A DNA stretch of 64,000 nt, taken from NCBI GenBank assembly GCA_019753105.1, contig JAIELJ010000006.1, positions 248,001 through 312,000 on the forward strand, read 5' to 3'. The notes below the pieces were generated by a model that saw only the letters and a program-made list of their open reading frames with translations, was not told where the DNA came from and did no database searches. A program made the position numbers and the translations under genes. Shown here piece after piece: positions 1-64,000 of the stretch. This stretch comes from Hyphomonadaceae bacterium. GTDB taxonomy: Bacteria > Pseudomonadota > Alphaproteobacteria > Caulobacterales > Aquidulcibacteraceae. Position 1 is the first letter of the stretch, and each line of letters starts with the position of its first letter.

Positions 1-1
1 C

Positions 2-172
2 TGGCCGCCGCTCACCACGGTGCGCACGCCGACACGCGAGATCGGCCGCATGGCCGCGGAAAAGCTCATCGGCATGAGCGACGACGACACTGAGGACCAA
101 CCCCGGGAGGCGGCCCCCGCCACCTCGCCTGCCCTGGTGGTCCGGGATTCTACGGGGCCGGCCCCGCGCTGA
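2..172 (+). CDS. LacI-family transcriptional regulator, C-terminal fragment
   Basis: Only the last 56 codons are in the window; the reading frame enters from the left edge and stops with TGA at 170-172. The visible residues fit the end of the periplasmic-binding-protein-like effector domain of LacI/GalR regulators: PPLTTVRTP, then IGRMAAEKLI, then PALVVRDST shortly before the stop. It lies just upstream of the ketouronate operon in the same direction, so it is probably the local regulator, comparable in role to KdgR or UxuR of the LacI type. The DNA-binding domain is outside the window, so its specificity cannot be read here. Confidence 0.8.
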   Translation, partial: WPPLTTVRTPTREIGRMAAEKLIGMSDDDTEDQPREAAPATSPALVVRDSTGPAPR

Positions 173-197
173 TGGCGAACTGGCTTGAAACAGATTG

Positions 198-212
198 TGA
201 CACCGGTTACCA
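198..212. promoter_or_regulatory. Candidate LacI-family operator
   Basis: TGACACCGGTTACCA is an imperfect palindrome centred on ACCGGT. It has the central CG and flanking half-sites typical of LacI/GalR operators. It lies between the LacI-type gene ending at 172 and the isomerase gene starting at 274, which is where an operator controlling the ketouronate operon would be expected. The sequence is directly visible; binding by the adjacent LacI protein is inferred. Confidence 0.55.
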
Positions 213-273
213 CGGCAGGAAAGGGCGAGCCTAAAGCGCCAAGCCAAGACCCAAGCCAGACAGGGACGGACCC

Positions 274-915
274 ATGAAAATCGCGCTCATCATCGAGAAC
301 AGCCAAGCCGCGAAGGCGAGCATCGTTCACGACGCGCTGACGGCCGTCGCCACGCCGCTGGGCCACACGGTCCATCACTATGGAATGTACACGCCCGAGG
401 ATAAGGCCTCGCTGACCTACGTGATGAACGGCTTGCTCGCCGGCATTCTGATCAATTCGAAAGCCGTCGACTTCGTCGTCACAGGTTGCGGCACTGGCAT
501 GGGCACGATGCTCGCGGCCAATTCGATGCCCGGCGTGTTCTGCGGCCTCATCATTGATCCGACCGACGCGTTTCTGTTCGGCCAGATCAATGACGGCAAC
601 GCGATCGCCATGCCGTACGCTAAAGGCTTCGGCTGGGCGGCAGAGCTCAATCTGCAAGATTGCTATCGCAAGCTCTTCGATGGCGAGCGCGGTCTCGGTT
701 ACCCGAAAGAGCGCGCACAGATCATGGTAAAGAACCGCGGCATTCTGAAAGAGCTGAAGGCTGCGTCGTGCAAGGATATGCTGACTGTGCTGAAGTCTGT
801 CGATCAGGATTTGCTGAAGGCGGCCGTTGCGGGTGAGCGGTTTGAAGAATTGTTCTTCGCCAACGCGCAGGATACGGCGATCGCCGATTACATTCGCCGC
901 GTGCGCGCATCGTGA
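274..915 (+). CDS. RpiB/LacAB-family sugar-phosphate isomerase, probable DhuI-type 4-deoxy-5-ketouronate isomerase
   Basis: A 213-residue protein of the RpiB/LacA/LacB isomerase family. The signature GCGTGMGT is at residues 71-78, with Cys72 at the catalytic-base position, and NDGNAIAM (107-114) matches the second conserved RpiB block. Length exceeds RpiB (about 150) and agrees with the streptococcal DhuI subgroup, which converts 4-deoxy-L-threo-5-hexosulose uronate to 3-deoxy-D-glycero-2,5-hexodiulosonate. Downstream are KduD, KdgK and Eda, the next three steps, and no KduI gene is seen, so this protein probably fills the KduI step. ATG at 274 follows a purine-rich AGGGACGG. Family is secure; the substrate is inferred from context. 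Confidence 0.75.
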   Translation: MKIALIIENSQAAKASIVHDALTAVATPLGHTVHHYGMYTPEDKASLTYVMNGLLAGILINSKAVDFVVTGCGTGMGTMLAANSMPGVFCGLIIDPTDAFLFGQINDGNAIAMPYAKGFGWAAELNLQDCYRKLFDGERGLGYPKERAQIMVKNRGILKELKAASCKDMLTVLKSVDQDLLKAAVAGERFEELFFANAQDTAIADYIRRVRAS

Positions 916-928
916 CGGTTTCAACGCT

Positions 929-1048
929 TCCCGGACAAGCTGCGCAAAGCGCAGCGCCGATCCGGGATCCATCGTTCTGGGCGTCTGCAGCACATGTTAT
1001 GTGCGCTCGATCAATGGGCCCCGGCTCTACGCTTCGCTGCGGCCGGGG
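929..1048. repeat. REP-like double-hairpin element between isomerase gene and kduD
   Basis: The gap between the isomerase gene and kduD is almost filled by two hairpins. The first pairs TCCCGGA (929-935) with TCCGGGA (961-967) and has an inner stem GCTGCGC/GCGCAGC (939-945, 949-955). The second pairs CCCCGGC (1019-1025) with GCCGGGG (1042-1048). The last bases of the second hairpin form part of the ribosome-binding site of kduD. Such paired GC-rich palindromes are common dispersed repeats in alphaproteobacteria; no second copy of this family was seen in the window. Confidence 0.6.
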
Positions 1049-1059
1049 AGCGTGAACCA

Positions 1060-1815
1060 GTGAGCAATGCCTTTGATCTCACCGGAAAAACCGCCATCGT
1101 CACCGGCGGCAATGTCGGCTTGGGGCAAGCGATTGCTGTCGCGCTTGCGAGCGCTGGTGCGGACATCGTATCGACCAGCCGTCGCGCTGCGCCGGAAACG
1201 CAGAGCGCGGTTGAAGCGCTCGGGCGGCGCTTTGTTGGCATCGAAGCGGATCTGAGCACGACGGCGCCGATCGCCGGCATCGTCGAGCGCGCCCTCGCTG
1301 AGTTCGGCAAGGTCGATGTTCTCGTCAACAATGCCGGCATCATCCGCCGCAACGATTCCGTCGACTTCAGCGAAGACGATTGGGATTCGGTGATCGATAC
1401 GAACTTGAAGTCCGCCTTCTTCCTCGCGCAAGCGGCGGGCCGCCACATGATCGCGCAAGGCGGCGGCAAGATCATCAACATCGCCTCGATGCTCTCATTC
1501 CAAGGCGGCATCCGCGTCCCCTCCTACACCGCAAGCAAAAGCGGTTTGGCCGGCATAACGAAGCTGCTCGCGTGTGAATGGGCGAGCAAAGGCGTGAACG
1601 TGAACGCGATCGCGCCGGGCTACATGACGACAGACAACACCGAAGCTTTGCGCGCCGACGCGAAACGCAACGCGCAGATCTTGGATCGCATCCCGGCGGG
1701 CCGCTGGGGCGAGGCTTCTGACCTCGGCGGTGCAGCGGTATTTTTGGCGTCGAGCGCCTCGGATTACGTGCACGGCGCGATCATTCCGGTCGACGGGGGT
1801 TGGCTGGCGCGCTGA
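1060..1815 (+). CDS. kduD: 2-dehydro-3-deoxy-D-gluconate 5-dehydrogenase (SDR family)
   Basis: A 251-residue classical short-chain dehydrogenase. The cofactor loop TGGNVGLG is at about residues 15-22, NNAG at 90-93, catalytic Ser143, and the YTASK motif gives Tyr156 and Lys160. Length and neighbours fit KduD, which reduces 3-deoxy-2,5-diketogluconate to 2-keto-3-deoxygluconate with NAD(P)H in the cytoplasm. I chose the GTG at 1060 because GGGGAG lies nine bases upstream and the reading then starts with the usual N-terminus; an earlier start at 994 would add residues coded by the repeat. It precedes kdgK by 20 bases in the same operon. Other SDR specificities remain possible. Confidence 0.85.
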   Translation: MSNAFDLTGKTAIVTGGNVGLGQAIAVALASAGADIVSTSRRAAPETQSAVEALGRRFVGIEADLSTTAPIAGIVERALAEFGKVDVLVNNAGIIRRNDSVDFSEDDWDSVIDTNLKSAFFLAQAAGRHMIAQGGGKIINIASMLSFQGGIRVPSYTASKSGLAGITKLLACEWASKGVNVNAIAPGYMTTDNTEALRADAKRNAQILDRIPAGRWGEASDLGGAAVFLASSASDYVHGAIIPVDGGWLAR

Positions 1816-1835
1816 GTCGGTCTTAGAGGACGTTC

Positions 1836-2819
1836 GTGGCTCGCTTTTTATGCTTCGGTGAAATTCTCCTCCGGCTCTCTTCGCCGGGCGGCGAACTGTT
1901 GTTGCAGTCGCCGAACTTGCGGACGCATGTCGGCGGCGCCGAAGCAAATGTCGCGGTCTCGTTGGCGCATTTCGGCCACGACGTGCGCGTCGCTAGCACG
2001 CTGCCGAACAATCGACTGGCATGGGGCGCACGAGATGAGTTGCGCCGCTATGGCGTGAACACCGATCTCATCCGCTTTGCGCCGAAGGGGCGCATGGGGC
2101 TTTATTTTCTGACGCCCGGCGCGGGACAACGCGCGGCGGACATTGTGTATGACCGCGCTGGCTCTGCGTTCGCGGAGGATGCCAGCGGAGGCGATTGGTT
2201 CGCGACAAAGCCGGAATGGTTTCACACATCGGGCATCAGCTTCGCTGTCGGCGCTGAGAAGATCGCACTCGATGCGATGGCAGCGGCGAAAGCTTCGGGT
2301 GCTTCGGTGTCGTTTGACTCCAACTTTCGCGCCAAGCTCTGGGCCGATCGTCGCGTTGATCCGCGGCCTTCGCTGACGCAAGCGTTCCAATCCTGCAACG
2401 TGCTCTTCGCCGATCATCGCGACCTCGCTTTAACAACGGGCGAAACCGTTGCGACGCCCGACGATGCCGCGCGCATCGCGTTCGCCATGTCGCCGCAGCT
2501 CGACACCCTCGCCTTCACCGAGCGAAAAGTGCTGAGCGCGGATCATCACGAACTCACGGGCATCATGTTCACGCGTGGCGGCGTTACGCGGACGAGAGCA
2601 CATGACGTTGCGGGCATCGTGGATCGCATTGGCGGCGGCGATGCGTTCGCGGCGGGCGTGCTGCATGGGTGCGCGAGCGGGTGGAACACGCAACAAACGC
2701 TCGATTTTGCGGTGGCCGCGGCGGTGCTGAAGCACTACATCGCTGGTGACTTCAATTTATCGACGGTGGATGACGTGAATTTCTATCTCACCAATGCGGG
2801 CTCGGACGTGCGCCGATGA
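1836..2819 (+). CDS. kdgK: 2-dehydro-3-deoxygluconokinase (PfkB family)
   Basis: A 327-residue ribokinase/PfkB-family kinase starting at GTG 1836. N-terminal CFGEILLRLS and VGGAEANVA are the usual substrate-binding blocks, and the C-terminal signature DRIGGGDAFAAG carries the catalytic Asp and anion hole. KdgK phosphorylates 2-keto-3-deoxygluconate with ATP to KDPG. Its stop overlaps the ATG of eda by four bases (ATGA at 2816-2819), so the two are translationally coupled and the product is handed to the aldolase. The gene order makes the KDG substrate much more likely than fructose or ribose. Confidence 0.9.
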   Translation: MARFLCFGEILLRLSSPGGELLLQSPNLRTHVGGAEANVAVSLAHFGHDVRVASTLPNNRLAWGARDELRRYGVNTDLIRFAPKGRMGLYFLTPGAGQRAADIVYDRAGSAFAEDASGGDWFATKPEWFHTSGISFAVGAEKIALDAMAAAKASGASVSFDSNFRAKLWADRRVDPRPSLTQAFQSCNVLFADHRDLALTTGETVATPDDAARIAFAMSPQLDTLAFTERKVLSADHHELTGIMFTRGGVTRTRAHDVAGIVDRIGGGDAFAAGVLHGCASGWNTQQTLDFAVAAAVLKHYIAGDFNLSTVDDVNFYLTNAGSDVRR

Positions 2820-3451
2820 GCAAGAAGCTCAATGCCGGCGATGTCATGCAACTGTCACCCGTGATGCCGGTGGTGACGATCGACGACGCCAATGACGCCG
2901 AACCGCTCGCGCGCGTTTTGTTGGCGAGCGGTATCAACACCGTTGAAATCACACTACGCACGGATGCGGCGCTCGATGCGATCAAGGTGATCGCGCAAGC
3001 GGCGCCGGAGATGATTGTCGGCGCTGGCACGGTGCTGACGTTCAAGGATTTGGACGCAGCGATCAAAGCCGGCGCGCGCTATGCGCTGGCGCCGGGCGGC
3101 ACGCCGAAGCTGATGAAAGCGGCGCGTGAATCGCCGATCCCGTTCATTCCGGGCGTCTCGACCGCGAGCGAAATCATGCGCGGGCTCGATATCGGCTACA
3201 CGCACTTCAAGTTCTTCCCGGCCGAGCAAATGGGCGGTGTTGGCGCGCTGAAAGCTTTGTTTGGCCCATTGCCGCAAGCGCGCTTCTGCCCGACGGGTTC
3301 GATCAGTGCCGCGAAAGCGCCGGAGTATTTGGCGCTTGAGAACGTGCTCTGCGTCGGCGGGTCGTGGATTGCGCCGTCGGACAAAATCAAAGCGCAGGAC
3401 TGGGCGTCGATCGAGGCAGCAGCGAAGCAAGCGGCTGCATTACGTAACTAG
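2816..3451 (+). CDS. eda: 2-dehydro-3-deoxyphosphogluconate aldolase (KDPG aldolase)
   Basis: A 211-residue class I aldolase of the KDPG/KHG family. VEITLR contains the catalytic Glu44, VGAGTVL follows at about 68, and THFKFFPAE carries the Schiff-base Lys132. It cleaves KDPG to pyruvate and glyceraldehyde-3-phosphate, completing the uronate branch and also serving the Entner-Doudoroff pathway. It overlaps kdgK by four bases and is the last gene of the operon; the stop at 3449-3451 runs directly into a double palindrome that may end the transcript. Length is normal for the family. Confidence 0.93.
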   Translation: MSKKLNAGDVMQLSPVMPVVTIDDANDAEPLARVLLASGINTVEITLRTDAALDAIKVIAQAAPEMIVGAGTVLTFKDLDAAIKAGARYALAPGGTPKLMKAARESPIPFIPGVSTASEIMRGLDIGYTHFKFFPAEQMGGVGALKALFGPLPQARFCPTGSISAAKAPEYLALENVLCVGGSWIAPSDKIKAQDWASIEAAAKQAAALRN

Positions 3452-3549
3452 AGTCATTCCAGACACGCAGAGCGTGATCTGGAATCCAGGGCCAGCGCAC
3501 AGTGTTTGCCCTGGATTCCAGATCGTCCTCCGGACGTCTGGAATGACTC
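3451..3549. repeat. REP doublet with nested palindromes between convergent genes eda and puuB
   Basis: This 99-base element is a nested palindrome. Outer arms GAGTCATTCCAGAC (3451-3464) and GTCTGGAATGACTC (3536-3549) pair perfectly over 14 bases; inner arms GATCTGGAATCCAGGGC (3476-3492) and its exact complement (3508-3524) pair over 17. Between the arms lie two mini-hairpins, ACGC-AGA-GCGT (3465-3475) and GTCC-TCC-GGAC (3525-3535). It can equally be read as two inverted REP units of form ATTCCAGA-N14-TCTGGAAT. It sits exactly between two convergent genes and could act as a bidirectional terminator or mRNA-stabilising structure. Confidence 0.85.
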
Positions 3550-3555
3550 GCAAAA

Positions 3556-4833
3556 CTACAAACGATCCCGCAGCGCGTACCAGAGCATGCCGAGCACATA
3601 GAGCGGCGAGCGCAGCATGGCGCCGCCGGGAAACTCTGGCGGTGCGATGCTGGCGAGAATGTCCAAACGCTCCGCCGTGCCGCGCATCGCTTCGGCGATC
3701 ACCTTGCCGGCGAGTGCGGGGATCAGCACGCCCTGCCCCGAATAGCCGTGCGCGTAGAAGAGATCGCCCATGCGCCCGATGTGCGGCATACGCGTCATGC
3801 TGATCGAGACAAGCCCGCCCCAGGCATAGTCGATGCGCGCGTTGGCGAGTTGCGGAAAAATGCTGAGCATGTGCTTCTGCGCAAACGCGGCAATGTCGGC
3901 GGGTGGATCTGGCGTGTAGCGCTCGCCGCCGCCGAAGATGAGCCGATTGTCGGCGCTCATGCGGAAATAGTTCACGACGAAACGGCTGTCGCTGACGGCG
4001 TGGTCGTTGGCGATCAGAGACTGCGCCAGCGGTTCGGTGGCGACGAGATAGTTCGCTACCGGCATGATGCGAGACGCGAGCCGTGGTTCAAGATCGCCGA
4101 GCAGCGCGTCGCACGCGAGCACACCGTAGCGGGCGCGGACGACGCCCTGGGCCGTGTGCGCGACAACGCCGCTTTGTGTTTCGAGGCGCGAGACGCGCGA
4201 GTCTTCGTAGAGCTGAACGCCTGCGTTTCGCGCCGCTTCGGCCAGACCAAGCGCGTAGTTCAGCGGGTGCAGATGGCCGCCGCCTTCATCGAGGAACGCG
4301 CCGTGAAAACCTGGCGCTTCTACAGCGGCGGCGGCTTCATCGGCCGAGAGAACGCGGGTGCGCGTGTAGTTCATGACGCGCGCAAGCGTCTCCGCCTCGT
4401 CGCGCATCCAGCTCGGATCGCTCGGCTTGGTCGCTAGCGTGAGATGCCCGTTCGTGCGGAGATCGCACTGAATGTTGTGCTTTTCGATCCGTTCCGATGT
4501 GAGCGCGCGTGCTTCAAGCGCGAGATCGAACAGCGTGCGCGCTTTGCTCTCGCCGTAACGCGCGATCAAGTCGCCGGTGCCCTTCCGCCAACCTGGAATC
4601 ATCTGGCCGCCATTGCGGCCCGACGCGCCCCAGCCGATCCGGCCGGCCTCGAGCAGGATGACGGAGAAGCCGCGTTCGGCGGCGTTCAACGCCGCGTGTA
4701 GGCCCGTATAGCCGCCGCCTATGACAACGACATCCGCTTGCGCTTCGCCTTCAAGTTTCGGCGCCGGCGTGAAGGGGTTGGCGGTCGCAGTGTAGTACGA
4801 CCGCTCCATCCCCAAGCCGGAATTGAAGCTCAC
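3556..4833 (-). CDS. puuB: FAD-dependent gamma-glutamylputrescine oxidase-like protein
   Basis: About 425 residues, close to E. coli PuuB (426). The N-terminal dinucleotide-binding motif VVVIGGGYTGLHAA binds FAD, followed by GWGASGRNGGQ typical of DAO-family oxidases, and the C-terminal block HGYSGQGV. PuuB oxidises gamma-glutamylputrescine to the aldehyde with release of ammonia and peroxide. GTG 4833 begins one base after the puuA stop, implying coupling; ATG 4809 is an alternative. It is downstream of puuA and divergent from the GntR gene. Related N-methyl or amino-acid oxidases cannot be excluded, but the PuuA neighbour supports polyamine use. Confidence 0.8.
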   Translation of the reverse strand: MSFNSGLGMERSYYTATANPFTPAPKLEGEAQADVVVIGGGYTGLHAALNAAERGFSVILLEAGRIGWGASGRNGGQMIPGWRKGTGDLIARYGESKARTLFDLALEARALTSERIEKHNIQCDLRTNGHLTLATKPSDPSWMRDEAETLARVMNYTRTRVLSADEAAAAVEAPGFHGAFLDEGGGHLHPLNYALGLAEAARNAGVQLYEDSRVSRLETQSGVVAHTAQGVVRARYGVLACDALLGDLEPRLASRIMPVANYLVATEPLAQSLIANDHAVSDSRFVVNYFRMSADNRLIFGGGERYTPDPPADIAAFAQKHMLSIFPQLANARIDYAWGGLVSISMTRMPHIGRMGDLFYAHGYSGQGVLIPALAGKVIAEAMRGTAERLDILASIAPPEFPGGAMLRSPLYVLGMLWYALRDRL

Positions 4834-4834
4834 G

Positions 4835-6193
4835 TCAGACCTTGAGCAGCAAGTGGTCGCGTTCCCACGAGCTGATGACGCCCTCGAAATTGCCGAGCTC
4901 GTGATCCTTGATCTGCTGGAACGCGTTGCAGAAGTGGGGCCCAAGTAGTTCGATCACCGGATCGCATTTGCGGAAGCGCTCAAGCCCATCACGCAGATTA
5001 CGCGGCAAGGTACGCGCCCATTTGTAGGCGCTGCCCTGCACCATATCGGCCGGCGCGACCTTATCGCGAATGCCGATATAGCCGCAGGCGAGCACGGCGG
5101 CGATCGCGAGATACGGGTTTGCATCGGCGCCCGGTAAACGATTTTCGATACGGCGGTTTTCGGGTTGCGAGATCGGCACGCGCAGGCCGCAGGAGCGGTT
5201 GTCGTAGCCCCATTGCAGATTGATCGGCGCCGAAAAGTCCGGACGCATGCGGCGGAACGAGTTCACGTTCGGCGCAAACAACGGCGCGCATTCGCCAAGA
5301 TATTTCTGCAAGCCGCCGACGAAGTGACGGAAGAGATCCGTGTTGCCGTCGCTTCCATTCTCGGGGCTCACACCGAAAAGGTTCGTCCCCTTCTTTGCGT
5401 CGACCACAGAGACGTGCAAGTGCATCGCACTGCCCGGCTGGTTCTCCATCGGCTTGGCCATGAACGTCGCGTAGACACCGTGCTTCAGTGCGACTTGGCG
5501 GACGATGCGCTTGAACACGAGCACCTGATCCGAGACGTGCACCGGATCGCCGTGATTGAAATTGATCTCAAGCTGCGCAGTGCCGCTTTCGTGAATCATG
5601 GTGTCGAGGTGCAGCGATGCGGCCTCGGCGTGTTCGTAGATGTTTTCGATCAGATCTTCGTACTCGGTAATCGCTTCGAGGCCGTAGGGTTGCGGCGAGG
5701 TTTCCGAACGGCCCGAGCGCCCTGCCGGCGGCATCAAGGGAAGATCGGGATCGGTGTTGACTTGCGTCAGGTAGAATTCGAGTTCCGGCGCAACGACAGG
5801 TCGCAGCCCCGCCTCCTCGTAGAGCTTCATTACACGGCGGAGCACGTAGCGCGGGGCGATGTCGTAGGGTTGGCCATCGGTGTGGAAAGTATCGGCATAG
5901 ACGAACGCGGTCGGCGTTTTGTAACCGGGCGCCACGCAAATGGTTTCGAAGTCCGGTCGCATGACGACGTCTGGATCTTGTGTCGAAATCGCCTCGTCGG
6001 CCTCGTCGGCATACTCGCCGGTTACAGTAAGGAGATAGATGCTGGACGGAATGCGCAGCGAACCATCGCGCTCGCTCTGCAAGAACTTCTGCGCCGGAAA
6101 CACCTTTCCGCGCACCACGCCGTTGAGGTCCGGGATCAGCACCTCGATCTCGCCGATGCCGCGTTCTTTGATCCAACTCGAAAAGCTACTCAT
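4835..6193 (-). CDS. puuA: Glutamine synthetase-like gamma-glutamylputrescine synthetase
   Basis: A 452-residue member of the GlnA fold outside the nitrogen-assimilating type. The C-terminal catalytic domain contains the conserved metal and ATP blocks, including FMAKPM with AMHLHVS and the NRSCGLRVP and NRLPGADANPYLA segments. There is no adenylylation-site signature of GlnA. Such proteins ligate glutamate to putrescine or related amines. ATG 6193 begins the conserved N-terminus SSFSSWIKERG; a longer reading upstream looks like non-coding sequence. It is cotranscribed with puuB. A second paralogue is at 14018-15391, so the two may differ in amine preference. Confidence 0.82.
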   Translation of the reverse strand: MSSFSSWIKERGIGEIEVLIPDLNGVVRGKVFPAQKFLQSERDGSLRIPSSIYLLTVTGEYADEADEAISTQDPDVVMRPDFETICVAPGYKTPTAFVYADTFHTDGQPYDIAPRYVLRRVMKLYEEAGLRPVVAPELEFYLTQVNTDPDLPLMPPAGRSGRSETSPQPYGLEAITEYEDLIENIYEHAEAASLHLDTMIHESGTAQLEINFNHGDPVHVSDQVLVFKRIVRQVALKHGVYATFMAKPMENQPGSAMHLHVSVVDAKKGTNLFGVSPENGSDGNTDLFRHFVGGLQKYLGECAPLFAPNVNSFRRMRPDFSAPINLQWGYDNRSCGLRVPISQPENRRIENRLPGADANPYLAIAAVLACGYIGIRDKVAPADMVQGSAYKWARTLPRNLRDGLERFRKCDPVIELLGPHFCNAFQQIKDHELGNFEGVISSWERDHLLLKV

Positions 6194-6489
6194 GACACAC
6201 ACAATGTTTGCGCGCGCAAAAGCGCGCTGCGCCGCGACGGCGCGCGAGAACCGCAACTGAAATTCTTTCAAACGAGCGCGGCGCGACCCGGAGGGTCCAA
6301 CTGCCAGAGGCAATTCGCGATCCGCGCCCATTCGCCTTCGTGTGAAGGCCGCGGGGGCGCATAAGTCACCTAATAGGGCCAGTATGGGTGTTGCGATTGC
6401 GCCTAGTCAAGCTGAGGCAGCGACCAGTTGAGCCCGCTCACCTGTTGATTCTGCGTGATTTACGCTCGCGTTAGGGCTAGTGCCGACTC

Positions 6490-7167
6490 ATGGACATGGA
6501 TGAACACCGGGAAGAAGGGCTTAACGCCTCGGTTTATGCCGAATTGCGCAGGCGATTGATGACTGGGCGCATGACGCCCGGATTTGAGCTTTCGACGCGC
6601 AGCATCGCAGCGGAACTCGGCGTTAGCCAAACTCCAGTGCGCGATGCGCTCTCTCGGCTAGCGGCCGAAGGCGCGGTGTCGATCCGTTCCAAGCGCCGCG
6701 TGCGCGTACCGGCGATGACGCAGGAACGCTTCGACGATTTGCTCGGCTGCCGATTGGTGCTTGAGCCGGAGGCGGCGATCGTCGCGCTCCCCTATCTTAC
6801 GGCGAAGCACGTTGAAGCCTTGCGGGCCGCCGATGCGGCTCTCGATAAGGCGATCGTCGATGATGACGCCGAAGCGTACATGTCGGCGAACTACCAGTTT
6901 CACTTCGTGCTCTATAGCGCAGCACCGCGGCCCGCTTTGCTGCAGCTGATCGAGACGGTCTGGATTCAGTTTGGGCCGTTCATGCGTGTCGTTCACGGCC
7001 GCGTCGGCAACGAGAATTTGTACGACAACCACAAGGCTGCGATCGAAGCGATCATCGCCAAAGACGCAGGCGCGCTGCGCGAAGCAATCACGCGCGACAT
7101 TGCCGACGGCATGGACCTGATCAAGCGCACTGGCCTCGTCGCCGTTATGGGCGGCGTCGCGGACTAA
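6490..7167 (+). CDS. GntR-family transcriptional regulator (FadR/FCD subfamily)
   Basis: A 225-residue regulator. The N-terminal winged helix-turn-helix is at about residues 10-75, with STRSIAAELGVSQTPVRDAL as recognition region, followed by an all-helical FCD ligand-binding domain containing the usual metal-binding Asp/His positions (NYQFHFVLY and NHKAAIEAI). It is transcribed divergently from puuA-puuB across a 296-base gap (6194-6489), and its 3' end faces the end of the big polyamine operon. This position makes it the probable regulator of polyamine catabolism. No clear palindromic operator was recognised in the gap. The effector is unknown. Confidence 0.8.
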   Translation: MDMDEHREEGLNASVYAELRRRLMTGRMTPGFELSTRSIAAELGVSQTPVRDALSRLAAEGAVSIRSKRRVRVPAMTQERFDDLLGCRLVLEPEAAIVALPYLTAKHVEALRAADAALDKAIVDDDAEAYMSANYQFHFVLYSAAPRPALLQLIETVWIQFGPFMRVVHGRVGNENLYDNHKAAIEAIIAKDAGALREAITRDIADGMDLIKRTGLVAVMGGVAD

Positions 7168-7181
7168 TCAGGCGCTGGTCT

Positions 7182-7604
7182 TCACTCACTCTCTTGGCCC
7201 TGTGGTCTCAGGTACTTTTCTGGAAGAAGCGCCTTAATCGAAGTGAGAGTGGGTTCTCCCGGTCCTGGGATGATAACGCCACACTCGGGGGCGTAGTCGC
7301 TGATCATCTCTCTGCACATCCCGCAAGGCGCAACAACGTCTGGCTGACGATCCTCAGCTGAAGCCTGTCGTACCGCGACGATTGTGTCGATCTCAGCGTC
7401 GCCGTCAGTGATGGCCCGCCCGATCGCCACGGCTTCAGCGCAAATGGTGACGCGACCGACATAGCACTCGACGTGCACACCAACATGGATGCGGCCGGAT
7501 CGGGTGCGGAGCGCACATCCGACGACGTGTTGATCTCGCTTATAGCGCAAGCCGATAATCTGGCGCGCCGCGTCAATCAGCTCTTGGTCCGCAGGCGCGA
7601 CCAT
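7182..7604 (-). CDS. cdd: Cytidine deaminase-like protein
   Basis: A 140-residue zinc-dependent deaminase of the cytidine/blasticidin-S type. The zinc site is visible as CAEAVAIG (catalytic Glu) and PCGMCREM. It would hydrolyse cytidine or deoxycytidine to uridine, although the short single-domain form also matches blasticidin-S-deaminase-like proteins. The ATG is only four bases after the stop of the upstream aminotransferase, so it is probably translated from the polyamine operon. Codon use looks less GC-rich than in the neighbours. A nucleoside enzyme at the tail of a polyamine operon is unexpected; the true substrate may differ. Confidence 0.78.
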   Translation of the reverse strand: MVAPADQELIDAARQIIGLRYKRDQHVVGCALRTRSGRIHVGVHVECYVGRVTICAEAVAIGRAITDGDAEIDTIVAVRQASAEDRQPDVVAPCGMCREMISDYAPECGVIIPGPGEPTLTSIKALLPEKYLRPQGQESE

Positions 7605-7608
7605 CTGC

Positions 7609-8997
7609 TTAATCCGCCTTTAGAGCGCGCAGCGCTGGCTCCGCTTCACGCAATGAGCGGCCGATAATGTCGATCATGCGATCGATCTCGGCGCGTGTGA
7701 TGATCAGCGGTGGGCACATGACGATGGAATCGCGGATGCCGCGCACCATCAAGCCGTTCTTGATGCAGGTATCGCGCACGACGGGCCCGGCCTTGCCTTC
7801 CTTGCCAGTGAAACGCTCGTTCGTGCCCTTCTGCGACACGATTTCGACGGCGCCAATAAGGCCAAGCGAACGCACTTCACCAACAAGCGGATCGCCTTCG
7901 AGACGCTTCAAAGCTTCGGCGAAGTACGGGCCGACATCGTTCTTGACACGCTCGACCAGGCCTTCGCGCTCAATGATTTCGAGGTTCTTCAGCGCGACGG
8001 CCGCCGCGACCGGATGGCCGGAATACGTGTAGCCGTGGACGAACTCGCCGCCCTTCTCGCGCAGCACTTTGACGATCTCGCGCGACACGCCGACGGCGGA
8101 GATCGGCAGATAGCCGGAGGACAACCCCTTCGCCATCGCCACGAGATCTGGCGTTACGCCGAAATGCTGAAACCCAAACCAAGAGCCTAGGCGACCGAAG
8201 CCGCAGATCACTTCATCGACAACGAGCAGAATGCCGTATTTCTTGCAGATCGCGTCGACGCGCTTCCAATAGCCCTTCGGCGGAATGATCACACCGCCAG
8301 CGCCTTGCACCGGTTCGCCGATGAATGCGGCAACGTTCTCCGGGCCAACCTTCAGGATGCGATCTTCGATCTCTTGCGCACAGCGCGCAGCGAACGCTTC
8401 CTCGTCCTCGTTGAAGCCTTCATTGAACTTGTACGGCTGCGCGACATGTTCAACGCCGGGAATCGGCAAGCCGCCGATCGGGTGCATGTGCTTCATGCCG
8501 CCAAGGCTGGCGCCGGCCATTGTCGAGCCGTGATAGGCGTTGTGGCGGCTGATGAAGATGGTGCGCTTCGGTTGGCCGGAGACGTTCCAATAGTGACGCA
8601 CCATGCGCATCACGGTGTCGTTGGCTTCGGAACCAGATGAATTGAAGAAGACGTGCTGCAACTCGCCGCCGAGTTTCTCGGCCAGCTTGGTTGCGAGCAG
8701 CACGGCTGGCGGCGTCGCCGTCTTGAAGAACGTGTTGTAGAACGGCAGCTCCTGCATCTGCTCTGCAGCAGCGCGCACGAGTTCCTCGCGGCCATAGCCG
8801 ACATTCACGCACCAGAGGCCCGCCATGCCATCGAGGATCGCGACGCCATCGCCGTCATAGATGGTGCAGCCTTCAGCGCGCGTAATGATGCGGCTGCCGC
8901 CGAGCTTTTCGAGTTCGCCGTAATTGGCTTGCGCCGGCAAATGGTGCGCAACGTCGAGACGGCGCAATTCGGGTATGTCGTAATTACGGGCGACCAT
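7609..8997 (-). CDS. spuC: Putrescine/polyamine-pyruvate aminotransferase (SpuC-like, class III)
   Basis: A 462-residue class III PLP aminotransferase that closely follows Pseudomonas SpuC in remembered sequence, including AGLWCVNVGYGREELV, FNSSGSEANDT, DEVICGFGR and YTYSGHPVAAAVAL. The PLP lysine is in MAKGLSSGY. It would transfer the terminal amino group of putrescine (or cadaverine, spermidine) to pyruvate, giving 4-aminobutanal and alanine. It follows puuD and precedes the deaminase in one operon. Together with the Puu ligase route it gives the cell two ways to open polyamine catabolism. Family very secure; exact amine specificity inferred. Confidence 0.88.
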   Translation of the reverse strand: MVARNYDIPELRRLDVAHHLPAQANYGELEKLGGSRIITRAEGCTIYDGDGVAILDGMAGLWCVNVGYGREELVRAAAEQMQELPFYNTFFKTATPPAVLLATKLAEKLGGELQHVFFNSSGSEANDTVMRMVRHYWNVSGQPKRTIFISRHNAYHGSTMAGASLGGMKHMHPIGGLPIPGVEHVAQPYKFNEGFNEDEEAFAARCAQEIEDRILKVGPENVAAFIGEPVQGAGGVIIPPKGYWKRVDAICKKYGILLVVDEVICGFGRLGSWFGFQHFGVTPDLVAMAKGLSSGYLPISAVGVSREIVKVLREKGGEFVHGYTYSGHPVAAAVALKNLEIIEREGLVERVKNDVGPYFAEALKRLEGDPLVGEVRSLGLIGAVEIVSQKGTNERFTGKEGKAGPVVRDTCIKNGLMVRGIRDSIVMCPPLIITRAEIDRMIDIIGRSLREAEPALRALKAD

Positions 8998-9032
8998 GCT
9001 CTTCCCTCGTTTTCTCGTTCTTGCGTCGCTGA

Positions 9033-9788
9033 CTAAGCGACGAGTGGCTCACGCCGGAGTGCTCGGCCCAAAAGCTTAAAGAAAGTTTGGCTCTGCGGAT
9101 TCTCGTGCGCCTTCCATTCCGGGTGCCACTGTACCGCGAGAACTGGCGCGCCGTTGATGTTCGCGGAAATCGCTTCGATGACGCCATCGGGCGCCGTCGC
9201 CTCAATGGTCAATCCTGAACCGAGCTTATCGACGCCTTGATAGTGAACGCTGACCACATCGAGCGCGTCGGTCTTATAAGCGCGCTGCAACACGCCGCCC
9301 TCGATCAGATCCACCGGATGAATATGTTCGAAGAACTCGGCGAAGGTTTTGTGGTCGGGCGCATGGTGCGGGATGAGCTCGGGATTCTCGCTCATGTCGC
9401 GCCGGAGCGTGCCGCCGAACGCGACATTAAGTTCCTGGAAGCCGCGGCAAATGCCGAACACCGGCTTGCCGAGTTCGAGCATCGCTTCGATTAAATGCGC
9501 GGTCATCTCATCGCGGCCGGGGTCGAACGGACCAGGCGCGTCGTCGATGATGACACCGTAGCGCTTGGGATCGAGGTTGGACGGCGTGCCGGTCAGCAGA
9601 ATGCCGTCGAGCCGCGGCGCCACCTCTTTCGGATGCATCAAGTCGGGCAACGCTGGCACAAGCAGCGCCGCCGCATCCGCGTATTTCAGCGCGGAGACGA
9701 GGTAGCGCGTCATCACCGTCTGCGCATCTTGCGCTTCGATGGTGCGGTTGCAGGCGATAACGCCAAGAACAGGTCGTGTGGTGGTCAT
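9033..9788 (-). CDS. puuD: Gamma-glutamyl-gamma-aminobutyrate hydrolase (class I glutamine amidotransferase fold)
   Basis: A 251-residue class I glutamine-amidotransferase-like hydrolase of the PuuD/SpuA group. The nucleophile Cys114 lies in FGICRGFQEL and the catalytic His222 in QWHPEW. It splits gamma-glutamyl-GABA to glutamate and GABA, the last reaction of the Puu pathway. Its ATG lies four bases after the potA stop and 35 bases separate it from the SpuC gene. The presence of PuuA, PuuB and PuuD in one locus supports the glutamylated route; the aldehyde dehydrogenase PuuC is not in the window. Confidence 0.88.
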   Translation of the reverse strand: MTTTRPVLGVIACNRTIEAQDAQTVMTRYLVSALKYADAAALLVPALPDLMHPKEVAPRLDGILLTGTPSNLDPKRYGVIIDDAPGPFDPGRDEMTAHLIEAMLELGKPVFGICRGFQELNVAFGGTLRRDMSENPELIPHHAPDHKTFAEFFEHIHPVDLIEGGVLQRAYKTDALDVVSVHYQGVDKLGSGLTIEATAPDGVIEAISANINGAPVLAVQWHPEWKAHENPQSQTFFKLLGRALRREPLVA

Positions 9789-9792
9789 GGTT

Positions 9793-10962
9793 CTAAGATA
9801 GCAACACCGCGGGCGAACAAGCGTGCCAAGCCAGCCAAACTGGCTCGTCCCAGGTAAAATCTTCCTGATCGTAGCGCGTCAGATTGGAGCGGAACGTCTT
9901 CACGCGTCGGCCACCTTCGAGTTCCACTTCAAAATTGGTCTCGCTGCCAAGGTAAACGATGTCGCGGATGATGCCCGGTACGACATTGGCGCCCGCTGGC
10001 GCATCTTCCATCTTCATCGGCGTCGAGCCCTCGGCGCGCTTGTGCATCTCGATTTTCTCGGGCCGGAGTGCGACCCACACCGTAGAGCCGCGTGCGCCGG
10101 TGACGCCGTGATCGAGGTAGACTGGCGCGCTCAATTCTTTGCATCGCACTTGCGCTTCGTTCTGTTCATCCTTCTCAAGAACGCCCTCGAACATATTCAC
10201 GCTACCGACGAAATCGGCGACGAAACGCGAGTTCGGAAATTCGTAGAGATCGGCGGGTGTCGCGACTTGCGTCAGCACGCCCCTGTGCATCACGGCGCAG
10301 CGTGTCGCTATGGCAAGCGCTTCGTCTTGATCGTGCGTGACCATGATAAAGGTGATGCCCACTTTCTCCTGCAGCGACGTCAGCTCAGAACGCATCTGAT
10401 CGCGGAGCTTGGCGTCGAGCGCTGAAAGCGGCTCATCGAGAAGCAGCACGCGCGGGCGCTTCACCAACGCACGCGCGAGCGCAACGCGTTGGCGTTGGCC
10501 GCCGGAGAGTTGATCCGGCATACGCGCGCCAAGGCCGTCAAGCTTCACAAGCTCTAGCGCTTCCTCAACGCGGCGCTTGATCTCGCCGCCGTCGACGCCA
10601 TCCATCTTCAGGCCGTAGCCGACATTGTCCGCCACCTTCATGTGCGGGAAAACGGCGTAGGACTGAAACACCATGTTCACAGGCCGCTTGTTCGGCGGCA
10701 GTGCTGCGACGTCCTTGCCGTCAATCAGCACGCGGCCCTCCGTCGGCGTCTCGAAGCCGGCGAGCATGCGGAGCAACGTCGTCTTGCCGCAGCCGGAGGG
10801 GCCGAGCAACGCAAAGAACTCGCCCTCCTGAATGTTGAGCGTCACATTATCGACGGCGACCATCTTGCCGAAACGCTTCGTGATGTTTTCGAAGCGTATG
10901 ATGGCGTTGTCTTTCACGTGCGGCGTGGGTCTAGCCTGGGCGGAGGTTTGAGCGTCAGTCAT
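9793..10962 (-). CDS. potA: Polyamine ABC transporter ATP-binding protein
   Basis: A 389-residue ATPase. Walker A GPSGCGKTT is at about residues 54-62, signature LSGGQRQRVALARAL, Walker B VLLLDEPLSALD, and the switch His in THDQDEAL. A C-terminal TOBE-type regulatory region follows from about 290. It energises import of putrescine or spermidine with the two permeases immediately upstream; its start is two bases from the potC stop. Equivalent to PotG/SpuF. The polyamine assignment rests on neighbours rather than on the ATPase itself. Confidence 0.9.
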   Translation of the reverse strand: MTDAQTSAQARPTPHVKDNAIIRFENITKRFGKMVAVDNVTLNIQEGEFFALLGPSGCGKTTLLRMLAGFETPTEGRVLIDGKDVAALPPNKRPVNMVFQSYAVFPHMKVADNVGYGLKMDGVDGGEIKRRVEEALELVKLDGLGARMPDQLSGGQRQRVALARALVKRPRVLLLDEPLSALDAKLRDQMRSELTSLQEKVGITFIMVTHDQDEALAIATRCAVMHRGVLTQVATPADLYEFPNSRFVADFVGSVNMFEGVLEKDEQNEAQVRCKELSAPVYLDHGVTGARGSTVWVALRPEKIEMHKRAEGSTPMKMEDAPAGANVVPGIIRDIVYLGSETNFEVELEGGRRVKTFRSNLTRYDQEDFTWDEPVWLAWHACSPAVLLS

Positions 10963-10964
10963 GA

Positions 10965-11852
10965 TTACGCTTTCTTCTCCTTCGACAGATTGTTCTGCAC
11001 TTGCAGGCCAATCGCCGTGAGGATGACGGTGACAACGATAAGCACGGTGGATGCTGCGTTGACTTCCGGCGTCACCGAGAAGCGCAGCATCGAATAGACC
11101 TTCACCGGGAACGTGATCGTGTCGGGCCCGGCAGTGAAGAAAGTGATGACGAAGTCATCGAGCGACAAGGTGAAGGCCAGCAGCGCGCCTGCAATCAGGC
11201 CCGGCTGCATATGCGGCACCAGCACATCCCAGAAGGTTCGCCATTCGCTCGCGCCCAAATCCTTGGCCGCCTCCTCCAGTTCGCGATTGAACGAGGATAG
11301 CCGCGCGCGGACGACAGTCGCGACGAACGGAAACGCGAACGAGATATGGGCGATAATGATGGCGCCCAGGTTGAGCGGCCACGGCATGCCCATGGGCCAC
11401 GGCATCACGCGCGCGAAGAAGACGAGCATCGCCACGCCGAGGCAAATCTCCGGCACCACGATCGGCAGCGCCATAGAGCCTTCGACGGCGGTCTTGCCTG
11501 GGAAACGGAAACGCCAGAGCATCACTGCGGCGAGCACGCCGAGGATCACCGAGAAGATCGTGCAGAAGAAAGCGATCGTCAGCGAGTTGAGGAAAGCCTG
11601 CAGCAGCGAGTCGTTATTGAACGCCTTCACATACCAGTCGGTGGTGAAGCCCTGCCAGACGACGTTGCGGCGGCTAGTGTTGAAGCTGAACACCATCAAA
11701 GTGATCAGCGGCAGATAGAGAAACACCAAAGTCGCGCCGACCATGAGCTGCAACGGCCAGCGGCGCATATAATCGAGCGGTCCCGGCTTATCGCGCTTCT
11801 CGCGCCGCGGGCGGCCAACTTTCGGCATCGAAGTGAGTGCTTCGTCGGCCAT
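10965..11852 (-). CDS. potC: Polyamine ABC transporter permease (PotC/PotI/SpuH type)
   Basis: A 295-residue inner-membrane permease with about six transmembrane segments. The cytoplasmic EAA loop that docks on the ATPase is visible as EEAAKDLGASEWRTFWDVLVP. The start ATG 11852 overlaps the potB stop by one base (TGATG), so translation is coupled; a longer reading upstream would lie wholly inside potB and is rejected. A basic, proline-containing N-terminal tail precedes the first membrane span. It pairs with PotB to form the channel. Confidence 0.88.
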   Translation of the reverse strand: MADEALTSMPKVGRPRREKRDKPGPLDYMRRWPLQLMVGATLVFLYLPLITLMVFSFNTSRRNVVWQGFTTDWYVKAFNNDSLLQAFLNSLTIAFFCTIFSVILGVLAAVMLWRFRFPGKTAVEGSMALPIVVPEICLGVAMLVFFARVMPWPMGMPWPLNLGAIIIAHISFAFPFVATVVRARLSSFNRELEEAAKDLGASEWRTFWDVLVPHMQPGLIAGALLAFTLSLDDFVITFFTAGPDTITFPVKVYSMLRFSVTPEVNAASTVLIVVTVILTAIGLQVQNNLSKEKKA

Positions 11853-12757
11853 CAGCCCCTCCGCTCGCTTTTGCGTTGGATGAACGCCTGCGCGGCGATG
11901 GCGATAAAGGTGAGGTACATCAGCAAGAACGAGAGTGCTGCGCCGAACGGCCAATCATTGGCGCGCTTGAATTGGCGCTCGATGACGTTGGCAATCATCT
12001 GGCTATCTGTGCCGCCGAGTAGATCGGGCGTCAGATAGGCGCCGAGCGCTGGGATGAAGGTGATCAGAATGCCGGAGGCGATGCCTGGCGCTGCAAGCGG
12101 TACGACGACAAGAAGGATTGTGCGCAGATGCCCGGCGCCAAGATCGAGGCTCGCTTCCATGAGCGAGCGGTCCATGCGGTCGAGCGCGGAATAGAGCGGC
12201 AGCACCATGAACGGCAGGTGCACGTAAACGAGGCCGATGATAACGGCGGTGTTGTTATAGAGCAGCGTCAGCGGTTCGTACTCGCCGAGCGGCTGTAGGC
12301 CGATCAACGTCATAAAGCCGCTCGCATTATTCCAAAGCCATTCGAGCGCGAAGTTCACATAGCCCTGCTCGCGCAAAACCGCGATCAGCGCGAACGTGCG
12401 GATCAGCAAGTTCGTCCAGAACGGCAACATGATCAGCAGCAACAGCCACGCCTTCGCGCGCGGTGATGCAAAGGCAATGGCGAGCGCGACAGGAAAGCCG
12501 ATGATGAGGCAGAGCACCGTGGTGATGCCCGCGACGATCAGGCTTTTTAGGAAAATCTGCAGATAAAGCGGCTCAACGGCGCGCGCGTAATTGGCGAAGG
12601 TGCCGGTGAAATCGATAGTGATCGGGCCGGTGTTCTCGCCGAACGAATAGGCCCAGATCACGCCCATCGGGACGAGGAAGAAGAGCACAAGCCAAGCAAT
12701 CGGCGGCACGGCAATCGCCGCGAACGCCGCTTTGGCCTGTTTCCACGTCTGCTCCAT
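11852..12757 (-). CDS. potB: Polyamine ABC transporter permease (PotB/PotH/SpuG type)
   Basis: A 301-residue inner-membrane permease. It has a first hydrophobic segment at about residues 13-36, further spans at about 70-95, 100-125 and beyond, and an EAA loop read as MEASLDLGAGHLRTILLVVVP. The segment SFGENTGPITIDF in the first periplasmic loop resembles PotB/PotH. It precedes potC with a one-base overlap. Between it and potD lies a GC-rich palindromic repeat, which may tune relative expression of binding protein and permeases. Confidence 0.88.
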   Translation of the reverse strand: MEQTWKQAKAAFAAIAVPPIAWLVLFFLVPMGVIWAYSFGENTGPITIDFTGTFANYARAVEPLYLQIFLKSLIVAGITTVLCLIIGFPVALAIAFASPRAKAWLLLLIMLPFWTNLLIRTFALIAVLREQGYVNFALEWLWNNASGFMTLIGLQPLGEYEPLTLLYNNTAVIIGLVYVHLPFMVLPLYSALDRMDRSLMEASLDLGAGHLRTILLVVVPLAAPGIASGILITFIPALGAYLTPDLLGGTDSQMIANVIERQFKRANDWPFGAALSFLLMYLTFIAIAAQAFIQRKSERRG

Positions 12758-12766
12758 CGGCTCCCT

Positions 12767-12841
12767 CTTGGAGCGCTGGCGTCTCGCCGGCGCTTTCCCG
12801 ACACCCGAAGAGAACCGCCGGCGAGACGCCGGCGGTCCAAG
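12767..12841. repeat. GC-rich inverted repeat element, copy 1 (potD-potB intergenic)
   Basis: The unit CCGCCGGCGAGACGCCGGCG plus GTCCAAG (12815-12841) is identical over 27 bases to one arm of the element at 15824-15917. The facing arm (12767-12792) is a diverged inverted copy (CTTGGAGCGCTGGCGTCTCG then CCGGCG, two mismatches over 26). The 22-base loop is unrelated to that of copy 2. It fills almost the whole gap between potD and potB and can fold into a very stable hairpin, a position where REP-like elements commonly protect upstream mRNA. Confidence 0.85.
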
Positions 12842-12846
12842 TCACA

Positions 12847-13950
12847 TCACGCCGCGCTGATGCGGGTGAAGATTTCTTCGTAGAGGCGCGAGCGCTCATC
12901 GCCTTCAAACGCGCCGTATTCGCTGCGCGCCATGACATCCGCCGGCGGGAAGATCACTGGATTGCCCTGATACGCAGCGCCCATACCCGCGGCGACCGCG
13001 GCGTTCGGCGTCGGGTATTGGATTTCCTCGGTGATCTTCTGCCCGGCTTCCGCATCGAGCAGATAATTGATGAAGGCATGCGCTCCGGCGGCGTTTGGCG
13101 CGCCAATCGGGATGCAGAGGCAATCTGAGTTGATCAGCGTGCCTTCAGTCGGCACGACAAAGTCAAAGTCCTCGCCGCCCTCCGCACTCATCAGCTGCGC
13201 CATATCGCCATTGTATTCGAGCACGATGTCGATTTCGCCGGACGCCAGCAAATCCTGGCCGTCGTCTTCGTGGAACGCCTTGATGTGCGGCTTCTGGCGA
13301 ATGAGCATTTGCTCGATTGAGGTCAGGTTCGCATCGGGGATGTTGTTGAGCGAAATACCCTGATACTTGGCGCAAAGACGAATGAGGTCTGCCGATTCAG
13401 AAAGCAGCGCGATGCGCTGGGTGAATTGCGGGCTGTCGAAGAGATAGCGCCAGGAATTCGGCACGAAGCCAGCCGGCATCGCACTCTTGCGATAGCCAAT
13501 GCCGAGCACCAGCCAAGTATATGGCATCGAATAGCGGCGGCCCGGATCGAAGGCCGCGTCTTGGAATTCCGGCAGCAGGTTCGACATGTTCGGAATCTGT
13601 GCGTGATCCAATTCCTGGATCAATTGCGCCTGGCTCATGCGCGTCACGAACTCGTTCGACGGCACGATGACATCAAAGCCCGGATTGCCCGCGCGCAGAC
13701 GCGCGAAGAGTTCATCATTGGTGGCGAACAGACTCATGTTCACCGTCGTGCCGGTCGCTTCGCGGAAGTCGTCCAGCGTCGTCGGGCCGATATAGGTGTC
13801 CCAGTTGTAGAAGTTGACGGTGTTGCCGCCGCCACCGCCGCCGCCGCAAGCGCTCAAGCCGCCCGCGAACGAAATGCCGACCGCCGCCGCGCCGAATTGC
13901 TGGAGGATAGAGCGGCGCGATGCGCCCCGGAGATATCTGCCCTTGGCCAT
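12847..13950 (-). CDS. potD: Polyamine ABC transporter substrate-binding lipoprotein
   Basis: A 367-residue periplasmic binding protein of the PotD/PotF/SpuD type. The N-terminus combines a twin-arginine motif (SRRSIL, Arg12-Arg13), a hydrophobic stretch and a lipobox LSAC with Cys35, followed by a run of glycines as linker; it is therefore probably a Tat-exported lipoprotein. The mature start VNFYNWDTYI is typical of PotD-like proteins, and the block FDVIVPSNEFV follows. Its gene comes after puuA2 by 67 bases and leads the transporter genes. Putrescine versus spermidine preference cannot be told. Confidence 0.88.
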   Translation of the reverse strand: MAKGRYLRGASRRSILQQFGAAAVGISFAGGLSACGGGGGGGNTVNFYNWDTYIGPTTLDDFREATGTTVNMSLFATNDELFARLRAGNPGFDVIVPSNEFVTRMSQAQLIQELDHAQIPNMSNLLPEFQDAAFDPGRRYSMPYTWLVLGIGYRKSAMPAGFVPNSWRYLFDSPQFTQRIALLSESADLIRLCAKYQGISLNNIPDANLTSIEQMLIRQKPHIKAFHEDDGQDLLASGEIDIVLEYNGDMAQLMSAEGGEDFDFVVPTEGTLINSDCLCIPIGAPNAAGAHAFINYLLDAEAGQKITEEIQYPTPNAAVAAGMGAAYQGNPVIFPPADVMARSEYGAFEGDERSRLYEEIFTRISAA

Positions 13951-14017
13951 GTGGTTCGCCCTTCCTTGTTCAACCGCTCTTCACGGCCCCGCTTAGCCTG
14001 CGCCCGGCATCCGCCTG

Positions 14018-15391
14018 CTAACAAGCACGCAAATACCAGTCATAATCAATATCTGGGATCACACTTTGGAAGCGATCTTGCTCGACACGCTTCACGATCG
14101 AGTACATCCGCACGAAGCGCTCGCCCAAATAGTCCTTGAGGATCGCGGATTCCGCGAAGCGATCGGTCGCCGCGAACCAGTTAGTCGGGATTTTCTCGCC
14201 GCCTTCGGCTTGGCTGTAGCCGTCGCCGACGATCGCCGGGCCGGGATCGGTTCTGTTGGTGATGCCATGGTGCACTGCAGCAAGAAGTGCAGCCAGCGCC
14301 AGCGCCGGGTGCGCGTCGGCGCCCGCGACGCGGTGTTCGATGTGACGCGTGTTCGGCGCGCCCGCTGGCACGCGGAAAGACACGGTGCGGTTGTTGACGC
14401 CCCACGTCGGCGCCACCGGTGCGTAGGAGTTGGCGCGGAAGCGGCGATAGGAATTGGCGTTCGGCGCATAGATCGCCATCGAATCCGCCAACAGCGCCTT
14501 CATGCCGCCGATCGCGTGCGCCAGCACCGGCTCGCCCTCAGGCTTCTCCGAGGCAAAGATATTCTTGCCCGCCTTGTCGTTGACGCTGACATGCAGGTGC
14601 ATGCCGGAGCCAGCGAGATCGGCGAACGGTTTGGCCATGAACGTCGCTTCGCACCCATGCCGGAGCGCGACGCCCTTCGCCGCACGCTTATAGAGCACTG
14701 CATCATCGGCAGCGCGCAGCGCATCGGCGTGATGCTTCAAAGTGAGTTCCAATTGGCCCGGTGCGTATTCGCTAATCGCCCCTTCGAGCGGAATGCCCAT
14801 CGCGTCGGCAGACGCCCAGAGATCGCGCAGGAAGCCGGATGCCTCCTCCACTTCGCGCAGGCCATAAACTTGATGCTGCGTGGCGCGGTCGCCAGTGAGC
14901 GGCGACGGCGGCAGTTGGATCTTGCCGTTTGCCGTGCGGCGCGCATCGACGAGGTAATATTCAAGCTCGCACGCAACGACCGGCACAAGGCCGTCAGCGG
15001 TGTAGCGGTCAATCACGCGTTGCAGCACATGGCGCGGATCGAGATCGTGCGGCTTGCCGTCCAGCTCATACATTGTGAGAGGCACTTGCGCGACGTCCGC
15101 GCCGAGCCAAGGCGCAGGCGTGATGCGGCCCGCGATCGGACGCGCGACACGGTCCGCGTCGCCATCTTCCCAAACCAAGCCCGTCGCTTCGACGTCCTGC
15201 CCCGTAATGTCATTGACCAGGATCGAGCCCGGCAGGAAGCGCCCCTGCGCGTAGACAGCCTCGATCTCATGGCGGCGCAGGCGCTTGCCGCGCGGCACGC
15301 CCGCCATGTTGGTGAACACGATCTCGAAGAACTGGATCTCAGGGTGCTTGGCGAGGAAGGCTTTGACTTCCTTCGGATCGGCGATCGTCAT
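14018..15391 (-). CDS. Glutamine synthetase-like gamma-glutamylpolyamine synthetase, second paralogue
   Basis: A 457-residue GlnA-fold protein of the PuuA/SpuB type, clearly distinct from the paralogue at 4835-6193. Conserved blocks include FMAKPFADLAGSGMHLHVS, NNRTVSFRVP and HRVAGADAHPALALAA. It probably joins glutamate to a polyamine in the cytoplasm. Its ATG overlaps the stop of the upstream aminotransferase by four bases (ATGA 15388-15391). Placement directly before potD matches the spuB-spuC-spuD arrangement in Pseudomonas. Two such synthetases in one locus suggest different amine substrates, as shown for the Pseudomonas PauA set. Confidence 0.82.
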   Translation of the reverse strand: MTIADPKEVKAFLAKHPEIQFFEIVFTNMAGVPRGKRLRRHEIEAVYAQGRFLPGSILVNDITGQDVEATGLVWEDGDADRVARPIAGRITPAPWLGADVAQVPLTMYELDGKPHDLDPRHVLQRVIDRYTADGLVPVVACELEYYLVDARRTANGKIQLPPSPLTGDRATQHQVYGLREVEEASGFLRDLWASADAMGIPLEGAISEYAPGQLELTLKHHADALRAADDAVLYKRAAKGVALRHGCEATFMAKPFADLAGSGMHLHVSVNDKAGKNIFASEKPEGEPVLAHAIGGMKALLADSMAIYAPNANSYRRFRANSYAPVAPTWGVNNRTVSFRVPAGAPNTRHIEHRVAGADAHPALALAALLAAVHHGITNRTDPGPAIVGDGYSQAEGGEKIPTNWFAATDRFAESAILKDYLGERFVRMYSIVKRVEQDRFQSVIPDIDYDWYLRAC

Positions 15392-16812
15392 GCTGCGCTT
15401 TCTTGGGCGTATTCTTCCGCGAAGCTATCGACCGCTGCGGCGAGCCGGTCAATCTGATCTCGCGTGGTCAGGGGGCTGACCAGCATCATCATGTGAAACG
15501 GCGCGATAAGGATGCCGCGATTGATGAGATAAAGGTGCAGCGCGTGATTCAGCTCCGCCTGCGCCAGAGCCGGCCGCATGGCGGCGGCGTTCTGCGGCGG
15601 CTCTGGCGCAAAGATGATCTCCGCACGCGCGCCGACATGAACCACGCGCCACGGCAGCTTGTGCTTGGCGATGACGGCGTTGAGCGCGGCGACCAGCGCT
15701 TCGGCGCCGTTGAGCATCGTGGCGTAAGCCTCAGGCGTCGCGATCTCGCGCAACGTTGCGCCGATGGCGGCGATACCCATGGCGTTGCCGGCGAGCGTCG
15801 TGCCGATGCCGGAGCGGCCGCTTCTTGGACCGCCGGCGTCCTCGCCGGCGGTGGTTGAACTTGGTGAAGCTTGCGCAGTTTTTGGGGCCGCCGCCGGCGA
15901 GACGCCGGCGGTCCAAGATTGGATGCGCTCGCCGAGTTCGGCGCTGACACCCCAGACGGCGGCGGGGAAGCCACCGGCGATGGCTTTGCCGATGACGAGA
16001 GCATCTGGCGATAAACCCCACGCCTTCGTCGCGCCACCGGGGCCAGTGGAAAGCGTATGCGTCTCATCGAGTATAAGAAGTGCGCCCGCCGTCTTCGCGT
16101 GCGTCTGCACACGCTTCCAGAACTTCTCCTCCGGCAGGATCATCCCGCAATTGGTCATCGCGGGCTCCGCCAGGATCGCCGCGACATCGCCTTGCGCAAG
16201 CGCTGCCTCCAGCGCGCGAATATCGTTGAACGGCACGGCGCGCGTTGTGCGCGTCATGTCGAAGACTTGGCCGATGAGGCCAGCATCAGGCCGCGTACGG
16301 CCGTGGCGCAGCTCGACGAAGCAATCCTCGACCATGCCGTGATAGCAACCGTCGAACACGACGATCACGGGTTTGCCAGTCACCGCCCGCGCCCAACGGA
16401 TGAGCGCGCGATTGGCATCCGATGCGGAGAGCGTGGTCTGCCAAAACGGCAAACCAAAGCGCTCCGCCAACAGCGCGCCAACATTCGCCGCCTCCTCCGT
16501 GGGCAACATGAACGTCGCGCCCCGCCGCGCTTGCTCCGCTATCGCGCGCGCGATCTCGGGGCGGCCGTGGCCGAACATGCCGGGCGTGTCGCCGAGGCAG
16601 AAATCGTCGTAAGTGTTGTCGTCGATATCAGTCAGCACCGCGCCTTCGCCATCCTCGGCGACGATGGTGCAAGGTGCGGCCCAATCGTTCATCCAATGAA
16701 ACGGCGCGCCGAAGAGCCAGTGCTCTTTCAAGGCGCCCGCATGGGCTGCGCTCTTGGGATGCGTCTCGATGAAACGCTGCGTTTCGCGGGCGATGAGATC
16801 GGTTAGCGGCAC
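15388..16812 (-). CDS. Class III aminotransferase of the glutamate-1-semialdehyde-aminomutase subgroup, with in-frame repeat insertion
   Basis: A 474-residue PLP enzyme. Landmarks are FGHGRPEIARAI, DGCYHGMVED, LDETHTLSTGPGG and the PLP lysine in VIGKAIAGGFPAAVWG. The fold is that of glutamate-1-semialdehyde 2,1-aminomutase and related aminotransferases. After ELGERIQ the protein contains about 34 residues (from SWTAGVSPA through AGEDAGGPRSG) encoded by a palindromic repeat, before the family sequence resumes at GIGTTLAGNAMG; this loop lies outside the catalytic blocks. As first gene of the polyamine operon it may transaminate a pathway intermediate. It is not a haem-pathway HemL by context. 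Function beyond the family is inferred. Confidence 0.75.
   Translation of the reverse strand: MPLTDLIARETQRFIETHPKSAAHAGALKEHWLFGAPFHWMNDWAAPCTIVAEDGEGAVLTDIDDNTYDDFCLGDTPGMFGHGRPEIARAIAEQARRGATFMLPTEEAANVGALLAERFGLPFWQTTLSASDANRALIRWARAVTGKPVIVVFDGCYHGMVEDCFVELRHGRTRPDAGLIGQVFDMTRTTRAVPFNDIRALEAALAQGDVAAILAEPAMTNCGMILPEEKFWKRVQTHAKTAGALLILDETHTLSTGPGGATKAWGLSPDALVIGKAIAGGFPAAVWGVSAELGERIQSWTAGVSPAAAPKTAQASPSSTTAGEDAGGPRSGRSGIGTTLAGNAMGIAAIGATLREIATPEAYATMLNGAEALVAALNAVIAKHKLPWRVVHVGARAEIIFAPEPPQNAAAMRPALAQAELNHALHLYLINRGILIAPFHMMMLVSPLTTRDQIDRLAAAVDSFAEEYAQESAA
15824..15917. repeat. GC-rich inverted repeat element, copy 2 (inside an aminotransferase gene)
   Basis: Left arm 15824-15851 and right arm 15891-15917 are inverted copies of one 27-base unit (one extra C in the left arm). 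The right arm is identical to 12815-12841 in copy 1. The 39-base loop is unrelated to copy 1. The element lies within the open reading frame of the aminotransferase at 15388-16812 and keeps it open, adding residues SWTAGVSPA on one side and TAGEDAGGP on the other. This resembles protein-coding palindromic elements such as the Rickettsia RPEs. Confidence 0.88.
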
Positions 16813-16965
16813 AACATCTCCTTAGCGCCCAATTGCGCCGCCTAAAACTACCTTACAAATGGGTCCTGGGTTCTCGGCTTCGCCTCACCCCGGGAAGCGT
16901 CTTCCCTTTGCGTAAGCCTTGATGCGCGTGAAGCTCTCGCTCACACTCGCCCGCGAGGGGATCAC

Positions 16966-18987
16966 ATGAAAAGACTTGCCGCGCTGCTGACCGCGTTCGC
17001 GCTTGCAACAAGCTGCGCGCCACCGCCGCAAGCCGCGACGCGCGCCTATGACTTTGCGATAACTCGTGACGAATACGGCGTCCCCCACGTCCACGGCGCC
17101 ACCGACGCAGACGCCGCCTACGGCCTCGCCTACGCGCACGCCGAAGACAATTTCGAGACGATCCAAATCACCGTCCTGCTCGGCCGCGGTAAACTCGGCG
17201 CCTATCTCGGCGAAGAAGGCGCGCGCTCGGATTTCCTCTGGCACATGCTCAGTATCGAACGCTCGGTCGAGGAGCGCTATGAGAGCGACATCTCGCCCGA
17301 GTTTCGCGCCATCGTTGAAGCCTACGCTGATGGCTTGAACGCCTACGCCGCTGAGCATCCGGACGAAGTGCTACCGAACGCCGGCAACATCACCGGCCGC
17401 GACGTGATCGCCGGCTCGGCGCTCACCGTGCCCCTGTTCTGGGGGTTTGAGCGCACGCTCGGCATGGTCGCCAACGAAGACGGCCATCCCTGCACCGTTG
17501 AAGAAGCGCGAGGCCCGACGAGCGATTGGGGCTCCAACGCCTTCGCTGTTGCGCCCCGCCGCAGCGATGACGGGCACACGCGTCTCATCGTCAACTCGCA
17601 CCAGCCGTGGGCGGGGCCGGTCGCCTGGTACGAAGCGCGCGTGTCGAGCGATACGGGCTGGCTGATGCATGGCGGCCTCTTCCCCGGCTCGCCCTTCCCT
17701 GTGCTGGGCACGAACGGTCACTTGGGTTTCGCAGCGACAGTCAACCTTCCCGATCTCGCCGACATCTATCAGCTCACCACCGACGACCAGCATCGCGGCC
17801 AATATTTCTTCGACGGCGAGTGGCGGCGCTTTGAAGAGCGCACGATTTGGCTGTGGGTGAAGATGGGCTGGTTCACGATCCCCATCCCACGCACATTGCG
17901 TTTCACGGTGCATGGCCCCGCGTTCGAAACCGCCGATGGGTGGGTCGCGGTGCGTTACGCCGGCGAGGGCGAATTGCGCGCGCTGGAGCAATTCTATCGC
18001 ATGGGGCGCTCGGAGAATTACGAGCAATGGCGCGAAGCGATGGCGATGCGCGCCATCCCATCGTTCAATTTCATGTACGCCGATCAGACCGGCCGCATCG
18101 GCTATCTCTACAACGCCATCATCCCACGTCGCGCTGAAGGCTACGATTGGCGCGGGTGCGTGCCAGGCGATACGAGCGCGAACGTCTGGGCGATGGATGA
18201 TCGCGTCGACGCGCCGGAATTGGTCGATCCCTCCTCCGGCTGGCTCGCGAGCACCAATGGCGCGCCATGGGCGATCACCGATGAGGCCGCCAATATCGGG
18301 CCCGACGCTTTCCCGGATGCGGCGCCAGCGATCGAAACCTACGTCACCAATCGCGGCTATCGTGCGATGGAAATCCTATCGCCGCTCGCCCGCATCAGCG
18401 ATGCGCAATTGCTTGAGGCAAAGTTTGATCTCGTATCGAGCGAACGCTCTCAGACCATGGAGATGGTGCGCCTGATCCTCGCGACCGATGGGAGCGGCGA
18501 TGCAGAGCTCACTGAAATTCAGAACCTGCTGCGCAGCTGGGATCAGCGCGCCGCGAACGATAGCCCAGCGGCAGCGCTCGTCGGCATGGCGTTCCAGACG
18601 CTCTACAATGCCGAACGCGCGAATGAGCCGCGACCCGACCCGGTGCAATCCGCACGCGATGCGGCGACTCAACTGCGCCAGCACTTTGCCCGCATCGATC
18701 CGCCATTGGGCGACGTGCTGCGCTTGCGGCGCGGCGATGTCGACCTGCCGCTCGAAGGCGCGCCTGATGTGTTGCGCGCGTTGCGCTGGGCCTACGACGA
18801 TGACGGCCGCGCCAATGCGAATTTCGGCGATGGCTTCATGATGGTGATGGATTGGGCGCCGGATGGCACGCTCTCCACACGCGTCATCCACCAATGGGGC
18901 GCGAGCGAGCGGCCCGAGAGCGAGCATTACAACGATCAATCGGAGATGTTCGCCCAACGCCAATGGCGGAGAATTGAACTCGACTGA
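16966..18987 (+). CDS. Penicillin acylase family protein (possible AHL acylase), exported
   Basis: A 673-residue Ntn-hydrolase precursor. A signal peptide with a possible lipobox ends at ATSC (Cys17). The alpha-chain start RDEYGVPHVHG and GLAYAHAEDN are typical of the family. The autoprocessing site is SDWG-SNAFAV, making Ser190 the N-terminal nucleophile of the beta chain. Family members cleave amide-linked acyl groups, for instance beta-lactam side chains or acyl-homoserine lactones (PvdQ, QuiP, HacA). It is shorter than PvdQ. No LuxI/LuxR genes are nearby, so the natural substrate is open. It is transcribed divergently from the polyamine operon across 153 bases. Confidence 0.85.
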   Translation: MKRLAALLTAFALATSCAPPPQAATRAYDFAITRDEYGVPHVHGATDADAAYGLAYAHAEDNFETIQITVLLGRGKLGAYLGEEGARSDFLWHMLSIERSVEERYESDISPEFRAIVEAYADGLNAYAAEHPDEVLPNAGNITGRDVIAGSALTVPLFWGFERTLGMVANEDGHPCTVEEARGPTSDWGSNAFAVAPRRSDDGHTRLIVNSHQPWAGPVAWYEARVSSDTGWLMHGGLFPGSPFPVLGTNGHLGFAATVNLPDLADIYQLTTDDQHRGQYFFDGEWRRFEERTIWLWVKMGWFTIPIPRTLRFTVHGPAFETADGWVAVRYAGEGELRALEQFYRMGRSENYEQWREAMAMRAIPSFNFMYADQTGRIGYLYNAIIPRRAEGYDWRGCVPGDTSANVWAMDDRVDAPELVDPSSGWLASTNGAPWAITDEAANIGPDAFPDAAPAIETYVTNRGYRAMEILSPLARISDAQLLEAKFDLVSSERSQTMEMVRLILATDGSGDAELTEIQNLLRSWDQRAANDSPAAALVGMAFQTLYNAERANEPRPDPVQSARDAATQLRQHFARIDPPLGDVLRLRRGDVDLPLEGAPDVLRALRWAYDDDGRANANFGDGFMMVMDWAPDGTLSTRVIHQWGASERPESEHYNDQSEMFAQRQWRRIELD

Positions 18988-19045
18988 CTGAGATCAAAAC
19001 CAGCTTCGCCTCTCCCAGCTACACAAATCGGGGTGAGGAGAGCGA

Positions 19046-19297
19046 ATGCACACTGAACACTTGGACCGGGCCCTGGCGGAAGAGTTCGCTGGCCACGGCG
19101 AGGCCATACATCGACTCAAAATCTCGGACCCGACGTTCAAATCGTTGATGGAACGCAACCACGCGATTTGGCTCGAGGTCCACCGCATCGAAAGCGGCGA
19201 GGCAGCCGCGTCCGACGATTATCTTGAATCTCTCAAGAAGCAGCGCCTCGTCGTGCTGGATGAAATCGCGGTCGCAATTCGCAAAGCCGAAGCCTAG
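19046..19297 (+). CDS. DUF465/YdcH-family small protein
   Basis: An 83-residue helical protein with the usual DUF465 pattern: HGEAIHRLKISDPTFKSLMERN at the front and LKKQRLVVLDEIAVAIRK at the end. The family is predicted to form short helical hairpins or coiled coils; its biochemical role is not established. A GGGGTGAGGAG stretch upstream gives a strong ribosome-binding site for the ATG at 19046. It sits between the acylase and the BauA-like gene without evident functional link. Confidence 0.85.
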   Translation: MHTEHLDRALAEEFAGHGEAIHRLKISDPTFKSLMERNHAIWLEVHRIESGEAAASDDYLESLKKQRLVVLDEIAVAIRKAEA

Positions 19298-19348
19298 CCT
19301 GCTATCACACCTCTTGCGGTGACGTGCGCTGCGGACGCAGAATGGCGC

Positions 19349-20671
19349 ATGCCTGACACGCCGCGCCCCAATTCGCTCGACGCCTTCTGGATGCCGTTCA
19401 CGCCGAACAAGGCGTTTAAGGCCGATCCGCGCATGATCGTACGCGCCGAGGGCATGCACTATTACACACCGGATGGGCGGGCCGTGCTCGATGGCACGTC
19501 CGGCTTATGGTGTTGCGCGGCGGGGCACGGGCGCAAGCCGATCGTGGAAGCCATCCAACGCGCGGCGGCCGAACTCGACTACGCGACGACGTTCAATCTC
19601 GGCCACCCGTCAGCATTCGAATTCGCCAATCGCCTGGGCGCGATCTTGCCCGATCAGCTTGACCGCATCTTCTTCACCAATAGCGGCAGCGAGTCCGCCG
19701 ATACGGCGCTCAAGATCGCGCTCGCGTATCAGAAAGCGCGCGGCAAAGCCGGCAAGTATCGCCTGATCGGCCGCGAGCGCGGCTATCACGGCACCAATTT
19801 TGGCGGCATCAGCGTTGGCGGCATCGTCCGCAACCGCATGACCTATGGCCCGATGGTGGCCGGCGTCGATCACTTGCCGCACACACTCGACATCCAGCGC
19901 AACGCCTTCTCGCGCGGAGAGCCAGAGCACGGCGTTGAGTTCGCCGATGCGCTGGAGCGCATCGTGCAATTGCATGATGCAAGCACGATCGCCGCCGTCA
20001 TGGTAGAGCCAGTCGCGGGCTCAACTGGCGTGATCATGCCGCCGAAGAATTATCTGAACCGCCTGCGCGAGCTTTGCACCAAACACGACATCTTGCTGAT
20101 CTTCGATGAAGTCATCACCGGCTTCGGCCGCCTCGGCGCCCCGTTTGCTGCGGATTTTTTCGGCGTGAAGCCGGATATTCTGACGATGGCCAAAGCCATC
20201 ACCAATGCCGCCGTGCCGATGGGCGCCGTCGCCTGCTCGCGCGAGATTTACGACACCATCCTCGCCAATGCCGACACGCCGATCGAACTCTTCCACGGCT
20301 ATACGACGAGCGGCCATCCTCTTGCTTGCGCGGCGGGGATCGCGACGCTCGATGTCTATCGCGAAGAGCGTTTGTTCGAGCGCGCTGCAGAGCTTGCGCC
20401 CTATTGGGAAGACGCGATGCACGGCCTGCGCGATGCGCCGCACGTGATCGACATTCGCAATCTTGGGCTTATTGGCGGCATCGAACTCGAACCGCGCCCC
20501 GGCGCTCCGACGGCGCGGGCGCTAGAGGTTTTCCGTAAGTGCTTCGACGCCGGCGTGCTTGTGCGCGTTACGGGCGACATCATCGCGTTTTCGCCGCCGC
20601 TGATCATTGAGAAAGCGCAGATCGATCAGATCGCGGACACGGTGCGCGCTGCACTCAAGAGCGTAGCGTGA
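19349..20671 (+). CDS. bauA: Omega-amino acid-pyruvate aminotransferase (BauA-like)
   Basis: A 440-residue class III aminotransferase that tracks Pseudomonas BauA in remembered sequence: FWMPFTPNKAFKADPRMIV, GTSGLWCCAAGHGRK, DHLPHTLD, FDEVITGFGRLG, and PLP lysine in MAKAITNAAVPMGA. It would convert beta-alanine and pyruvate to malonate semialdehyde and alanine. Beta-alanine arises from spermidine catabolism, linking it loosely to the polyamine island. ATG 19349 was chosen to match the family N-terminus; a GTG at 19319 is possible. It overlaps the GNAT gene by four bases. Confidence 0.85.
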   Translation: MPDTPRPNSLDAFWMPFTPNKAFKADPRMIVRAEGMHYYTPDGRAVLDGTSGLWCCAAGHGRKPIVEAIQRAAAELDYATTFNLGHPSAFEFANRLGAILPDQLDRIFFTNSGSESADTALKIALAYQKARGKAGKYRLIGRERGYHGTNFGGISVGGIVRNRMTYGPMVAGVDHLPHTLDIQRNAFSRGEPEHGVEFADALERIVQLHDASTIAAVMVEPVAGSTGVIMPPKNYLNRLRELCTKHDILLIFDEVITGFGRLGAPFAADFFGVKPDILTMAKAITNAAVPMGAVACSREIYDTILANADTPIELFHGYTTSGHPLACAAGIATLDVYREERLFERAAELAPYWEDAMHGLRDAPHVIDIRNLGLIGGIELEPRPGAPTARALEVFRKCFDAGVLVRVTGDIIAFSPPLIIEKAQIDQIADTVRAALKSVA

Positions 20672-21159
20672 CCGAACTGCTTACTGACGAAGCCGCGATC
20701 GACCGGGCCGGCACTGACGCAATCACCGCTTTGACTCAGGCTGCGACCGCCGCCACGTTTTACGGTGCACCTCTGTCGGAGGAGCAAATCGCGGCCAACA
20801 AGCGCATCGTGACCATTAGTGCAGCGACCTGCGCGGCCGCGGCGACCAACGCAAACCAACATCTCGCCGCCGCGTTCGTGGATGACCGTTTCGCCGGCTA
20901 TGTGATTGCCACGCGCCACGACTCGTCCGGTCACGAACTCGACTGGCTCATGGTCCATCCGGACTTCCGCGGCTCTCCGGTTTCAAGCACGCTGATGATG
21001 GCGGGCATGGACTGGCTAGGCCACGACAAGCCCATGTGGCTCAACGTGATCGCCTTCAACGCGCGCGCAATTCGCTTCTACGAAAAATTCGGCTTTGCCA
21101 TCGATCCCACCGCCGAGTCTCGGCATGTGGTGCCACACAGGATCATGCGGCGCGCCTAG
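20668..21159 (+). CDS. GNAT-family N-acetyltransferase
   Basis: 163 residues, starting with GTG inside the stop of bauA (GTGA 20668-20671), so translation is coupled. The GNAT core is visible: ELDWLMVHPDFRG as strand 4 and motif A (a degenerate acetyl-CoA loop, FRGSPVSSTLM), then LNVIAFNARAIRFYEKFGF as motif B. The N-terminal third is alanine- and threonine-rich without a recognised domain. The acceptor substrate is unknown; coupling to BauA may hint at an amine or amino acid. Confidence 0.78.
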   Translation: MTELLTDEAAIDRAGTDAITALTQAATAATFYGAPLSEEQIAANKRIVTISAATCAAAATNANQHLAAAFVDDRFAGYVIATRHDSSGHELDWLMVHPDFRGSPVSSTLMMAGMDWLGHDKPMWLNVIAFNARAIRFYEKFGFAIDPTAESRHVVPHRIMRRA

Positions 21160-21179
21160 TCAGACGCGCCGCCGACCCG

Positions 21180-24100
21180 TTAGCGATTGATCGTCACAGC
21201 CAACACGTTGTCCGCCGAGTTGCGGTCGATCCGTTTATTGTACGGATCGACACCAACGTGGCTCGGTTCACGCGCGACGGTAAAGCGGATTTCCTGACGC
21301 CCGCTTGAGAGCGGGCGACGTTCGAAGGCGATCACATCTTCCGATGAGAACGAACCACGGCCGGGCTCGGCGCTGAACACGCCGAATTCGAACTGCTCGT
21401 TCAGCGGCGCTTCTGTCTCCTCGCCTTCGCCGTCGGCGTAGAACTTCCGCGCTTCGACCTGCATGACCACATCCCATGTCCCTTGCGCATTCTGCGTCGC
21501 TGTCGCCTCCGCTACGCGCGCATCGTAGAGCGTGATGCGTTCGAAGAGATCGGTGATCAGCTGCGCGTGCTCGGGGCCGGCTTCTTCACGAAGGATGGTC
21601 ACGAAGTCGATCGAGCGCGGATAGGGATTGCCACGGAACGAGTATGCCTCCAGCAGACGCTGCAAAGCACGGTTGACGACTTCCTCGCCCACTTCGTTGC
21701 GCAGGAAATACATCACCAGCGCGCCCTTGCGGTAGTGAATGTAGGGCTGGTTCTCCACCCGCATCAGCGGCAGCTCTTCGATCACTTCGCCGCCGCGCGA
21801 GCGGAGGTAGCGATCAAGCTCGTAGCGGAGGAAGCGGCGAACCTGGTCGGGCCCGTACATCTCTTCCATCACCAACAGCGCCGAATATTGCGCGAAGGTT
21901 TCCGACAGCATGGTCGAGCCTTGCATGTCGGCGCCGATGAGCTGGTGCGCCCACCATTGGTGCGCGACTTCGTGCGCCGTCACGTAGGTGACGAGATCGA
22001 TGCGATCGGAGACGGTTGCGTCGGATTCCTCGAAGCGGTTGAGGAAGCCGATATCTTCCGAATACGGCACCGTGTTCGCGAACGCCTGCGCAAAGCTCGC
22101 ATAGCCCGGAAACTCCAGAATGCGCATCTGCCGGAATTGGAACGGCGAGAACTCGCGCGAGAACAGATCGAGCGAAACCTCCATCGCCCGCATCATCCGG
22201 TCGATATTGTAGGCGTGTTCCGGGTGATAATAGATCTCCAGGTTCACGTCGTTCCACTGCCCGCGCGCGACTTCGTACGCAGCAGACTGGATCGAGAAGA
22301 AGTGCATGATCGGCGCATCGGTGCGGAAACGCACGGTGCGGCGGCCATTGTTGCTTTCATCCGAGACGACATAACCAGGCGCGATCGGAATTTGATCGGC
22401 GTCGGTCGTGACCGTGATGTCGGCGTTCACCCAATCGGAGTCATGGCGCAGATATTGGAAGCGGCGCGCTGCGTCGTCTTCCAATGTGGGCATACGCAGA
22501 TCGACCGGCAGGTTCTGACGGCGGCGAATATTGCGGTCCTGCAGTGTTTGATTGCGATTGAAGCCGAAGGACGGCGTGAAAGCGCCGTTGTTGATGAACG
22601 TTCCGTTGTTTTGCACGCTCGACAACGCATTGGTGTTGGTGAAGCCCTGGCGACGATCGGCCGTTGAGAAACGAATCTCACGGCGCTCACCCGGCTGCAT
22701 CGGCGTCGTGAAACGCCAGATCTGATACGGATAGGCCTCCGGCTCGCTCGTATAGTCGCGCGCGAGTTCGGCACCATCGACTTCTACGCGATCGAGATCA
22801 AGCAAGCGCGGCCAGTTGAGATGCACTTCGGCCAAAGGCGCGCCGGTGCGGTTCTCGATCGCGTAAACGCCGGTTGCGCTGAACGTGTGCTGACGCGGCT
22901 GCAGATCGACAGTCAGCGTCACGTCCGTGATCGTCGGCTGCGGCGCGTTCTCATACTGGATGAGTTCGCGTTCCATGTTCGCCAGCCAGCGCTCGTTCGA
23001 GACGTTCGACTGATACGTGTTCAAGACGTTGGTGTTGTAGAAGATCCAACCACCGACGCCGGCAAAGCCAAGCACCAGCACGGCCAGCACGGCGCCCCCG
23101 CCCTGCACGATGCGGCGCGGCATTGCGCGCAAGCGCGGAAGGAGCCGCGTATCAGCGCCACGACGCCAGAGCAGATAGGCGAACACAACGAGGATGAGCG
23201 CGCCCAGCGTCCAGTAAACCTGGAACCAGGTCGGCGCGATCCAGTAATGGCCGCCGACATTCATGTCCGACGTCGGCATCGGCGGGCCGCCGCCATAGAG
23301 GTAGAGATTATGATCGAAGCCCATCTGCGAAAGCGTGATCGTGCTGATCAAATAGAGCAGCATCAGACCCCAGCCGACAAATTTGTGCGGCGAGATCGCT
23401 TGCAGAAACACTGAGAGCGCAGCGATGCCGAAGCAGGCGCCAAGGTTCGGCAGCACATACCAGAGCACGTACTTATCGAGCTCAAAGTTCGTGTAGCCCT
23501 TCATCGCCTGGATCGCGACGCCCGTGCCCATGCCGACCAGCAGCACAGCGAGCAGCGCCGTAAACAGCGCCAGCACTTTCGGCGCTACGAAGCTCCAGTC
23601 CGGCGCCGGCGTTGAATCGACGATCTCATGGATGCGGCGCTCGCGATCGCGCCAAACGAGCTCGCCACCGTAATAGATGGCGATCAGGATTGGGCCGAGC
23701 GTGAACGTGCCGGAGAGCAACTGCGCGAAGAGACGCGTGACCGGATAGGTGATGACGCCATTCTGCTCGGTCGAAAACCAGAGCGCGCCGCCGGCGTTCA
23801 GCAAGCCAAGCGCCATCAGAACGATAAAAGCCGGGCTACGGAAGAGATAGCCGAACTCGAAACGCGCGCGCGTGATGAGCTGCGTCCACGATGCGCCGGC
23901 GCCGAAATATTGCTTCGACGCGCCGATGCTGAGCACGTGCTCTGGCGGCGCGGATTGCTTCTCTTCCTTGAACTTCTTCTTCGAGCCGCGCGCCGAGAAG
24001 CTGAACAGGAAGTACGCAAGCGCCAGCGAAGCAATCGCCACCCCGCCCCAGATGGCGCGGTTGCCGAGATAGAGCCCCGTCAGCGGCGGCACCATCGTGT

Positions 24101-24782
24101 TGCGATCGGACGCCGTCCAATAACGCGTGGAGTCGAACAAGGCGCCCAGGCCGTAAGGCTCAAGCAGCGCAACTACCTGTTCGTATTCCGGCCGCGAGAA
24201 GAGGCTGGAGAGCACGACGTAGAGGATGAAAAACGCGATGACGCCCAGATACGTCGCCATCATCGAGCGCGTGACGGTCGCCAACGCAAAGAACATCGAC
24301 GCGCAGAGCAGCAAGGTCGGGAACGCGGCGACACCAAAGGCGTAGGCATAGTGCCACAACACCGTCGGCCCCAACTCTTCCGGATCGAGCCACGGCATGA
24401 ACGAGCCGATCAACATGGCCAGCGGAACCGAGAGCATGATGATCAAGCTGGCGAGGAACGCGCCGAGGAAGCGGCCGAACAAATAATCGAACTTGTTGAT
24501 CTGGGTGGCGCGGATCATCGGCGCAAAGCCGGTCTCGTCATCGCGTATGACAATATTGGCGACGAACGCCACGACCGCGAACTGGCCGAAGATCGCCATG
24601 ATCGCCATCGTGTTGATGATCGCGAACGGGCTGTTGACGTTGACGTTGCCCGCCGCGCCGATCTGGATGAAATCGACGGTTACGCTGCCAAACGTCAGCA
24701 AAAAGAAAATGATGAACGCGATCCACAGGACCGGGTTCTTCAGCTGATAGCCGAACTCGAACGAAGCGACTTTACCAAACAT
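21180..24782 (-). CDS. ABC transporter permease fused to M1-family aminopeptidase
   Basis: A 1200-residue two-part membrane protein. The first 580 or so residues hold ABC-2-type permease segments in two sets, each with multiple hydrophobic spans. The C-terminal half is an M1 metallopeptidase: zinc motif HEVAH at about residues 936-940 followed 18 residues later by the third ligand in LSETFAQYS. The ATPase gene directly upstream completes the transporter. Such fusions are known in Bacteroidota and Proteobacteria but their cargo is unknown; the peptidase should face the periplasm. ATG 24782 has a GAGAGGG ribosome-binding site; an earlier start at 24803 is less likely. It runs convergently with the GNAT gene. 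Confidence 0.88.
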   Translation of the reverse strand: MFGKVASFEFGYQLKNPVLWIAFIIFFLLTFGSVTVDFIQIGAAGNVNVNSPFAIINTMAIMAIFGQFAVVAFVANIVIRDDETGFAPMIRATQINKFDYLFGRFLGAFLASLIIMLSVPLAMLIGSFMPWLDPEELGPTVLWHYAYAFGVAAFPTLLLCASMFFALATVTRSMMATYLGVIAFFILYVVLSSLFSRPEYEQVVALLEPYGLGALFDSTRYWTASDRNTMVPPLTGLYLGNRAIWGGVAIASLALAYFLFSFSARGSKKKFKEEKQSAPPEHVLSIGASKQYFGAGASWTQLITRARFEFGYLFRSPAFIVLMALGLLNAGGALWFSTEQNGVITYPVTRLFAQLLSGTFTLGPILIAIYYGGELVWRDRERRIHEIVDSTPAPDWSFVAPKVLALFTALLAVLLVGMGTGVAIQAMKGYTNFELDKYVLWYVLPNLGACFGIAALSVFLQAISPHKFVGWGLMLLYLISTITLSQMGFDHNLYLYGGGPPMPTSDMNVGGHYWIAPTWFQVYWTLGALILVVFAYLLWRRGADTRLLPRLRAMPRRIVQGGGAVLAVLVLGFAGVGGWIFYNTNVLNTYQSNVSNERWLANMERELIQYENAPQPTITDVTLTVDLQPRQHTFSATGVYAIENRTGAPLAEVHLNWPRLLDLDRVEVDGAELARDYTSEPEAYPYQIWRFTTPMQPGERREIRFSTADRRQGFTNTNALSSVQNNGTFINNGAFTPSFGFNRNQTLQDRNIRRRQNLPVDLRMPTLEDDAARRFQYLRHDSDWVNADITVTTDADQIPIAPGYVVSDESNNGRRTVRFRTDAPIMHFFSIQSAAYEVARGQWNDVNLEIYYHPEHAYNIDRMMRAMEVSLDLFSREFSPFQFRQMRILEFPGYASFAQAFANTVPYSEDIGFLNRFEESDATVSDRIDLVTYVTAHEVAHQWWAHQLIGADMQGSTMLSETFAQYSALLVMEEMYGPDQVRRFLRYELDRYLRSRGGEVIEELPLMRVENQPYIHYRKGALVMYFLRNEVGEEVVNRALQRLLEAYSFRGNPYPRSIDFVTILREEAGPEHAQLITDLFERITLYDARVAEATATQNAQGTWDVVMQVEARKFYADGEGEETEAPLNEQFEFGVFSAEPGRGSFSSEDVIAFERRPLSSGRQEIRFTVAREPSHVGVDPYNKRIDRNSADNVLAVTINR

Positions 24783-24799
24783 AGTATTGCCCTCTCCGA

Positions 24800-25675
24800 T
24801 CAAGCCGCGCGCGAGGCGGCGAGCGTGGAGAAGTAGACATCCTCAAGCCCGCCCTCGACGGCGGTGAAGTCCGGGCTTGGCTGCGCATCAGCGGCAACGT
24901 GGATCACGGTGCGCCCGCCGACGAGGCGTTCGGAGATCAGATTGTAGCGCTGGCGTGCGGTTTCGAGTTCTTCGCGCGCAATGGTGGCGCGCCAGACGCG
25001 GCCTTGCATCTCTTGGCGCAAGCCTTCGGGCGAGCCTTCGCGCACGACGCGGCCGCCGGCGAGGATCGCCATGCGCGGGCAGAGTTGCGAAACATCTTCG
25101 ACGATGTGCGTCGAGAGAATGACGACGACATCGTCACCGATTGCAGCGAGCAGGTTGAGGAAGCGGTTGCGCTCTTCCGGGTCGAGACCAGCCGTGGGCT
25201 CGTCCACAATGATGAGCTTCGGATCGCCGAGCAACGCTTGCGCAATGCCGAAGCGCTGACGCATGCCGCCTGAATACCCAGCGAGCGCCTTCTTGCGCAC
25301 GTTGTAGAGATTGACCTTGTTCAACAGCCCCTGCACCGCATCGCGGCGCTCTTTGCCGTTGGTCAAACCCTTCAGCACGGCGAGGTGGTCGAGCATCGCT
25401 TCGGCCGAGACGCGCGGATAGACGCCGAAATCCTGCGGCAGATAGCCGAGCGTACGGCGCAGCAATTCCGGCTGCTTCACGACGTCGAGTTCGCCGAAGC
25501 GCACACTGCCCGAGCTTGGCGTTTGCAGCGTCGCGACGACGCGCATCAAGGTCGACTTGCCGGCGCCGTTCGGGCCCAGCAGACCGAACATCCCCGCCCC
25601 GATCGTCAGGTTCACATCGTTCAGCGCGAGCACGCCGTTCGGGTATTTGTGGGTGAGGTTCTTGATCTCGAGCAT
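24800..25675 (-). CDS. ABC transporter ATP-binding protein
   Basis: A 291-residue ABC-2-type ATPase. Walker A GPNGAGKST, Q-loop region YLPQDFGV, signature YSGGMRQRFGIAQAL, Walker B LIIVDEPTAGLD and switch His STHIVED are all intact. It is 17 bases upstream of the permease-peptidase fusion gene and forms a two-gene operon with it. A palindromic operator lies 41 bases upstream of its start codon. The C-terminal region after 215 resembles that of export ATPases. Confidence 0.9.
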   Translation of the reverse strand: MLEIKNLTHKYPNGVLALNDVNLTIGAGMFGLLGPNGAGKSTLMRVVATLQTPSSGSVRFGELDVVKQPELLRRTLGYLPQDFGVYPRVSAEAMLDHLAVLKGLTNGKERRDAVQGLLNKVNLYNVRKKALAGYSGGMRQRFGIAQALLGDPKLIIVDEPTAGLDPEERNRFLNLLAAIGDDVVVILSTHIVEDVSQLCPRMAILAGGRVVREGSPEGLRQEMQGRVWRATIAREELETARQRYNLISERLVGGRTVIHVAADAQPSPDFTAVEGGLEDVYFSTLAASRAA

Positions 25676-25715
25676 GGAAGGCTCCTCGGCCGGAAAACGG
25701 GGTTCCAGCCACCCT

Positions 25716-25730
25716 TATCGAATTTCGATA
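25716..25730. promoter_or_regulatory. Candidate operator TATCGAA-T-TTCGATA
   Basis: A perfect 7-base inverted repeat with a single central base, 41 bases upstream of the ATPase start at 25675 and about 95 bases upstream of the divergent DUF1295 gene. The pattern is of the sort bound by dimeric winged-helix regulators such as PadR or GntR types that often control ABC exporter operons. No regulator gene is adjacent in the window. The palindrome is plain in the sequence; the binding factor is inferred. Confidence 0.55.
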
Positions 25731-25824
25731 CGTAAGCCAGCCCATTCGTCGCCCCATCTTTGCGACCCGTCGCGAGGAGCCGCCGGGCGAATTCGCGCGT
25801 AGAAGGGCTGTCGAGGAGATTTGA

Positions 25825-26622
25825 ATGCTTGAGGCGCTGCCAGTTCTTGGGATCAATCTGCTTGTTTCGGCAGGGTTTTTTCTAGTTCTCTGGCTGGTGA
25901 GCATCCGCCTCCAGGACCCGAGCTTCATCGATTCCTGGTGGGGGCTGGGCGTCCTGGTGCTGGTCTGGACGACCTGGGCGCAAGTCGCGGCGCCCACTGC
26001 TCACGGTTGGGCCGTCGCCCTGCTCGCCAGCGCCTGGGGCCTTCGGCTCGGCCTCTTCCTCTTTTGGCGCTGGCGAGGCCACGGCAAGGATCGCCGCTAC
26101 GACCGCATGATCGAGAACGCGCGCACAAAACGCGGCTGGAATTTCGCGACGACGTCGCTGCTCTTCGTGTTCGGCCCGCAAATGATCTTGCAGATCATTA
26201 TGGCGCTGCCGGCGCAGCTTGGTCAGCTCGGCGAAGCGCGCGCGTTCGGTGTGCTTGCGATCATCGGCGCCAGCGTCGCCGCGTTCGGCATTCTCTATGA
26301 AGCAATTGCCGACGCGCAGCTCGCTGCGTTCAAGGCCAAGCCCGAGAACAAAGGCAAGGTCATGGACCGCGGCCTCTGGCGCTATTCGCGGCATCCGAAC
26401 TATTTCGGCGAGCTCTGCACGTGGTGGGGCATTTTCGCCGTCGCGCTCGAGACGCCGCTCGGCTGGTGGAGCCTCCCCGGCCCACTGCTGATCACGTGGT
26501 TGCTCACCAGCGTCAGCGGCGCGCCAACGACCGAGCCGCACTTGCGCAAAACGCGTCCGGACTACGAAGCATACAAAGCGCGGACCTCGAGCTTCATTCC
26601 GCTGCCGCCGAAGCGCGCCTAA
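25825..26622 (+). CDS. DUF1295 (steroid 5-alpha-reductase-like) membrane protein
   Basis: A 265-residue integral membrane protein with about six hydrophobic spans. DSWWGLG near residue 38, WGLRLGLFLFWRWRGHGKDRRY at 76-97, and the C-terminal signature GLWRYSRHPNYFGEL match DUF1295, a family in the isoprenylcysteine methyltransferase/steroid reductase fold. Function is not established. A GAGGAG ribosome-binding site precedes the ATG. Its stop overlaps that of the convergent helicase gene by four bases (CTAA 26619-26622). Confidence 0.85.
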   Translation: MLEALPVLGINLLVSAGFFLVLWLVSIRLQDPSFIDSWWGLGVLVLVWTTWAQVAAPTAHGWAVALLASAWGLRLGLFLFWRWRGHGKDRRYDRMIENARTKRGWNFATTSLLFVFGPQMILQIIMALPAQLGQLGEARAFGVLAIIGASVAAFGILYEAIADAQLAAFKAKPENKGKVMDRGLWRYSRHPNYFGELCTWWGIFAVALETPLGWWSLPGPLLITWLLTSVSGAPTTEPHLRKTRPDYEAYKARTSSFIPLPPKRA

Positions 26623-28640
26623 CCAAACCGCCCGCGCGCTTTCGCAGCCAGATCAATCTTCGGTAACGGCGCACCGATGCGCGCGTCGTTCACACCAACA
26701 TCCGGCGCCCACGCGGTTTGCTCGAACTTCGGCAGAATGTCGCTCGGCAGGAAGCGCGAGCGAATGGCGTAGACGTGCTTATCGCCGCCTTTGCCTTGCT
26801 GCGTGTGATAGAAACGCTGCGGCGTGATGAGGTGCAGCTCATCCTTGGCGCGCGTCATCGCCACATAAAGCAAGCGCCGCTCCTCCTCCAACTCCGCCGT
26901 CGAACCGGCGCCGAGATCGGACGGCATGCAGCCATCGACGACATTCAGCACAAACACGTTCTTCCACTCCTGGCCCTTGGCCGAGTGGATGGTGGAGAGG
27001 ATGAGATAATCATCGTCCTTCAACGCCGGCCCGCTCTCGTCGCTCGTCGAGTTCGGCGGATCGAGCGTGAGTTCGGTGAGGAAGCTGGTGCGCGAGGCGA
27101 ACGTCGCGCCGATGCGCTGCATCTGCTCGATGTCGCCGACACGCACGCGCGCATCGTCATAACGCTCGTTCATCATCGGCGCGTACCAACGCGCAGCGAG
27201 ATCGAGATCGCTCGGCCACGCCGGCGTCTTCGCCATCGCCGCCAGCATGTCCTTCAGCGCTTCCCATTGCTCGCTTGCGCCAGCCGGCGGCGCCGTGTTG
27301 CGGACGACGCCGAACGCGCCGGTTTCATCCACCGCATCGAGAATGCGCGCCGCGCGTGCGGGGCCGACGCCGGGGATGAGCTGCAACGTGCGGAAGCCCG
27401 CGACGCGATCGCCGCCGTTTTGCGCCCAGCGCAGGATGGCGAGAAAATCTTTGACGTGCGCGGCTTCGAGAAACTTCAGGCCGCCGAACTTCACGAACGG
27501 AATGTCGCGCTTGGCCAGCTCCAGCTCTACCGGCGCGGAGAAATCAGCAGCGCGGAAGAGCACGGCTTGCTGCGTCAACGCCATGCCGCGCTCGCGCGCG
27601 TCAAGCACGCTCTCCGCAATGTACGCCGCCTGCGCCGCTTCATCGCGCACGCTGACAAGCTGCGGCGCTGCGCCACCCGAACGTGATGTTCGCAAGTTCT
27701 TGGTGAAGCGCTCCTTCGCCAGATCAATCACCGCGTTTGATGCAGCGAGGATCGGCGATGTGGAGCGATAGTTTTGCTCCAGCGTCACCAGCCGCGCATC
27801 CGGCGTGAACAGCTTCGGGAAATCCAGAATGTTGCGCACGTCGGCGGCGCGGAAAGAGTAGATCGACTGCGCATCGTCGCCGACCACGGTGACGCCGCGC
27901 CCGTCCGGCTTCATCGCCAACAGGATGCGCGCCTGCAGCTTGTTCGTGTCCTGATACTCATCGACCATCACATGATCGAAGCGCGCGCCAACCTCCTGCG
28001 CCAGCGCCGGCTCTTGCATCGCCTCGGCCCAGAGCCAGAGCAGATCGTCATAGTCCAAGACGTCTTGCTTCTGCTTTGCTTCGACATACGCCGCGAACAG
28101 TCGCTTCAGCTCCGCTTCCCATTCGCGACACCACGGAAATGCGTTGGCGAGCGCATCGGCGATCGTCTCATCCGCATTCACGACGCGCGAATAGATCGCG
28201 AGGCACGTCCCCTTCATCGGAAAGCGCTTGGCGCCCGTCGCCACACCAAGCTCTTGGCGCACCATGCCCATCAGATCAGCGCTATCGCTGCGATCATGGA
28301 TGGTGAACTCGGGATCGATGCCGATCACCGGCGCCAGTTCGCGCAAGAGCCGCGCGCCGATGGCGTGAAACGTCCCAGCCCACGGGATGCGCACATCGCC
28401 GCTCATCACCTTGCCGACGCGCGCAATCATCTCACTCGCCGCGCGGCGCGAGAAGGTCAGCAACAGAATGCGCGTGGGATCAGCGCCGTTCGCAACCAGA
28501 TGCGCGACGCGGCACGAGAGCGTTTTGGTTTTGCCCGAGCCCGCGCCGGCGATGACAAGCAGAGGCTCAAGCCCATGCTCCACCGCCGCCCGCTGTTCTG
28601 CGTTCAAATCGTCAAAGGCCTGCGCCATGATTCGCGACAT
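26619..28640 (-). CDS. UvrD/Rep-type superfamily 1 ATP-dependent DNA helicase
   Basis: A 673-residue SF1A helicase. Seen in order: Q motif LNAEQRAAVEHG, motif I GAGSGKTKT, motif Ia LLTFSRRAASEM, motif II VDEYQDTN, motif III VVGDDAQSIYSFR, motif IV LEQNYRS, motif V TIHSAKGQEW, motif VI VAMTRAKDEL. It translocates 3' to 5' on DNA and is expected to act in repair or restart. It is somewhat shorter than UvrD or PcrA (about 720), lacking a long C-terminal tail. Cannot be assigned to UvrD, PcrA or Rep specifically. ATG 28628 is an alternative start. Confidence 0.88.
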   Translation of the reverse strand: MSRIMAQAFDDLNAEQRAAVEHGLEPLLVIAGAGSGKTKTLSCRVAHLVANGADPTRILLLTFSRRAASEMIARVGKVMSGDVRIPWAGTFHAIGARLLRELAPVIGIDPEFTIHDRSDSADLMGMVRQELGVATGAKRFPMKGTCLAIYSRVVNADETIADALANAFPWCREWEAELKRLFAAYVEAKQKQDVLDYDDLLWLWAEAMQEPALAQEVGARFDHVMVDEYQDTNKLQARILLAMKPDGRGVTVVGDDAQSIYSFRAADVRNILDFPKLFTPDARLVTLEQNYRSTSPILAASNAVIDLAKERFTKNLRTSRSGGAAPQLVSVRDEAAQAAYIAESVLDARERGMALTQQAVLFRAADFSAPVELELAKRDIPFVKFGGLKFLEAAHVKDFLAILRWAQNGGDRVAGFRTLQLIPGVGPARAARILDAVDETGAFGVVRNTAPPAGASEQWEALKDMLAAMAKTPAWPSDLDLAARWYAPMMNERYDDARVRVGDIEQMQRIGATFASRTSFLTELTLDPPNSTSDESGPALKDDDYLILSTIHSAKGQEWKNVFVLNVVDGCMPSDLGAGSTAELEEERRLLYVAMTRAKDELHLITPQRFYHTQQGKGGDKHVYAIRSRFLPSDILPKFEQTAWAPDVGVNDARIGAPLPKIDLAAKARGRFG

Positions 28641-28700
28641 GCGCCGAGGCTGACGTGTTTCGCCTTTGTTCGCAACGCGGGGGATGTTAACGAGAGGTGC

Positions 28701-29276
28701 ATGAAGTCTCTGATGCTAGGCGCTCTTGCGCTTGCCCTCCTTGGATGCGCCGCGCCGTCGCCCGCACGCACAATCGTGATCACGCCCTCGATGCCCGAAG
28801 CGGCATTTGTGGAAGCTGCGGGGGATCGACTGCATTCAGCACAAGACGTTCGGATGGGAGCGCTGATCAGGCCTTATCGACTGGTCTTCGACTGTTGCGT
28901 GCCTCAACTCGTGCTTGTCGATCGGCCCGCTCATCCCGTGGACACCATCGTGTCTTCACCGCTAGGCATCATGTCCTTCGTTGTTTTCCACCAGCACTTG
29001 ACGGCCGAGGCCGCCGTGGAAGAAGCGCAGCGGGTCTACGATGCACTTCGTGCCGCGAACTATAGCGATCGTAACGCCTCGTTCTCGCTCACAGTTCGGG
29101 AAGCAGAGGCGTTGGCGGATGCTAATGACCGGTTGAGCGTCTTCAGTCTCGTTAGTGCTGATGGTCGACAGTTTGCGTCGGCACAACTGACCATCGGCGC
29201 AGCTCCACTGCTGGCGCCAGGTAGCGTGTACTACCTCTCTCTATCAATTGGCGACAATATCAACACAGAGCCATGA
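28701..29276 (+). CDS. Predicted lipoprotein of unknown function
   Basis: 191 residues starting at ATG 28701 with GAGAGG upstream. The signal peptide ends in a good lipobox, LALLGC (Cys16), so the mature protein should be lipid-anchored. The rest has no motif I recognise; the middle contains two adjacent cysteines (FDCCVPQ). Base composition is visibly less GC-rich than in the flanking helicase and VOC genes, which suggests a later acquisition. Its stop overlaps the start of the VOC gene (ATGA 29273-29276). Confidence 0.7.
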   Translation: MKSLMLGALALALLGCAAPSPARTIVITPSMPEAAFVEAAGDRLHSAQDVRMGALIRPYRLVFDCCVPQLVLVDRPAHPVDTIVSSPLGIMSFVVFHQHLTAEAAVEEAQRVYDALRAANYSDRNASFSLTVREAEALADANDRLSVFSLVSADGRQFASAQLTIGAAPLLAPGSVYYLSLSIGDNINTEP

Positions 29277-29728
29277 TCTCCCCCAACGGCATCGCGCATA
29301 TTCAGCTCACGGTTCGCGATGTCGCCGCGTCGCGGCCATTCTACTATCGACTGCTCCACGAGACGTTCGGCATGGCGGTGCAGTACGACGTGCCGGGCCA
29401 AGTCTTCTATTGCATCGGCGCGCGCACTGGCGTGCTCATCCGGCCCGCCGCACCCGAGCATTGCGACACGGCGTTCGACCAATGGCGCGTTGGTTTGCAC
29501 CATTTCCGCTTCCGCATGCGCTCGCGCGAGGACGTTGAAGCGCTGCATGAATCGATGCGCGACTTCGGCGCCAAGATCATCCGTGCGCCGGAAATAGGCT
29601 CGTGGGCCCCGGACTATTATTCGACCTTGTTCGAAGATCCCGACGGCATCCGCATCGAAGGCGTGTTCATCCCCGGAAGCGGCAATCTCGATCGCATCAA
29701 GGACGCGCCGCTAGCGCCCGTCGGTTAA
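29273..29728 (+). CDS. VOC-superfamily (glyoxalase/dioxygenase fold) protein
   Basis: A 151-residue vicinal-oxygen-chelate protein. It begins IAHIQLTVRDVAASRPFYY, the usual first beta-alpha module, with His at the first metal position; the second module includes LHHFRFRMRS and ends with LFEDPDGIRIEGVFIP, carrying the Glu ligand. Members are metal-dependent isomerases, dioxygenases or resistance proteins; nothing here fixes the substrate. It starts inside the stop of the lipoprotein gene and its own stop overlaps that of the convergent GGDEF gene (TTAA 29725-29728). Confidence 0.83.
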   Translation: MISPNGIAHIQLTVRDVAASRPFYYRLLHETFGMAVQYDVPGQVFYCIGARTGVLIRPAAPEHCDTAFDQWRVGLHHFRFRMRSREDVEALHESMRDFGAKIIRAPEIGSWAPDYYSTLFEDPDGIRIEGVFIPGSGNLDRIKDAPLAPVG

Positions 29729-30786
29729 GCCGCGTTCTGCTGACGCGCCAGCTGCAAGTCCGTGACGCTTCGATCCCGCCCCTGCGCTTTCGCGGCGTCC
29801 AAACACGCGGTGGCGCGCGTCACCAAGCCCGTCGCGGCATCGTCCGGCTGAAACCGCGCGACGCCGATCGAGAGCGTGATCTCGCCAATAACGTCGCCCG
29901 TCGACTTCACCGAAAGCCGCTTCGATTTCACTGCGCGCGCGACACGCGCCGTCAGCGCTTCGCCCAAGTTTACGTTGGTGCGTGGCATGATCAGCGCGAA
30001 CTCTTCGTTGGCGATGCGCGCGGCCATGACATCACCCTGCGCGTGCGCGCGCAGTGTCGATGCGATGTAGCGCAGCACCTGGTCGCCGAGCGAATGGCCC
30101 CAATTGTCGGTGATGCGGCGGAGATTATCGATTTCGAGGAGTGCCACGCAAAGCTCGCCACTGGAGGTGGTCGCCTCTTCGACGCGGCGCTGAAGCGTCT
30201 CGTCAAACATGCGCCGGTTGGCGAGGCCGGTTAAGCCATCCGTCAGCGCTTCGACCTTCACGGCCTGCAGCGCGGCTTGCAATTCCTCCACCTGCCGCGA
30301 GGACGCTTCGATCTGCTCGACTAGTTTCAGGTTCTGCTCCGCCATCTCGTGCGTCGAGACGGCGAGCTGCTTTACCATCGCGCGAAACGCGTCAGAATCG
30401 ACGCCGCCTTCGAAGCGCTCCGCGGCGGTTTTCAACAGGGTCGCGTAAGAGCTCGCCTGGCTCCCCGCTCCGCGCAGATTGGAAACGGCGCCATCGAGTT
30501 CGCGCGCGATCAGGCCGCTCGCTTCCAGCATCTGGATCGAAAGCCGCGTGTTGGCGAAGAAGCGCTCGAAGAGTTCGTCGTTGACCTCGTCAGTAAACGC
30601 ATCACCGCTCGTCAGCCGCGTTTCGATCTCGCGGCACAGCTCCGGCGGCGAGCCCGCGACATAGCCGGTCCAGATTTCATAGTTTGGCGGCGTCGGCGGG
30701 ATATCGTGCGTATGCATACGCTCGATGATCTCTTTGGCGCGCTCAAGCCCGGACGGCCCGCGAAAGAGCGAAACCTCATGTCCCAT
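29725..30786 (-). CDS. GGDEF-domain protein with degenerate active-site motif
   Basis: About 353 residues from ATG 30786. The N-terminal 180 residues are helical with no sensor domain I recognise; a coiled-coil stretch (EQIEASSRQVEELQAALQAV) leads into the C-terminal GGDEF domain: LTDGLTGLANRRMFDE, IDNLRRITDNWGHSLGDQVL, then ANEEF where active cyclases have GG[D/E]EF. Loss of both glycines argues against normal diguanylate cyclase activity; it may instead bind GTP or c-di-GMP as a sensor. The start was chosen because the preceding reading has no family-like sequence. An intrinsic terminator separates it from the upstream gene. Confidence 0.82.
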   Translation of the reverse strand: MGHEVSLFRGPSGLERAKEIIERMHTHDIPPTPPNYEIWTGYVAGSPPELCREIETRLTSGDAFTDEVNDELFERFFANTRLSIQMLEASGLIARELDGAVSNLRGAGSQASSYATLLKTAAERFEGGVDSDAFRAMVKQLAVSTHEMAEQNLKLVEQIEASSRQVEELQAALQAVKVEALTDGLTGLANRRMFDETLQRRVEEATTSSGELCVALLEIDNLRRITDNWGHSLGDQVLRYIASTLRAHAQGDVMAARIANEEFALIMPRTNVNLGEALTARVARAVKSKRLSVKSTGDVIGEITLSIGVARFQPDDAATGLVTRATACLDAAKAQGRDRSVTDLQLARQQNAA

Positions 30787-30877
30787 CGCGAACGCACACC
30801 CCTCTGATGCAACCGGTGGTGATGGTTTCAGAAAAGCTCTGAAGTTCGCGTTAATCTCCGTGATCTTTGCGGGCTGC

Positions 30878-30908
30878 AAAGAAAAACGCCCCGCCGAGGC
30901 GGGGCGTT
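30878..30908 (-). terminator. Intrinsic terminator of the diiron protein gene
   Basis: AACGCCCCGCC (30885-30895) pairs with GGCGGGGCGTT (30898-30908) in an 11-base perfect stem. On the minus strand the stem runs into a T-rich tail (TTTCTTT) at 30884-30878. It is positioned 25 bases after the stop of the gene at 30933-32093. Confidence 0.88.
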
Positions 30909-30932
30909 CAGCTCACGTCGTAAACGCGAAGC

Positions 30933-32093
30933 TTACTCTGCGGCGACGGCCGCTGCTTTCACATCGTTCAGCGCATTGACGTTCGCGCCGAAATTGATCG
31001 TCTTCAGGTAGGCGATGCCTTCATCGGCGATAGCGTCGCCGACCATTTCGTCGCCTTCGGCTTTGAACTCGTCGAAGTCGATGTACATCGCATAAAAGCT
31101 CTTGGTGCGGTCGGTGATGATGCCGGCGTTCCAGAGCGTCTTGACCAGCACGCGGAAGATGTTGGTGCCTTCCTTCATGTGCTCGCGGCGCGCGTCGTCG
31201 GTGGCGACTTCTTGGAAGCCCGCCATGACCTTGTCCGGATCGAGACCGAACTGCGCGTAGATCGACGTCATCTGGTGGGGTGCGACGAGATTGAACAACA
31301 GCGTCTGGAAGCAGTGCGCTGCCCAGTTCTCGACGATCTCATGCTCTTCAGGTGAGAGCTTCGGAATGGTGCGGTCGGCCCAGATCTTCCCGAACTTGTG
31401 GTGGAAGGCTTCGTCGGTCATCACGAGTTGCGTGAGCTTCTTGGCCAGCGGATCGTTCCACTCTTTGAAGATCGTCGCGAAGGCGCCCATGGCGAGGCCT
31501 TCGACCAGCATCTGCATGCCGATGATCTTTTTATAGACTTCCGGCGCATGCACGATTTCTTGCAGCAAGCCCGCGAGCACCGTGCCGCAAGGCAGCGGCG
31601 AGCCCCAGCGCGCGATGATGTATTTCGCAAACGCCGTGACGTGACGGCCTTCTTCGCGCGTTTGGTTGGCGGCGTATTCTTGCGCGCCCGGATCGCGGAG
31701 CACGTGGCAGAGCGAAGCGGAGAGATTCAACGCGCCCTGCTCGCCGTGCAAGATCGAGCTCATCACCCAGCGGCCAACTTGGCTCTTAAAGCGGATGCGC
31801 TCGGCTGGCTTGTCGGCGAAATAGTTCGAAACGTAATCGGTCAGCAGCGCCGGGATCATCACGTCCGGGATGAAGTCGGTCGTGTCCGGATCGAAGTCGT
31901 CGTTGAAGTCGATGTATTTCTTATCGAGCGGATCCCAGAAGTGATCGTGGGTCGCCGAGATGATCTTATCGAACGCGGTCGAGCGGTTCAGGTGACGATC
32001 GATCTCCAGCATCTGGCTGAAATCGGTCGGCGGAACGGCGTCATAGACCTCGTCCTTAGTGATCTGGCGGATAGGGGCGGCGGAATCGGCCAT
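30933..32093 (-). CDS. Ferritin-like diiron-carboxylate protein
   Basis: A 386-residue mostly helical protein. Four helices supply a probable diiron site: HGEQGA, EEGRHV (ExxH), LVEGLAMG and DEAFHH (ExxH). This is the pattern of ribonucleotide-reductase-R2-like and AurF-like oxygenases, but it matches no characterised enzyme I can name. ATG 32093 has GGGAGAG upstream; the earlier in-frame start gives a non-family N-terminus. It is monocistronic, with its own terminator. Likely an oxygenase or oxidase on an unknown substrate. Confidence 0.7.
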   Translation of the reverse strand: MADSAAPIRQITKDEVYDAVPPTDFSQMLEIDRHLNRSTAFDKIISATHDHFWDPLDKKYIDFNDDFDPDTTDFIPDVMIPALLTDYVSNYFADKPAERIRFKSQVGRWVMSSILHGEQGALNLSASLCHVLRDPGAQEYAANQTREEGRHVTAFAKYIIARWGSPLPCGTVLAGLLQEIVHAPEVYKKIIGMQMLVEGLAMGAFATIFKEWNDPLAKKLTQLVMTDEAFHHKFGKIWADRTIPKLSPEEHEIVENWAAHCFQTLLFNLVAPHQMTSIYAQFGLDPDKVMAGFQEVATDDARREHMKEGTNIFRVLVKTLWNAGIITDRTKSFYAMYIDFDEFKAEGDEMVGDAIADEGIAYLKTINFGANVNALNDVKAAAVAAE

Positions 32094-32306
32094 CGCGTCG
32101 TCTCTCCCGGATAAGGCCGCTTCCAGGCGGCCGTTTTTATCGATGATCGCAGACTTACAGAAAGGGGTCCGCCGGTCAACAAAAATGACGCATGCGTCAA
32201 CTTGATAAAGGCTTTGTGAAGCCTGTCGTCCAGACCGCCCCATCCGTCGCGCACAGGTCGCGTCTCAGATCGTTGGAGGAGGACGCTGCCGGATCGGAGG
32301 ATCGCC

Positions 32307-32930
32307 ATGCGTTTTGCTCTCGCGCTCGTCTGCGCCCTCGCCTTCTCGTCCGCCGCCTTCGCTCAACAGGCCGCGACGCCGCCCGATCCGGACCGGATGA
32401 GCCGCGATGCGCTCGAGGCGGAGGTACGAGAATCCCGCGCGTATTTGCAAAACGGCGGCGTGCGCACGGCGCGCCCGGCGGGCTGCACAGCGCCAGAGCA
32501 TCGCCAGCTCGATTTTTGGATCGGTGAATGGGACGTCTCGCCGGCCGGCAGTTCGATGGTGCTCGCCGAAAGCACGATACGCGCGCTCGACCAAAGGTGT
32601 TCGATCTTTGAAGAATGGCGGCCATTTGCGAGCGCCGGGGGGCACTCGCTCTCAAGCTACGATTCAAGCGACGGCGCCTGGCATCAGGAATGGATCGACG
32701 GAAATGGCAGCCGCACGCCGTTCGTCGGCCGCTTCGCAGACGGCGTCATGCGCCTCGATAATCTCGGACCCGTTCCGCCAGGCCAACCCGCTAACCTGCG
32801 CCGCCGCATGAACTATCAGCAGATCGATGCCGACACAGTCCGCCAGTGGGGTGAGCGCTTCGATGAAGCGACGCAGAGCTGGGTCGTCACCTGGGATTTC
32901 ACCTATCGCCGCAGGCCAGGCACGCGCTGA
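32307..32930 (+). CDS. Secreted protein with DUF1579-like domain
   Basis: 207 residues. A clear signal peptide (MRFALALVCALAFSSAAFAQ, cleavage after AFA) precedes a mature domain beginning LDFWIGEWDVSPAG, which recalls DUF1579 proteins (DFWLGEWDV). The rest is predicted beta-rich, with repeated tryptophans, as expected for a lipocalin-like barrel. Function unknown. The upstream 213-base gap (32094-32306) separates it from the divergent diiron gene and presumably holds both promoters. Confidence 0.68.
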   Translation: MRFALALVCALAFSSAAFAQQAATPPDPDRMSRDALEAEVRESRAYLQNGGVRTARPAGCTAPEHRQLDFWIGEWDVSPAGSSMVLAESTIRALDQRCSIFEEWRPFASAGGHSLSSYDSSDGAWHQEWIDGNGSRTPFVGRFADGVMRLDNLGPVPPGQPANLRRRMNYQQIDADTVRQWGERFDEATQSWVVTWDFTYRRRPGTR

Positions 32931-32969
32931 GCGTTAGGCGTTGCAGACGCAACAGCCTATGTAGGCGCA

Positions 32970-33365
32970 ATGCACGAAACCGCGCCTTCCCTAGAAGACT
33001 TCGAACGCCTCGCGCGCGCCGCGTGGGATGAGATGCCCGCCGCGTTCCGCGACATGGCGGGCGACGTTCTCATCCGGATCGAAGATTTTGCCGATGAGGA
33101 AACCCTGGCGGGCCTTGAGATGGAGGACCCGTTCGAGCTGACCGGCCTCTATCACGGCGTCGATCTCACCCAGGCGTCGATTATGGATCCAACGCCCGCG
33201 CAGCCGATGGTTTTCCTCTATCGCCGCGCCATTCTCGACGAATGGATCGACCGCGGCGACGTCACGCTCGCGGAACTGGTCTCACACGTGCTGGTTCACG
33301 AGATCGGCCATCACTTCGGTCTGAGCGACGATGCGATGGATGCGATCCTGGAGAGCGCCGACTAA
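32970..33365 (+). CDS. Zincin-like metallopeptidase family protein
   Basis: A 131-residue single-domain protein with the extended zinc motif HEIGHHFGLSDD near the C-terminus (HExxHxxG...D). This matches the minimal metallopeptidase family (former DUF1025) widespread in alphaproteobacteria and actinobacteria. No signal peptide, so cytoplasmic. Catalysis has been little studied. The stop overlaps that of the convergent gene by four bases (CTAA 33362-33365). Confidence 0.85.
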   Translation: MHETAPSLEDFERLARAAWDEMPAAFRDMAGDVLIRIEDFADEETLAGLEMEDPFELTGLYHGVDLTQASIMDPTPAQPMVFLYRRAILDEWIDRGDVTLAELVSHVLVHEIGHHFGLSDDAMDAILESAD

Positions 33366-33748
33366 TTCTGCGGCGCTGCCGCCGCGCGGCGTTGCAGGTT
33401 GGCGCCCATATCGATCAGCGAACGGCCGAGCGCCTGAAACTCGGCGCTGCATCTTTGCCGATCCTGCTCGCCTTGCTCCGGCGTCGTGTTGACGGTTGTG
33501 TCGTAGATCGCGTCTTCGAGATTGATCGAAGGCGAGCGGCCCTGGACGCGCCCGATATAATAGGACGAGATCAGCGCCCCGCCCTGCTTTTGCTCAGGCG
33601 TGGTTTCCGGCGAGCCGATGATCGCAAGGCCAAGCGTGGCGCAGCGCAGATCGGCTTGAAGCTGCGCATCATCCTGCGCGAGCGCTTGCGGCGCGCACAC
33701 AAGCGCAACGGCGGCAAGCGCGCCGGCGAGAACGAATTTAGATTGCAT
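33362..33748 (-). CDS. Exported protein of unknown function
   Basis: 128 residues. A signal peptide (hydrophobic core LAGALAAVALVC, cleavage near ALAQ) is followed by a helical domain with two cysteines (DLRCATLG and DRQRCSAEF) that could form a disulphide. No domain recognised. The start codon overlaps the stop of the gene at 33748-34350 by one base (TAATG), so the two are coupled and probably work in the same compartment. Confidence 0.65.
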   Translation of the reverse strand: MQSKFVLAGALAAVALVCAPQALAQDDAQLQADLRCATLGLAIIGSPETTPEQKQGGALISSYYIGRVQGRSPSINLEDAIYDTTVNTTPEQGEQDRQRCSAEFQALGRSLIDMGANLQRRAAAAPQN

Positions 33749-34350
33749 TAGCGGCGGCGCTCCTGGCGGCTGATCGGAACAGCGTCACGATCGGCCATGC
33801 CGAGCGAACGTGCACAATATTGTTCGGGCGAGTCGAGTTGCGGGCGCATCGGATCGCGCTCGTAAGCGGATTGAACGCGTGTCACGCATTGATCCCAAGA
33901 GCGAATATCTTCCATGCGCTCTGACGTCGAACGCGGATCGCCCGGCGGCGTGATCTGGCGCTCGCGCTGACCTGGCACGACGACTTCATCATCCTGCGGA
34001 TTGGGCGTGAACGTGCCGCTGCGCGTTGCGGCGGGCGCTGGTTCAGCTGGCGCTGGACGTGCGACCGTTGGCGCGGGCGCAGGGGTTGTCGGCGCGGGTG
34101 TCGCGCGCGGGGCGACGACCGGCGCTGGAGTTGGCGCGGCTGCTGGCGCCGGTGTCGGTCGTGCGACCGGTGCGGGTGCGGGCGTAGCGACTGGCGCGGG
34201 GGCCGGAGCAGTAACCGGCGTCGGCGCTGGCGCGGACGCTGCCGGCCGCGACGGTTGCGGCGCGCGCGATGCATTGCGGCCCGCCGGCTCCAAATTGGCG
34301 CATGCAGCCAAACTCACGCATACGGCCATAGCCGCAAGGCGTCCCAACAT
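33748..34350 (-). CDS. Proline/alanine-rich lipoprotein
   Basis: About 200 residues from ATG 34350. The lipobox LAACAN marks a lipoprotein. Residues about 25-110 are an extended Ala-Pro tract built on repeats such as APAPAPV and PTPAPV, which would form a stiff polyproline-rich stalk reaching through the periplasm. The C-terminal 80 residues are a small soluble domain with two cysteines (WDQCV, EQYCARSLG). No family recognised. GC-rich repeats make the antisense strand look open, but signal peptide and coupling favour this strand. Confidence 0.65.
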   Translation of the reverse strand: MLGRLAAMAVCVSLAACANLEPAGRNASRAPQPSRPAASAPAPTPVTAPAPAPVATPAPAPVARPTPAPAAAPTPAPVVAPRATPAPTTPAPAPTVARPAPAEPAPAATRSGTFTPNPQDDEVVVPGQRERQITPPGDPRSTSERMEDIRSWDQCVTRVQSAYERDPMRPQLDSPEQYCARSLGMADRDAVPISRQERRR

Positions 34351-34420
34351 CGCGTGCTCCCTCAAAACGTTGAACTCAATCTAGCGGGAAAACCGCCCGC
34401 GCCTAGTGCGAGTTCCTGTT

Positions 34421-34975
34421 CTAGCCGCGGCCGAACAGCGGATACTCAGCTTCCAGCCGGTAGAGGCTCGGCGCGCCCTGGCGGACGAAACTCGAATAGA
34501 GACCGATCCGCTCAACGCGAAACACCCCGGTCTCAAAGAGCGCATAGCGCTGCGTGAAGGCGTGGACACGATCGAGCGCCGCATTGCTGAGATAGGCAAC
34601 CGTCACGTGCGGGGTGAACTTATGCGGCTCGGGCTTCAGGCCCACGCGCCGCGCCGCCCGCTCGCAATCGGCGGCGAGCTTCTTCAGCACGGCATGATCG
34701 CTCACGCCCAGCCACAACGCATGCGGATCTGCGCCGCCGAACGTGCCCGCCCCTTTTAGCGCGATCTCAAACGGCGGCGTTGAGTCCGCAATTTGCGAGA
34801 GCTCGCCATCGATATCGTCGGCGACAGGCTCCGGCACTTCGCCGAAGAAGCGCAGCGTGATGTGTAGGTTTTCGCGCGGCCGCCATTTGGCGCCGCCGAC
34901 GCCGCGCATCAGCGGCATCACGCGATCCGCGATCTCGTCAGGAATATCGAGTGCAGCAAACAGTCGAACAGACAT
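34421..34975 (-). CDS. thpR: RNA 2',3'-cyclic phosphodiesterase (2'-5' RNA ligase family)
   Basis: 184 residues, normal for ThpR. It begins VRLFAALDIPDEI and carries the two catalytic histidine motifs, HITLRF and HVTVAY, about 85 residues apart. The enzyme hydrolyses 2',3'-cyclic phosphates to 2'-phosphates on RNA; reversible 2'-5' ligation is known in vitro. I use ATG 34975; a TTG two codons earlier is possible. It stands alone, with a 360-base gap on its upstream side. Confidence 0.88.
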   Translation of the reverse strand: MSVRLFAALDIPDEIADRVMPLMRGVGGAKWRPRENLHITLRFFGEVPEPVADDIDGELSQIADSTPPFEIALKGAGTFGGADPHALWLGVSDHAVLKKLAADCERAARRVGLKPEPHKFTPHVTVAYLSNAALDRVHAFTQRYALFETGVFRVERIGLYSSFVRQGAPSLYRLEAEYPLFGRG

Positions 34976-35287
34976 GAGCAACTAGATGGCGCGGCGCGCT
35001 GCAAACCACAACGCAAATGCGTTGCCATTTTGTTCGTTCATACATCACCATATGCTGAAGCGTCGCCTGACGCCGGCCCGAGATGAACTGGCCCGCTTCT
35101 CTAGCAGCACCATTGCCGCGCGCGGTGATTTTCATCGGACGGGAAGATCGCACAACGCGCGCCGTGGCCCAGGTGTTGTGTGCTGCAAGAGCTTTGCAAG
35201 CGGGAACCGGCGGACGGCGCTGGTGTCTTCCGACAAGCGAAATGAAATACCCAAAGCGCGGTTGCGTCAATAACGGAACAGAAAAAG
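34976..35287. other. Intergenic stretch without a supportable gene
   Basis: About 310 bases between thpR and the terminator of the cytochrome gene. Short open frames exist on both strands, but none has a ribosome-binding site, a family-like sequence or consistent codon use. It should contain the thpR promoter. I see no palindrome or repeat of note in it. Confidence 0.5.
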
Positions 35288-35332
35288 TGAACGCATTGAA
35301 ACGCCGCTTATGCATGCGCTTCAATGCGTTCA
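35279..35332 (-). terminator. Intrinsic terminator of the cytochrome c gene
   Basis: TGAACGCATTGAA (35288-35300) and TTCAATGCGTTCA (35320-35332) pair perfectly over 13 bases. On the minus strand the stem is followed by CTTTTTC (35287-35281). It starts four bases after the stop of the cytochrome gene. Confidence 0.85.
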
Positions 35333-35336
35333 ACTC

Positions 35337-35753
35337 CTATTGCGCTTGCGGCAGTGTTGCGATGTAAGCGGCGACTGCGCGCGCGTCTTCTTCGTTCAAG
35401 CGATATGGCGGCATTGGCGGACGCGTAGCCGTTCCATCCGGCCGCACGCCGGTTTGCAGAAACGCGATGAACTGCTCTTCGGTATAGCCCGCAGGCAAAC
35501 CGGCAAGCGACGGCGCGATCGATGCAAAGCCTGGCGGGCCCGGCCCAATATCGGCGCCCTGCAGTTTACGCGTCTCATCGAGCGCCCCGCCTTCACCGCG
35601 CGGCGTGTGACAATCGCCGCACAGCACAACGCCGTTCACAAGATAATCGCCGCGTTCGATCAAGGCTGCGCCGGTGAGCGGCGCGGGTTGTTGTGGCGCG
35701 CACGCTGCCAGCAAAGCGCAGGCCGCGACGGCTGCGAGAACATACTGCTTCAT
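35337..35753 (-). CDS. Class I cytochrome c, lipid-anchored
   Basis: 138 residues with a lipoprotein signal (LLAACAP, Cys18) and a single haem-binding motif CGDCH (Cys45, Cys48, His49). Methionine in PPMPPY is the likely sixth ligand. The protein would be a periplasmic electron carrier anchored to a membrane. The sequence around VNGVVLCGDCHTPR recalls the cytochrome subunits of alcohol or aldehyde dehydrogenases, but no dehydrogenase gene is adjacent. It has its own terminator. Confidence 0.85.
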   Translation of the reverse strand: MKQYVLAAVAACALLAACAPQQPAPLTGAALIERGDYLVNGVVLCGDCHTPRGEGGALDETRKLQGADIGPGPPGFASIAPSLAGLPAGYTEEQFIAFLQTGVRPDGTATRPPMPPYRLNEEDARAVAAYIATLPQAQ

Positions 35754-35792
35754 GATGACCCCCTCCTGGTCGGTCCAGATTTTCTCATTGCT

Positions 35793-37085
35793 TCAACTTG
35801 GCGGCAAGCTTGGCATTGAAAGGCCAGCCAAGAATTCAGACGGGGGGCCATTCGGCACAATGACGAGCACATCGAAACTGTCGATCAATTGTTGCGCTTG
35901 CGCCGGCAGATGCGTCCAGCGACCCGGCCGCATGCGCCACGGCCGCAGATCGATGACTGTGATCTCATCGGCCGAGATGTACGGCGCGAGATAGCCGAAG
36001 CGTTGTGCAAAGCCATCATCGCAAGTGCCGGCTGGCCCCTGCAAGCTCGCGGTGCGTCCGCCTGGCCCGCAGGCGACATAGAGGCTCAGCGCGCTCGTGC
36101 CGTTCTGCACCGCGAACTCACTGACGAAGCCGCCAAGTCCCGGCACATGCGTCTGCGACGCGCCGCGATACATGTGGCTCGCGCCGAACTTGAACATCAC
36201 ACGCGGCGGCGCGCCATCAGCCCGCTCGGCGGCGCGATAGTTCTCAAGGAAGAGCCGCTTCATCAGCGTCTCGCGTTCCAGATTGGCGAGATACGCTTCG
36301 CCGCCTGCGCCAGTAAACGGTTGGTAGATTCGTTGTGAGACGATCATGGCATCGACAAGCTCAGCGTAACGCGCATCGCGTCGGCCATTCAGGCGAGCGC
36401 GCAAATCGGCTAGCTGTTGCGGTGATGACGTGCCGAGCCAACTCAAATTGCCACGGGCTTGCTCAGCGAGCACGGTTGCTATACGGCGCGCTTCAGGGTC
36501 GCGTGCGTTAGCAGCTATGTCGCGCAGAAAGAGATTGGACGCTCCGATAAAGGTCTGGTCGAGACCCCATAGCGTCGGCGTCCGGCGCGCTCCAGAACTG
36601 GCCACAGCGGCAGCGGCCAGATCAGCCTCCGCCGCCCACGTCATGAACGGCGCCGTTGCTACATCGCCGTTCTCCTGCAAGTAGCGCGTCCACGCCTCTA
36701 CACCGCCCGCACGCAAGGCGCGTTCCAGCCGCTCGGCAATCCAAGGATCAGTTTCGATGGCGTGATAAGCGTAGCCCTCCTCGCTGAGATCGCGCCAATA
36801 GGCTGTGGCGAACTCGGCGATGCCGGCATTGCCGTGCTCTTCGCCGATCAGCACAAATTGCGATTGCCCGCCGAGCGCACGCAGGAAGACGGCGCCATCG
36901 CCCGTGAGGCGGCCATTCTCGATGCGCGCCGTGCGGCGCGAATGCTCGATTAGCGCCGGCAGCAAATCCGAAGGCGACGCGCCTTGCGGTAGCTGCGCCG
37001 CAGGAGGCGGCGTCGGCGGATAGTCCTGCGCCCAGGCGGCGCCGGATAGAAAAACTGAAAGCGTAATCGCGAGCGCAAGGCGCAT
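35793..37085 (-). CDS. Secreted protein of the erythromycin-esterase/ChaN-like superfamily (tentative)
   Basis: 430 residues with a signal peptide (cleavage near AAWAQ). The segment FVLIGEEHGNAGIAEF resembles the GExxHG core of erythromycin-esterase-like and ChaN-like proteins, and HAIETDPW and FKFGASHMYRG fit the later conserved positions of that fold. Members are hydrolases or haem-binding proteins; function here is not known and the assignment is by motif only. Its ATG has no close upstream partner gene. Confidence 0.5.
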   Translation of the reverse strand: MRLALAITLSVFLSGAAWAQDYPPTPPPAAQLPQGASPSDLLPALIEHSRRTARIENGRLTGDGAVFLRALGGQSQFVLIGEEHGNAGIAEFATAYWRDLSEEGYAYHAIETDPWIAERLERALRAGGVEAWTRYLQENGDVATAPFMTWAAEADLAAAAVASSGARRTPTLWGLDQTFIGASNLFLRDIAANARDPEARRIATVLAEQARGNLSWLGTSSPQQLADLRARLNGRRDARYAELVDAMIVSQRIYQPFTGAGGEAYLANLERETLMKRLFLENYRAAERADGAPPRVMFKFGASHMYRGASQTHVPGLGGFVSEFAVQNGTSALSLYVACGPGGRTASLQGPAGTCDDGFAQRFGYLAPYISADEITVIDLRPWRMRPGRWTHLPAQAQQLIDSFDVLVIVPNGPPSEFLAGLSMPSLPPS

Positions 37086-37150
37086 GAGCCGACATCCCCT
37101 TTTTCGTTTGGAGGGATGCGGCTCACCGCGTGTTTGGATGCAAACCGCTT

Positions 37151-38011
37151 TTAAAGAGCGTCGATCGGCAGCTTCAGATAACGCACGCCGTTGTTCTCAG
37201 GCGGCGGCAACTCGCCGGCGCGGATATTGACCTGGATCGACGGCAAGATGAGCACAGGCATGTCCAGCGTTTTGTCGCGCGCCTCACGCAATGCAACGAA
37301 ATCATCTTCGCTCTTGTTGACCAGATGAATGTTCTTGGCGCGCTCTTCGCCGATCGTTGTCTCCCACGCGAACGTATCGCGCCCAGGCGCCTTGTAATCG
37401 TGGCACAAGAAAACGCGCGTGTTGTCCGGCAACGCCAAGAGCTTCTGGATCGAACGATAAAGCGTGCGCGCATCGCCACCGGGGAAATCCGCGCGCGCCG
37501 TGCCGTAATCGGGCATGAACATCGTGTCGCCGATGAAGACCGCGTCACCGATCAGATACGACACACAAGCAGGCGTATGCCCCGGCGTGTGCAGCACCTG
37601 GATCTCAAACGCGCCGAGCGACAGCGTTTCGCCGTCAGCGACCAGCTTGTCGAACGGACGGCCATCGGCCGTGACGTAGCCCAGATTGAACACATCCTTG
37701 AACACCTTCTGCACGGTGCGGATGTTTTCGCCGATCACGATAGGCGCGCCTGTGCTCTGCTTCAGAAACGGCGCGGCGGAGAGATGATCGGCGTGCGCGT
37801 GTGTTTCAAGCAGCCAATCGACTTCCACGCCCTCTTCCGCAACGGCGGCTAGGATCGCTTCGGCCGAGTGCGTGCCGGTGCGTCCAGATTTTTGGTCGAA
37901 ATCGAGCGCGCTATCGATGATCGCGGCGCGCTTTGTTTCGGGATCCCAAACCAAATAGCTCACCGTAAACGTGGGTTCATGAAAAAAAGCGCGAACGCGT
38001 GGGGCGGCCAT
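37151..38011 (-). CDS. blh: Metallo-beta-lactamase-fold hydrolase Blh (persulfide dioxygenase type)
   Basis: A 286-residue MBL-fold protein. Metal ligands are seen in THAHADH, HTPGHTPA, IGDTMF and CHDY. This arrangement is that of the Blh/ETHE1-like group, which oxidises persulfides to sulfite using a mononuclear iron. It is divergent from bigR and the other two genes of the same pathway. ATG 38011 has CGGAG nine bases upstream. Its mRNA leader starts with a perfect hairpin, CGAGAG/CTCTCG (38023-38040). Confidence 0.85.
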   Translation of the reverse strand: MAAPRVRAFFHEPTFTVSYLVWDPETKRAAIIDSALDFDQKSGRTGTHSAEAILAAVAEEGVEVDWLLETHAHADHLSAAPFLKQSTGAPIVIGENIRTVQKVFKDVFNLGYVTADGRPFDKLVADGETLSLGAFEIQVLHTPGHTPACVSYLIGDAVFIGDTMFMPDYGTARADFPGGDARTLYRSIQKLLALPDNTRVFLCHDYKAPGRDTFAWETTIGEERAKNIHLVNKSEDDFVALREARDKTLDMPVLILPSIQVNIRAGELPPPENNGVRYLKLPIDAL

Positions 38012-38074
38012 GGACAATGCTCCGAGAGAATTTCCTCTCGCCTTTATATTCGGGCTTGCTAATTTAGTTTCAAC

Positions 38075-38088
38075 GCATATATGTGCGT
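38075..38088. promoter_or_regulatory. Candidate BigR operator region
   Basis: CGCATATATGTGCG is a near-palindrome inside an AT-rich stretch (about 38044-38088) between the divergent genes blh and bigR. BigR binds AT-rich imperfect palindromes overlapping its own promoter. The extent is uncertain; the sequence overlaps the first possible start codon of bigR. Confidence 0.4.
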
Positions 38089-38419
38089 CACGATGACTCT
38101 TCCTGATCTCTCCCCAGCCGAGTTCGCCGCCAAGGCGGGCGAAGCGGCAGCACTTCTGAAAGCGCTCGCCAACGAAACCCGCCTGATGGTGCTATGCACG
38201 CTCGTGGGCGGCGAACACTCTGTTGGCGCGCTGCGTGACGAGTGCGGCCTTTCTCAGTCAGCGCTCTCGCAACATTTGGCGCGGCTGCGCGAGGAAGGCC
38301 TCGTCGCCACCCGCCGCGACGCGCAGACGATCTATTACCGGCTCGACGATCCCAAAGCGGCGAGCCTCCTTGCGACACTCGCAGCGCTTTATTGCCCGCC
38401 AAAACGGAAACGGAAATGA
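38081..38419 (+). CDS. bigR: ArsR-family persulfide-sensing repressor BigR
   Basis: 112 residues (108 if ATG 38093 is used). ArsR winged helix: KALANETRLMVLCTL, then CGLSQSALSQHLARLREEGLV, then wing TRRDAQTIYYRLDD. Two cysteines, in VLCTL and LYCPP, are 66 residues apart, exactly the separation of the redox pair Cys42-Cys108 in Xylella BigR; formation of a di- or polysulfide between them releases the operator. It leads the operon with the rhodanese and exporter genes, joined by an ATGA overlap at 38416. Start codon uncertain: neither ATG has a clear ribosome-binding site. Confidence 0.88.
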   Translation: MCVTMTLPDLSPAEFAAKAGEAAALLKALANETRLMVLCTLVGGEHSVGALRDECGLSQSALSQHLARLREEGLVATRRDAQTIYYRLDDPKAASLLATLAALYCPPKRKRK

Positions 38420-38949
38420 GTACGCTCAATCCCATCAGCGCCACTGATCTGAAGCGCCGCCTCGACGCCGGCGACGCTGTCTTGATCGATGTCCGCGAGA
38501 CCGACGAACACGCGCGCGAACACATTCTCGGCGCGCGCCTCGCGCCGCTCTCTGCGATCGATACGCACGATTTCGACCGCGATCACGGTAAGGCCGCGGT
38601 GTTTCACTGCCGCTCCGGCATGCGCACGCAGGCCAATGCCGCCAAGCTCATCGCACGCGGTTTCCGTGAGGCGTATTTTCTCGACGGCGGCATCGAAGCG
38701 TGGAAGAGCGCAGGCCTTCCGGTTCACACCAACCGCAAAGCCCCGCTCGAAATCATGCGCCAAGTGCAGATCACAGCCGGCCTGCTCATGCTCACCGGAA
38801 TTATTCTCGGCTGGTTCGTGAACCCCGCCTTCTATGCGCTCTCCGCCTTCGTTGGCGCCGGGCTCACCTTTGCCGGCGCGACGGGCTGGTGCGGCATGGC
38901 GATGCTGTTGAAGGCGATGCCCTGGAATCGCGTCAGCCTCAGCGCATGA
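38416..38949 (+). CDS. Rhodanese fused to DUF2892 membrane hairpin
   Basis: 177 residues. Residues 1-110 form a rhodanese domain with VLIDVRETDEHAREHI and the active-site loop HCRSGMR (catalytic Cys). The last 60 residues are two membrane spans of the DUF2892 type with GWCGMAMLL. The protein would move sulfane sulfur, for instance from persulfide, at the membrane. It overlaps bigR and the exporter gene by four bases each. The same fusion occurs in other bigR operons. Confidence 0.88.
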   Translation: MSTLNPISATDLKRRLDAGDAVLIDVRETDEHAREHILGARLAPLSAIDTHDFDRDHGKAAVFHCRSGMRTQANAAKLIARGFREAYFLDGGIEAWKSAGLPVHTNRKAPLEIMRQVQITAGLLMLTGIILGWFVNPAFYALSAFVGAGLTFAGATGWCGMAMLLKAMPWNRVSLSA

Positions 38950-39713
38950 GCACGCCCGACATCCTGGCTATCTTGAGCGGCGGCGCTGTCGGGCTCGTGC
39001 TCGCGCTCATCGGCGGCGGCGGCTCGATCCTGGCGACGCCGGCTTTGCTCTACATTGTCGGCGTCACCAATCCGCACGTCGCCATTGGCACAAGCGCGCT
39101 CGCGGTTTCGATCAACGCCTTCGCGAACTTCATCAATCATCTGCGGCGCGGCAATGTGAAGTGGCGCTGCGCGACCGTGTTTGCGATCAGCGGCGTGATC
39201 GGCGCGGCCATCGGCGCAGCGATCGGCAAAGCCACCAACCCCGACATTCTGCTGCCGCTCTTCGCTGTGCTGATGATCATGGTGGGCATCTTCATGCTCA
39301 TTCCGCGCAAGAGCGAAGGCAATGGCGATGTCGTGCTCACGCGCCAGAACGCGCCCAATCTCGTCGCCTTTGGTAGCGGCGTCGGCGCGCTCTCCGGCTT
39401 CTTCGGCATTGGCGGCGGCTTTCTCATCGTGCCTGGCCTCATCGGCGCCACCGGCATGACGATGCTGCAAGCCATCGGCTCATCGCTGCTCAGCGTCGGC
39501 GCGTTCGGCGCAACCACCGCCGCCAGTTACGCGCTCGACGGCCTCGTCGACTGGCGCATCGCTGGACTCTTCATTGGCGGCGGCATTGCCGGCGGCTTGA
39601 TCGGCGCAGGCTTCGCGACGCGGCTCTCGAAGCAACGCGGCGCGCTACAACGCGTATTCGCCATCGTCGTATTCGCCGTCGCTGCTTACATGCTCTGGCG
39701 CACGCTCGCTTAA
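38946..39713 (+). CDS. TauE/SafE-family sulfite exporter
   Basis: 255 residues with about eight hydrophobic segments. It starts LAILSGGAVGLVLALIGGGGSIL, the typical glycine-rich first span, with the second repeat read as GVGALSGFFGIGGGFLIVP. The family exports sulfite or related anions. Here it would remove sulfite made by Blh, completing H2S detoxification. Start ATG 38946 overlaps the rhodanese stop (ATGA). Last gene of the operon. Confidence 0.88.
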   Translation: MSTPDILAILSGGAVGLVLALIGGGGSILATPALLYIVGVTNPHVAIGTSALAVSINAFANFINHLRRGNVKWRCATVFAISGVIGAAIGAAIGKATNPDILLPLFAVLMIMVGIFMLIPRKSEGNGDVVLTRQNAPNLVAFGSGVGALSGFFGIGGGFLIVPGLIGATGMTMLQAIGSSLLSVGAFGATTAASYALDGLVDWRIAGLFIGGGIAGGLIGAGFATRLSKQRGALQRVFAIVVFAVAAYMLWRTLA

Positions 39714-39752
39714 GCGCTTGCGGCGCGGGTCCGCGCTTGCAATGCTCCGCGC

Positions 39753-40283
39753 ATGATCATGCGCTCACTCATCGCCGCCGCCGTCGCGTTCACCGCCCTC
39801 GTCACCAGCGTCGCTGTCGCCTGCCCGCCGCCACCGCCAGGCCCGCCGCAAGAGGTCGGCGAGAGCGACGAAGCTTACGCGCAGCGCCAAGCCGAATTCC
39901 GCGCCGCGCAAGAACAGCAGCACCAAGACTGGCTGCACGCGCGCCAAGTGCGCCTGTGGGACGAAGCCGACAGCGTCATCATCGCGCGCATCGAACGCGT
40001 GCGCACCGAGGATCTTTATTACATCGGCGAAGTCCCGCGCGTGACGCTGCGCCCGCTGCGCACCATCAAAGGCCGCCGCTACACCAACCGCTTCGATCTC
40101 CGCTACATCGAAGCCACCTCGTGCGGCCCGATCCCCGCCTTCGACGCCATCCAAGGCCAAGTCGGCGACGAGTTCGTGATCTTCCTCCGCGGCGGCCGCC
40201 CCAGCCAACGCACCGTGCAACAAACCAACGCACTCACCGCCATAACGGATGCGCGGATCGCGGAAGCGATCGCCGCGCACTGA
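39753..40283 (+). CDS. Exported protein of unknown function
   Basis: 176 residues with a signal peptide (cleavage near SVAVA-CPPPP). The mature part begins with a proline run and continues as a mixed region with a likely beta-rich core (ADSVIIARIERVRTED, TLRPLRTIKGRRYTNRF). The pair of cysteines (Cys24 and TSCGPIP) may form a disulphide. A long alternative frame on the same strand is an arginine-rich shadow and is rejected. No family recognised. Confidence 0.65.
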   Translation: MIMRSLIAAAVAFTALVTSVAVACPPPPPGPPQEVGESDEAYAQRQAEFRAAQEQQHQDWLHARQVRLWDEADSVIIARIERVRTEDLYYIGEVPRVTLRPLRTIKGRRYTNRFDLRYIEATSCGPIPAFDAIQGQVGDEFVIFLRGGRPSQRTVQQTNALTAITDARIAEAIAAH

Positions 40284-40310
40284 AGCAGAAGGCGTAATCC
40301 GCGGCCACTC

Positions 40311-40341
40311 CCTGCGCGGGGGTCGGTCGGGTTGGGCGGCG
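40311..40341. repeat. 31-bp direct repeat, copy A
   Basis: CCTGCGCGGGGGTCGGTCGG followed by GTTGGGCGGCG. It matches 41199-41229 in the same orientation with one mismatch in 31. It lies upstream of the lipoprotein gene at 40450. Confidence 0.85.
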
Positions 40342-40449
40342 CCTATCCCGCACGCCGTTTTGCATCGCTTTTGGGTTGAAGGGTCAACCGGAGGTATTGT
40401 ACGAGTTCCCACTGTTCCACTGTGGGGTGGATGTTGAGGGGGGAAATCC

Positions 40450-40908
40450 ATGAGACTTATTTTGGTGGCGCTTATGGCGCTGTCAGCGGCTTCGTGCGCC
40501 ACGATCACGCGGGGCACGCGCGAGGCCTTCACGGTCAACACCATTCCTTCGGGCGCGCGCGTCGAGACCAGCCTCGGCCTAACCTGCGCCGCGACGCCTT
40601 GCACGTTTCCGGATGTTCGCCGCAACTCGGACTTCACCGTGACGATCATCAAGGAAGGCTATGAGACGTGGACCGGCACGGTCACACACCAGACTGCCGG
40701 CGGCGGTGCTGCGGGCATGGCGGGCAACGTCGTGTTCGGCGGCCTCATTGGCGTTGCCGTCGACGCAGGCAGCGGCGCCACGCAAGAGCTTGTGCCTAAT
40801 CCGCTGAACGTCACGCTTACGCCGCTTCCGGCGCCAGCGCCCGAGCCGGAGCCCGAGCCTGCAGCGGTCGATCCCGCAACGCAGCCGGCGCCATCGGAGA
40901 TCAGCTAA
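40450..40908 (+). CDS. PEGA-domain lipoprotein
   Basis: 152 residues. The lipobox SAASC (Cys16) predicts lipid anchoring. Residues about 25-80 form a PEGA-like beta domain: FTVNTIPSGARVETSLG and TVTIIKEGYETWTGTV. A glycine-rich hydrophobic stretch (VVFGGLIGVAVDAGSG) follows and then a proline/glutamate tail (APAPEPEPEPAAVDPAT). PEGA domains are surface-layer or carbohydrate-associated modules. It is followed at once by a strong terminator. The gene lies between two 31-base direct repeats. Confidence 0.75.
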   Translation: MRLILVALMALSAASCATITRGTREAFTVNTIPSGARVETSLGLTCAATPCTFPDVRRNSDFTVTIIKEGYETWTGTVTHQTAGGGAAGMAGNVVFGGLIGVAVDAGSGATQELVPNPLNVTLTPLPAPAPEPEPEPAAVDPATQPAPSEIS

Positions 40909-40915
40909 AAACGAG

Positions 40916-40943
40916 ATGGCGAGGCGCGAGCCTCGCCATTTTT
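40916..40943 (+). terminator. Intrinsic terminator of the PEGA lipoprotein gene
   Basis: ATGGCGAGGC (40916-40925), loop GCGA, GCCTCGCCAT (40930-40939), then a T run (40939-40943) and CTTT. The stem is perfect over 10 bases and lies seven bases after the stop codon. Confidence 0.9.
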
Positions 40944-40974
40944 CTTTGCGCGCACCAGGCGGCAATCACCCTGC

Positions 40975-41184
40975 TCACGCCGCGTGCGCAGCGCGCCGTC
41001 GCGCCTGGCGCCACCGCTCCTTCGACGCACGCTTACGCACCGCATCGACGCTCATGCCGTGATGCTTCGCGACAGCGCACGCCGTAGCGCCCGCCAAATA
41101 ATCCCGCCGCGCCTGCGCCCATTGCTCGGGACGATGATGGCGACGCGTCGTGATGGCGGGTTTGGGTTTTGGAGCAGATGACAT
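40975..41184 (-). CDS. Small helix-turn-helix protein, terminase-small-subunit-like
   Basis: 69 residues, very basic. EQWAQARRDYLAGATACAVAKHHGMSVDAVRKRASKERW reads as the N-terminal helix-turn-helix seen in phage small terminases and similar DNA-binding modules, where a final Trp closes the recognition helix. The flanks are Lys/Arg/His-rich. It is convergent with the PEGA gene and lies inside the segment bounded by the 31-base repeats. No phage genes are nearby, so it may be a domesticated remnant. The length and codon use support a real gene, but not strongly. Confidence 0.55.
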   Translation of the reverse strand: MSSAPKPKPAITTRRHHRPEQWAQARRDYLAGATACAVAKHHGMSVDAVRKRASKERWRQARRRAAHAA

Positions 41185-41198
41185 GCGCGCAGTTTAAG

Positions 41199-41229
41199 CC
41201 TGCGCGGGGGTCGGTCGGATTGGGCGGCG
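41199..41229. repeat. 31-bp direct repeat, copy B
   Basis: CCTGCGCGGGGGTCGGTCGG followed by ATTGGGCGGCG, one mismatch from copy A at 40311-40341. It lies 64 bases upstream of the hypothetical gene at 41294. In both copies a GGTCAACCG or GGTTCAACCG motif follows about 40 bases after the repeat. Confidence 0.85.
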
Positions 41230-41293
41230 TGTCCGTTATTGGGAATCCGACTACCGCTCGCTAAATAGGTTCAACCGAAGCTGGAGTGACCCT

Positions 41294-41974
41294 TTGCCAG
41301 AGGCACCAAATGCAAACCCTCTCATGGCGGCACTTGAACAGTTTGAAACCGCCGAAGCCAACTTGGTAAAACTGGAGCGCCTCTGGAAAGAGCTCGAGAA
41401 ATTGATGCCCGGCGGCGTTAGTTTCGGTTCGAATGCCGAGTATGAGGACCGCAGTCGGTCCTACACCTCAATTCTAAACGCACTTCCGAGCATCGACGGC
41501 TGGAAGCCTGAGGCGTCGGCTCCAGACCTAGACGAGCTAGCTCAGAGCCGCTTCGATGCGATGGAGTTGGGCGAGCTCTCGGCCCACGTGTCCGTTGAGC
41601 GCTGGGCCGAAGAGCCAGGCCGTGAACTTCGCGAGTACCGTTTCCGACTCAATAGCAAGCGCCGCGAGTTAATACGCGAGGCGTTGGTGCAACTTATTGA
41701 TGCCATCGACGCGAACATCCGCGACCTTCGAGTGCTGGCTGCAGGTGCGCAGTCAAACAAGAAACTGTCAGAAGATGCATGGAAAGATTTTCGCGACCAC
41801 GTCGGCCAAATCGAAGTCCTGCTCGGCAGCAGCGTCGCGCGACCTGCCAGGTGGGGCGACCTGCGCCGCCATATGTCGTTCGGAATGGTCGGCGACCTCG
41901 ATGACATTGAGCGGCTGGATTGGCCGCAGGCCAAAGCGTCGCTCAGTCCGGCCGGAGTATCAAGCCAATGCTAG
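41294..41974 (+). CDS. Hypothetical helical protein
   Basis: 226 residues, predicted mostly alpha-helical and soluble. The TTG at 41294 is supported by CTGGAG seven to eight bases upstream; ATG 41324 is the alternative. No recognised domain: the sequence has charged helices such as ANLVKLERLWKELEKLM and LIREALVQLIDAIDANIRDL. Codon use is less GC-rich than in the neighbours. A small frame begins inside its last codons. The position in a repeat-bearing patch beside gyrB suggests an accessory gene. Confidence 0.6.
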   Translation: MPEAPNANPLMAALEQFETAEANLVKLERLWKELEKLMPGGVSFGSNAEYEDRSRSYTSILNALPSIDGWKPEASAPDLDELAQSRFDAMELGELSAHVSVERWAEEPGRELREYRFRLNSKRRELIREALVQLIDAIDANIRDLRVLAAGAQSNKKLSEDAWKDFRDHVGQIEVLLGSSVARPARWGDLRRHMSFGMVGDLDDIERLDWPQAKASLSPAGVSSQC

Positions 41975-42126
41975 AGCGGCTGGAAAGAGATGCTCGCCCG
42001 ATCGCTGATCTTCATACGCATATTCTGATGAGGCAACGCGAAACGGTGCCTACAAAGAACCAGGTTGAGCCATTCAAAGGTAGCTTTGAACTGTTGCTCC
42101 ACGAGGTGATTTCGCGTGCTTCATGA
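41968..42126 (+). CDS. Small hypothetical protein overlapping the preceding gene
   Basis: 52 residues beginning at an ATG that overlaps the last seven bases of the preceding gene. The protein is charged (MLERLERDARPIADLHTHI...) with no recognised motif. The overlap and similar composition suggest a coupled pair, but there is no good ribosome-binding site and the frame is short. Equally it might be the true C-terminus of the preceding protein, separated by a frameshift. Confidence 0.35.
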   Translation: MLERLERDARPIADLHTHILMRQRETVPTKNQVEPFKGSFELLLHEVISRAS

Positions 42127-42146
42127 GCCACGACGTCTCGACCTCG

Positions 42147-42377
42147 TTATCGAGGAATGATGATGTGGCCTTTGGAATTGTAGCTCGGAGCAATTCCCGC
42201 CTCGCGCATGCGCTCAAGCAACTCGGGTGTCTCAACCACGCCGTCAGTCGTGTGCTTCTTGCACGACGTGCAGACCGTCACGCCCCAGTCTGTGATTCCA
42301 AAGCCCTCGAAGCGATGATGCCCCATCTTTAGGGTCTTCTCGCAAATGAAGCACTCAGTGGTGGCGTGAACATCCAT
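42147..42377 (-). CDS. Small zinc-ribbon protein downstream of gyrB
   Basis: 76 residues with two CxxC pairs (ECFICEK and VCTSCKK) 27 residues apart, forming a probable zinc ribbon. The tail PELLERMREAGIAPSYNSKGHIII is helical then extended. ATG 42377 is 20 bases after the gyrB stop with CCGGAG placed eight bases upstream; a start at 42410 would overlap gyrB. It may be read through from gyrB. Function unknown. Confidence 0.6.
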   Translation of the reverse strand: MDVHATTECFICEKTLKMGHHRFEGFGITDWGVTVCTSCKKHTTDGVVETPELLERMREAGIAPSYNSKGHIIIPR

Positions 42378-42396
42378 CGCGCTGACTCCGGAAAGC

Positions 42397-44901
<2,505 letters not shown>

Positions 44902-44931
44902 TCAGGCGCGAAAAAACAGCCGCAAAATCAG

Positions 44932-45522
44932 CTAGAAAACACGCGTCAGGACGAGCCAGAAGGCGCCGCCGACAATGAGCGTTCCGAGCAACAGCCAAAC
45001 GCCGTCGCGGGCGGTGACGCCGAGGCCGAAGGCGACAATGGCGATACCGGGGATAAGCGGCAGCAGCGGCACGAGGCCGAGCGGGAACGTGATCAAAGCT
45101 GCGGCCAAAACCATCAGCGCGACGAGGTTCGCGAACGGCGGCTTGCTGAGAAATTGCAGGCGCGCTTTCAGCAGGTGATCGATCCAGCGCGCGGCGGGGC
45201 GCGATTTTTCGACACCGTCGGTGACCTGGCGACGGCCGATGCGGATGTTGAGCGCAGACTTGGGCAGCCAGAGGTGCGGGAGGCCGAGCGCCATTTGGCC
45301 GGCAACGATGATCGTCAGTGCAGCAGTCGCCCAGGTGAGGCCGGGCAGCGCGGTAAGCGGCGAAATCGCGATTAAGCCAATCACGAGCAATAGCGGGCCG
45401 TAGGAGCGGCGCCCGACAGAGTTCAGCAGATCGCCAAGCGTCAGCGGCTGCGACGATGGCTGCGCTTCCGCCGTCTCTTCAATTTCGTCCAGCACCTCGT
45501 TGAGATTGGACGGCTCGCTCAT
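44932..45522 (-). CDS. exoD: ExoD-family membrane protein
   Basis: 196 residues. A short acidic N-terminus (NEVLDEIEETAEA) is followed by LTLGDLLNSVGRRSYGPLLLVIGLIAISP, the typical start of the ExoD domain, and then hydrophobic segments at about 60-80, 125-150 and 160-195. ExoD was linked to exopolysaccharide production in rhizobia, but its activity is not known. It stands between the P450 gene and gyrB. Confidence 0.88.
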   Translation of the reverse strand: MSEPSNLNEVLDEIEETAEAQPSSQPLTLGDLLNSVGRRSYGPLLLVIGLIAISPLTALPGLTWATAALTIIVAGQMALGLPHLWLPKSALNIRIGRRQVTDGVEKSRPAARWIDHLLKARLQFLSKPPFANLVALMVLAAALITFPLGLVPLLPLIPGIAIVAFGLGVTARDGVWLLLGTLIVGGAFWLVLTRVF

Positions 45523-45600
45523 TGCTCAACACCTAACGCCCCAACAAGCGCGCACGCCCGGGGGTCTCACGGTAACGTACGATGCAGGCACGTTGTTCCG

Positions 45601-46872
45601 CTAGCCGGCAATGCGCACGGGAAGCGTCTCGTAGCCCTTCACGAAGGATGAGTAGACGCGCTTGGGTTCGCCCATGACTTCGATGTGGTCGAAGCGCTTC
45701 AGGATTTCTTCCCAGACGATGCGCAGCTGCATTTCGCCCAAGCGATTGCCGACACAGCGGTGAATGCCGAAGCCGAACGAGAGGTGCCGGCGTACATTCT
45801 CGCGCTCGATATCGAACTGATCGGCGTGTGGGATCACTTCGTCATCGCGGTTGCCTGAGACATACCACATGACGACCTTGTCGCCCTTCCGAATTGTCTT
45901 GCCGCGGATTTCGACATCTTCGAGCGCGGTGCGGCGCATGTAGGCAAGCGGCGTCTGCCAGCGGATGGTTTCGGAGACCAAGCTCGGGATCAAAGCCGGG
46001 TTGGCCTTCAGCTTTGCGTACTGCTCCGGAAATTTGTTCAGCGCATAGACGCTGCCGGTGATCGAGTTACGCGTCGTATCGTTGCCGCCGACGATCAGCA
46101 GGATCAGGTTTCCGAGAAATTCCTGACGCGGCATGTCCTTGGTGCTCTCACCGTGTGCGAGCATCGAAATCAGATCATTGCGCGGCGGAGCGTTGGCGCG
46201 CTCTTCCCAGAGCGTGTTGAAGTACTGCAAGCACTCCATCAGCTCCATGCGGCGCTGTTCGTCACTCTCGACGACGCCCTGCCCTGGCGCTGCGGTCGCG
46301 ACGTCTGACCAGCGCGTCAACTTGCGGCGATCCTCCCAAGGGAAATCGAACAAGGTCGCCAGCATTTGCGTGGTCAGCTCGATCGAAATCTTATCGACCC
46401 AGTTGAACACTTCATTGCGCGGCACATCATCGAGCAGCTTGCCGGCGCGTTCGCGAATGATTGGCTCCAGATTGGCCAAATGGTTGGGCGCGACGATCGG
46501 CGAGACAGTCTTGCGCTGCACGTCGTGCTTTGGCGGGTCCATTGCGATGAACATCGGCAGCGGAAAGTCTTCTTCCGGGTCGAATAGAACGATCGACGGT
46601 TCGGACGAGAAGCGTTGGTGGTCGGTATCGACGGCCATGATGTCGTTGTACTTGGTGATCGACCAGTACGGGCCGTTGAGGCTGTCCGGGCAATAGTGCA
46701 CCGGATCTTCTTTGCGCAGGCGCTCGAAGAACGGCCAGAAGGTGTGATCGCGGAAGCGCTCGCCGCGGCTCATGTCCAGCTTTGAGAGGTCGGTCGTCCA
46801 CGGATCCTCGTTGGGATCGTAGTCGAACACATACTCTTCGTTGTGGATCGGGATGTAATCGGGGTTCGCCAT
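45601..46872 (-). CDS. Cytochrome P450, CYP153-like
   Basis: 423 residues. I-helix GGNDTTRN, ExxR motif ETIR, and haem loop FGFGIHRCVG with ligand Cys373. Segments such as MFIAMDPPKHDVQR, LLIVGGNDTTRNS, IRWQTPLAYMRR and MWYVSGNRD agree with the CYP153 alkane or fatty-acid omega-hydroxylases as I remember them. The enzyme would hydroxylate terminal carbons with electrons from a ferredoxin and reductase, neither of which is beside it. ATG 46872 has AGAGGAA upstream. Its place between recF and gyrB is unusual. Confidence 0.87.
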   Translation of the reverse strand: MANPDYIPIHNEEYVFDYDPNEDPWTTDLSKLDMSRGERFRDHTFWPFFERLRKEDPVHYCPDSLNGPYWSITKYNDIMAVDTDHQRFSSEPSIVLFDPEEDFPLPMFIAMDPPKHDVQRKTVSPIVAPNHLANLEPIIRERAGKLLDDVPRNEVFNWVDKISIELTTQMLATLFDFPWEDRRKLTRWSDVATAAPGQGVVESDEQRRMELMECLQYFNTLWEERANAPPRNDLISMLAHGESTKDMPRQEFLGNLILLIVGGNDTTRNSITGSVYALNKFPEQYAKLKANPALIPSLVSETIRWQTPLAYMRRTALEDVEIRGKTIRKGDKVVMWYVSGNRDDEVIPHADQFDIERENVRRHLSFGFGIHRCVGNRLGEMQLRIVWEEILKRFDHIEVMGEPKRVYSSFVKGYETLPVRIAG

Positions 46873-46928
46873 AGTCGCGCTTCCTCTTCGTGGCGGCACG
46901 GAAGCAAATTTTGACGCCTGTGTCACCT

Positions 46929-48071
46929 TTACGCGGCGTGCACCTGGCCGTCGCGGACTTCAAAGCGCTGCGCGCGCACGCCGAAAGCTTCAAAGAGGTT
47001 CTCGTCGGTGCCGGTGAGCCAGGCTTGGCCCGGGTTTGCCAGAAGTTCATCGAAGAGCGCCGCGCGGCGCATGGCATCCAAGTGCGCGGCGGCTTCATCG
47101 ATCAACAGCAGTGATGCGCCCGCGCCCGGATCGTCCGCCAGCGCTCTTGCTTGCGCTAGCGTCAATCCGAGCAGCAGCGCCTTTTGCTCACCAGTGGAGC
47201 ACTGATCGGCGGGCATGTCCTTGGCGGCGTGCGTGGCCAGGAGATCGGAGCGATGCGGACCGTCGAGCGCACGCCCTGCCCCTGCGTCGCGCGGGCGCAC
47301 GTCACGCAGGAGCGCCGCAAAGTCTTCCTCAACATCGGCGCTGGCCGAGCCGCGTTCGAAGCGCGCCTCGAGCAGACCGTCCAGCGCGAGGATGGCTTTC
47401 GGAAATGCGCAATCGGGGCGCGCGTCGATAGCTTCTTGCAAACGGTGCAGCGTTTCCACGCGCGCGGCGGCGATCGCCGCGCCGTGTGCGGACATCTCGC
47501 GCTCTAGGCCGTTCAGCCACGTGTCATCAAACACGCGCTCGCTGAGCAGACGCTGGCGCTCGCGCATCGCACGCTCATACGCCGCCGCTGACGTGCCGTG
47601 TTGCGACGCGCGCGCGAGCGTGAGGCGATCGAAGAATTTGCGACGATCGCCGGCCGGCCCGGACCATAAGCGATCCATCGCAGGCGTGAGCCAAGTCATG
47701 CGCGCGGCTTCCGCGAGTTCAGTGGCAGTCGCCGGCTGGCCATCGCGGCGCGCAACGCGTTTGACGCCGCCTTCGGGCGTGCGCTCTGCGCCCGCGCCGA
47801 GCACTGTTTCCTCGCCATCCTGCAGCACGCGCGCCGACACCGCCCATGGCTGCACGCGCATCTCGTCGCCCGTGCGCGCAACATCGGTGAGTGAGGCGCT
47901 GCGCAGGCCCCTGCCCGGCGCGAGCATGGTCAGCGCTTCCAAGATGTTCGTCTTGCCTGCGCCGTTGGCGCCGAACAAGCAGACCGGCCGCGAGTCGAGC
48001 TCAAGATCGAGCGCCGCGTGATTGCGGAAATCCGCGAGTGTTAGCCGCGCGATGGAGAGCGAGTGCGTCAT
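46929..48071 (-). CDS. recF: DNA replication and repair protein RecF
   Basis: 380 residues. Walker A FGANGAGKTNILEAL at about 33-47, then LAPGRGLR; the signature region STGEQKALLLGLTLAQA and Walker B LLLIDEAAAHLD are near the C-terminus. RecF loads RecA at gaps with RecO and RecR. ATG 48071 overlaps the stop of the GDPD gene by four bases. The usual dnaA-dnaN-recF-gyrB order is kept here but with extra genes inserted. Confidence 0.93.
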   Translation of the reverse strand: MTHSLSIARLTLADFRNHAALDLELDSRPVCLFGANGAGKTNILEALTMLAPGRGLRSASLTDVARTGDEMRVQPWAVSARVLQDGEETVLGAGAERTPEGGVKRVARRDGQPATATELAEAARMTWLTPAMDRLWSGPAGDRRKFFDRLTLARASQHGTSAAAYERAMRERQRLLSERVFDDTWLNGLEREMSAHGAAIAAARVETLHRLQEAIDARPDCAFPKAILALDGLLEARFERGSASADVEEDFAALLRDVRPRDAGAGRALDGPHRSDLLATHAAKDMPADQCSTGEQKALLLGLTLAQARALADDPGAGASLLLIDEAAAHLDAMRRAALFDELLANPGQAWLTGTDENLFEAFGVRAQRFEVRDGQVHAA

Positions 48072-49048
48072 GAGCCTCGTTCAGCCGCAAGCGGGCCGAT
48101 GATCTCGATGCGATCAGTCACTACGCCGCCGCGCCAGTTCGCAGGCACTTGCTCGAAGGTCTCCGCATCATCGATGCCGCCAATACCGGGACGTTCGCCA
48201 TCGCGGATCGGGCCAACAATGAAGACATCGGAGTTCGCCGCGCGCATGCGCTGCAAGAAGAGGTCGGGATAGCCCCAGGCGAGCCAGCCATAGTTGGAGG
48301 GCACAAACACGATGGTGTTACGGCACTCATCCGGCGTCGCGCCGAACCAGCCGGTCAACATGTAGTCGCGCGCGCAGCGCATGAGCCGCTTGCGGCCAGT
48401 GATGCGCAAATCGGGGCGGAGTTCGCGCAAGCGCTCGGCTGGGCGCGCGCCGTAGAAAGCGAGGCGCTCGTAGTTTGTGCCGTTAAACGCATCGAGATAG
48501 GTGACGAGCAGATCGGCTTCGTCGGGATCATTGCTTTTGAAGTTGATCAGGAAGCGCTCTTCCGGAAACGCATCGAGCACTTCGCGCAATGTCGGCATCA
48601 GGCCAACGCCCTGCCCGCGCAGCGGATAGGATTCGCCGCCGTCGGCGGTGTAGCCGTAGCCTACATCGAGGGTACGCAGATACTCCATCGTCTGCTCACG
48701 CGTGACCCCCTGGCCGTTGGTCCGGCAATCGATGGTCCAGTCGTGGAAGACGGCGAACTCGCCATCGGTCGTCGGATGAATGTCGATCTCGATGATGTCG
48801 GCGCCGAGCGCGAAGGCTGCCTCCATCGACGGCAATGTGTTTTCGAAGAAGGCGTGCTGCGGCGGATAGATGCGCGCGGCAGTGCAGGTCTCGTTATCGA
48901 GATTATCGCGCGGATAATCGTGATGGACGCCGCGATGCGACAGCACGGTGAGTTCGCCCGTGGCCCGCGCCCAGAACGGCGCGTTGAACAAAGCGATAGC
49001 GCCCGCCGCCAAGACGATGGCGCCGAGTACGATCCAGCGTTTCTTCAT
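48068..49048 (-). CDS. Glycerophosphodiester phosphodiesterase family protein, membrane-anchored
   Basis: 326 residues. One N-terminal membrane span (IVLGAIVLAAGAIALF) leads to a GDPD barrel exposed to the periplasm. Catalytic blocks: LSHRGVH, FENTLPSMEAAFALGAD, EIDIHPTTDGEFAVFHD. The family cleaves glycerophosphodiesters to glycerol-3-phosphate and an alcohol. The lid region contains CTAARIYPPQH and a cysteine, an unusual insertion between HRG and ENT. It lies between dnaN and recF, five bases after dnaN, in a probable operon. Confidence 0.83.
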   Translation of the reverse strand: MKKRWIVLGAIVLAAGAIALFNAPFWARATGELTVLSHRGVHHDYPRDNLDNETCTAARIYPPQHAFFENTLPSMEAAFALGADIIEIDIHPTTDGEFAVFHDWTIDCRTNGQGVTREQTMEYLRTLDVGYGYTADGGESYPLRGQGVGLMPTLREVLDAFPEERFLINFKSNDPDEADLLVTYLDAFNGTNYERLAFYGARPAERLRELRPDLRITGRKRLMRCARDYMLTGWFGATPDECRNTIVFVPSNYGWLAWGYPDLFLQRMRAANSDVFIVGPIRDGERPGIGGIDDAETFEQVPANWRGGVVTDRIEIIGPLAAERGS

Positions 49049-49053
49049 GCGAG

Positions 49054-50169
49054 TTAGACCCTGAGCGGCATCAGCACGTAGAGCGCGTGCTCATCGGCTT
49101 CGTCACGCACCAAAGTCGGCGAGCCGGAGTCGGCGAGTTCGAACACCGCCTCCTCGCCTTCGATCTGGCCGGCGACATCGAGCAGATAACGCGCGTTGAA
49201 GCCGATCTCGAGCGCGTCGTCGCGATAATCGGCAGCGATGTCTTCGGTGGCGACGCCAGCGTCTGGGTTGTTCACGGTGAGCGTGATCTTGTCCTTATCG
49301 AGCGCCAAGCGAACCGAGCGCGAGCGTTCGGCGGAGACGGTGGCGACGCGATCAACTGCCTCAGCGAAAGCCTTGTTCGGTACTTTGAGCTTCTTCGAAT
49401 TGCCCTTCGGAATAACGCGCGCGTATTCCGGAAACGAGCCGTCGATCAGCTTTGAGGTCAGCACCGCATCGCCGAGCGCGAAGCGGATTTTCTGCGGCGA
49501 CACCGAAATCTCGACCATGTCAGCGGCATCATCGAGCAGACGCTTCAGTTCGTTGATGGTTTTGCGCGGCACGATCACACCGGGCATGCCGGCGGCGCCC
49601 TTCGGCGCGGGCGCATCAGCGAGTGCTAGACGGTGACCATCGGTGGCGACGGCGCGGAGCTTCGGCCCATCCGCATCCACCGTGTGGAAGAAGATGCCGT
49701 TCAGATAATAGCGCGTCTCTTCGGTCGAAATCGCAAAGCGGGTTTTGTCGACGAGGCGGCTAAGGTCAGTCGGTTCGACTTCGAACTTGGTCTCGAAACC
49801 ATCAGACGGCATCGACGGGAAATCGCCCGCAGGCAGAACCGGCAAATGCAGGCGCGACTTGCCAGCAGAGATGAAAAGCCGCGGATCGTCGCCGCTCACA
49901 TCGAACTTCACCGCAGAGCCATCCGGCAGCTTGCGAACGAAGTCGTAGAGATAATTGGCCGGCGCCGTCGTTTGGCCGCCGCGCTCGACTTCCGCTGGTG
50001 CGGACTCCGAAATCTCGATGTCGAGGTCGGTGGCCGTCAGTTTGAGGCTGTCGCCCTGCGCAGACAGCAGCACGTTCGACAGGATCGGGATTGTGTTACG
50101 CCGTTCAACGACGCTTTGAACGTGATTGAGCGCTTTTAGGAGCGCCGAGCGCTCGATCGTCAGCCGCAT
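49054..50169 (-). CDS. dnaN: DNA polymerase III beta subunit (sliding clamp)
   Basis: 371 residues, normal for the clamp. It begins MRLTIERSALLKALNHVQSV, and has VVERRNTIPILSNVLL, RYYLNGIFFH, ATDGHRLALA and the C-terminal YVLMPLRV. The dimer encircles DNA and tethers polymerase III. It follows dnaA by 183 bases, which should hold its own promoter, and precedes the GDPD gene closely. Confidence 0.96.
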   Translation of the reverse strand: MRLTIERSALLKALNHVQSVVERRNTIPILSNVLLSAQGDSLKLTATDLDIEISESAPAEVERGGQTTAPANYLYDFVRKLPDGSAVKFDVSGDDPRLFISAGKSRLHLPVLPAGDFPSMPSDGFETKFEVEPTDLSRLVDKTRFAISTEETRYYLNGIFFHTVDADGPKLRAVATDGHRLALADAPAPKGAAGMPGVIVPRKTINELKRLLDDAADMVEISVSPQKIRFALGDAVLTSKLIDGSFPEYARVIPKGNSKKLKVPNKAFAEAVDRVATVSAERSRSVRLALDKDKITLTVNNPDAGVATEDIAADYRDDALEIGFNARYLLDVAGQIEGEEAVFELADSGSPTLVRDEADEHALYVLMPLRV

Positions 50170-50352
50170 TGCAAATCCCTGCGCAACATTCTGGACGTCC
50201 GCCCCGGATGATTGCTTTCAGGGGCTAGAGACGATGACCCCCCACGCGTGGCCGAGTCGCCACCCGCAGGGGGTCAGAAACTAACAGAAGCACCGCCAAT
50301 CCCAAGCCAAATTTGCAAGGTTTTGGGGCTTGTTTCGGTTGTTGCTCTAGCC

Positions 50353-51753
50353 TTAGGGTTCGCGGCGGATCGCGCGCGCGATGTTTTCGATCTCACCGCG
50401 GAAAGCGACGTCCTGTTCGACCAAAGCCGCGATGCGGTCACGGGCGTACATTACAGTTGTGTGATCAAAACCACCGAAGCGGGCCCCGATATCCGGCAGC
50501 GACGCGTGCGTCATCTTGCACGCCAAGAACATGGCGATCTGACGCGGGCGAGCGATCGAGTGACGACGCGTGCGTTCAAGCAATTGCTGCAGACTCATGT
50601 TGTAGTTACGCGCCACAACCTTCTGCACGAGCTGTACGGTGATGCGTCGCTCCGAAGCGTCCGACAATTGGGTCTGCAGAGCATTCGCAGCAGCTTCAAG
50701 CGTCACTGGGTTCCCTCCCGAGATTTTCCATTCAATGAGCAACTGTGCTAGCGCGCCGTCAAGATCGCGTCCGCTGCCATGCATGCGTTCAGCGATCATG
50801 TCTAACGCATCCGAAGCGACAGTGAAGCCCGGCGTCAAGCGTTGATGATGTTGCACGCGCATATCGAGTATGCGACGGCGCAACGGCGCATCAGGTTCGA
50901 GGATTTCGCACGATGCTGCGCCCTTCAAGCGCGCGCGCAACGTATCGTCCAATCCTTCCAAACCTTGAGCACTGTGATTAGCTGCTAGTACAACTTGGCC
51001 GCCGCGGCGCGTTACATCGTTGAAAGTATCGAACGCTTCTTCTTCCGTCGCGCGCTTGCCGCAAATGCGGTGAAAGTCGTCGATGATGAGCAGATCGGCA
51101 GCGCGCACAGCTTCTTTGAACGCGGTCGCGTCGCGCTTCTTGTGCAAGGCTGCTTGAAACTGCTCCAAGAATTCTTGGCCCGTCATCATCAGCACTTTGC
51201 GATCGGGCGTCGAGCGCACGGCTTGCTGCGCGAGTGCGCTCAACAGATGCGTCTTGCCGAAACCGGGCGCCGAGTGAACGAGCCACACCGGAAATGCGAC
51301 GCTGGTATCCGTTGCTATCATCTGTGCGACAGCGAACGCGCGTTGGTTCGACACGTCTTGGCAGAATGTCTCGAACGTAAACGATTGCGGTTGCGCGCGT
51401 TGCGCGGCGCCGGGGCGCGCTTCTTCGATGCGCGCGTCAGCGAGATCGCGGAGATCTTCCGGGATTTCGTGTTCTAGGAGAAAATCGACAGAGACAACGC
51501 CCGGCGCATACAGACGCATCTGCGCCTCAAGCCGGTGCTGGACCTGATGCTTCAGCCGCTCCTTGGCGACCTGGCTGCCGGCGCGGAACAGCGCAACACC
51601 GTCAATCTCCGCCACCAAACGGAGCGGATCGATATAGGAGCGGAAGAAATCCGCCCCGAACTCCTTGTGCAGGTCCTTGCGCACCAATTCGAAAGCGCGC
51701 GCAGCCCCAATGCCCACACCGGTTTCCCGGCGGGCAAATTCGCCCTGTTCCAT
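50353..51753 (-). CDS. dnaA: Chromosomal replication initiator DnaA (divergent)
   Basis: 466 residues with full DnaA order: domain I (AFELVRKDLHKEFGADFFRSYIDPL), a linker, AAA+ domain (QSFTFETF, Walker A APGFGKTHLL, Walker B LLIIDDFH, Arg-rich LRARLKG), and C-terminal DNA-binding domain IV with FDHTTVMYA (about 429-437). Most DnaA proteins have GRDHTTVLHA here and GxxGxGKTHL in Walker A, so this copy departs from the norm. AGGGG stands seven bases before ATG 51753. Context with dnaN and rpsT makes the identity secure. It binds ATP and DnaA boxes to open the origin. Confidence 0.93.
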   Translation of the reverse strand: MEQGEFARRETGVGIGAARAFELVRKDLHKEFGADFFRSYIDPLRLVAEIDGVALFRAGSQVAKERLKHQVQHRLEAQMRLYAPGVVSVDFLLEHEIPEDLRDLADARIEEARPGAAQRAQPQSFTFETFCQDVSNQRAFAVAQMIATDTSVAFPVWLVHSAPGFGKTHLLSALAQQAVRSTPDRKVLMMTGQEFLEQFQAALHKKRDATAFKEAVRAADLLIIDDFHRICGKRATEEEAFDTFNDVTRRGGQVVLAANHSAQGLEGLDDTLRARLKGAASCEILEPDAPLRRRILDMRVQHHQRLTPGFTVASDALDMIAERMHGSGRDLDGALAQLLIEWKISGGNPVTLEAAANALQTQLSDASERRITVQLVQKVVARNYNMSLQQLLERTRRHSIARPRQIAMFLACKMTHASLPDIGARFGGFDHTTVMYARDRIAALVEQDVAFRGEIENIARAIRREP

Positions 51754-52130
51754 AAGCCAACCCCTGCTTTAGAACTTTTGTTCTTTGCCCCGTCCTTGCG
51801 GACAGCCATCCTCGTTCGAGCCGAAAGTGGTCTCGGCCCGGCTCCATCAGCCGGTCTTCATTGAAGCGTCGAACGACGAGGATGTTCGCCGGACGAGGGA
51901 AACTTTGCGCCGATCATTTGAGCCCGTCAACGGGTGTAGTTTTACAAATTCTAAATGATCCACAGGATGGCGTTAAGATCTTGGGAAATATAGGCTTTTA
52001 CGCCATAGACCAAACGTCAGATCAGTCCGGACACGGACAGAAATTCACCGCTTTTCCACGGTGTTAGTCAGATTCAGTTGGAGGGAGTCGCGGCGTTGTG
52101 TCGATCGTAAATCGACAGTCGGCGACGGTC
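51754..52130. promoter_or_regulatory. dnaA upstream region with DnaA box; possible origin component
   Basis: This 377-base gap between rpsT and dnaA holds an AT-rich stretch (about 51935-51992) unusual for the window. Inside it, TGATCCACA at 51956-51964 matches the Caulobacter DnaA G-box exactly; TTTTCCACG at 52052-52060 is a weaker candidate. A hairpin TGTCGAT/ATCGACA (52099-52116) follows the rpsT end. It should carry the dnaA promoter and might be part of the replication origin; the known Caulobacter origin is beside hemE, which is not in this window. Confidence 0.55.
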
Positions 52131-52397
52131 TTACTTGCTGAGAGCAGAGACGCGGCTGGTCAGCCGCGAGACTTTGCGCGAGGCGGTGTTCTTGTGAACC
52201 ACGCCCTTTGACACCGAGCGCATCGTCGCGGATTCCGCGGCGCGGAGCGCTTCTTGGGCGGCTTTCGCGTCGCCCGATGCGATGGCTTCTTCGACCTTGC
52301 GCCACGACGACCGCATGCCTGTGCGACGCGCCTTATTAACCGCCGTGCGGCGGCCGATGACGCGGTTGGCTTTCTTTGCGGACTTCGTATTCGCCAT
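52131..52397 (-). CDS. rpsT: 30S ribosomal protein S20
   Basis: 88 residues, normal length. Start [25 protein letters not shown] is typical of S20, and the second half ([19 protein letters not shown]) fits the conserved C-terminal helix. It binds 16S rRNA and helps assemble the 30S body. ATG 52397 chosen from the family start. The location next to dnaA is conserved in Caulobacter relatives. Confidence 0.96.
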
Positions 52398-52473
52398 GAG
52401 TCGAGTATTCCAACAGGTAGTTTCGGTGATGAAGCGGCGGGTCATAGCCTCGGGGCTAGCCGCCGTCAAATGT

Positions 52474-53247
52474 TCAGCGGTTTTTAAATTCGGGTGGCCG
52501 CTTTGCGATAAAGGCCGCCATGCCCTCCTTCTGATCCTCCGTCGCGAACAGGCTGTAAAACAACCGTCGTTCCAGGCGCAGCCCCTCGTTTAGGGGGGTC
52601 TCGAATGCGGCGTTGACGGCTTCCTTGTTGGCGACCGTCGATATCTGGCCGAACGAGGCGATCTTCTTGGCCGCGGCCATCGTCTCTTCCATGAGCTTAT
52701 CGGCAGGCACGATGCGCGCGACGAGGCCGCAGCGCTCGGCTTCCGCCGCATCCATCATCCGGCCGGTGAGGCAAAGATCCATCGCCTTGGCTTTGCCGAC
52801 AGAGCGGGTCAGGCGTTGCGAACCACCCCAGGCCGGCATGACGCCAAGCGTGATTTCGGGCTGACCAAATTTTGCTGTGTCGGCGGCAATGATGAAGTCG
52901 CACATCATCGCAAGCTCGCAACCGCCGCCGAGCGCATAGCCTGCAACAGCAGCGATCAAGGGCTTACGTGTGCGCGGCACGCGTTCGAGATTGGCGAACG
53001 GATCGCGCGCGTAAAAATCAGCGAACTGGCCCTCGGCCATTTGCTTGATATCGGCGCCGGCGGCGAACGCCTTTTCGGAGCCGGTGATGACGATACAGCC
53101 GATGGTGCTATCGGCTTCGAACGCATCGAGTGCGGCGCTCGCTTCGGCAATCAGCGCATCGTTCAGCGCGTTCAACGCTTTCGGGCGGTTGAGACGTATG
53201 AGGCCAACGCCGTCATCGGTTTCAACGAGAATGTTTTCGTATGTCAT
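52474..53247 (-). CDS. Enoyl-CoA hydratase/isomerase family protein
   Basis: 257 residues of the crotonase fold. Oxyanion-hole segments [10 protein letters not shown] and [15 protein letters not shown] are intact; the catalytic glutamates fall in GGCELAM and [16 protein letters not shown] as in mitochondrial-type enoyl-CoA hydratase. It hydrates trans-2-enoyl-CoA in beta-oxidation. ATG 53247 matches the family start. It is located between rpsT and mutM, as in related genomes. Confidence 0.92.
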
Positions 53248-53279
53248 GGCGGCTTGATTGCGCCGCAAAGTGGCGAAAA

Positions 53280-53660
53280 TCAATCTCCGTTCGACGGAGC
53301 TGGTAATACTACGAGACGCACGCCCAACATCGTGCGGCCGTCAGCGCTATCGACGGTGAAACTCAATTCCTCGCGCCCGCGCTGGAACACGAGCGTGCCG
53401 TCGGTTTGCGGGCTCACCGACCAGCCGAGCTGCGGCAATGCCTCGTAGTAGAATTCGCGCACCGCGACCGGCGTCAGCACACCTTCGGCGGCGAGGAGCA
53501 CGATGCGCCCGCTCTCACTGCCAAACCCCTCGCCCGCCGACGCGCGCTCTGTGAAGCCGGGCGGCAGCGGCAGGTCTTCGATTGCTGAGAAATACGCGGC
53601 CTCGGCCAGCGCGGGGGCGGCGAAGACGGCGACAAAAGCGAGCGCGAAACGACTCATCAT
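53280..53660 (-). CDS. Exported protein of unknown function
   Basis: 126 residues with a signal peptide (core [15 protein letters not shown], cleavage near AEA). The mature portion starts [21 protein letters not shown] and contains [14 protein letters not shown], a pattern seen in small periplasmic proteins near mutM in related alphaproteobacteria. The biochemical role is unknown. Two adjacent ATG codons (53660 and 53657) can serve as start. Confidence 0.72.
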
Positions 53661-53675
53661 GCGAGCTTAGCAGAA

Positions 53676-53969
53676 CTAGGTCGGTGGGGAGCCTGGTTCG
53701 AGTTCAAGCGTAAATCCCTGAAATGCGAGAGCCACTCTGATATTGCTTGCGATGCGCTGTCTCGGCAAAGCAGCCGATGTACTTCCAGGCTGGGTGAATT
53801 CACTCTGCAACGAATTCTCGTAGATCGTGGCGACGTTGTCACCAGTCTCGATAAAGATTCGCAGCACACGGCCTGACTCTCTGTATTCCGCAGAAAATCG
53901 GCCTGTGAAAGCAAACTCGAATCCTGCGTCGCTGCGAACGGTCTTCTTGTTCACCCAGGTAAAGTTCAT
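53676..53969 (-). CDS. Small hypothetical protein after mutM
   Basis: 97 residues from ATG 53969, overlapping the mutM stop by four bases (ATGA). It reads as a beta-rich single domain without signal peptide or known motif ([19 protein letters not shown] at the start). Codon use is lower in GC than in mutM. The overlap favours a real, coupled gene over chance. Confidence 0.55.
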   Translation of the reverse strand: MNFTWVNKKTVRSDAGFEFAFTGRFSAEYRESGRVLRIFIETGDNVATIYENSLQSEFTQPGSTSAALPRQRIASNIRVALAFQGFTLELEPGSPPT

Positions 53970-54823
53970 CGCTGACACCTTGGGCACCAGAACGTCGAGC
54001 GCCCGCTGTGCACGGCGCGTTTGATCGTACCGCCGCAATCGGGCGTGGGGCATGCTTCGCCCTCACGATCATAGACTCGAAAACGCTGCTGAAAGCTGCC
54101 CTGCGCGCCATCGACGGCGGCGTAATCCGAAAGCGTTGAGCCGCCAGCTTCTATCGCTTCTTCGAGCACGGCGCGGATCGCGTGGTAGAGCTTTTCCAAA
54201 CGCTGCGCGCCAATGCGTCCCGCGGCTTTTGACGGCGCGATTCCGGAGCGATGCAGCGCTTCAACGACGTAGATGTTGCCAAGCCCTGCAATGACGCGCT
54301 GATCCAGCAACGCCGCTTTCACCGGGGCCTTCTTCCCCGCGAACGCGCGCTTCAGATACGGCAGATGAAATTCGTTGCCGAGCGGCTCAGGCCCCATCGC
54401 TTTGAAGAAAGGATGCGCTTCGAGTTCGCCTTCGGCGATCAGATCCATGTAGCCGAAGCGGCGCGGATCGTTGAACTCGAGCCGCGCGCCATCCTCCATC
54501 TCGATGACGACATGCGTGTGCGTGGGGTCGGTAGGTTCGGCGTAGTAGAAATCGCCCGGCTGCTGTTTCGCACCGATGATCGACCAGCGCCCGGTCATGC
54601 CGAGATGCGTCACCCAGACCGCGCCATCGTCCAAATGCGCGAGCAAATACTTGGCGCGTCGATCGAGCGTCACTACGCGCCGCCCTGACAGGCGCGCCGC
54701 AAAGCGCGGCGGAAAGGGGAAGCGCAAATCTGCGCGTTTGGTGCGCGCGCGCTTGATCCGCCGCCCCACCAAAGCCGGCGCGAGGCCGCGCCGCACGGTT
54801 TCGACCTCCGGCAACTCAGGCAT
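53966..54823 (-). CDS. mutM: Formamidopyrimidine-DNA glycosylase
   Basis: 285 residues. It begins [13 protein letters not shown] with the catalytic Pro1 and Glu2 after Met removal; [17 protein letters not shown] and [16 protein letters not shown] follow. The C-terminal zinc finger uses CPTPDCG and WCPRC. The enzyme excises 8-oxoguanine and Fapy lesions and cuts the strand. It is divergent from ubiE across 81 bases. Confidence 0.97.
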
Positions 54824-54904
54824 GCGGCGAAATGTCGGAAAGCAAAGGCAAAACCATCGCGCACCGATATAGCCCCGCCCCGGCCCCGCCGCTATGGTCC
54901 GGCC

Positions 54905-55672
54905 ATGAACGACACGAAATCGGACGACACCGCCTCCTTCGGGTTCCAGGAGGTGCCGCGCGCGGAAAAAGCCGGGCGCGTGCGGGCTGTGTTTTCCTCA
55001 GTCGCCTCGAAATACGACCTGATGAATGACGCCATGAGCGGCGGCATGCACCGGCTCTGGAAAGACGCCGCAGCGGCCAAGCTCAACCCACAGCCAGGCG
55101 AACTCATCCTCGATGTCGCGGGCGGCACTGGCGACATCGCGCGCCGCTTAAAGAAGCTCGGCGATGGCGCAGCACAGCGGCGCGGGCTGGAGCCGCCGGA
55201 AATCCACGTCATCGACATCAACACAGAGATGCTCGAAGCGGGGCGTTCCAAAGGCGAAGACGGCCTTTTCTGGCATGAGGGCGACGCTGAAAATCTGCCC
55301 GTCGATGACAACGCCGCCGACGCCTACATCATCAGCTTCGGCATCCGGAACTGCACCGACGTGCCCGCCGTTTTGCGCGAGGCCAAACGCGTGCTGAAGC
55401 CCGGCGGGCGGTTCTATTGCTTGGAGTTCTCGCGCCTCGCCATTGGCGGGCTCGAGCCGGTTTATGATTTCTATTCCTTTAACGCCATTCCGGCTTTGGG
55501 GAAATTGCTGGCGAATGACGCGGATTCCTACCGATATCTGGTCGAATCCATCCGCAGGTTTCCGGATCAGGAAACATTTCTGACTATGATCCGTGAGGCG
55601 GGTTTCCAGCGCGCGGCCTATCGCAACATGGCTGGCGGTGTCTGCGCGCTGCATTGGGGTTGGTCGGTTTAG
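54905..55672 (+). CDS. ubiE: Ubiquinone/menaquinone biosynthesis methyltransferase
   Basis: 255 residues, class I SAM methyltransferase. [42 protein letters not shown] is the UbiE start; the SAM loop is [13 protein letters not shown], and [24 protein letters not shown] and the [15 protein letters not shown] end are typical. It C-methylates the quinone ring. The stop shares one base with the ubiB start. Confidence 0.96.
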
Positions 55673-57417
55673 TGTTCTGGGTATCGCTCGTCCTCGTCAT
55701 CGCGATTGCGGTGCTCGTCGGCATCCTGACCGGCGTGCTCGGGCACATCTGGCGTCTGCTGCGCGTAGCCATGACTTTGGTGCGCTACGACGTGCTGCTG
55801 CCGTCTGAGTATTACGATCGCTATCCGACAGGCCTGCAAGCCGCGCACACCGCGCTCTCAATCTTCGCCAAGCGCCGCCGCGGCCGCAGCGTTGGTGAGC
55901 GTCTTGCGAAAGCTTTGGAGCGTTTGGGCCCGGCCTATGTGAAGGTCGGCCAGTTTCTGGCGACACGCCCAGACATGATCGGCGTCACCGTCGCGCAGGA
56001 GCTTGGGCGCCTGAAGGATCGCCTGCCGCCCTTCCCGCGCGAAATCGCACTCGACACCATCAACAGCGAACTCGGCGGCACCGAGGACTTGTTCGGTCAG
56101 ATATCCGAGGCCGTCGCTGCCGCATCGATCGCGCAGGTGCACCAAGCGATAATGCCGCGCAAGCGCATCGTCGCCATCAAGGTGCTGCGCCCGAACATCG
56201 AACGGCGCCTCGAAAAAGAGATGAAGGCGCTGCACTTCCTCGCCTGGTGGATCGAGAAAGTCTCCACGCGCTCGCGCCGGCTTGAGCCGGTGCAATTCAT
56301 CGACACCGTGTCGTCGGCGATGGAGCGCGAGCTTGATCTGCGCCTCGAAGCGGGCGCTGCAGCTGAGTTCAAGGAAGTCGCGGAGAAGGACGGTTACCTC
56401 GCCGTGCCGGAGATCGATTGGTCGCGCTCGGCCAAGCGCGTCATGACGCTGGACTGGATCGATGGCGTTGGCCTCACCGATTCCAAAGGCCTCGACAAAG
56501 CCGGCGCCGATCGCAGCGAACTCGCCATCAAGATCACGCGCGGCTTCCTCGCGGCCGCACTCGATTACGGCTTCTTCCACGCCGACATGCACGAGGGCAA
56601 TTTGCTCTACGGCAAGGACGGCAAGCTCTGGATTGTCGACTTCGGCATCATGGGCCGCATCGGCCATAAAGAGCGCCGCTACCTGGCCGAAATCCTCTAC
56701 GGCTTCCATCGCCGCGACTATCGCCGCGTCGCCGAAGTTCACCACGAAGCTGGCTATGTGCCGGACAAGTTCACCGTTGAAGAGTTCGCGCAGGCTTTGC
56801 GCGCCATCGGCGAACCGATCTTCGGCAAGACTGCTGACAGCATATCGATGAGCCGCCTGCTTCTGCAGCTCTTCGACGTGACCCATATGTTTGGCATGCA
56901 CCTGCGCCCCGAACTGGTGTTGCTGCAAAAGACCATGGTTCAGGTCGAAGGCGTCGCCCGCGGCCTCGATCCCAAGCACGACATGTGGGCAGCCTCGCGC
57001 CCGATCGTTGAACGCTGGGTTGAGCGCGAGCTGGGCGTGGAAGCCGTCACCAAGCGCGGCATCGATGAGGTCGCACATGGCTTTGCCGCGATGCGCCGCC
57101 TGCCCCACACTTTGACCGCGCTCGAGGCAGCCGCACGCAAAGTCAGCATCGAGGCGCCGCGTGAAGAGCGCAAATGGTACCAAATGCCGGCATTTTGGCT
57201 GGGCCTGATCGGCGGCGGCCTGCTCGTGCTAGTGTTCGGCCCGCGCAATATCGAACTGGCGCCGCAACCCGCGCCCGAGCCGGCGCGTATTGAAGAGCCG
57301 ATGGATCGAGCACCCAGCCCCTCAGCAACCGCACCTATCCCGCCTGCGGGAGAAGGCGCGCCAGCGTCGTCGGGTCCCGGCGAAGCGGCGACGATTGAGG
57401 AGCAAGCTGCGCCATGA
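55672..57417 (+). CDS. ubiB: Ubiquinone biosynthesis protein UbiB (atypical kinase family)
   Basis: 581 residues. KVGQFLATRPDMIG is the KxGQ signature; AAASIAQVHQA is the alanine-rich loop and FHADMHEGNLLY and WIVDFGIMGRI are the catalytic loop and metal motif. Two or so C-terminal membrane spans (FWLGLIGGGLLVLVFG) anchor the protein, and a proline-rich tail of about 60 residues extends beyond the usual end. GTG 55672 overlaps the ubiE stop (TAGTG). It supports the membrane steps of ubiquinone synthesis. Confidence 0.95.
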   Translation: MFWVSLVLVIAIAVLVGILTGVLGHIWRLLRVAMTLVRYDVLLPSEYYDRYPTGLQAAHTALSIFAKRRRGRSVGERLAKALERLGPAYVKVGQFLATRPDMIGVTVAQELGRLKDRLPPFPREIALDTINSELGGTEDLFGQISEAVAAASIAQVHQAIMPRKRIVAIKVLRPNIERRLEKEMKALHFLAWWIEKVSTRSRRLEPVQFIDTVSSAMERELDLRLEAGAAAEFKEVAEKDGYLAVPEIDWSRSAKRVMTLDWIDGVGLTDSKGLDKAGADRSELAIKITRGFLAAALDYGFFHADMHEGNLLYGKDGKLWIVDFGIMGRIGHKERRYLAEILYGFHRRDYRRVAEVHHEAGYVPDKFTVEEFAQALRAIGEPIFGKTADSISMSRLLLQLFDVTHMFGMHLRPELVLLQKTMVQVEGVARGLDPKHDMWAASRPIVERWVERELGVEAVTKRGIDEVAHGFAAMRRLPHTLTALEAAARKVSIEAPREERKWYQMPAFWLGLIGGGLLVLVFGPRNIELAPQPAPEPARIEEPMDRAPSPSATAPIPPAGEGAPASSGPGEAATIEEQAAP

Positions 57418-58619
57418 GCGGCAAGCGCGTTCTCCTGATCATTGGCGGCGGCATCGCGGCTTACAAAAGCCTGCTGCTCATCCGCTTGCTTGCGCAAGCC
57501 GGGATCAAGTCACGCGCAATCCTCACGAAAGCCGGCGCCGAGTTCGTGACGCCACTGAGTGTCGGCTCGCTCACGCAAGACAAAGTCTATCAGGACCTCT
57601 TCAATCTCACCGACGAGAACGAGATGGGCCATATCGAGCTCTCGCGCTCGGCCGATCTCATCGTCGTCGCGCCTGCGACCGCCGATCTCATCGCCAAGGC
57701 CGCGAACGGCCATGCCAACGATCTTGCCTCCACAACATTGCTTGCCACTGACACGCCGGTACTGTTCGCGCCGGCGATGAACGTGCGCATGTGGTTGCAT
57801 CCCGCAACACAGCGCAACATCGCGCGCCTGCAAGCCGACGGCATGCACTTCATCGGCCCGAACGAAGGCGACATGGCGTGCGGCGAATACGGCCCAGGCC
57901 GTATGGCAGAGCCCCAAGAGATTTTTGACGTGATCAAAGGTCTGGTTGCCGATGGTCCGCTCAGAGGCAAACGCGCGCTGGTCACCGCGGGCCCAACACA
58001 AGAAGCGATCGATCCGGTACGCTTCCTCTCCAATCGCTCAAGCGGCAAGCAAGGTTACGCGATAGCTGCTGCACTAGCGCAGCTTGGCGCGGATGTGACG
58101 CTCGTCTCCGGCCCCACCGGCCTGCCCGCACCACTCGGCGTGCATCGGGTTTCGGTGGAGACGGCGCAGCAAATGCTCGACGCATCGGAGGCCGCACTGC
58201 CGCTTGATGTGGCGGTGATGGTCGCTGCCGTCGCCGATTGGCGCCCAACCGAGGCGGCCGACACCAAAATCAAAAAAGACAAGACCGGCATCCCGGCGAT
58301 CACGCTCACCGAAAACCCCGACATCCTCGCGACACTCTCCAAGCCGAGCAAGAAGCGCCCGAAGCTCGTTATCGGCTTTGCCGCTGAGACCGATAATGTT
58401 GAGGACAACGCACGCGCCAAGATCGCCAAGAAGGGCTGCGACTGGATCGTCGCCAATGACGTGTCGGGCGATGTTATGGGCGGCGACAACAATCAGGTGC
58501 TGCTGATCACCAAGGACGGCGCCGAAAGCTGGCCGCACATGGCCAAGGACGCGGTCGCCAAGCGTCTGGCGGAGCAGATTGCCGCAACGCTTTCAACGAA
58601 GTCCCCCGCGCGCAAGTAG
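57414..58619 (+). CDS. coaBC: Bifunctional phosphopantothenoylcysteine decarboxylase/synthetase
   Basis: 401 residues. The flavin-binding CoaC half starts VLLIIGGGIAAYKSL, with GHIELSRSADL (catalytic His) and NEGDMACGEYGPGRM (active Cys). The CoaB half begins RALVTAGPTQEAIDPVRFLSNRSSGKQG with the dimer-site Lys region KIKKDKTG. It makes 4'-phosphopantetheine for coenzyme A. ATG overlaps the ubiB stop by four bases. Confidence 0.95.
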   Translation: MSGKRVLLIIGGGIAAYKSLLLIRLLAQAGIKSRAILTKAGAEFVTPLSVGSLTQDKVYQDLFNLTDENEMGHIELSRSADLIVVAPATADLIAKAANGHANDLASTTLLATDTPVLFAPAMNVRMWLHPATQRNIARLQADGMHFIGPNEGDMACGEYGPGRMAEPQEIFDVIKGLVADGPLRGKRALVTAGPTQEAIDPVRFLSNRSSGKQGYAIAAALAQLGADVTLVSGPTGLPAPLGVHRVSVETAQQMLDASEAALPLDVAVMVAAVADWRPTEAADTKIKKDKTGIPAITLTENPDILATLSKPSKKRPKLVIGFAAETDNVEDNARAKIAKKGCDWIVANDVSGDVMGGDNNQVLLITKDGAESWPHMAKDAVAKRLAEQIAATLSTKSPARK

Positions 58620-58752
58620 ACGTTGCGGAAACGCAAGTCTTTAGGGCTTGAGCCCGGCGCGCGGAACGCTATGTAGAGCGCTTCACAAACACCTTTGCCG
58701 ATTCCAGTGCAGTGCGCGTGGCCCAAGGGCCTGCGCCCCAAAGGACGCCCGT

Positions 58753-59142
58753 ATGAGCTTTGAGAACCACAACGAACGCCGTGACGCCGCACTCGCCGCC
58801 AAAAAGGCGATGCTGGAGAAGTTCAAGAAGAAGACTGAAGACCAAGCGCCGGTCGATCCCAAGGCGATCGAAGAGCAACGCGCCGCCGCTGCCGCTCGCG
58901 AAGAGAAGCGTCTTGAGTCCGAGAAGCGCCGCCGCGAGCGCGTCGAACTCGAAAAGCTGGAGCGCAAGATCGCCGCTGAAGCCGCCATCAAGGCTGAGCG
59001 CGAGCGTATGGCGCGCGAGACCGCTGCAGCTGCGAAGCGCCGCAAGGCCGAAGCCGAAGCTGCCGAGATCAAGCGCTACGAAGATGAAGTGCGCCGCGAT
59101 CTAAAGGCCGCCGCCCTGCGCCGCGCCGCCGGCAAGCGATAA
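58753..59142 (+). CDS. DUF6481-like coiled-coil protein
   Basis: 129 residues, almost entirely charged helix rich in Ala, Glu, Lys and Arg (EEKRLESEKRRRERVELEKLE), with a conserved-looking start NHNERRDAALAAKKAMLEKFKKK. It resembles the small DUF6481 proteins of Caulobacterales and sphingomonads, whose function is unknown. A terminator follows 24 bases after the stop. The 133-base upstream gap holds GC-rich hairpins and presumably its promoter. Confidence 0.72.
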   Translation: MSFENHNERRDAALAAKKAMLEKFKKKTEDQAPVDPKAIEEQRAAAAAREEKRLESEKRRRERVELEKLERKIAAEAAIKAERERMARETAAAAKRRKAEAEAAEIKRYEDEVRRDLKAAALRRAAGKR

Positions 59143-59166
59143 ATCCCAGAAAATTCCGCTGTATCG

Positions 59167-59200
59167 AGAGGGCCTTGGCGTAATCCGAGGCCCTCTTTCT
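59167..59200 (+). terminator. Intrinsic terminator after the DUF6481-like gene
   Basis: AGAGGGCC (59167-59174) pairs with GGCCCTCT (59189-59196), with inner TTGG/CCGA partly paired, followed by TTCTGT. The 14-base loop segment and short T tail make it moderately strong. Confidence 0.75.
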
Positions 59201-59247
59201 GTGGGCAGGGTTTTCCAAGAAGCGCGAATCCGGGTTAGTCAGCGGCC

Positions 59248-59709
59248 ATGAGCAATACTGTCCGCATCCAAGTTGCGCCGCTTGACCACTTCGAGGGCCT
59301 GCAGCTTCCCGCATACGAAACCGCCCTCTCTGCCGGCATGGATTTACGCGCAGCGGTGCCTGAGGGCGAGCCGATGGTGGTTGCGCCAGGCCAACGCGTG
59401 CTGACGCCGACGGGGCTGACGATCGCGCTACCGGCGGGATACGAAGCGCAAGTTCGCCCGCGCTCGGGGCTGGCGCTCAAGCACGGCGTCACGTGCCTCA
59501 ACACGCCAGGGACGGTCGACGCGGACTATCGCGGCGAGATCAAAGTGATCCTGATCAATCTTGGCCAAGAGCCGTTCACGATCACGCGCGGCGAGCGTAT
59601 TGCGCAAATGGTGATCGCGCCAGTGACGCAAGGCGCGTGGGACGTGGTCGATAATCTGAGCGAAACCGCGCGCGGCGCCGGCGGCTTCGGCTCCACCGGT
59701 CGCAGCTAA
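59248..59709 (+). CDS. dut: Deoxyuridine 5'-triphosphate nucleotidohydrolase
   Basis: 153 residues. All five dUTPase motifs are present: [41 protein letters not shown] and GGFGSTGR. The homotrimer hydrolyses dUTP to dUMP and prevents uracil incorporation. The stop overlaps that of the convergent PH-domain gene (CTAA 59706-59709). Position downstream of coaBC is conserved among relatives. Confidence 0.96.
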
Positions 59710-60275
59710 CGGCGTGCGCGCAGGCCGATAAAGCTTGAGCGCTTACGCGGACGTTCGCGCGGCTGCGGCTGCTCCTCCGCTTCCACTTCCGCATCCGCTT
59801 CCGGCGCGCGATCATTCGCGGCGACAGCGCGCTCAAGCGCTTCACGATCGCCGTGCTCAAGATGCACCGCCGAGCTTTCTGCGCGCGCCGCCTCGATCGA
59901 ACGGCGGAACGCTACGGGATGCGCCATCGCCGGGAAGCGGATCACGGCGTCGCCCGTGCCGGTGACCACCACGTGCCCGTAGCCGAATAGCCGCGCCAAA
60001 AGCGATTGATCGAGGATCACACCCTCGACGCTCTCGACCGCGAGCTCTTGCGTACGGCGATTTAGCCAACCGGTCTTCAAGATGACGCGCCGGTTGGTGA
60101 CGGCGAAATCCGTCGTCGACATGATGATCCACGAGCGCAAGAAGAGGAAAATCCCGACCAGGATAATGCCGAGCAACAGCAACGCCGCCCATGCGCCGAT
60201 CCAAAAGACTTTTGGCCATTGGCCGCGCTGCAGAATGACCTCACCAGGCGCGAGGCTCTCGTCGATGTATCGCAT
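59706..60275 (-). CDS. Bacterial PH-domain membrane protein
   Basis: 189 residues. [25 protein letters not shown] leads into two hydrophobic segments (about 25-50), then [32 protein letters not shown], the hallmark of bacterial PH (DUF304-like) domains. After the domain comes a polar tail with acidic repeats ([22 protein letters not shown]). Function unknown; likely an inner-membrane scaffold. Confidence 0.85.
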
Positions 60276-60367
60276 GGGGGGTGAACGCGCGCAGCGCGCA
60301 GCCGTTCCGGCAAGGAACTCGACGCACGCGCGCGCAGCGCTTACAACCGCAGCAAAGGGGATATCTG

Positions 60368-60970
60368 ATGCGCGCTTTGATCATCGCCGCCGTCCTTGCG
60401 GCGCTCGGAATCGGTGGGTTTCTTGCCTACCAGCAGATGGCGCCGGCAACGGAGCAGCCGGGATTGTTCGAAGAGCCTGCGCCTTCCGCGCCGCTCCCGA
60501 CCGCGCGCGACTGCCTCACCGAGAACGCTGTGTACGAATACAACGACGATCGCCGCCTTGAACTGCGCTTCCGCCGCATGCCCTCGCCCGCGGGCGGCAT
60601 CGAGATGGCGGAATTTGAAGGACGCCGCATCGGCAATATGGCCCTCGTCGTACGCGTTACGTCATTCAACACCGAATACGTCTTCAATCCCGCCGGCCAT
60701 GGCCCCAGCGGCACGCCGCAATATCAAAGTGCTACGGCTTACGTGCGCCCAGCAGGCGGCGGCGCGAACATGCAGGTGTTCTTTTTCGATGAAGACATGC
60801 ACTACATCAACTCGCTGCCGCGCAACGACACGCCCGCGCCCCGCTATGTGATGATGAACGGCATGCTGCCGATCCTCTATCGCGACCGCATTGACCAGCC
60901 GCCAGGCGTTTTCCGCTTCCAACGCTGCGACACGTCGCCTGCGGCGCCTGCTGCTGCGGGCCCGCAATAG
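60368..60970 (+). CDS. Membrane-anchored or exported hypothetical protein
   Basis: 200 residues from ATG 60368 with AAAGGGG upstream. One N-terminal hydrophobic segment (ALIIAAVLAALGIGGFLAY) is either an anchor or signal peptide, followed by a proline-rich linker and a soluble domain with two cysteines (ARDCLTEN and FQRCDTS). An alanine/proline tail ends the protein. No family recognised. Confidence 0.65.
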   Translation: MRALIIAAVLAALGIGGFLAYQQMAPATEQPGLFEEPAPSAPLPTARDCLTENAVYEYNDDRRLELRFRRMPSPAGGIEMAEFEGRRIGNMALVVRVTSFNTEYVFNPAGHGPSGTPQYQSATAYVRPAGGGANMQVFFFDEDMHYINSLPRNDTPAPRYVMMNGMLPILYRDRIDQPPGVFRFQRCDTSPAAPAAAGPQ

Positions 60971-61005
60971 TTGGAACCGCCTCGCCGCTGCACTACGTAG
61001 TTCGC

Positions 61006-61779
61006 ATGAGTTTCTCCGCCGACGAGCGCGAGCGCTATGCGCGCCACATCTTGCTGAAGGAGGTCGGCGGCCCCGGGCAGCAGAAGCTCAAGGCTGCGAC
61101 GGTTGCGATCGTTGGCATGGGAGGATTGGGCGCGCCAGCGGCGCTTTATCTCGCAGCCGCTGGCGTTGGCGCACTGCGCTTGATCGATCACGACAGTGTG
61201 GCGCTATCGAACCTGCAGCGACAAATCATTTTCGGCACGGGCGATGTCGGCGCGCCAAAGGTCGCGAGCGCTGAGGGCGCGCTGCTGGCGCTTAATCCCA
61301 ATATCGACATCGACACACTCGTTATGCGCATCGACGGAAGCAACGCGGAAGCGACGCTTGATGGCGCCGATATCGTGCTCGACGGCACCGATGATTTCGC
61401 CACGCGCTTTGCGGTGAACGACGCCTGCCACGCGCTCGGCATCACGCTCGTATCTGGCGCTGTTGGCCGCTGGGACGGACAAGTCTCGACCTTCAAATCC
61501 GGCCACACCAAGACGCTTCCTCTAGAACAACGCCTGCCCTGCTATCGCTGCCTTGTGCCCGATACGCCACCGGATGCGGAGACATGCGAGCGCACAGGCA
61601 TTATCGGCGCGCTCACGGGCGTGATCGGCTCGATGATGGCGCTTGAGGCAATCAAGGAGATCGTAGGTGCGGGTGAAAGTTTGGCGGGACGGCTGCTGCT
61701 CTATGATGGGCTCGCAGCCACGGCGCGCATCGTCGCATTGAAGCGCGATCCGAAATGCAGAACCTGCGCACATGACTGA
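61006..61779 (+). CDS. moeB: Sulfur-carrier-protein adenylyltransferase (MoeB/ThiF family)
   Basis: 257 residues. ATP-binding GMGGLGAPAALYLAAAGVG at about 34-52, then IDHDSVALSNLQRQIIFGTGDVG with the Arg finger, LDGTDDFATRFAVNDAC, and zinc cysteines in CYRCLVP and CRTCAHD. It adenylates the C-terminus of MoaD or ThiS for sulfur transfer in molybdopterin or thiamine synthesis; sequence alone does not separate the two. It overlaps the DUF6624 gene by eight bases. Confidence 0.9.
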   Translation: MSFSADERERYARHILLKEVGGPGQQKLKAATVAIVGMGGLGAPAALYLAAAGVGALRLIDHDSVALSNLQRQIIFGTGDVGAPKVASAEGALLALNPNIDIDTLVMRIDGSNAEATLDGADIVLDGTDDFATRFAVNDACHALGITLVSGAVGRWDGQVSTFKSGHTKTLPLEQRLPCYRCLVPDTPPDAETCERTGIIGALTGVIGSMMALEAIKEIVGAGESLAGRLLLYDGLAATARIVALKRDPKCRTCAHD

Positions 61780-62371
61780 TGCAGCTTGGCGTGACCGACT
61801 GATCTCCGCGGCGCGGCATGATCTTGAGACGCGCACGCGGCTCGCAAGAACTGGCGCGCTGTTCAAAGGCTATCACCCAGAGATGCAGGCCGTGCACGAT
61901 GAAAACGCCGCGCTGCTCGCCGATGCCTTCGATGCTCTCGGCTGGCCTGGCCGCGACAAGCTGGGTGACGAAGGCGCCGCTGCCGCGTTCCTTATCCTGC
62001 AGCATGCAATCAGCCATCCGGCGCTGCAACGGCGTGGGCTTGAGCTGATGCTCGACGCCATCCCGCTGGGTCACGCCAATGCGCTCGATGCGGCGTATCT
62101 TTCGGATCGCATCGCCGTGTTTGAGGGCCGAGAGCAAACCTTCGGCACACAATTCAACTGGGACGCTCACGGCCAGCTCTCGCCTGCGCCAACGCGGGAC
62201 GAAGCGGACCTCGATGCGCGGCGCGCAAGCGTGGGGCTGCCGCCAATGGCGGAGACGATTGCCGAAATTCTCGCCCGCGCGGCAGCGGAAGGCGACACCG
62301 CGCCGGACGATTTGGCCCAACGGCGTGCGGAATCCGAAGAATGGGCCCGCCGAGTCGGCTGGCGCGCTTGA
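61772..62371 (+). CDS. DUF6624-family protein
   Basis: 199 residues, helical and cytoplasmic. LGWPGRDKLGDEGAAAAFLILQHAISHPALQRR, AYLSDRIAVFEGREQTFGTQF and DLDARRASVGLPPMAE are the conserved DUF6624 blocks. No catalytic role is known. The start lies within the end of moeB (eight-base overlap), suggesting coupled expression, although the functional link is unclear. Confidence 0.8.
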   Translation: MTDAAWRDRLISAARHDLETRTRLARTGALFKGYHPEMQAVHDENAALLADAFDALGWPGRDKLGDEGAAAAFLILQHAISHPALQRRGLELMLDAIPLGHANALDAAYLSDRIAVFEGREQTFGTQFNWDAHGQLSPAPTRDEADLDARRASVGLPPMAETIAEILARAAAEGDTAPDDLAQRRAESEEWARRVGWRA

Positions 62372-62415
62372 CCGGCGCGCCGCACACGCCACTCTAGCGC
62401 CGACGGAGGGTGGAT

Positions 62416-63444
62416 ATGTTGCGGTGGATTTTTGGCGGATTGCTTACGCTAATCGGTTTGGTCGCGGTGGTCGTAGTCGGCGGCTATTTCTTCCTGAAGC
62501 GCGATGACATTCCCTATGAAACGTTAGCCGCGCGCTATGAGAGCGCCGCATCGCGCTACGCCGAATTGCCCGGTGGCATTCGCATGCACTATCGCGACGA
62601 AGGCGCCCCCGATGCGCCAGTGCTGCTGCTGATCCACGGCTTCTCGGCGTCACTCCATACGTGGGAGCCTTGGGTCGAACGGCTCGCCACCGGCGAACAG
62701 CGCATCAATGATTATCGCGTCATCTCCGTCGATCTGCCCGGCCACGGGCTGACCAGCGCACCGGCGGGCTATCGCGCCTCTATCGAAAACTTCCGTGATG
62801 CGGTTGAGGCGTTCACGCGTGCTCAAGGGCTCGATCGCTTTTTCCTCGCCGGCAGCTCGATGGGCGGCAACGTTGCTTGGGAATACGCGCTGGCGCATCC
62901 CGAGCAAGTCGAAGGCCTTATCCTTGTCGATGCTTCAGGCTGGCCCGAAACACGCGCCAATCTCTCAGAAGATCCGCCCGTGTTCAGGTTACTGCGCAGC
63001 CCTGCCGCGCCTCTACTGCGCGATCTCGATAACACGAACCTCGTTCGCCAAGGGCTGCAAAACTCTTTCGTGGATCAAAGCTTCGTCACCGACGCGATGG
63101 TCACACGCTATTCGGAGCTTTCGCGCGCGCCGGGCCATCGCGACATTCTCCTGCAAATCACGCTCGGCTTCCGTGACCGGAATTACGCGACGGCTGAGCG
63201 TCTGCAGGCGCTGACGATGCCGGTGCTGGTGATGACAGGCGATCAGGACCGGATCGTGCCGCCCGACCACGCACGCCAGTTCGCTGAAGCAATCCCGACA
63301 GCGCGTTCGGTGACGTTCCAGAATGTGGGCCATATTCCGCAAGAAGAGGTGGCTGACCAATCAGCTATGGCGGCGCACGAGTTCATGTACCAGGTGATGG
63401 AGCCGCCAACCATGTGCGCCGCGACTGCGGGCGCGCGTTGCTAG
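62416..63444 (+). CDS. Alpha/beta hydrolase, membrane-anchored
   Basis: 342 residues. An N-terminal membrane span (FGGLLTLIGLVAVVVVGGYFFL) precedes an alpha/beta-hydrolase domain: oxyanion HG in LLIHGFSAS, nucleophile Ser in GSSMGGN, Asp in GDQDRIVPP and His in VGHIPQEE. The catalytic domain should face the periplasm. Substrate unknown; such enzymes are often esterases. ATG 62416 follows GGAGG by six bases. Confidence 0.85.
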   Translation: MLRWIFGGLLTLIGLVAVVVVGGYFFLKRDDIPYETLAARYESAASRYAELPGGIRMHYRDEGAPDAPVLLLIHGFSASLHTWEPWVERLATGEQRINDYRVISVDLPGHGLTSAPAGYRASIENFRDAVEAFTRAQGLDRFFLAGSSMGGNVAWEYALAHPEQVEGLILVDASGWPETRANLSEDPPVFRLLRSPAAPLLRDLDNTNLVRQGLQNSFVDQSFVTDAMVTRYSELSRAPGHRDILLQITLGFRDRNYATAERLQALTMPVLVMTGDQDRIVPPDHARQFAEAIPTARSVTFQNVGHIPQEEVADQSAMAAHEFMYQVMEPPTMCAATAGARC

Positions 63445-63500
63445 GGGCCTAGCGTTTCGACTGACACATAAGTTTCGCGCAGAAAGGCTAGGTCACGCCC

Positions 63501-64000
63501 ATGCTTACGACACGCCGCGCGCTTCTCGCCGCCACCGCAACACTCGCCGCGGCGCCCCGCCCTGCGTGGGCGCAGAACCTTTCGCGCGGTATGTTCACCC
63601 ACGGCGTCGCCTCTGGCGATCCGCTACCCGAGGGCGTGATCATCTGGACGCGCTTCATCGGTCCTGGCGGTCGCATTGGGTGGGAAGTTTCCGAGGACGA
63701 GAGCTTTGCGGAGGTCGCGCAGCGCGGTGAGGCCAGCGCATCGCCGGTCAACGACTTCTGCGTGAAGATCGATGTACGTGGGCTGGCGCCCGGGCGGCGC
63801 TATTTCTACCGCTTCCTGTCCGCCAACGACCCTTCGCCAACCGGCCGCACCCGCACCGCGCCGGCGCAAGGCGGCGACAGCCTCTCGATCGCGCTCTTTT
63901 CCTGCTCGAACTACGGCTTCGGCTATTTCCACGCCTACGGCCATGCGGCGATGCGCGACGACATCGATCTCGCCGTTCACACCGGCGATTACATCTACGA
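63501..64000 (+). CDS. phoD: PhoD-family alkaline phosphatase, N-terminal part
   Basis: The first 166 codons, cut by the window end. A twin-arginine signal (TTRRALLAATATL, cleavage near AWAQ) precedes FTHGVASGDPLPEGVIIWTR, the PhoD N-terminal domain, then GRRYFYRFLSAND and SIALFSCSNYGFGYFHAYGHAA leading to HTGDYIYE, the first metal-binding motif. PhoD enzymes are Tat-exported phosphomonoesterases or diesterases using Fe and Ca. Also fits related phospholipase D-like PhoD members. Confidence 0.9.
   Translation, partial: MLTTRRALLAATATLAAAPRPAWAQNLSRGMFTHGVASGDPLPEGVIIWTRFIGPGGRIGWEVSEDESFAEVAQRGEASASPVNDFCVKIDVRGLAPGRRYFYRFLSANDPSPTGRTRTAPAQGGDSLSIALFSCSNYGFGYFHAYGHAAMRDDIDLAVHTGDYIY

Follow-up and report, generated by a model that had tools for sequence, protein, structure and literature searches.

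An in-frame REP doublet in a class-III aminotransferase gene

The window analysed here, a 64,000-nucleotide stretch of a Hyphomonadaceae genome of 3.87 Mb, carries a class-III aminotransferase gene on the minus strand (15388–16812; PF00202; NCBIfam NF005453, PRK07046 transaminase), of which the nearest solved structures by sequence are 5ykr/5ykt. Within this gene, positions 15824–15917 form a 94-base REPIN, i.e. two inverted REP units and a loop, coding for SWTAGVSPA...AGEDAGGPR. The two arms are 28 nt (15824–15851) and 27 nt (15891–15917) long and enclose a 39-base loop (15852–15890), and the reading frame stays open throughout, all of which agrees with the preliminary description. Each arm can additionally fold on itself, as CCGCCGGCG-TCT-CGCCGGCGG or its TCCT version; the 28-nt arm is of the latter form (CCGCCGGCG-TCCT-CGCCGGCGG) and has the outer foot TTGGA. 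An inverted pair of REP units forming a hairpin was evident from three sides: the outer 18 bases at 15823–15840 are fully paired with 15901–15918; the arm-versus-arm alignment of 32 columns contains 30 matches, one mismatch and one gap; and the minus-strand RNA of 15818–15923 folds at −67.9 kcal/mol (z = −8.19), an energy as low as that of none of 200 dinucleotide shuffles (mean −38.1, sd 3.64).

Neither arm contains a stop codon in any of the six frames, and the whole 94 bases hold one stop, in one frame of six. As the arms are stop-free in every frame and the insert as a whole causes no frameshift, the hairpin would be translated, giving a small and probably disordered loop rich in Ala, Gly, Pro, Ser and Thr. 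An AlphaFold2 model based on 32 aligned sequences had a mean pLDDT of 88.7, with values <50 only at residues 307–329 inside the insert, and so shows the latter as a predicted disordered segment in an intact aminotransferase fold. The insert is located ∼25 residues after the invariant lysine K276 and before GTT at 337–339, residues that we take to have cofactor-binding roles. The dN/dS ratios were 0.07–0.19 over 12 genome pairs (dS 0.19–1.06), and 0.09–0.19 in the five compared pairs including the window's genome, indicating that purifying selection acts on the enzyme whether or not the insert is present, and ruling out a decayed pseudogene. The translated loop may thus affect neither the folding of the enzyme nor the selection acting on it. 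About 34 extra residues had been counted at first; 34 is the length of the whole segment from ERI to GRSG, whereas the net gain over a 7-residue loop is 27 residues (81 nt).

The arms belong to a REP family of one genus

The 27-nt arm at 15891–15917 is 100% identical to 12815–12841, exactly as had been noted. The match in the potB–potD gap, initially taken for a single arm, is however part of a complete second doublet (12767–12841), an intergenic REPIN between a permease gene (11852–12757, PF00528 match) and the upstream operon gene 12847–13950, which is potD-like, the names given to this and the other operon genes being putative. A genome-wide search retrieved further copies of the unit, namely 10 matches (≤2 mismatches) in the window's genome and 1 to 245 per genome across 30 genomes of the genus at the same threshold, counts that include some units matched on both strands, while a reversed-pattern control yielded 0–2 matches per genome. 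With a stricter pattern, the unit was present in 36 of 299 genomes of the order, comprising 27 of this genus, 5 from two sister genera in the same family, and a further 4 outside these genera with one match each. By these pattern searches, the REP family appears mostly confined to one Hyphomonadaceae genus. A topic search for ‘repetitive extragenic palindromic’ in Hyphomonadaceae, a search with most subscription journals outside its scope, retrieved no literature.

In the richest relative, G022, the unit consensus is TATGGACCGCCGGCGTCCCGCCGGC, and all 30 non-overlapping close pairs are arranged head-to-head, the anatomy of REPINs; five further close-pair matches each represent one unit matched on both strands. 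The foot of the family is TGGA rather than the canonical GTAG/GTGG, and GTAG was found ≤12 bases upstream in only 2 of 107 G022 units, so the units are not REPs of the GTAG type. We nevertheless keep the wider REPIN label, because non-GTAG hairpins beside TnpA-like genes (PMC6006769) and a partial tolerance of GTAG mutations by some TnpAREP (PMC8266576) are described in the available portions of the respective reports. The 39-base loop had no complete second copy and only 12–15 base matches beyond the insert itself among the loci compared, and a reading of it as a shared REPIN loop was therefore dropped. Weak matches near window positions 38451–38477 were dropped as well, since no inverted repeat exists there. 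Related units in which GCGGGC replaces GCCGGC were seen at three loci of the window's genome (L013, L017 and L010; doublets in L013 and L017) and at one locus of G003 (L093).

Units flank RAYT transposase genes in relatives

The genome of the window had no PF01797 (Y1 transposase/RAYT) match, so the element cannot now move there by the RAYT route; matches were present in 16 of the 30 genus genomes. Among 30 RAYT loci examined, five have inverted units on both sides (≤500 bp), three of them of the window's CGCCGGCG type, one of a CTTCCAG variant and one of a GCGGGC variant, and three more loci have units on one side, compared with none of 3000 random control positions taken from loci other than RAYT loci. 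Adjacency of units to a RAYT gene, as expected of REPINs, is thus found in relatives only. In G003, the CTTCCAG variant occurs both around a RAYT gene and in the left arm of the aminotransferase insert. The motif Y[IV]xxNP was recognized by eye in all 12 RAYT frames read. From these associations, it is most likely that a RAYT mobilizes, or has mobilized, the REPIN family in trans. Two further observations concern RAYT loci: a further unit variant flanks a RAYT gene in G003 (L093), and a RAYT frame of G025 (L094, 1111–1842) encodes REP-like peptides at either terminus, as though the frame extended across the units that flank it.

Most copies are intergenic, with some in frame in essential genes

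REPs are generally thought of as extragenic, and the dispersed copies of this family are mostly so, as judged from the G022 sites among the matches listed together with the per-genome counts. In G022, the 100 of 245 places that were listed resolved into 74 sites; apart from 4 close to contig ends, 70 were retrieved, and 68 were classified by a home-made dicodon coding score whose training drew in part on these loci; among the matches listed, 57 of the 68 sites are intergenic, 5 lie at gene ends and 6 are internal. All 11 classified sites in G007 and G001 are intergenic. The proposal that such palindromes colonize genes therefore holds insofar as in-frame copies exist, but not in the sense of genes being a favoured target: by this distribution, genes are apparently avoided overall, with REP units tolerated in flexible places.

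Five of the six internal G022 sites among the matches listed are REP units, two in ileS and one each in carB, trmD and the methylmalonyl-CoA mutase gene, while the sixth candidate, in a trpD-like gene, was rejected as a chance match. The best solved homologue of trmD is without 12 residues at the insert position; the mutase, a weak case, is ∼6 residues longer than a human enzyme. In the dnaX linker, a unit was found in 17 of 30 genus genomes, including that of the window, and by motif the carB unit occurs in 2 of 28 genomes and the ileS unit in 2 of 27, with further remnants visible by eye; the reversed motif had no match in the dnaX, ileS and carB rows. One dnaX match in G016 (columns 277–284) lies outside the linker and was rejected as chance. 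With further copies in the genome and the genus, insert-free orthologues and in-frame copies in essential genes, the earlier suggestion of a dispersed palindrome family able to sit in frame within genes is borne out. A second kind of palindromic insert, also in frame, was seen in ileS at two sites (site 1 in L303, L302, L305 and L306; site 2 in L300, L301 and L306), in stretches of 114–132 nt that encode peptides like GGRADAQAPARLNAPHLPASSPQGGGG and fold at −67 to −94 kcal/mol.

Presence and absence of the insert at the same site

Across 23 genus orthologues of the aminotransferase (22 relatives plus the window's own), 11 have an insert at the same loop and 12 have a 7-residue loop. The loop of the outgroup G093 is 9 residues long, and relatives outside the genus have short loops at the insert position, up to ∼15 residues by eye; hence an ordinary loop of the protein family is ruled out, and no distant orthologue was found to share the loop with unrelated DNA. 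The net insert lengths are 81, 66, 60, 18, 21, 75, 27, 27, 69, 27 and 54 nt, all 11 divisible by three; the alleles include full doublets as well as eroded in-frame remnants, and the segment lengths form a graded series from 102 to 39 nt. That the inserts are artefacts of assembly has a negligible probability: although those genus records whose titles were inspected are metagenome-assembled, each of 11 separate genomes has an insert at this site, and that of G009 lies on a contig of 1.96 Mb.

The frame keeping also bears on whether the insert reaches the protein. Hairpins of the bypassing sort occur in T4 gene 60 and as mitochondrial byp elements, and so stable a hairpin in the mRNA (z = −8.19) might similarly be passed over by ribosomes or excised from the RNA in an intron-like way, leaving a protein without the insert. 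The frame would then be free to vary, yet 11 of 11 inserts are open and multiples of three, so we consider such skipping highly improbable.

Phylogenetically, insert-bearing and insert-free alleles are interleaved. The aminotransferase tree of 23 rows, built without G023 (split frame) and six distant genomes, requires 6 presence/absence changes, 4 of them forced by well-supported branches, and 70 of 500 label shuffles were as low, the labels being somewhat clustered on this tree; the three-gene tree of carB, ileS and dnaX for 22 genomes (11 insert, 11 free), built without G016, G028, G026 and G015 for which little data existed, requires 7 changes, 6 of them forced, with 245 of 500 shuffles as low. 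These minima count changes irrespective of direction, and G002, G008, G013 and G014 had no aminotransferase state. A single clade of insert alleles was rejected (p-AU 3.5e-32 and 6e-5). At two loci, additional features were observed: the G023 orthologue (L054), in a genome that is one contig, is split over two frames, and G007 has, just behind the gene and ∼500 bases away from its aminotransferase insert, another unit of that insert's variant (L154, 2779–2801).

Arms, loops and junctions, and a probable repeated turnover

In the six longest inserts, the two arms differ from each other by 0–3 mismatches and 0–3 gaps. Between genomes, a comparison of left-arm codons 1–5 in 7 of the 11 insert genomes (without G007, G003, G022 and G005, which have a different start, another variant or an eroded arm) found third positions identical at 99/105 (94%) in the arm versus 869/1659 (52%) in the flanks, second positions at 79/105 versus 1501/1659, and first positions at 105/105 versus 1394/1659. 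This high third-position and low second-position identity indicates that the arms are not conserved as protein, being either young or held as nucleic acid.

The junctions have a pattern of their own. Ile-Gln (I-Q) precedes the element in 8 of 11 insert alleles, where insert-free alleles mostly have I-A-A-V-P or similar, and on the right the flank is PR in one clade and xxQ in the other, for insert alleles and for most of the insert-free alleles of that clade alike. A one-base bulge is common to G000, G018 and G007. Among 15 loop pairs, G018–G007 are similar (p = 0.002) and G000–G009 weakly so (p = 0.028), the other 13 being without similarity at p < 0.05. As read from these alignments, the junctions argue against wholly independent fresh insertions, and the bulge and the loop likeness suggest shared descent among some inserts; taken together, some of the inserts are probably related by descent.

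Such continuity would follow if a single old insertion, already present in the ancestor of the genus, had repeatedly been worn down to a 7-residue scar without loss of frame, while compensatory change, conversion or template switching maintained the palindrome in the lineages that kept it. The I-Q junction of 8/11 insert alleles, the PR or xxQ flanks common to both allele kinds within clades, the bulge of G000/G018/G007, the G018–G007 loop similarity and the graded segment lengths from 102 to 39 nt all speak for this course. It would, however, need ∼8–10 separate losses on the carB+ileS+dnaX tree by our count, most of which would have to end in AAVP-type loops in both main clades; 13 of the 15 loop pairs are dissimilar; and the third positions of the arms have hardly diverged whereas about half of those in the flanks differ. 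We regard a single old insertion as possible but rather doubtful, and weight recurrent turnover about twice as heavily as one old insertion with many losses.

Our preferred reading, to which we assign a probability of about 0.8, is that the insert is a REPIN of a genus-biased family mobilized in trans by RAYT, translated as a harmless loop and subject to repeated turnover at the same site. Genome comparisons show that the element has REPIN anatomy and belongs to a family, that orthologues without it exist, that the frame is kept, that 11/23 orthologues have inserts at this site, that RAYT genes in relatives are flanked by such units and that further copies lie in frame in essential genes; on this footing, a REPIN would have entered a loop of the class-III aminotransferase, the same loop would have gained, lost or swapped elements repeatedly across the genus, and most same-site cases would be separate events as opposed to one old insertion lost many times. 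A further-reaching possibility, which we hold to be unlikely, is that the loop acts as a reversible docking site, into which a RAYT would repeatedly insert hairpins, and from which it would precisely excise or exchange them, at one codon position and without shifting the frame. Species would then alternate between loops of 7 and of 13–34 residues, with the hairpin kept as nucleic acid inside the gene; the matched changes in both arms and the little change at third positions are what would suggest the retention as nucleic acid.

Relation to known palindromic elements

REPINs with their RAYTs are known as inverted REP doublets that are mostly extragenic (PMC3116915; see also PMC2817692). The present elements resemble the system of PMC3116915, so far as its accessible text goes, in the inverted doublet hairpin, the units beside RAYT, the mostly extragenic location and the changes on both stem sides; they differ in the foot, TGGA here and GTAG/GTGG there, in the set of in-frame copies in essential genes and in a host genome (that of the window) without RAYT. 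In-frame intragenic REPs are as a class already published: Di Nocera 2013 (PMC3733652) reports, in the part available, GTAG and CGTC REPs and their dimers inside known proteins, tRNA synthetases and DNA replication/repair genes among them, and REPs at about the same recB site in two Xanthomonas species. Relative to that part of the report, the tags are different here and gain and loss at the same site are followed genus-wide. What is new is a REP family with a TGGA foot and its same-site turnover across one genus.

The preliminary description had likened the insert to Rickettsia palindromic elements. The likeness holds for the behaviour, an in-frame position within genes including essential ones, and intragenic RPE-4 and RPE-6 have been described as CGTC-tagged REPs (PMC3733652, in part); it fails for the CGTC tag, the A-T first stem pairs and the 4–5 nt loop. 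Of 107 G022 units, only 10 have CGTC ≤12 bases upstream and 16 have CGTC or GACG on the downstream side, so there is no constant tag; by reading, the first stem pairs are C-G instead of A-T and the loop has 3–4 nt instead of 4–5; and the units here adjoin RAYT genes, whereas the available text of PMC3733652 gives the CGTC REPs as without RAYT association. We therefore think it extremely unlikely that a true Rickettsia-type element (of the RPE-4/6 kind) or a Wolbachia element is involved, and keep to a REPIN. RPE-4/6/7 similarly occupy the same locus in orthologues with the frame intact, for which the authors left open a hotspot versus a common origin (PMC3767692, as far as available); different from that account, insert-free orthologues are interleaved within the genus here, and RAYT genes with such units are present.

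One genus with 23 genomes offers the same protein loop with or without the element, plus RAYT genes flanked by such units and in-frame copies in ileS, carB, trmD and dnaX, and makes testable both how selfish hairpins become protein sequence and the question left open for Rickettsia in the accessible part of PMC3767692, insertion hotspots versus single old insertions.

With regard to the foot, a parallel exists with class 3 TnpA elements, given in the available part of PMC6006769 as atypical hairpins with a CnGA foot that lie close to a Y1 HUH gene and can reach high copy numbers. The foot ending in GA and the atypical hairpins near a Y1 HUH gene are alike; the 12 RAYT frames read by eye all have Y[IV]xxNP, in contrast to the class 3 signature Y----Q. 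With TGGA being neither GTAG/GTGG nor CGTC and the protein motif unlike that of class 3 by eye, we regard the family as a variety of its own within an already known kind of element.
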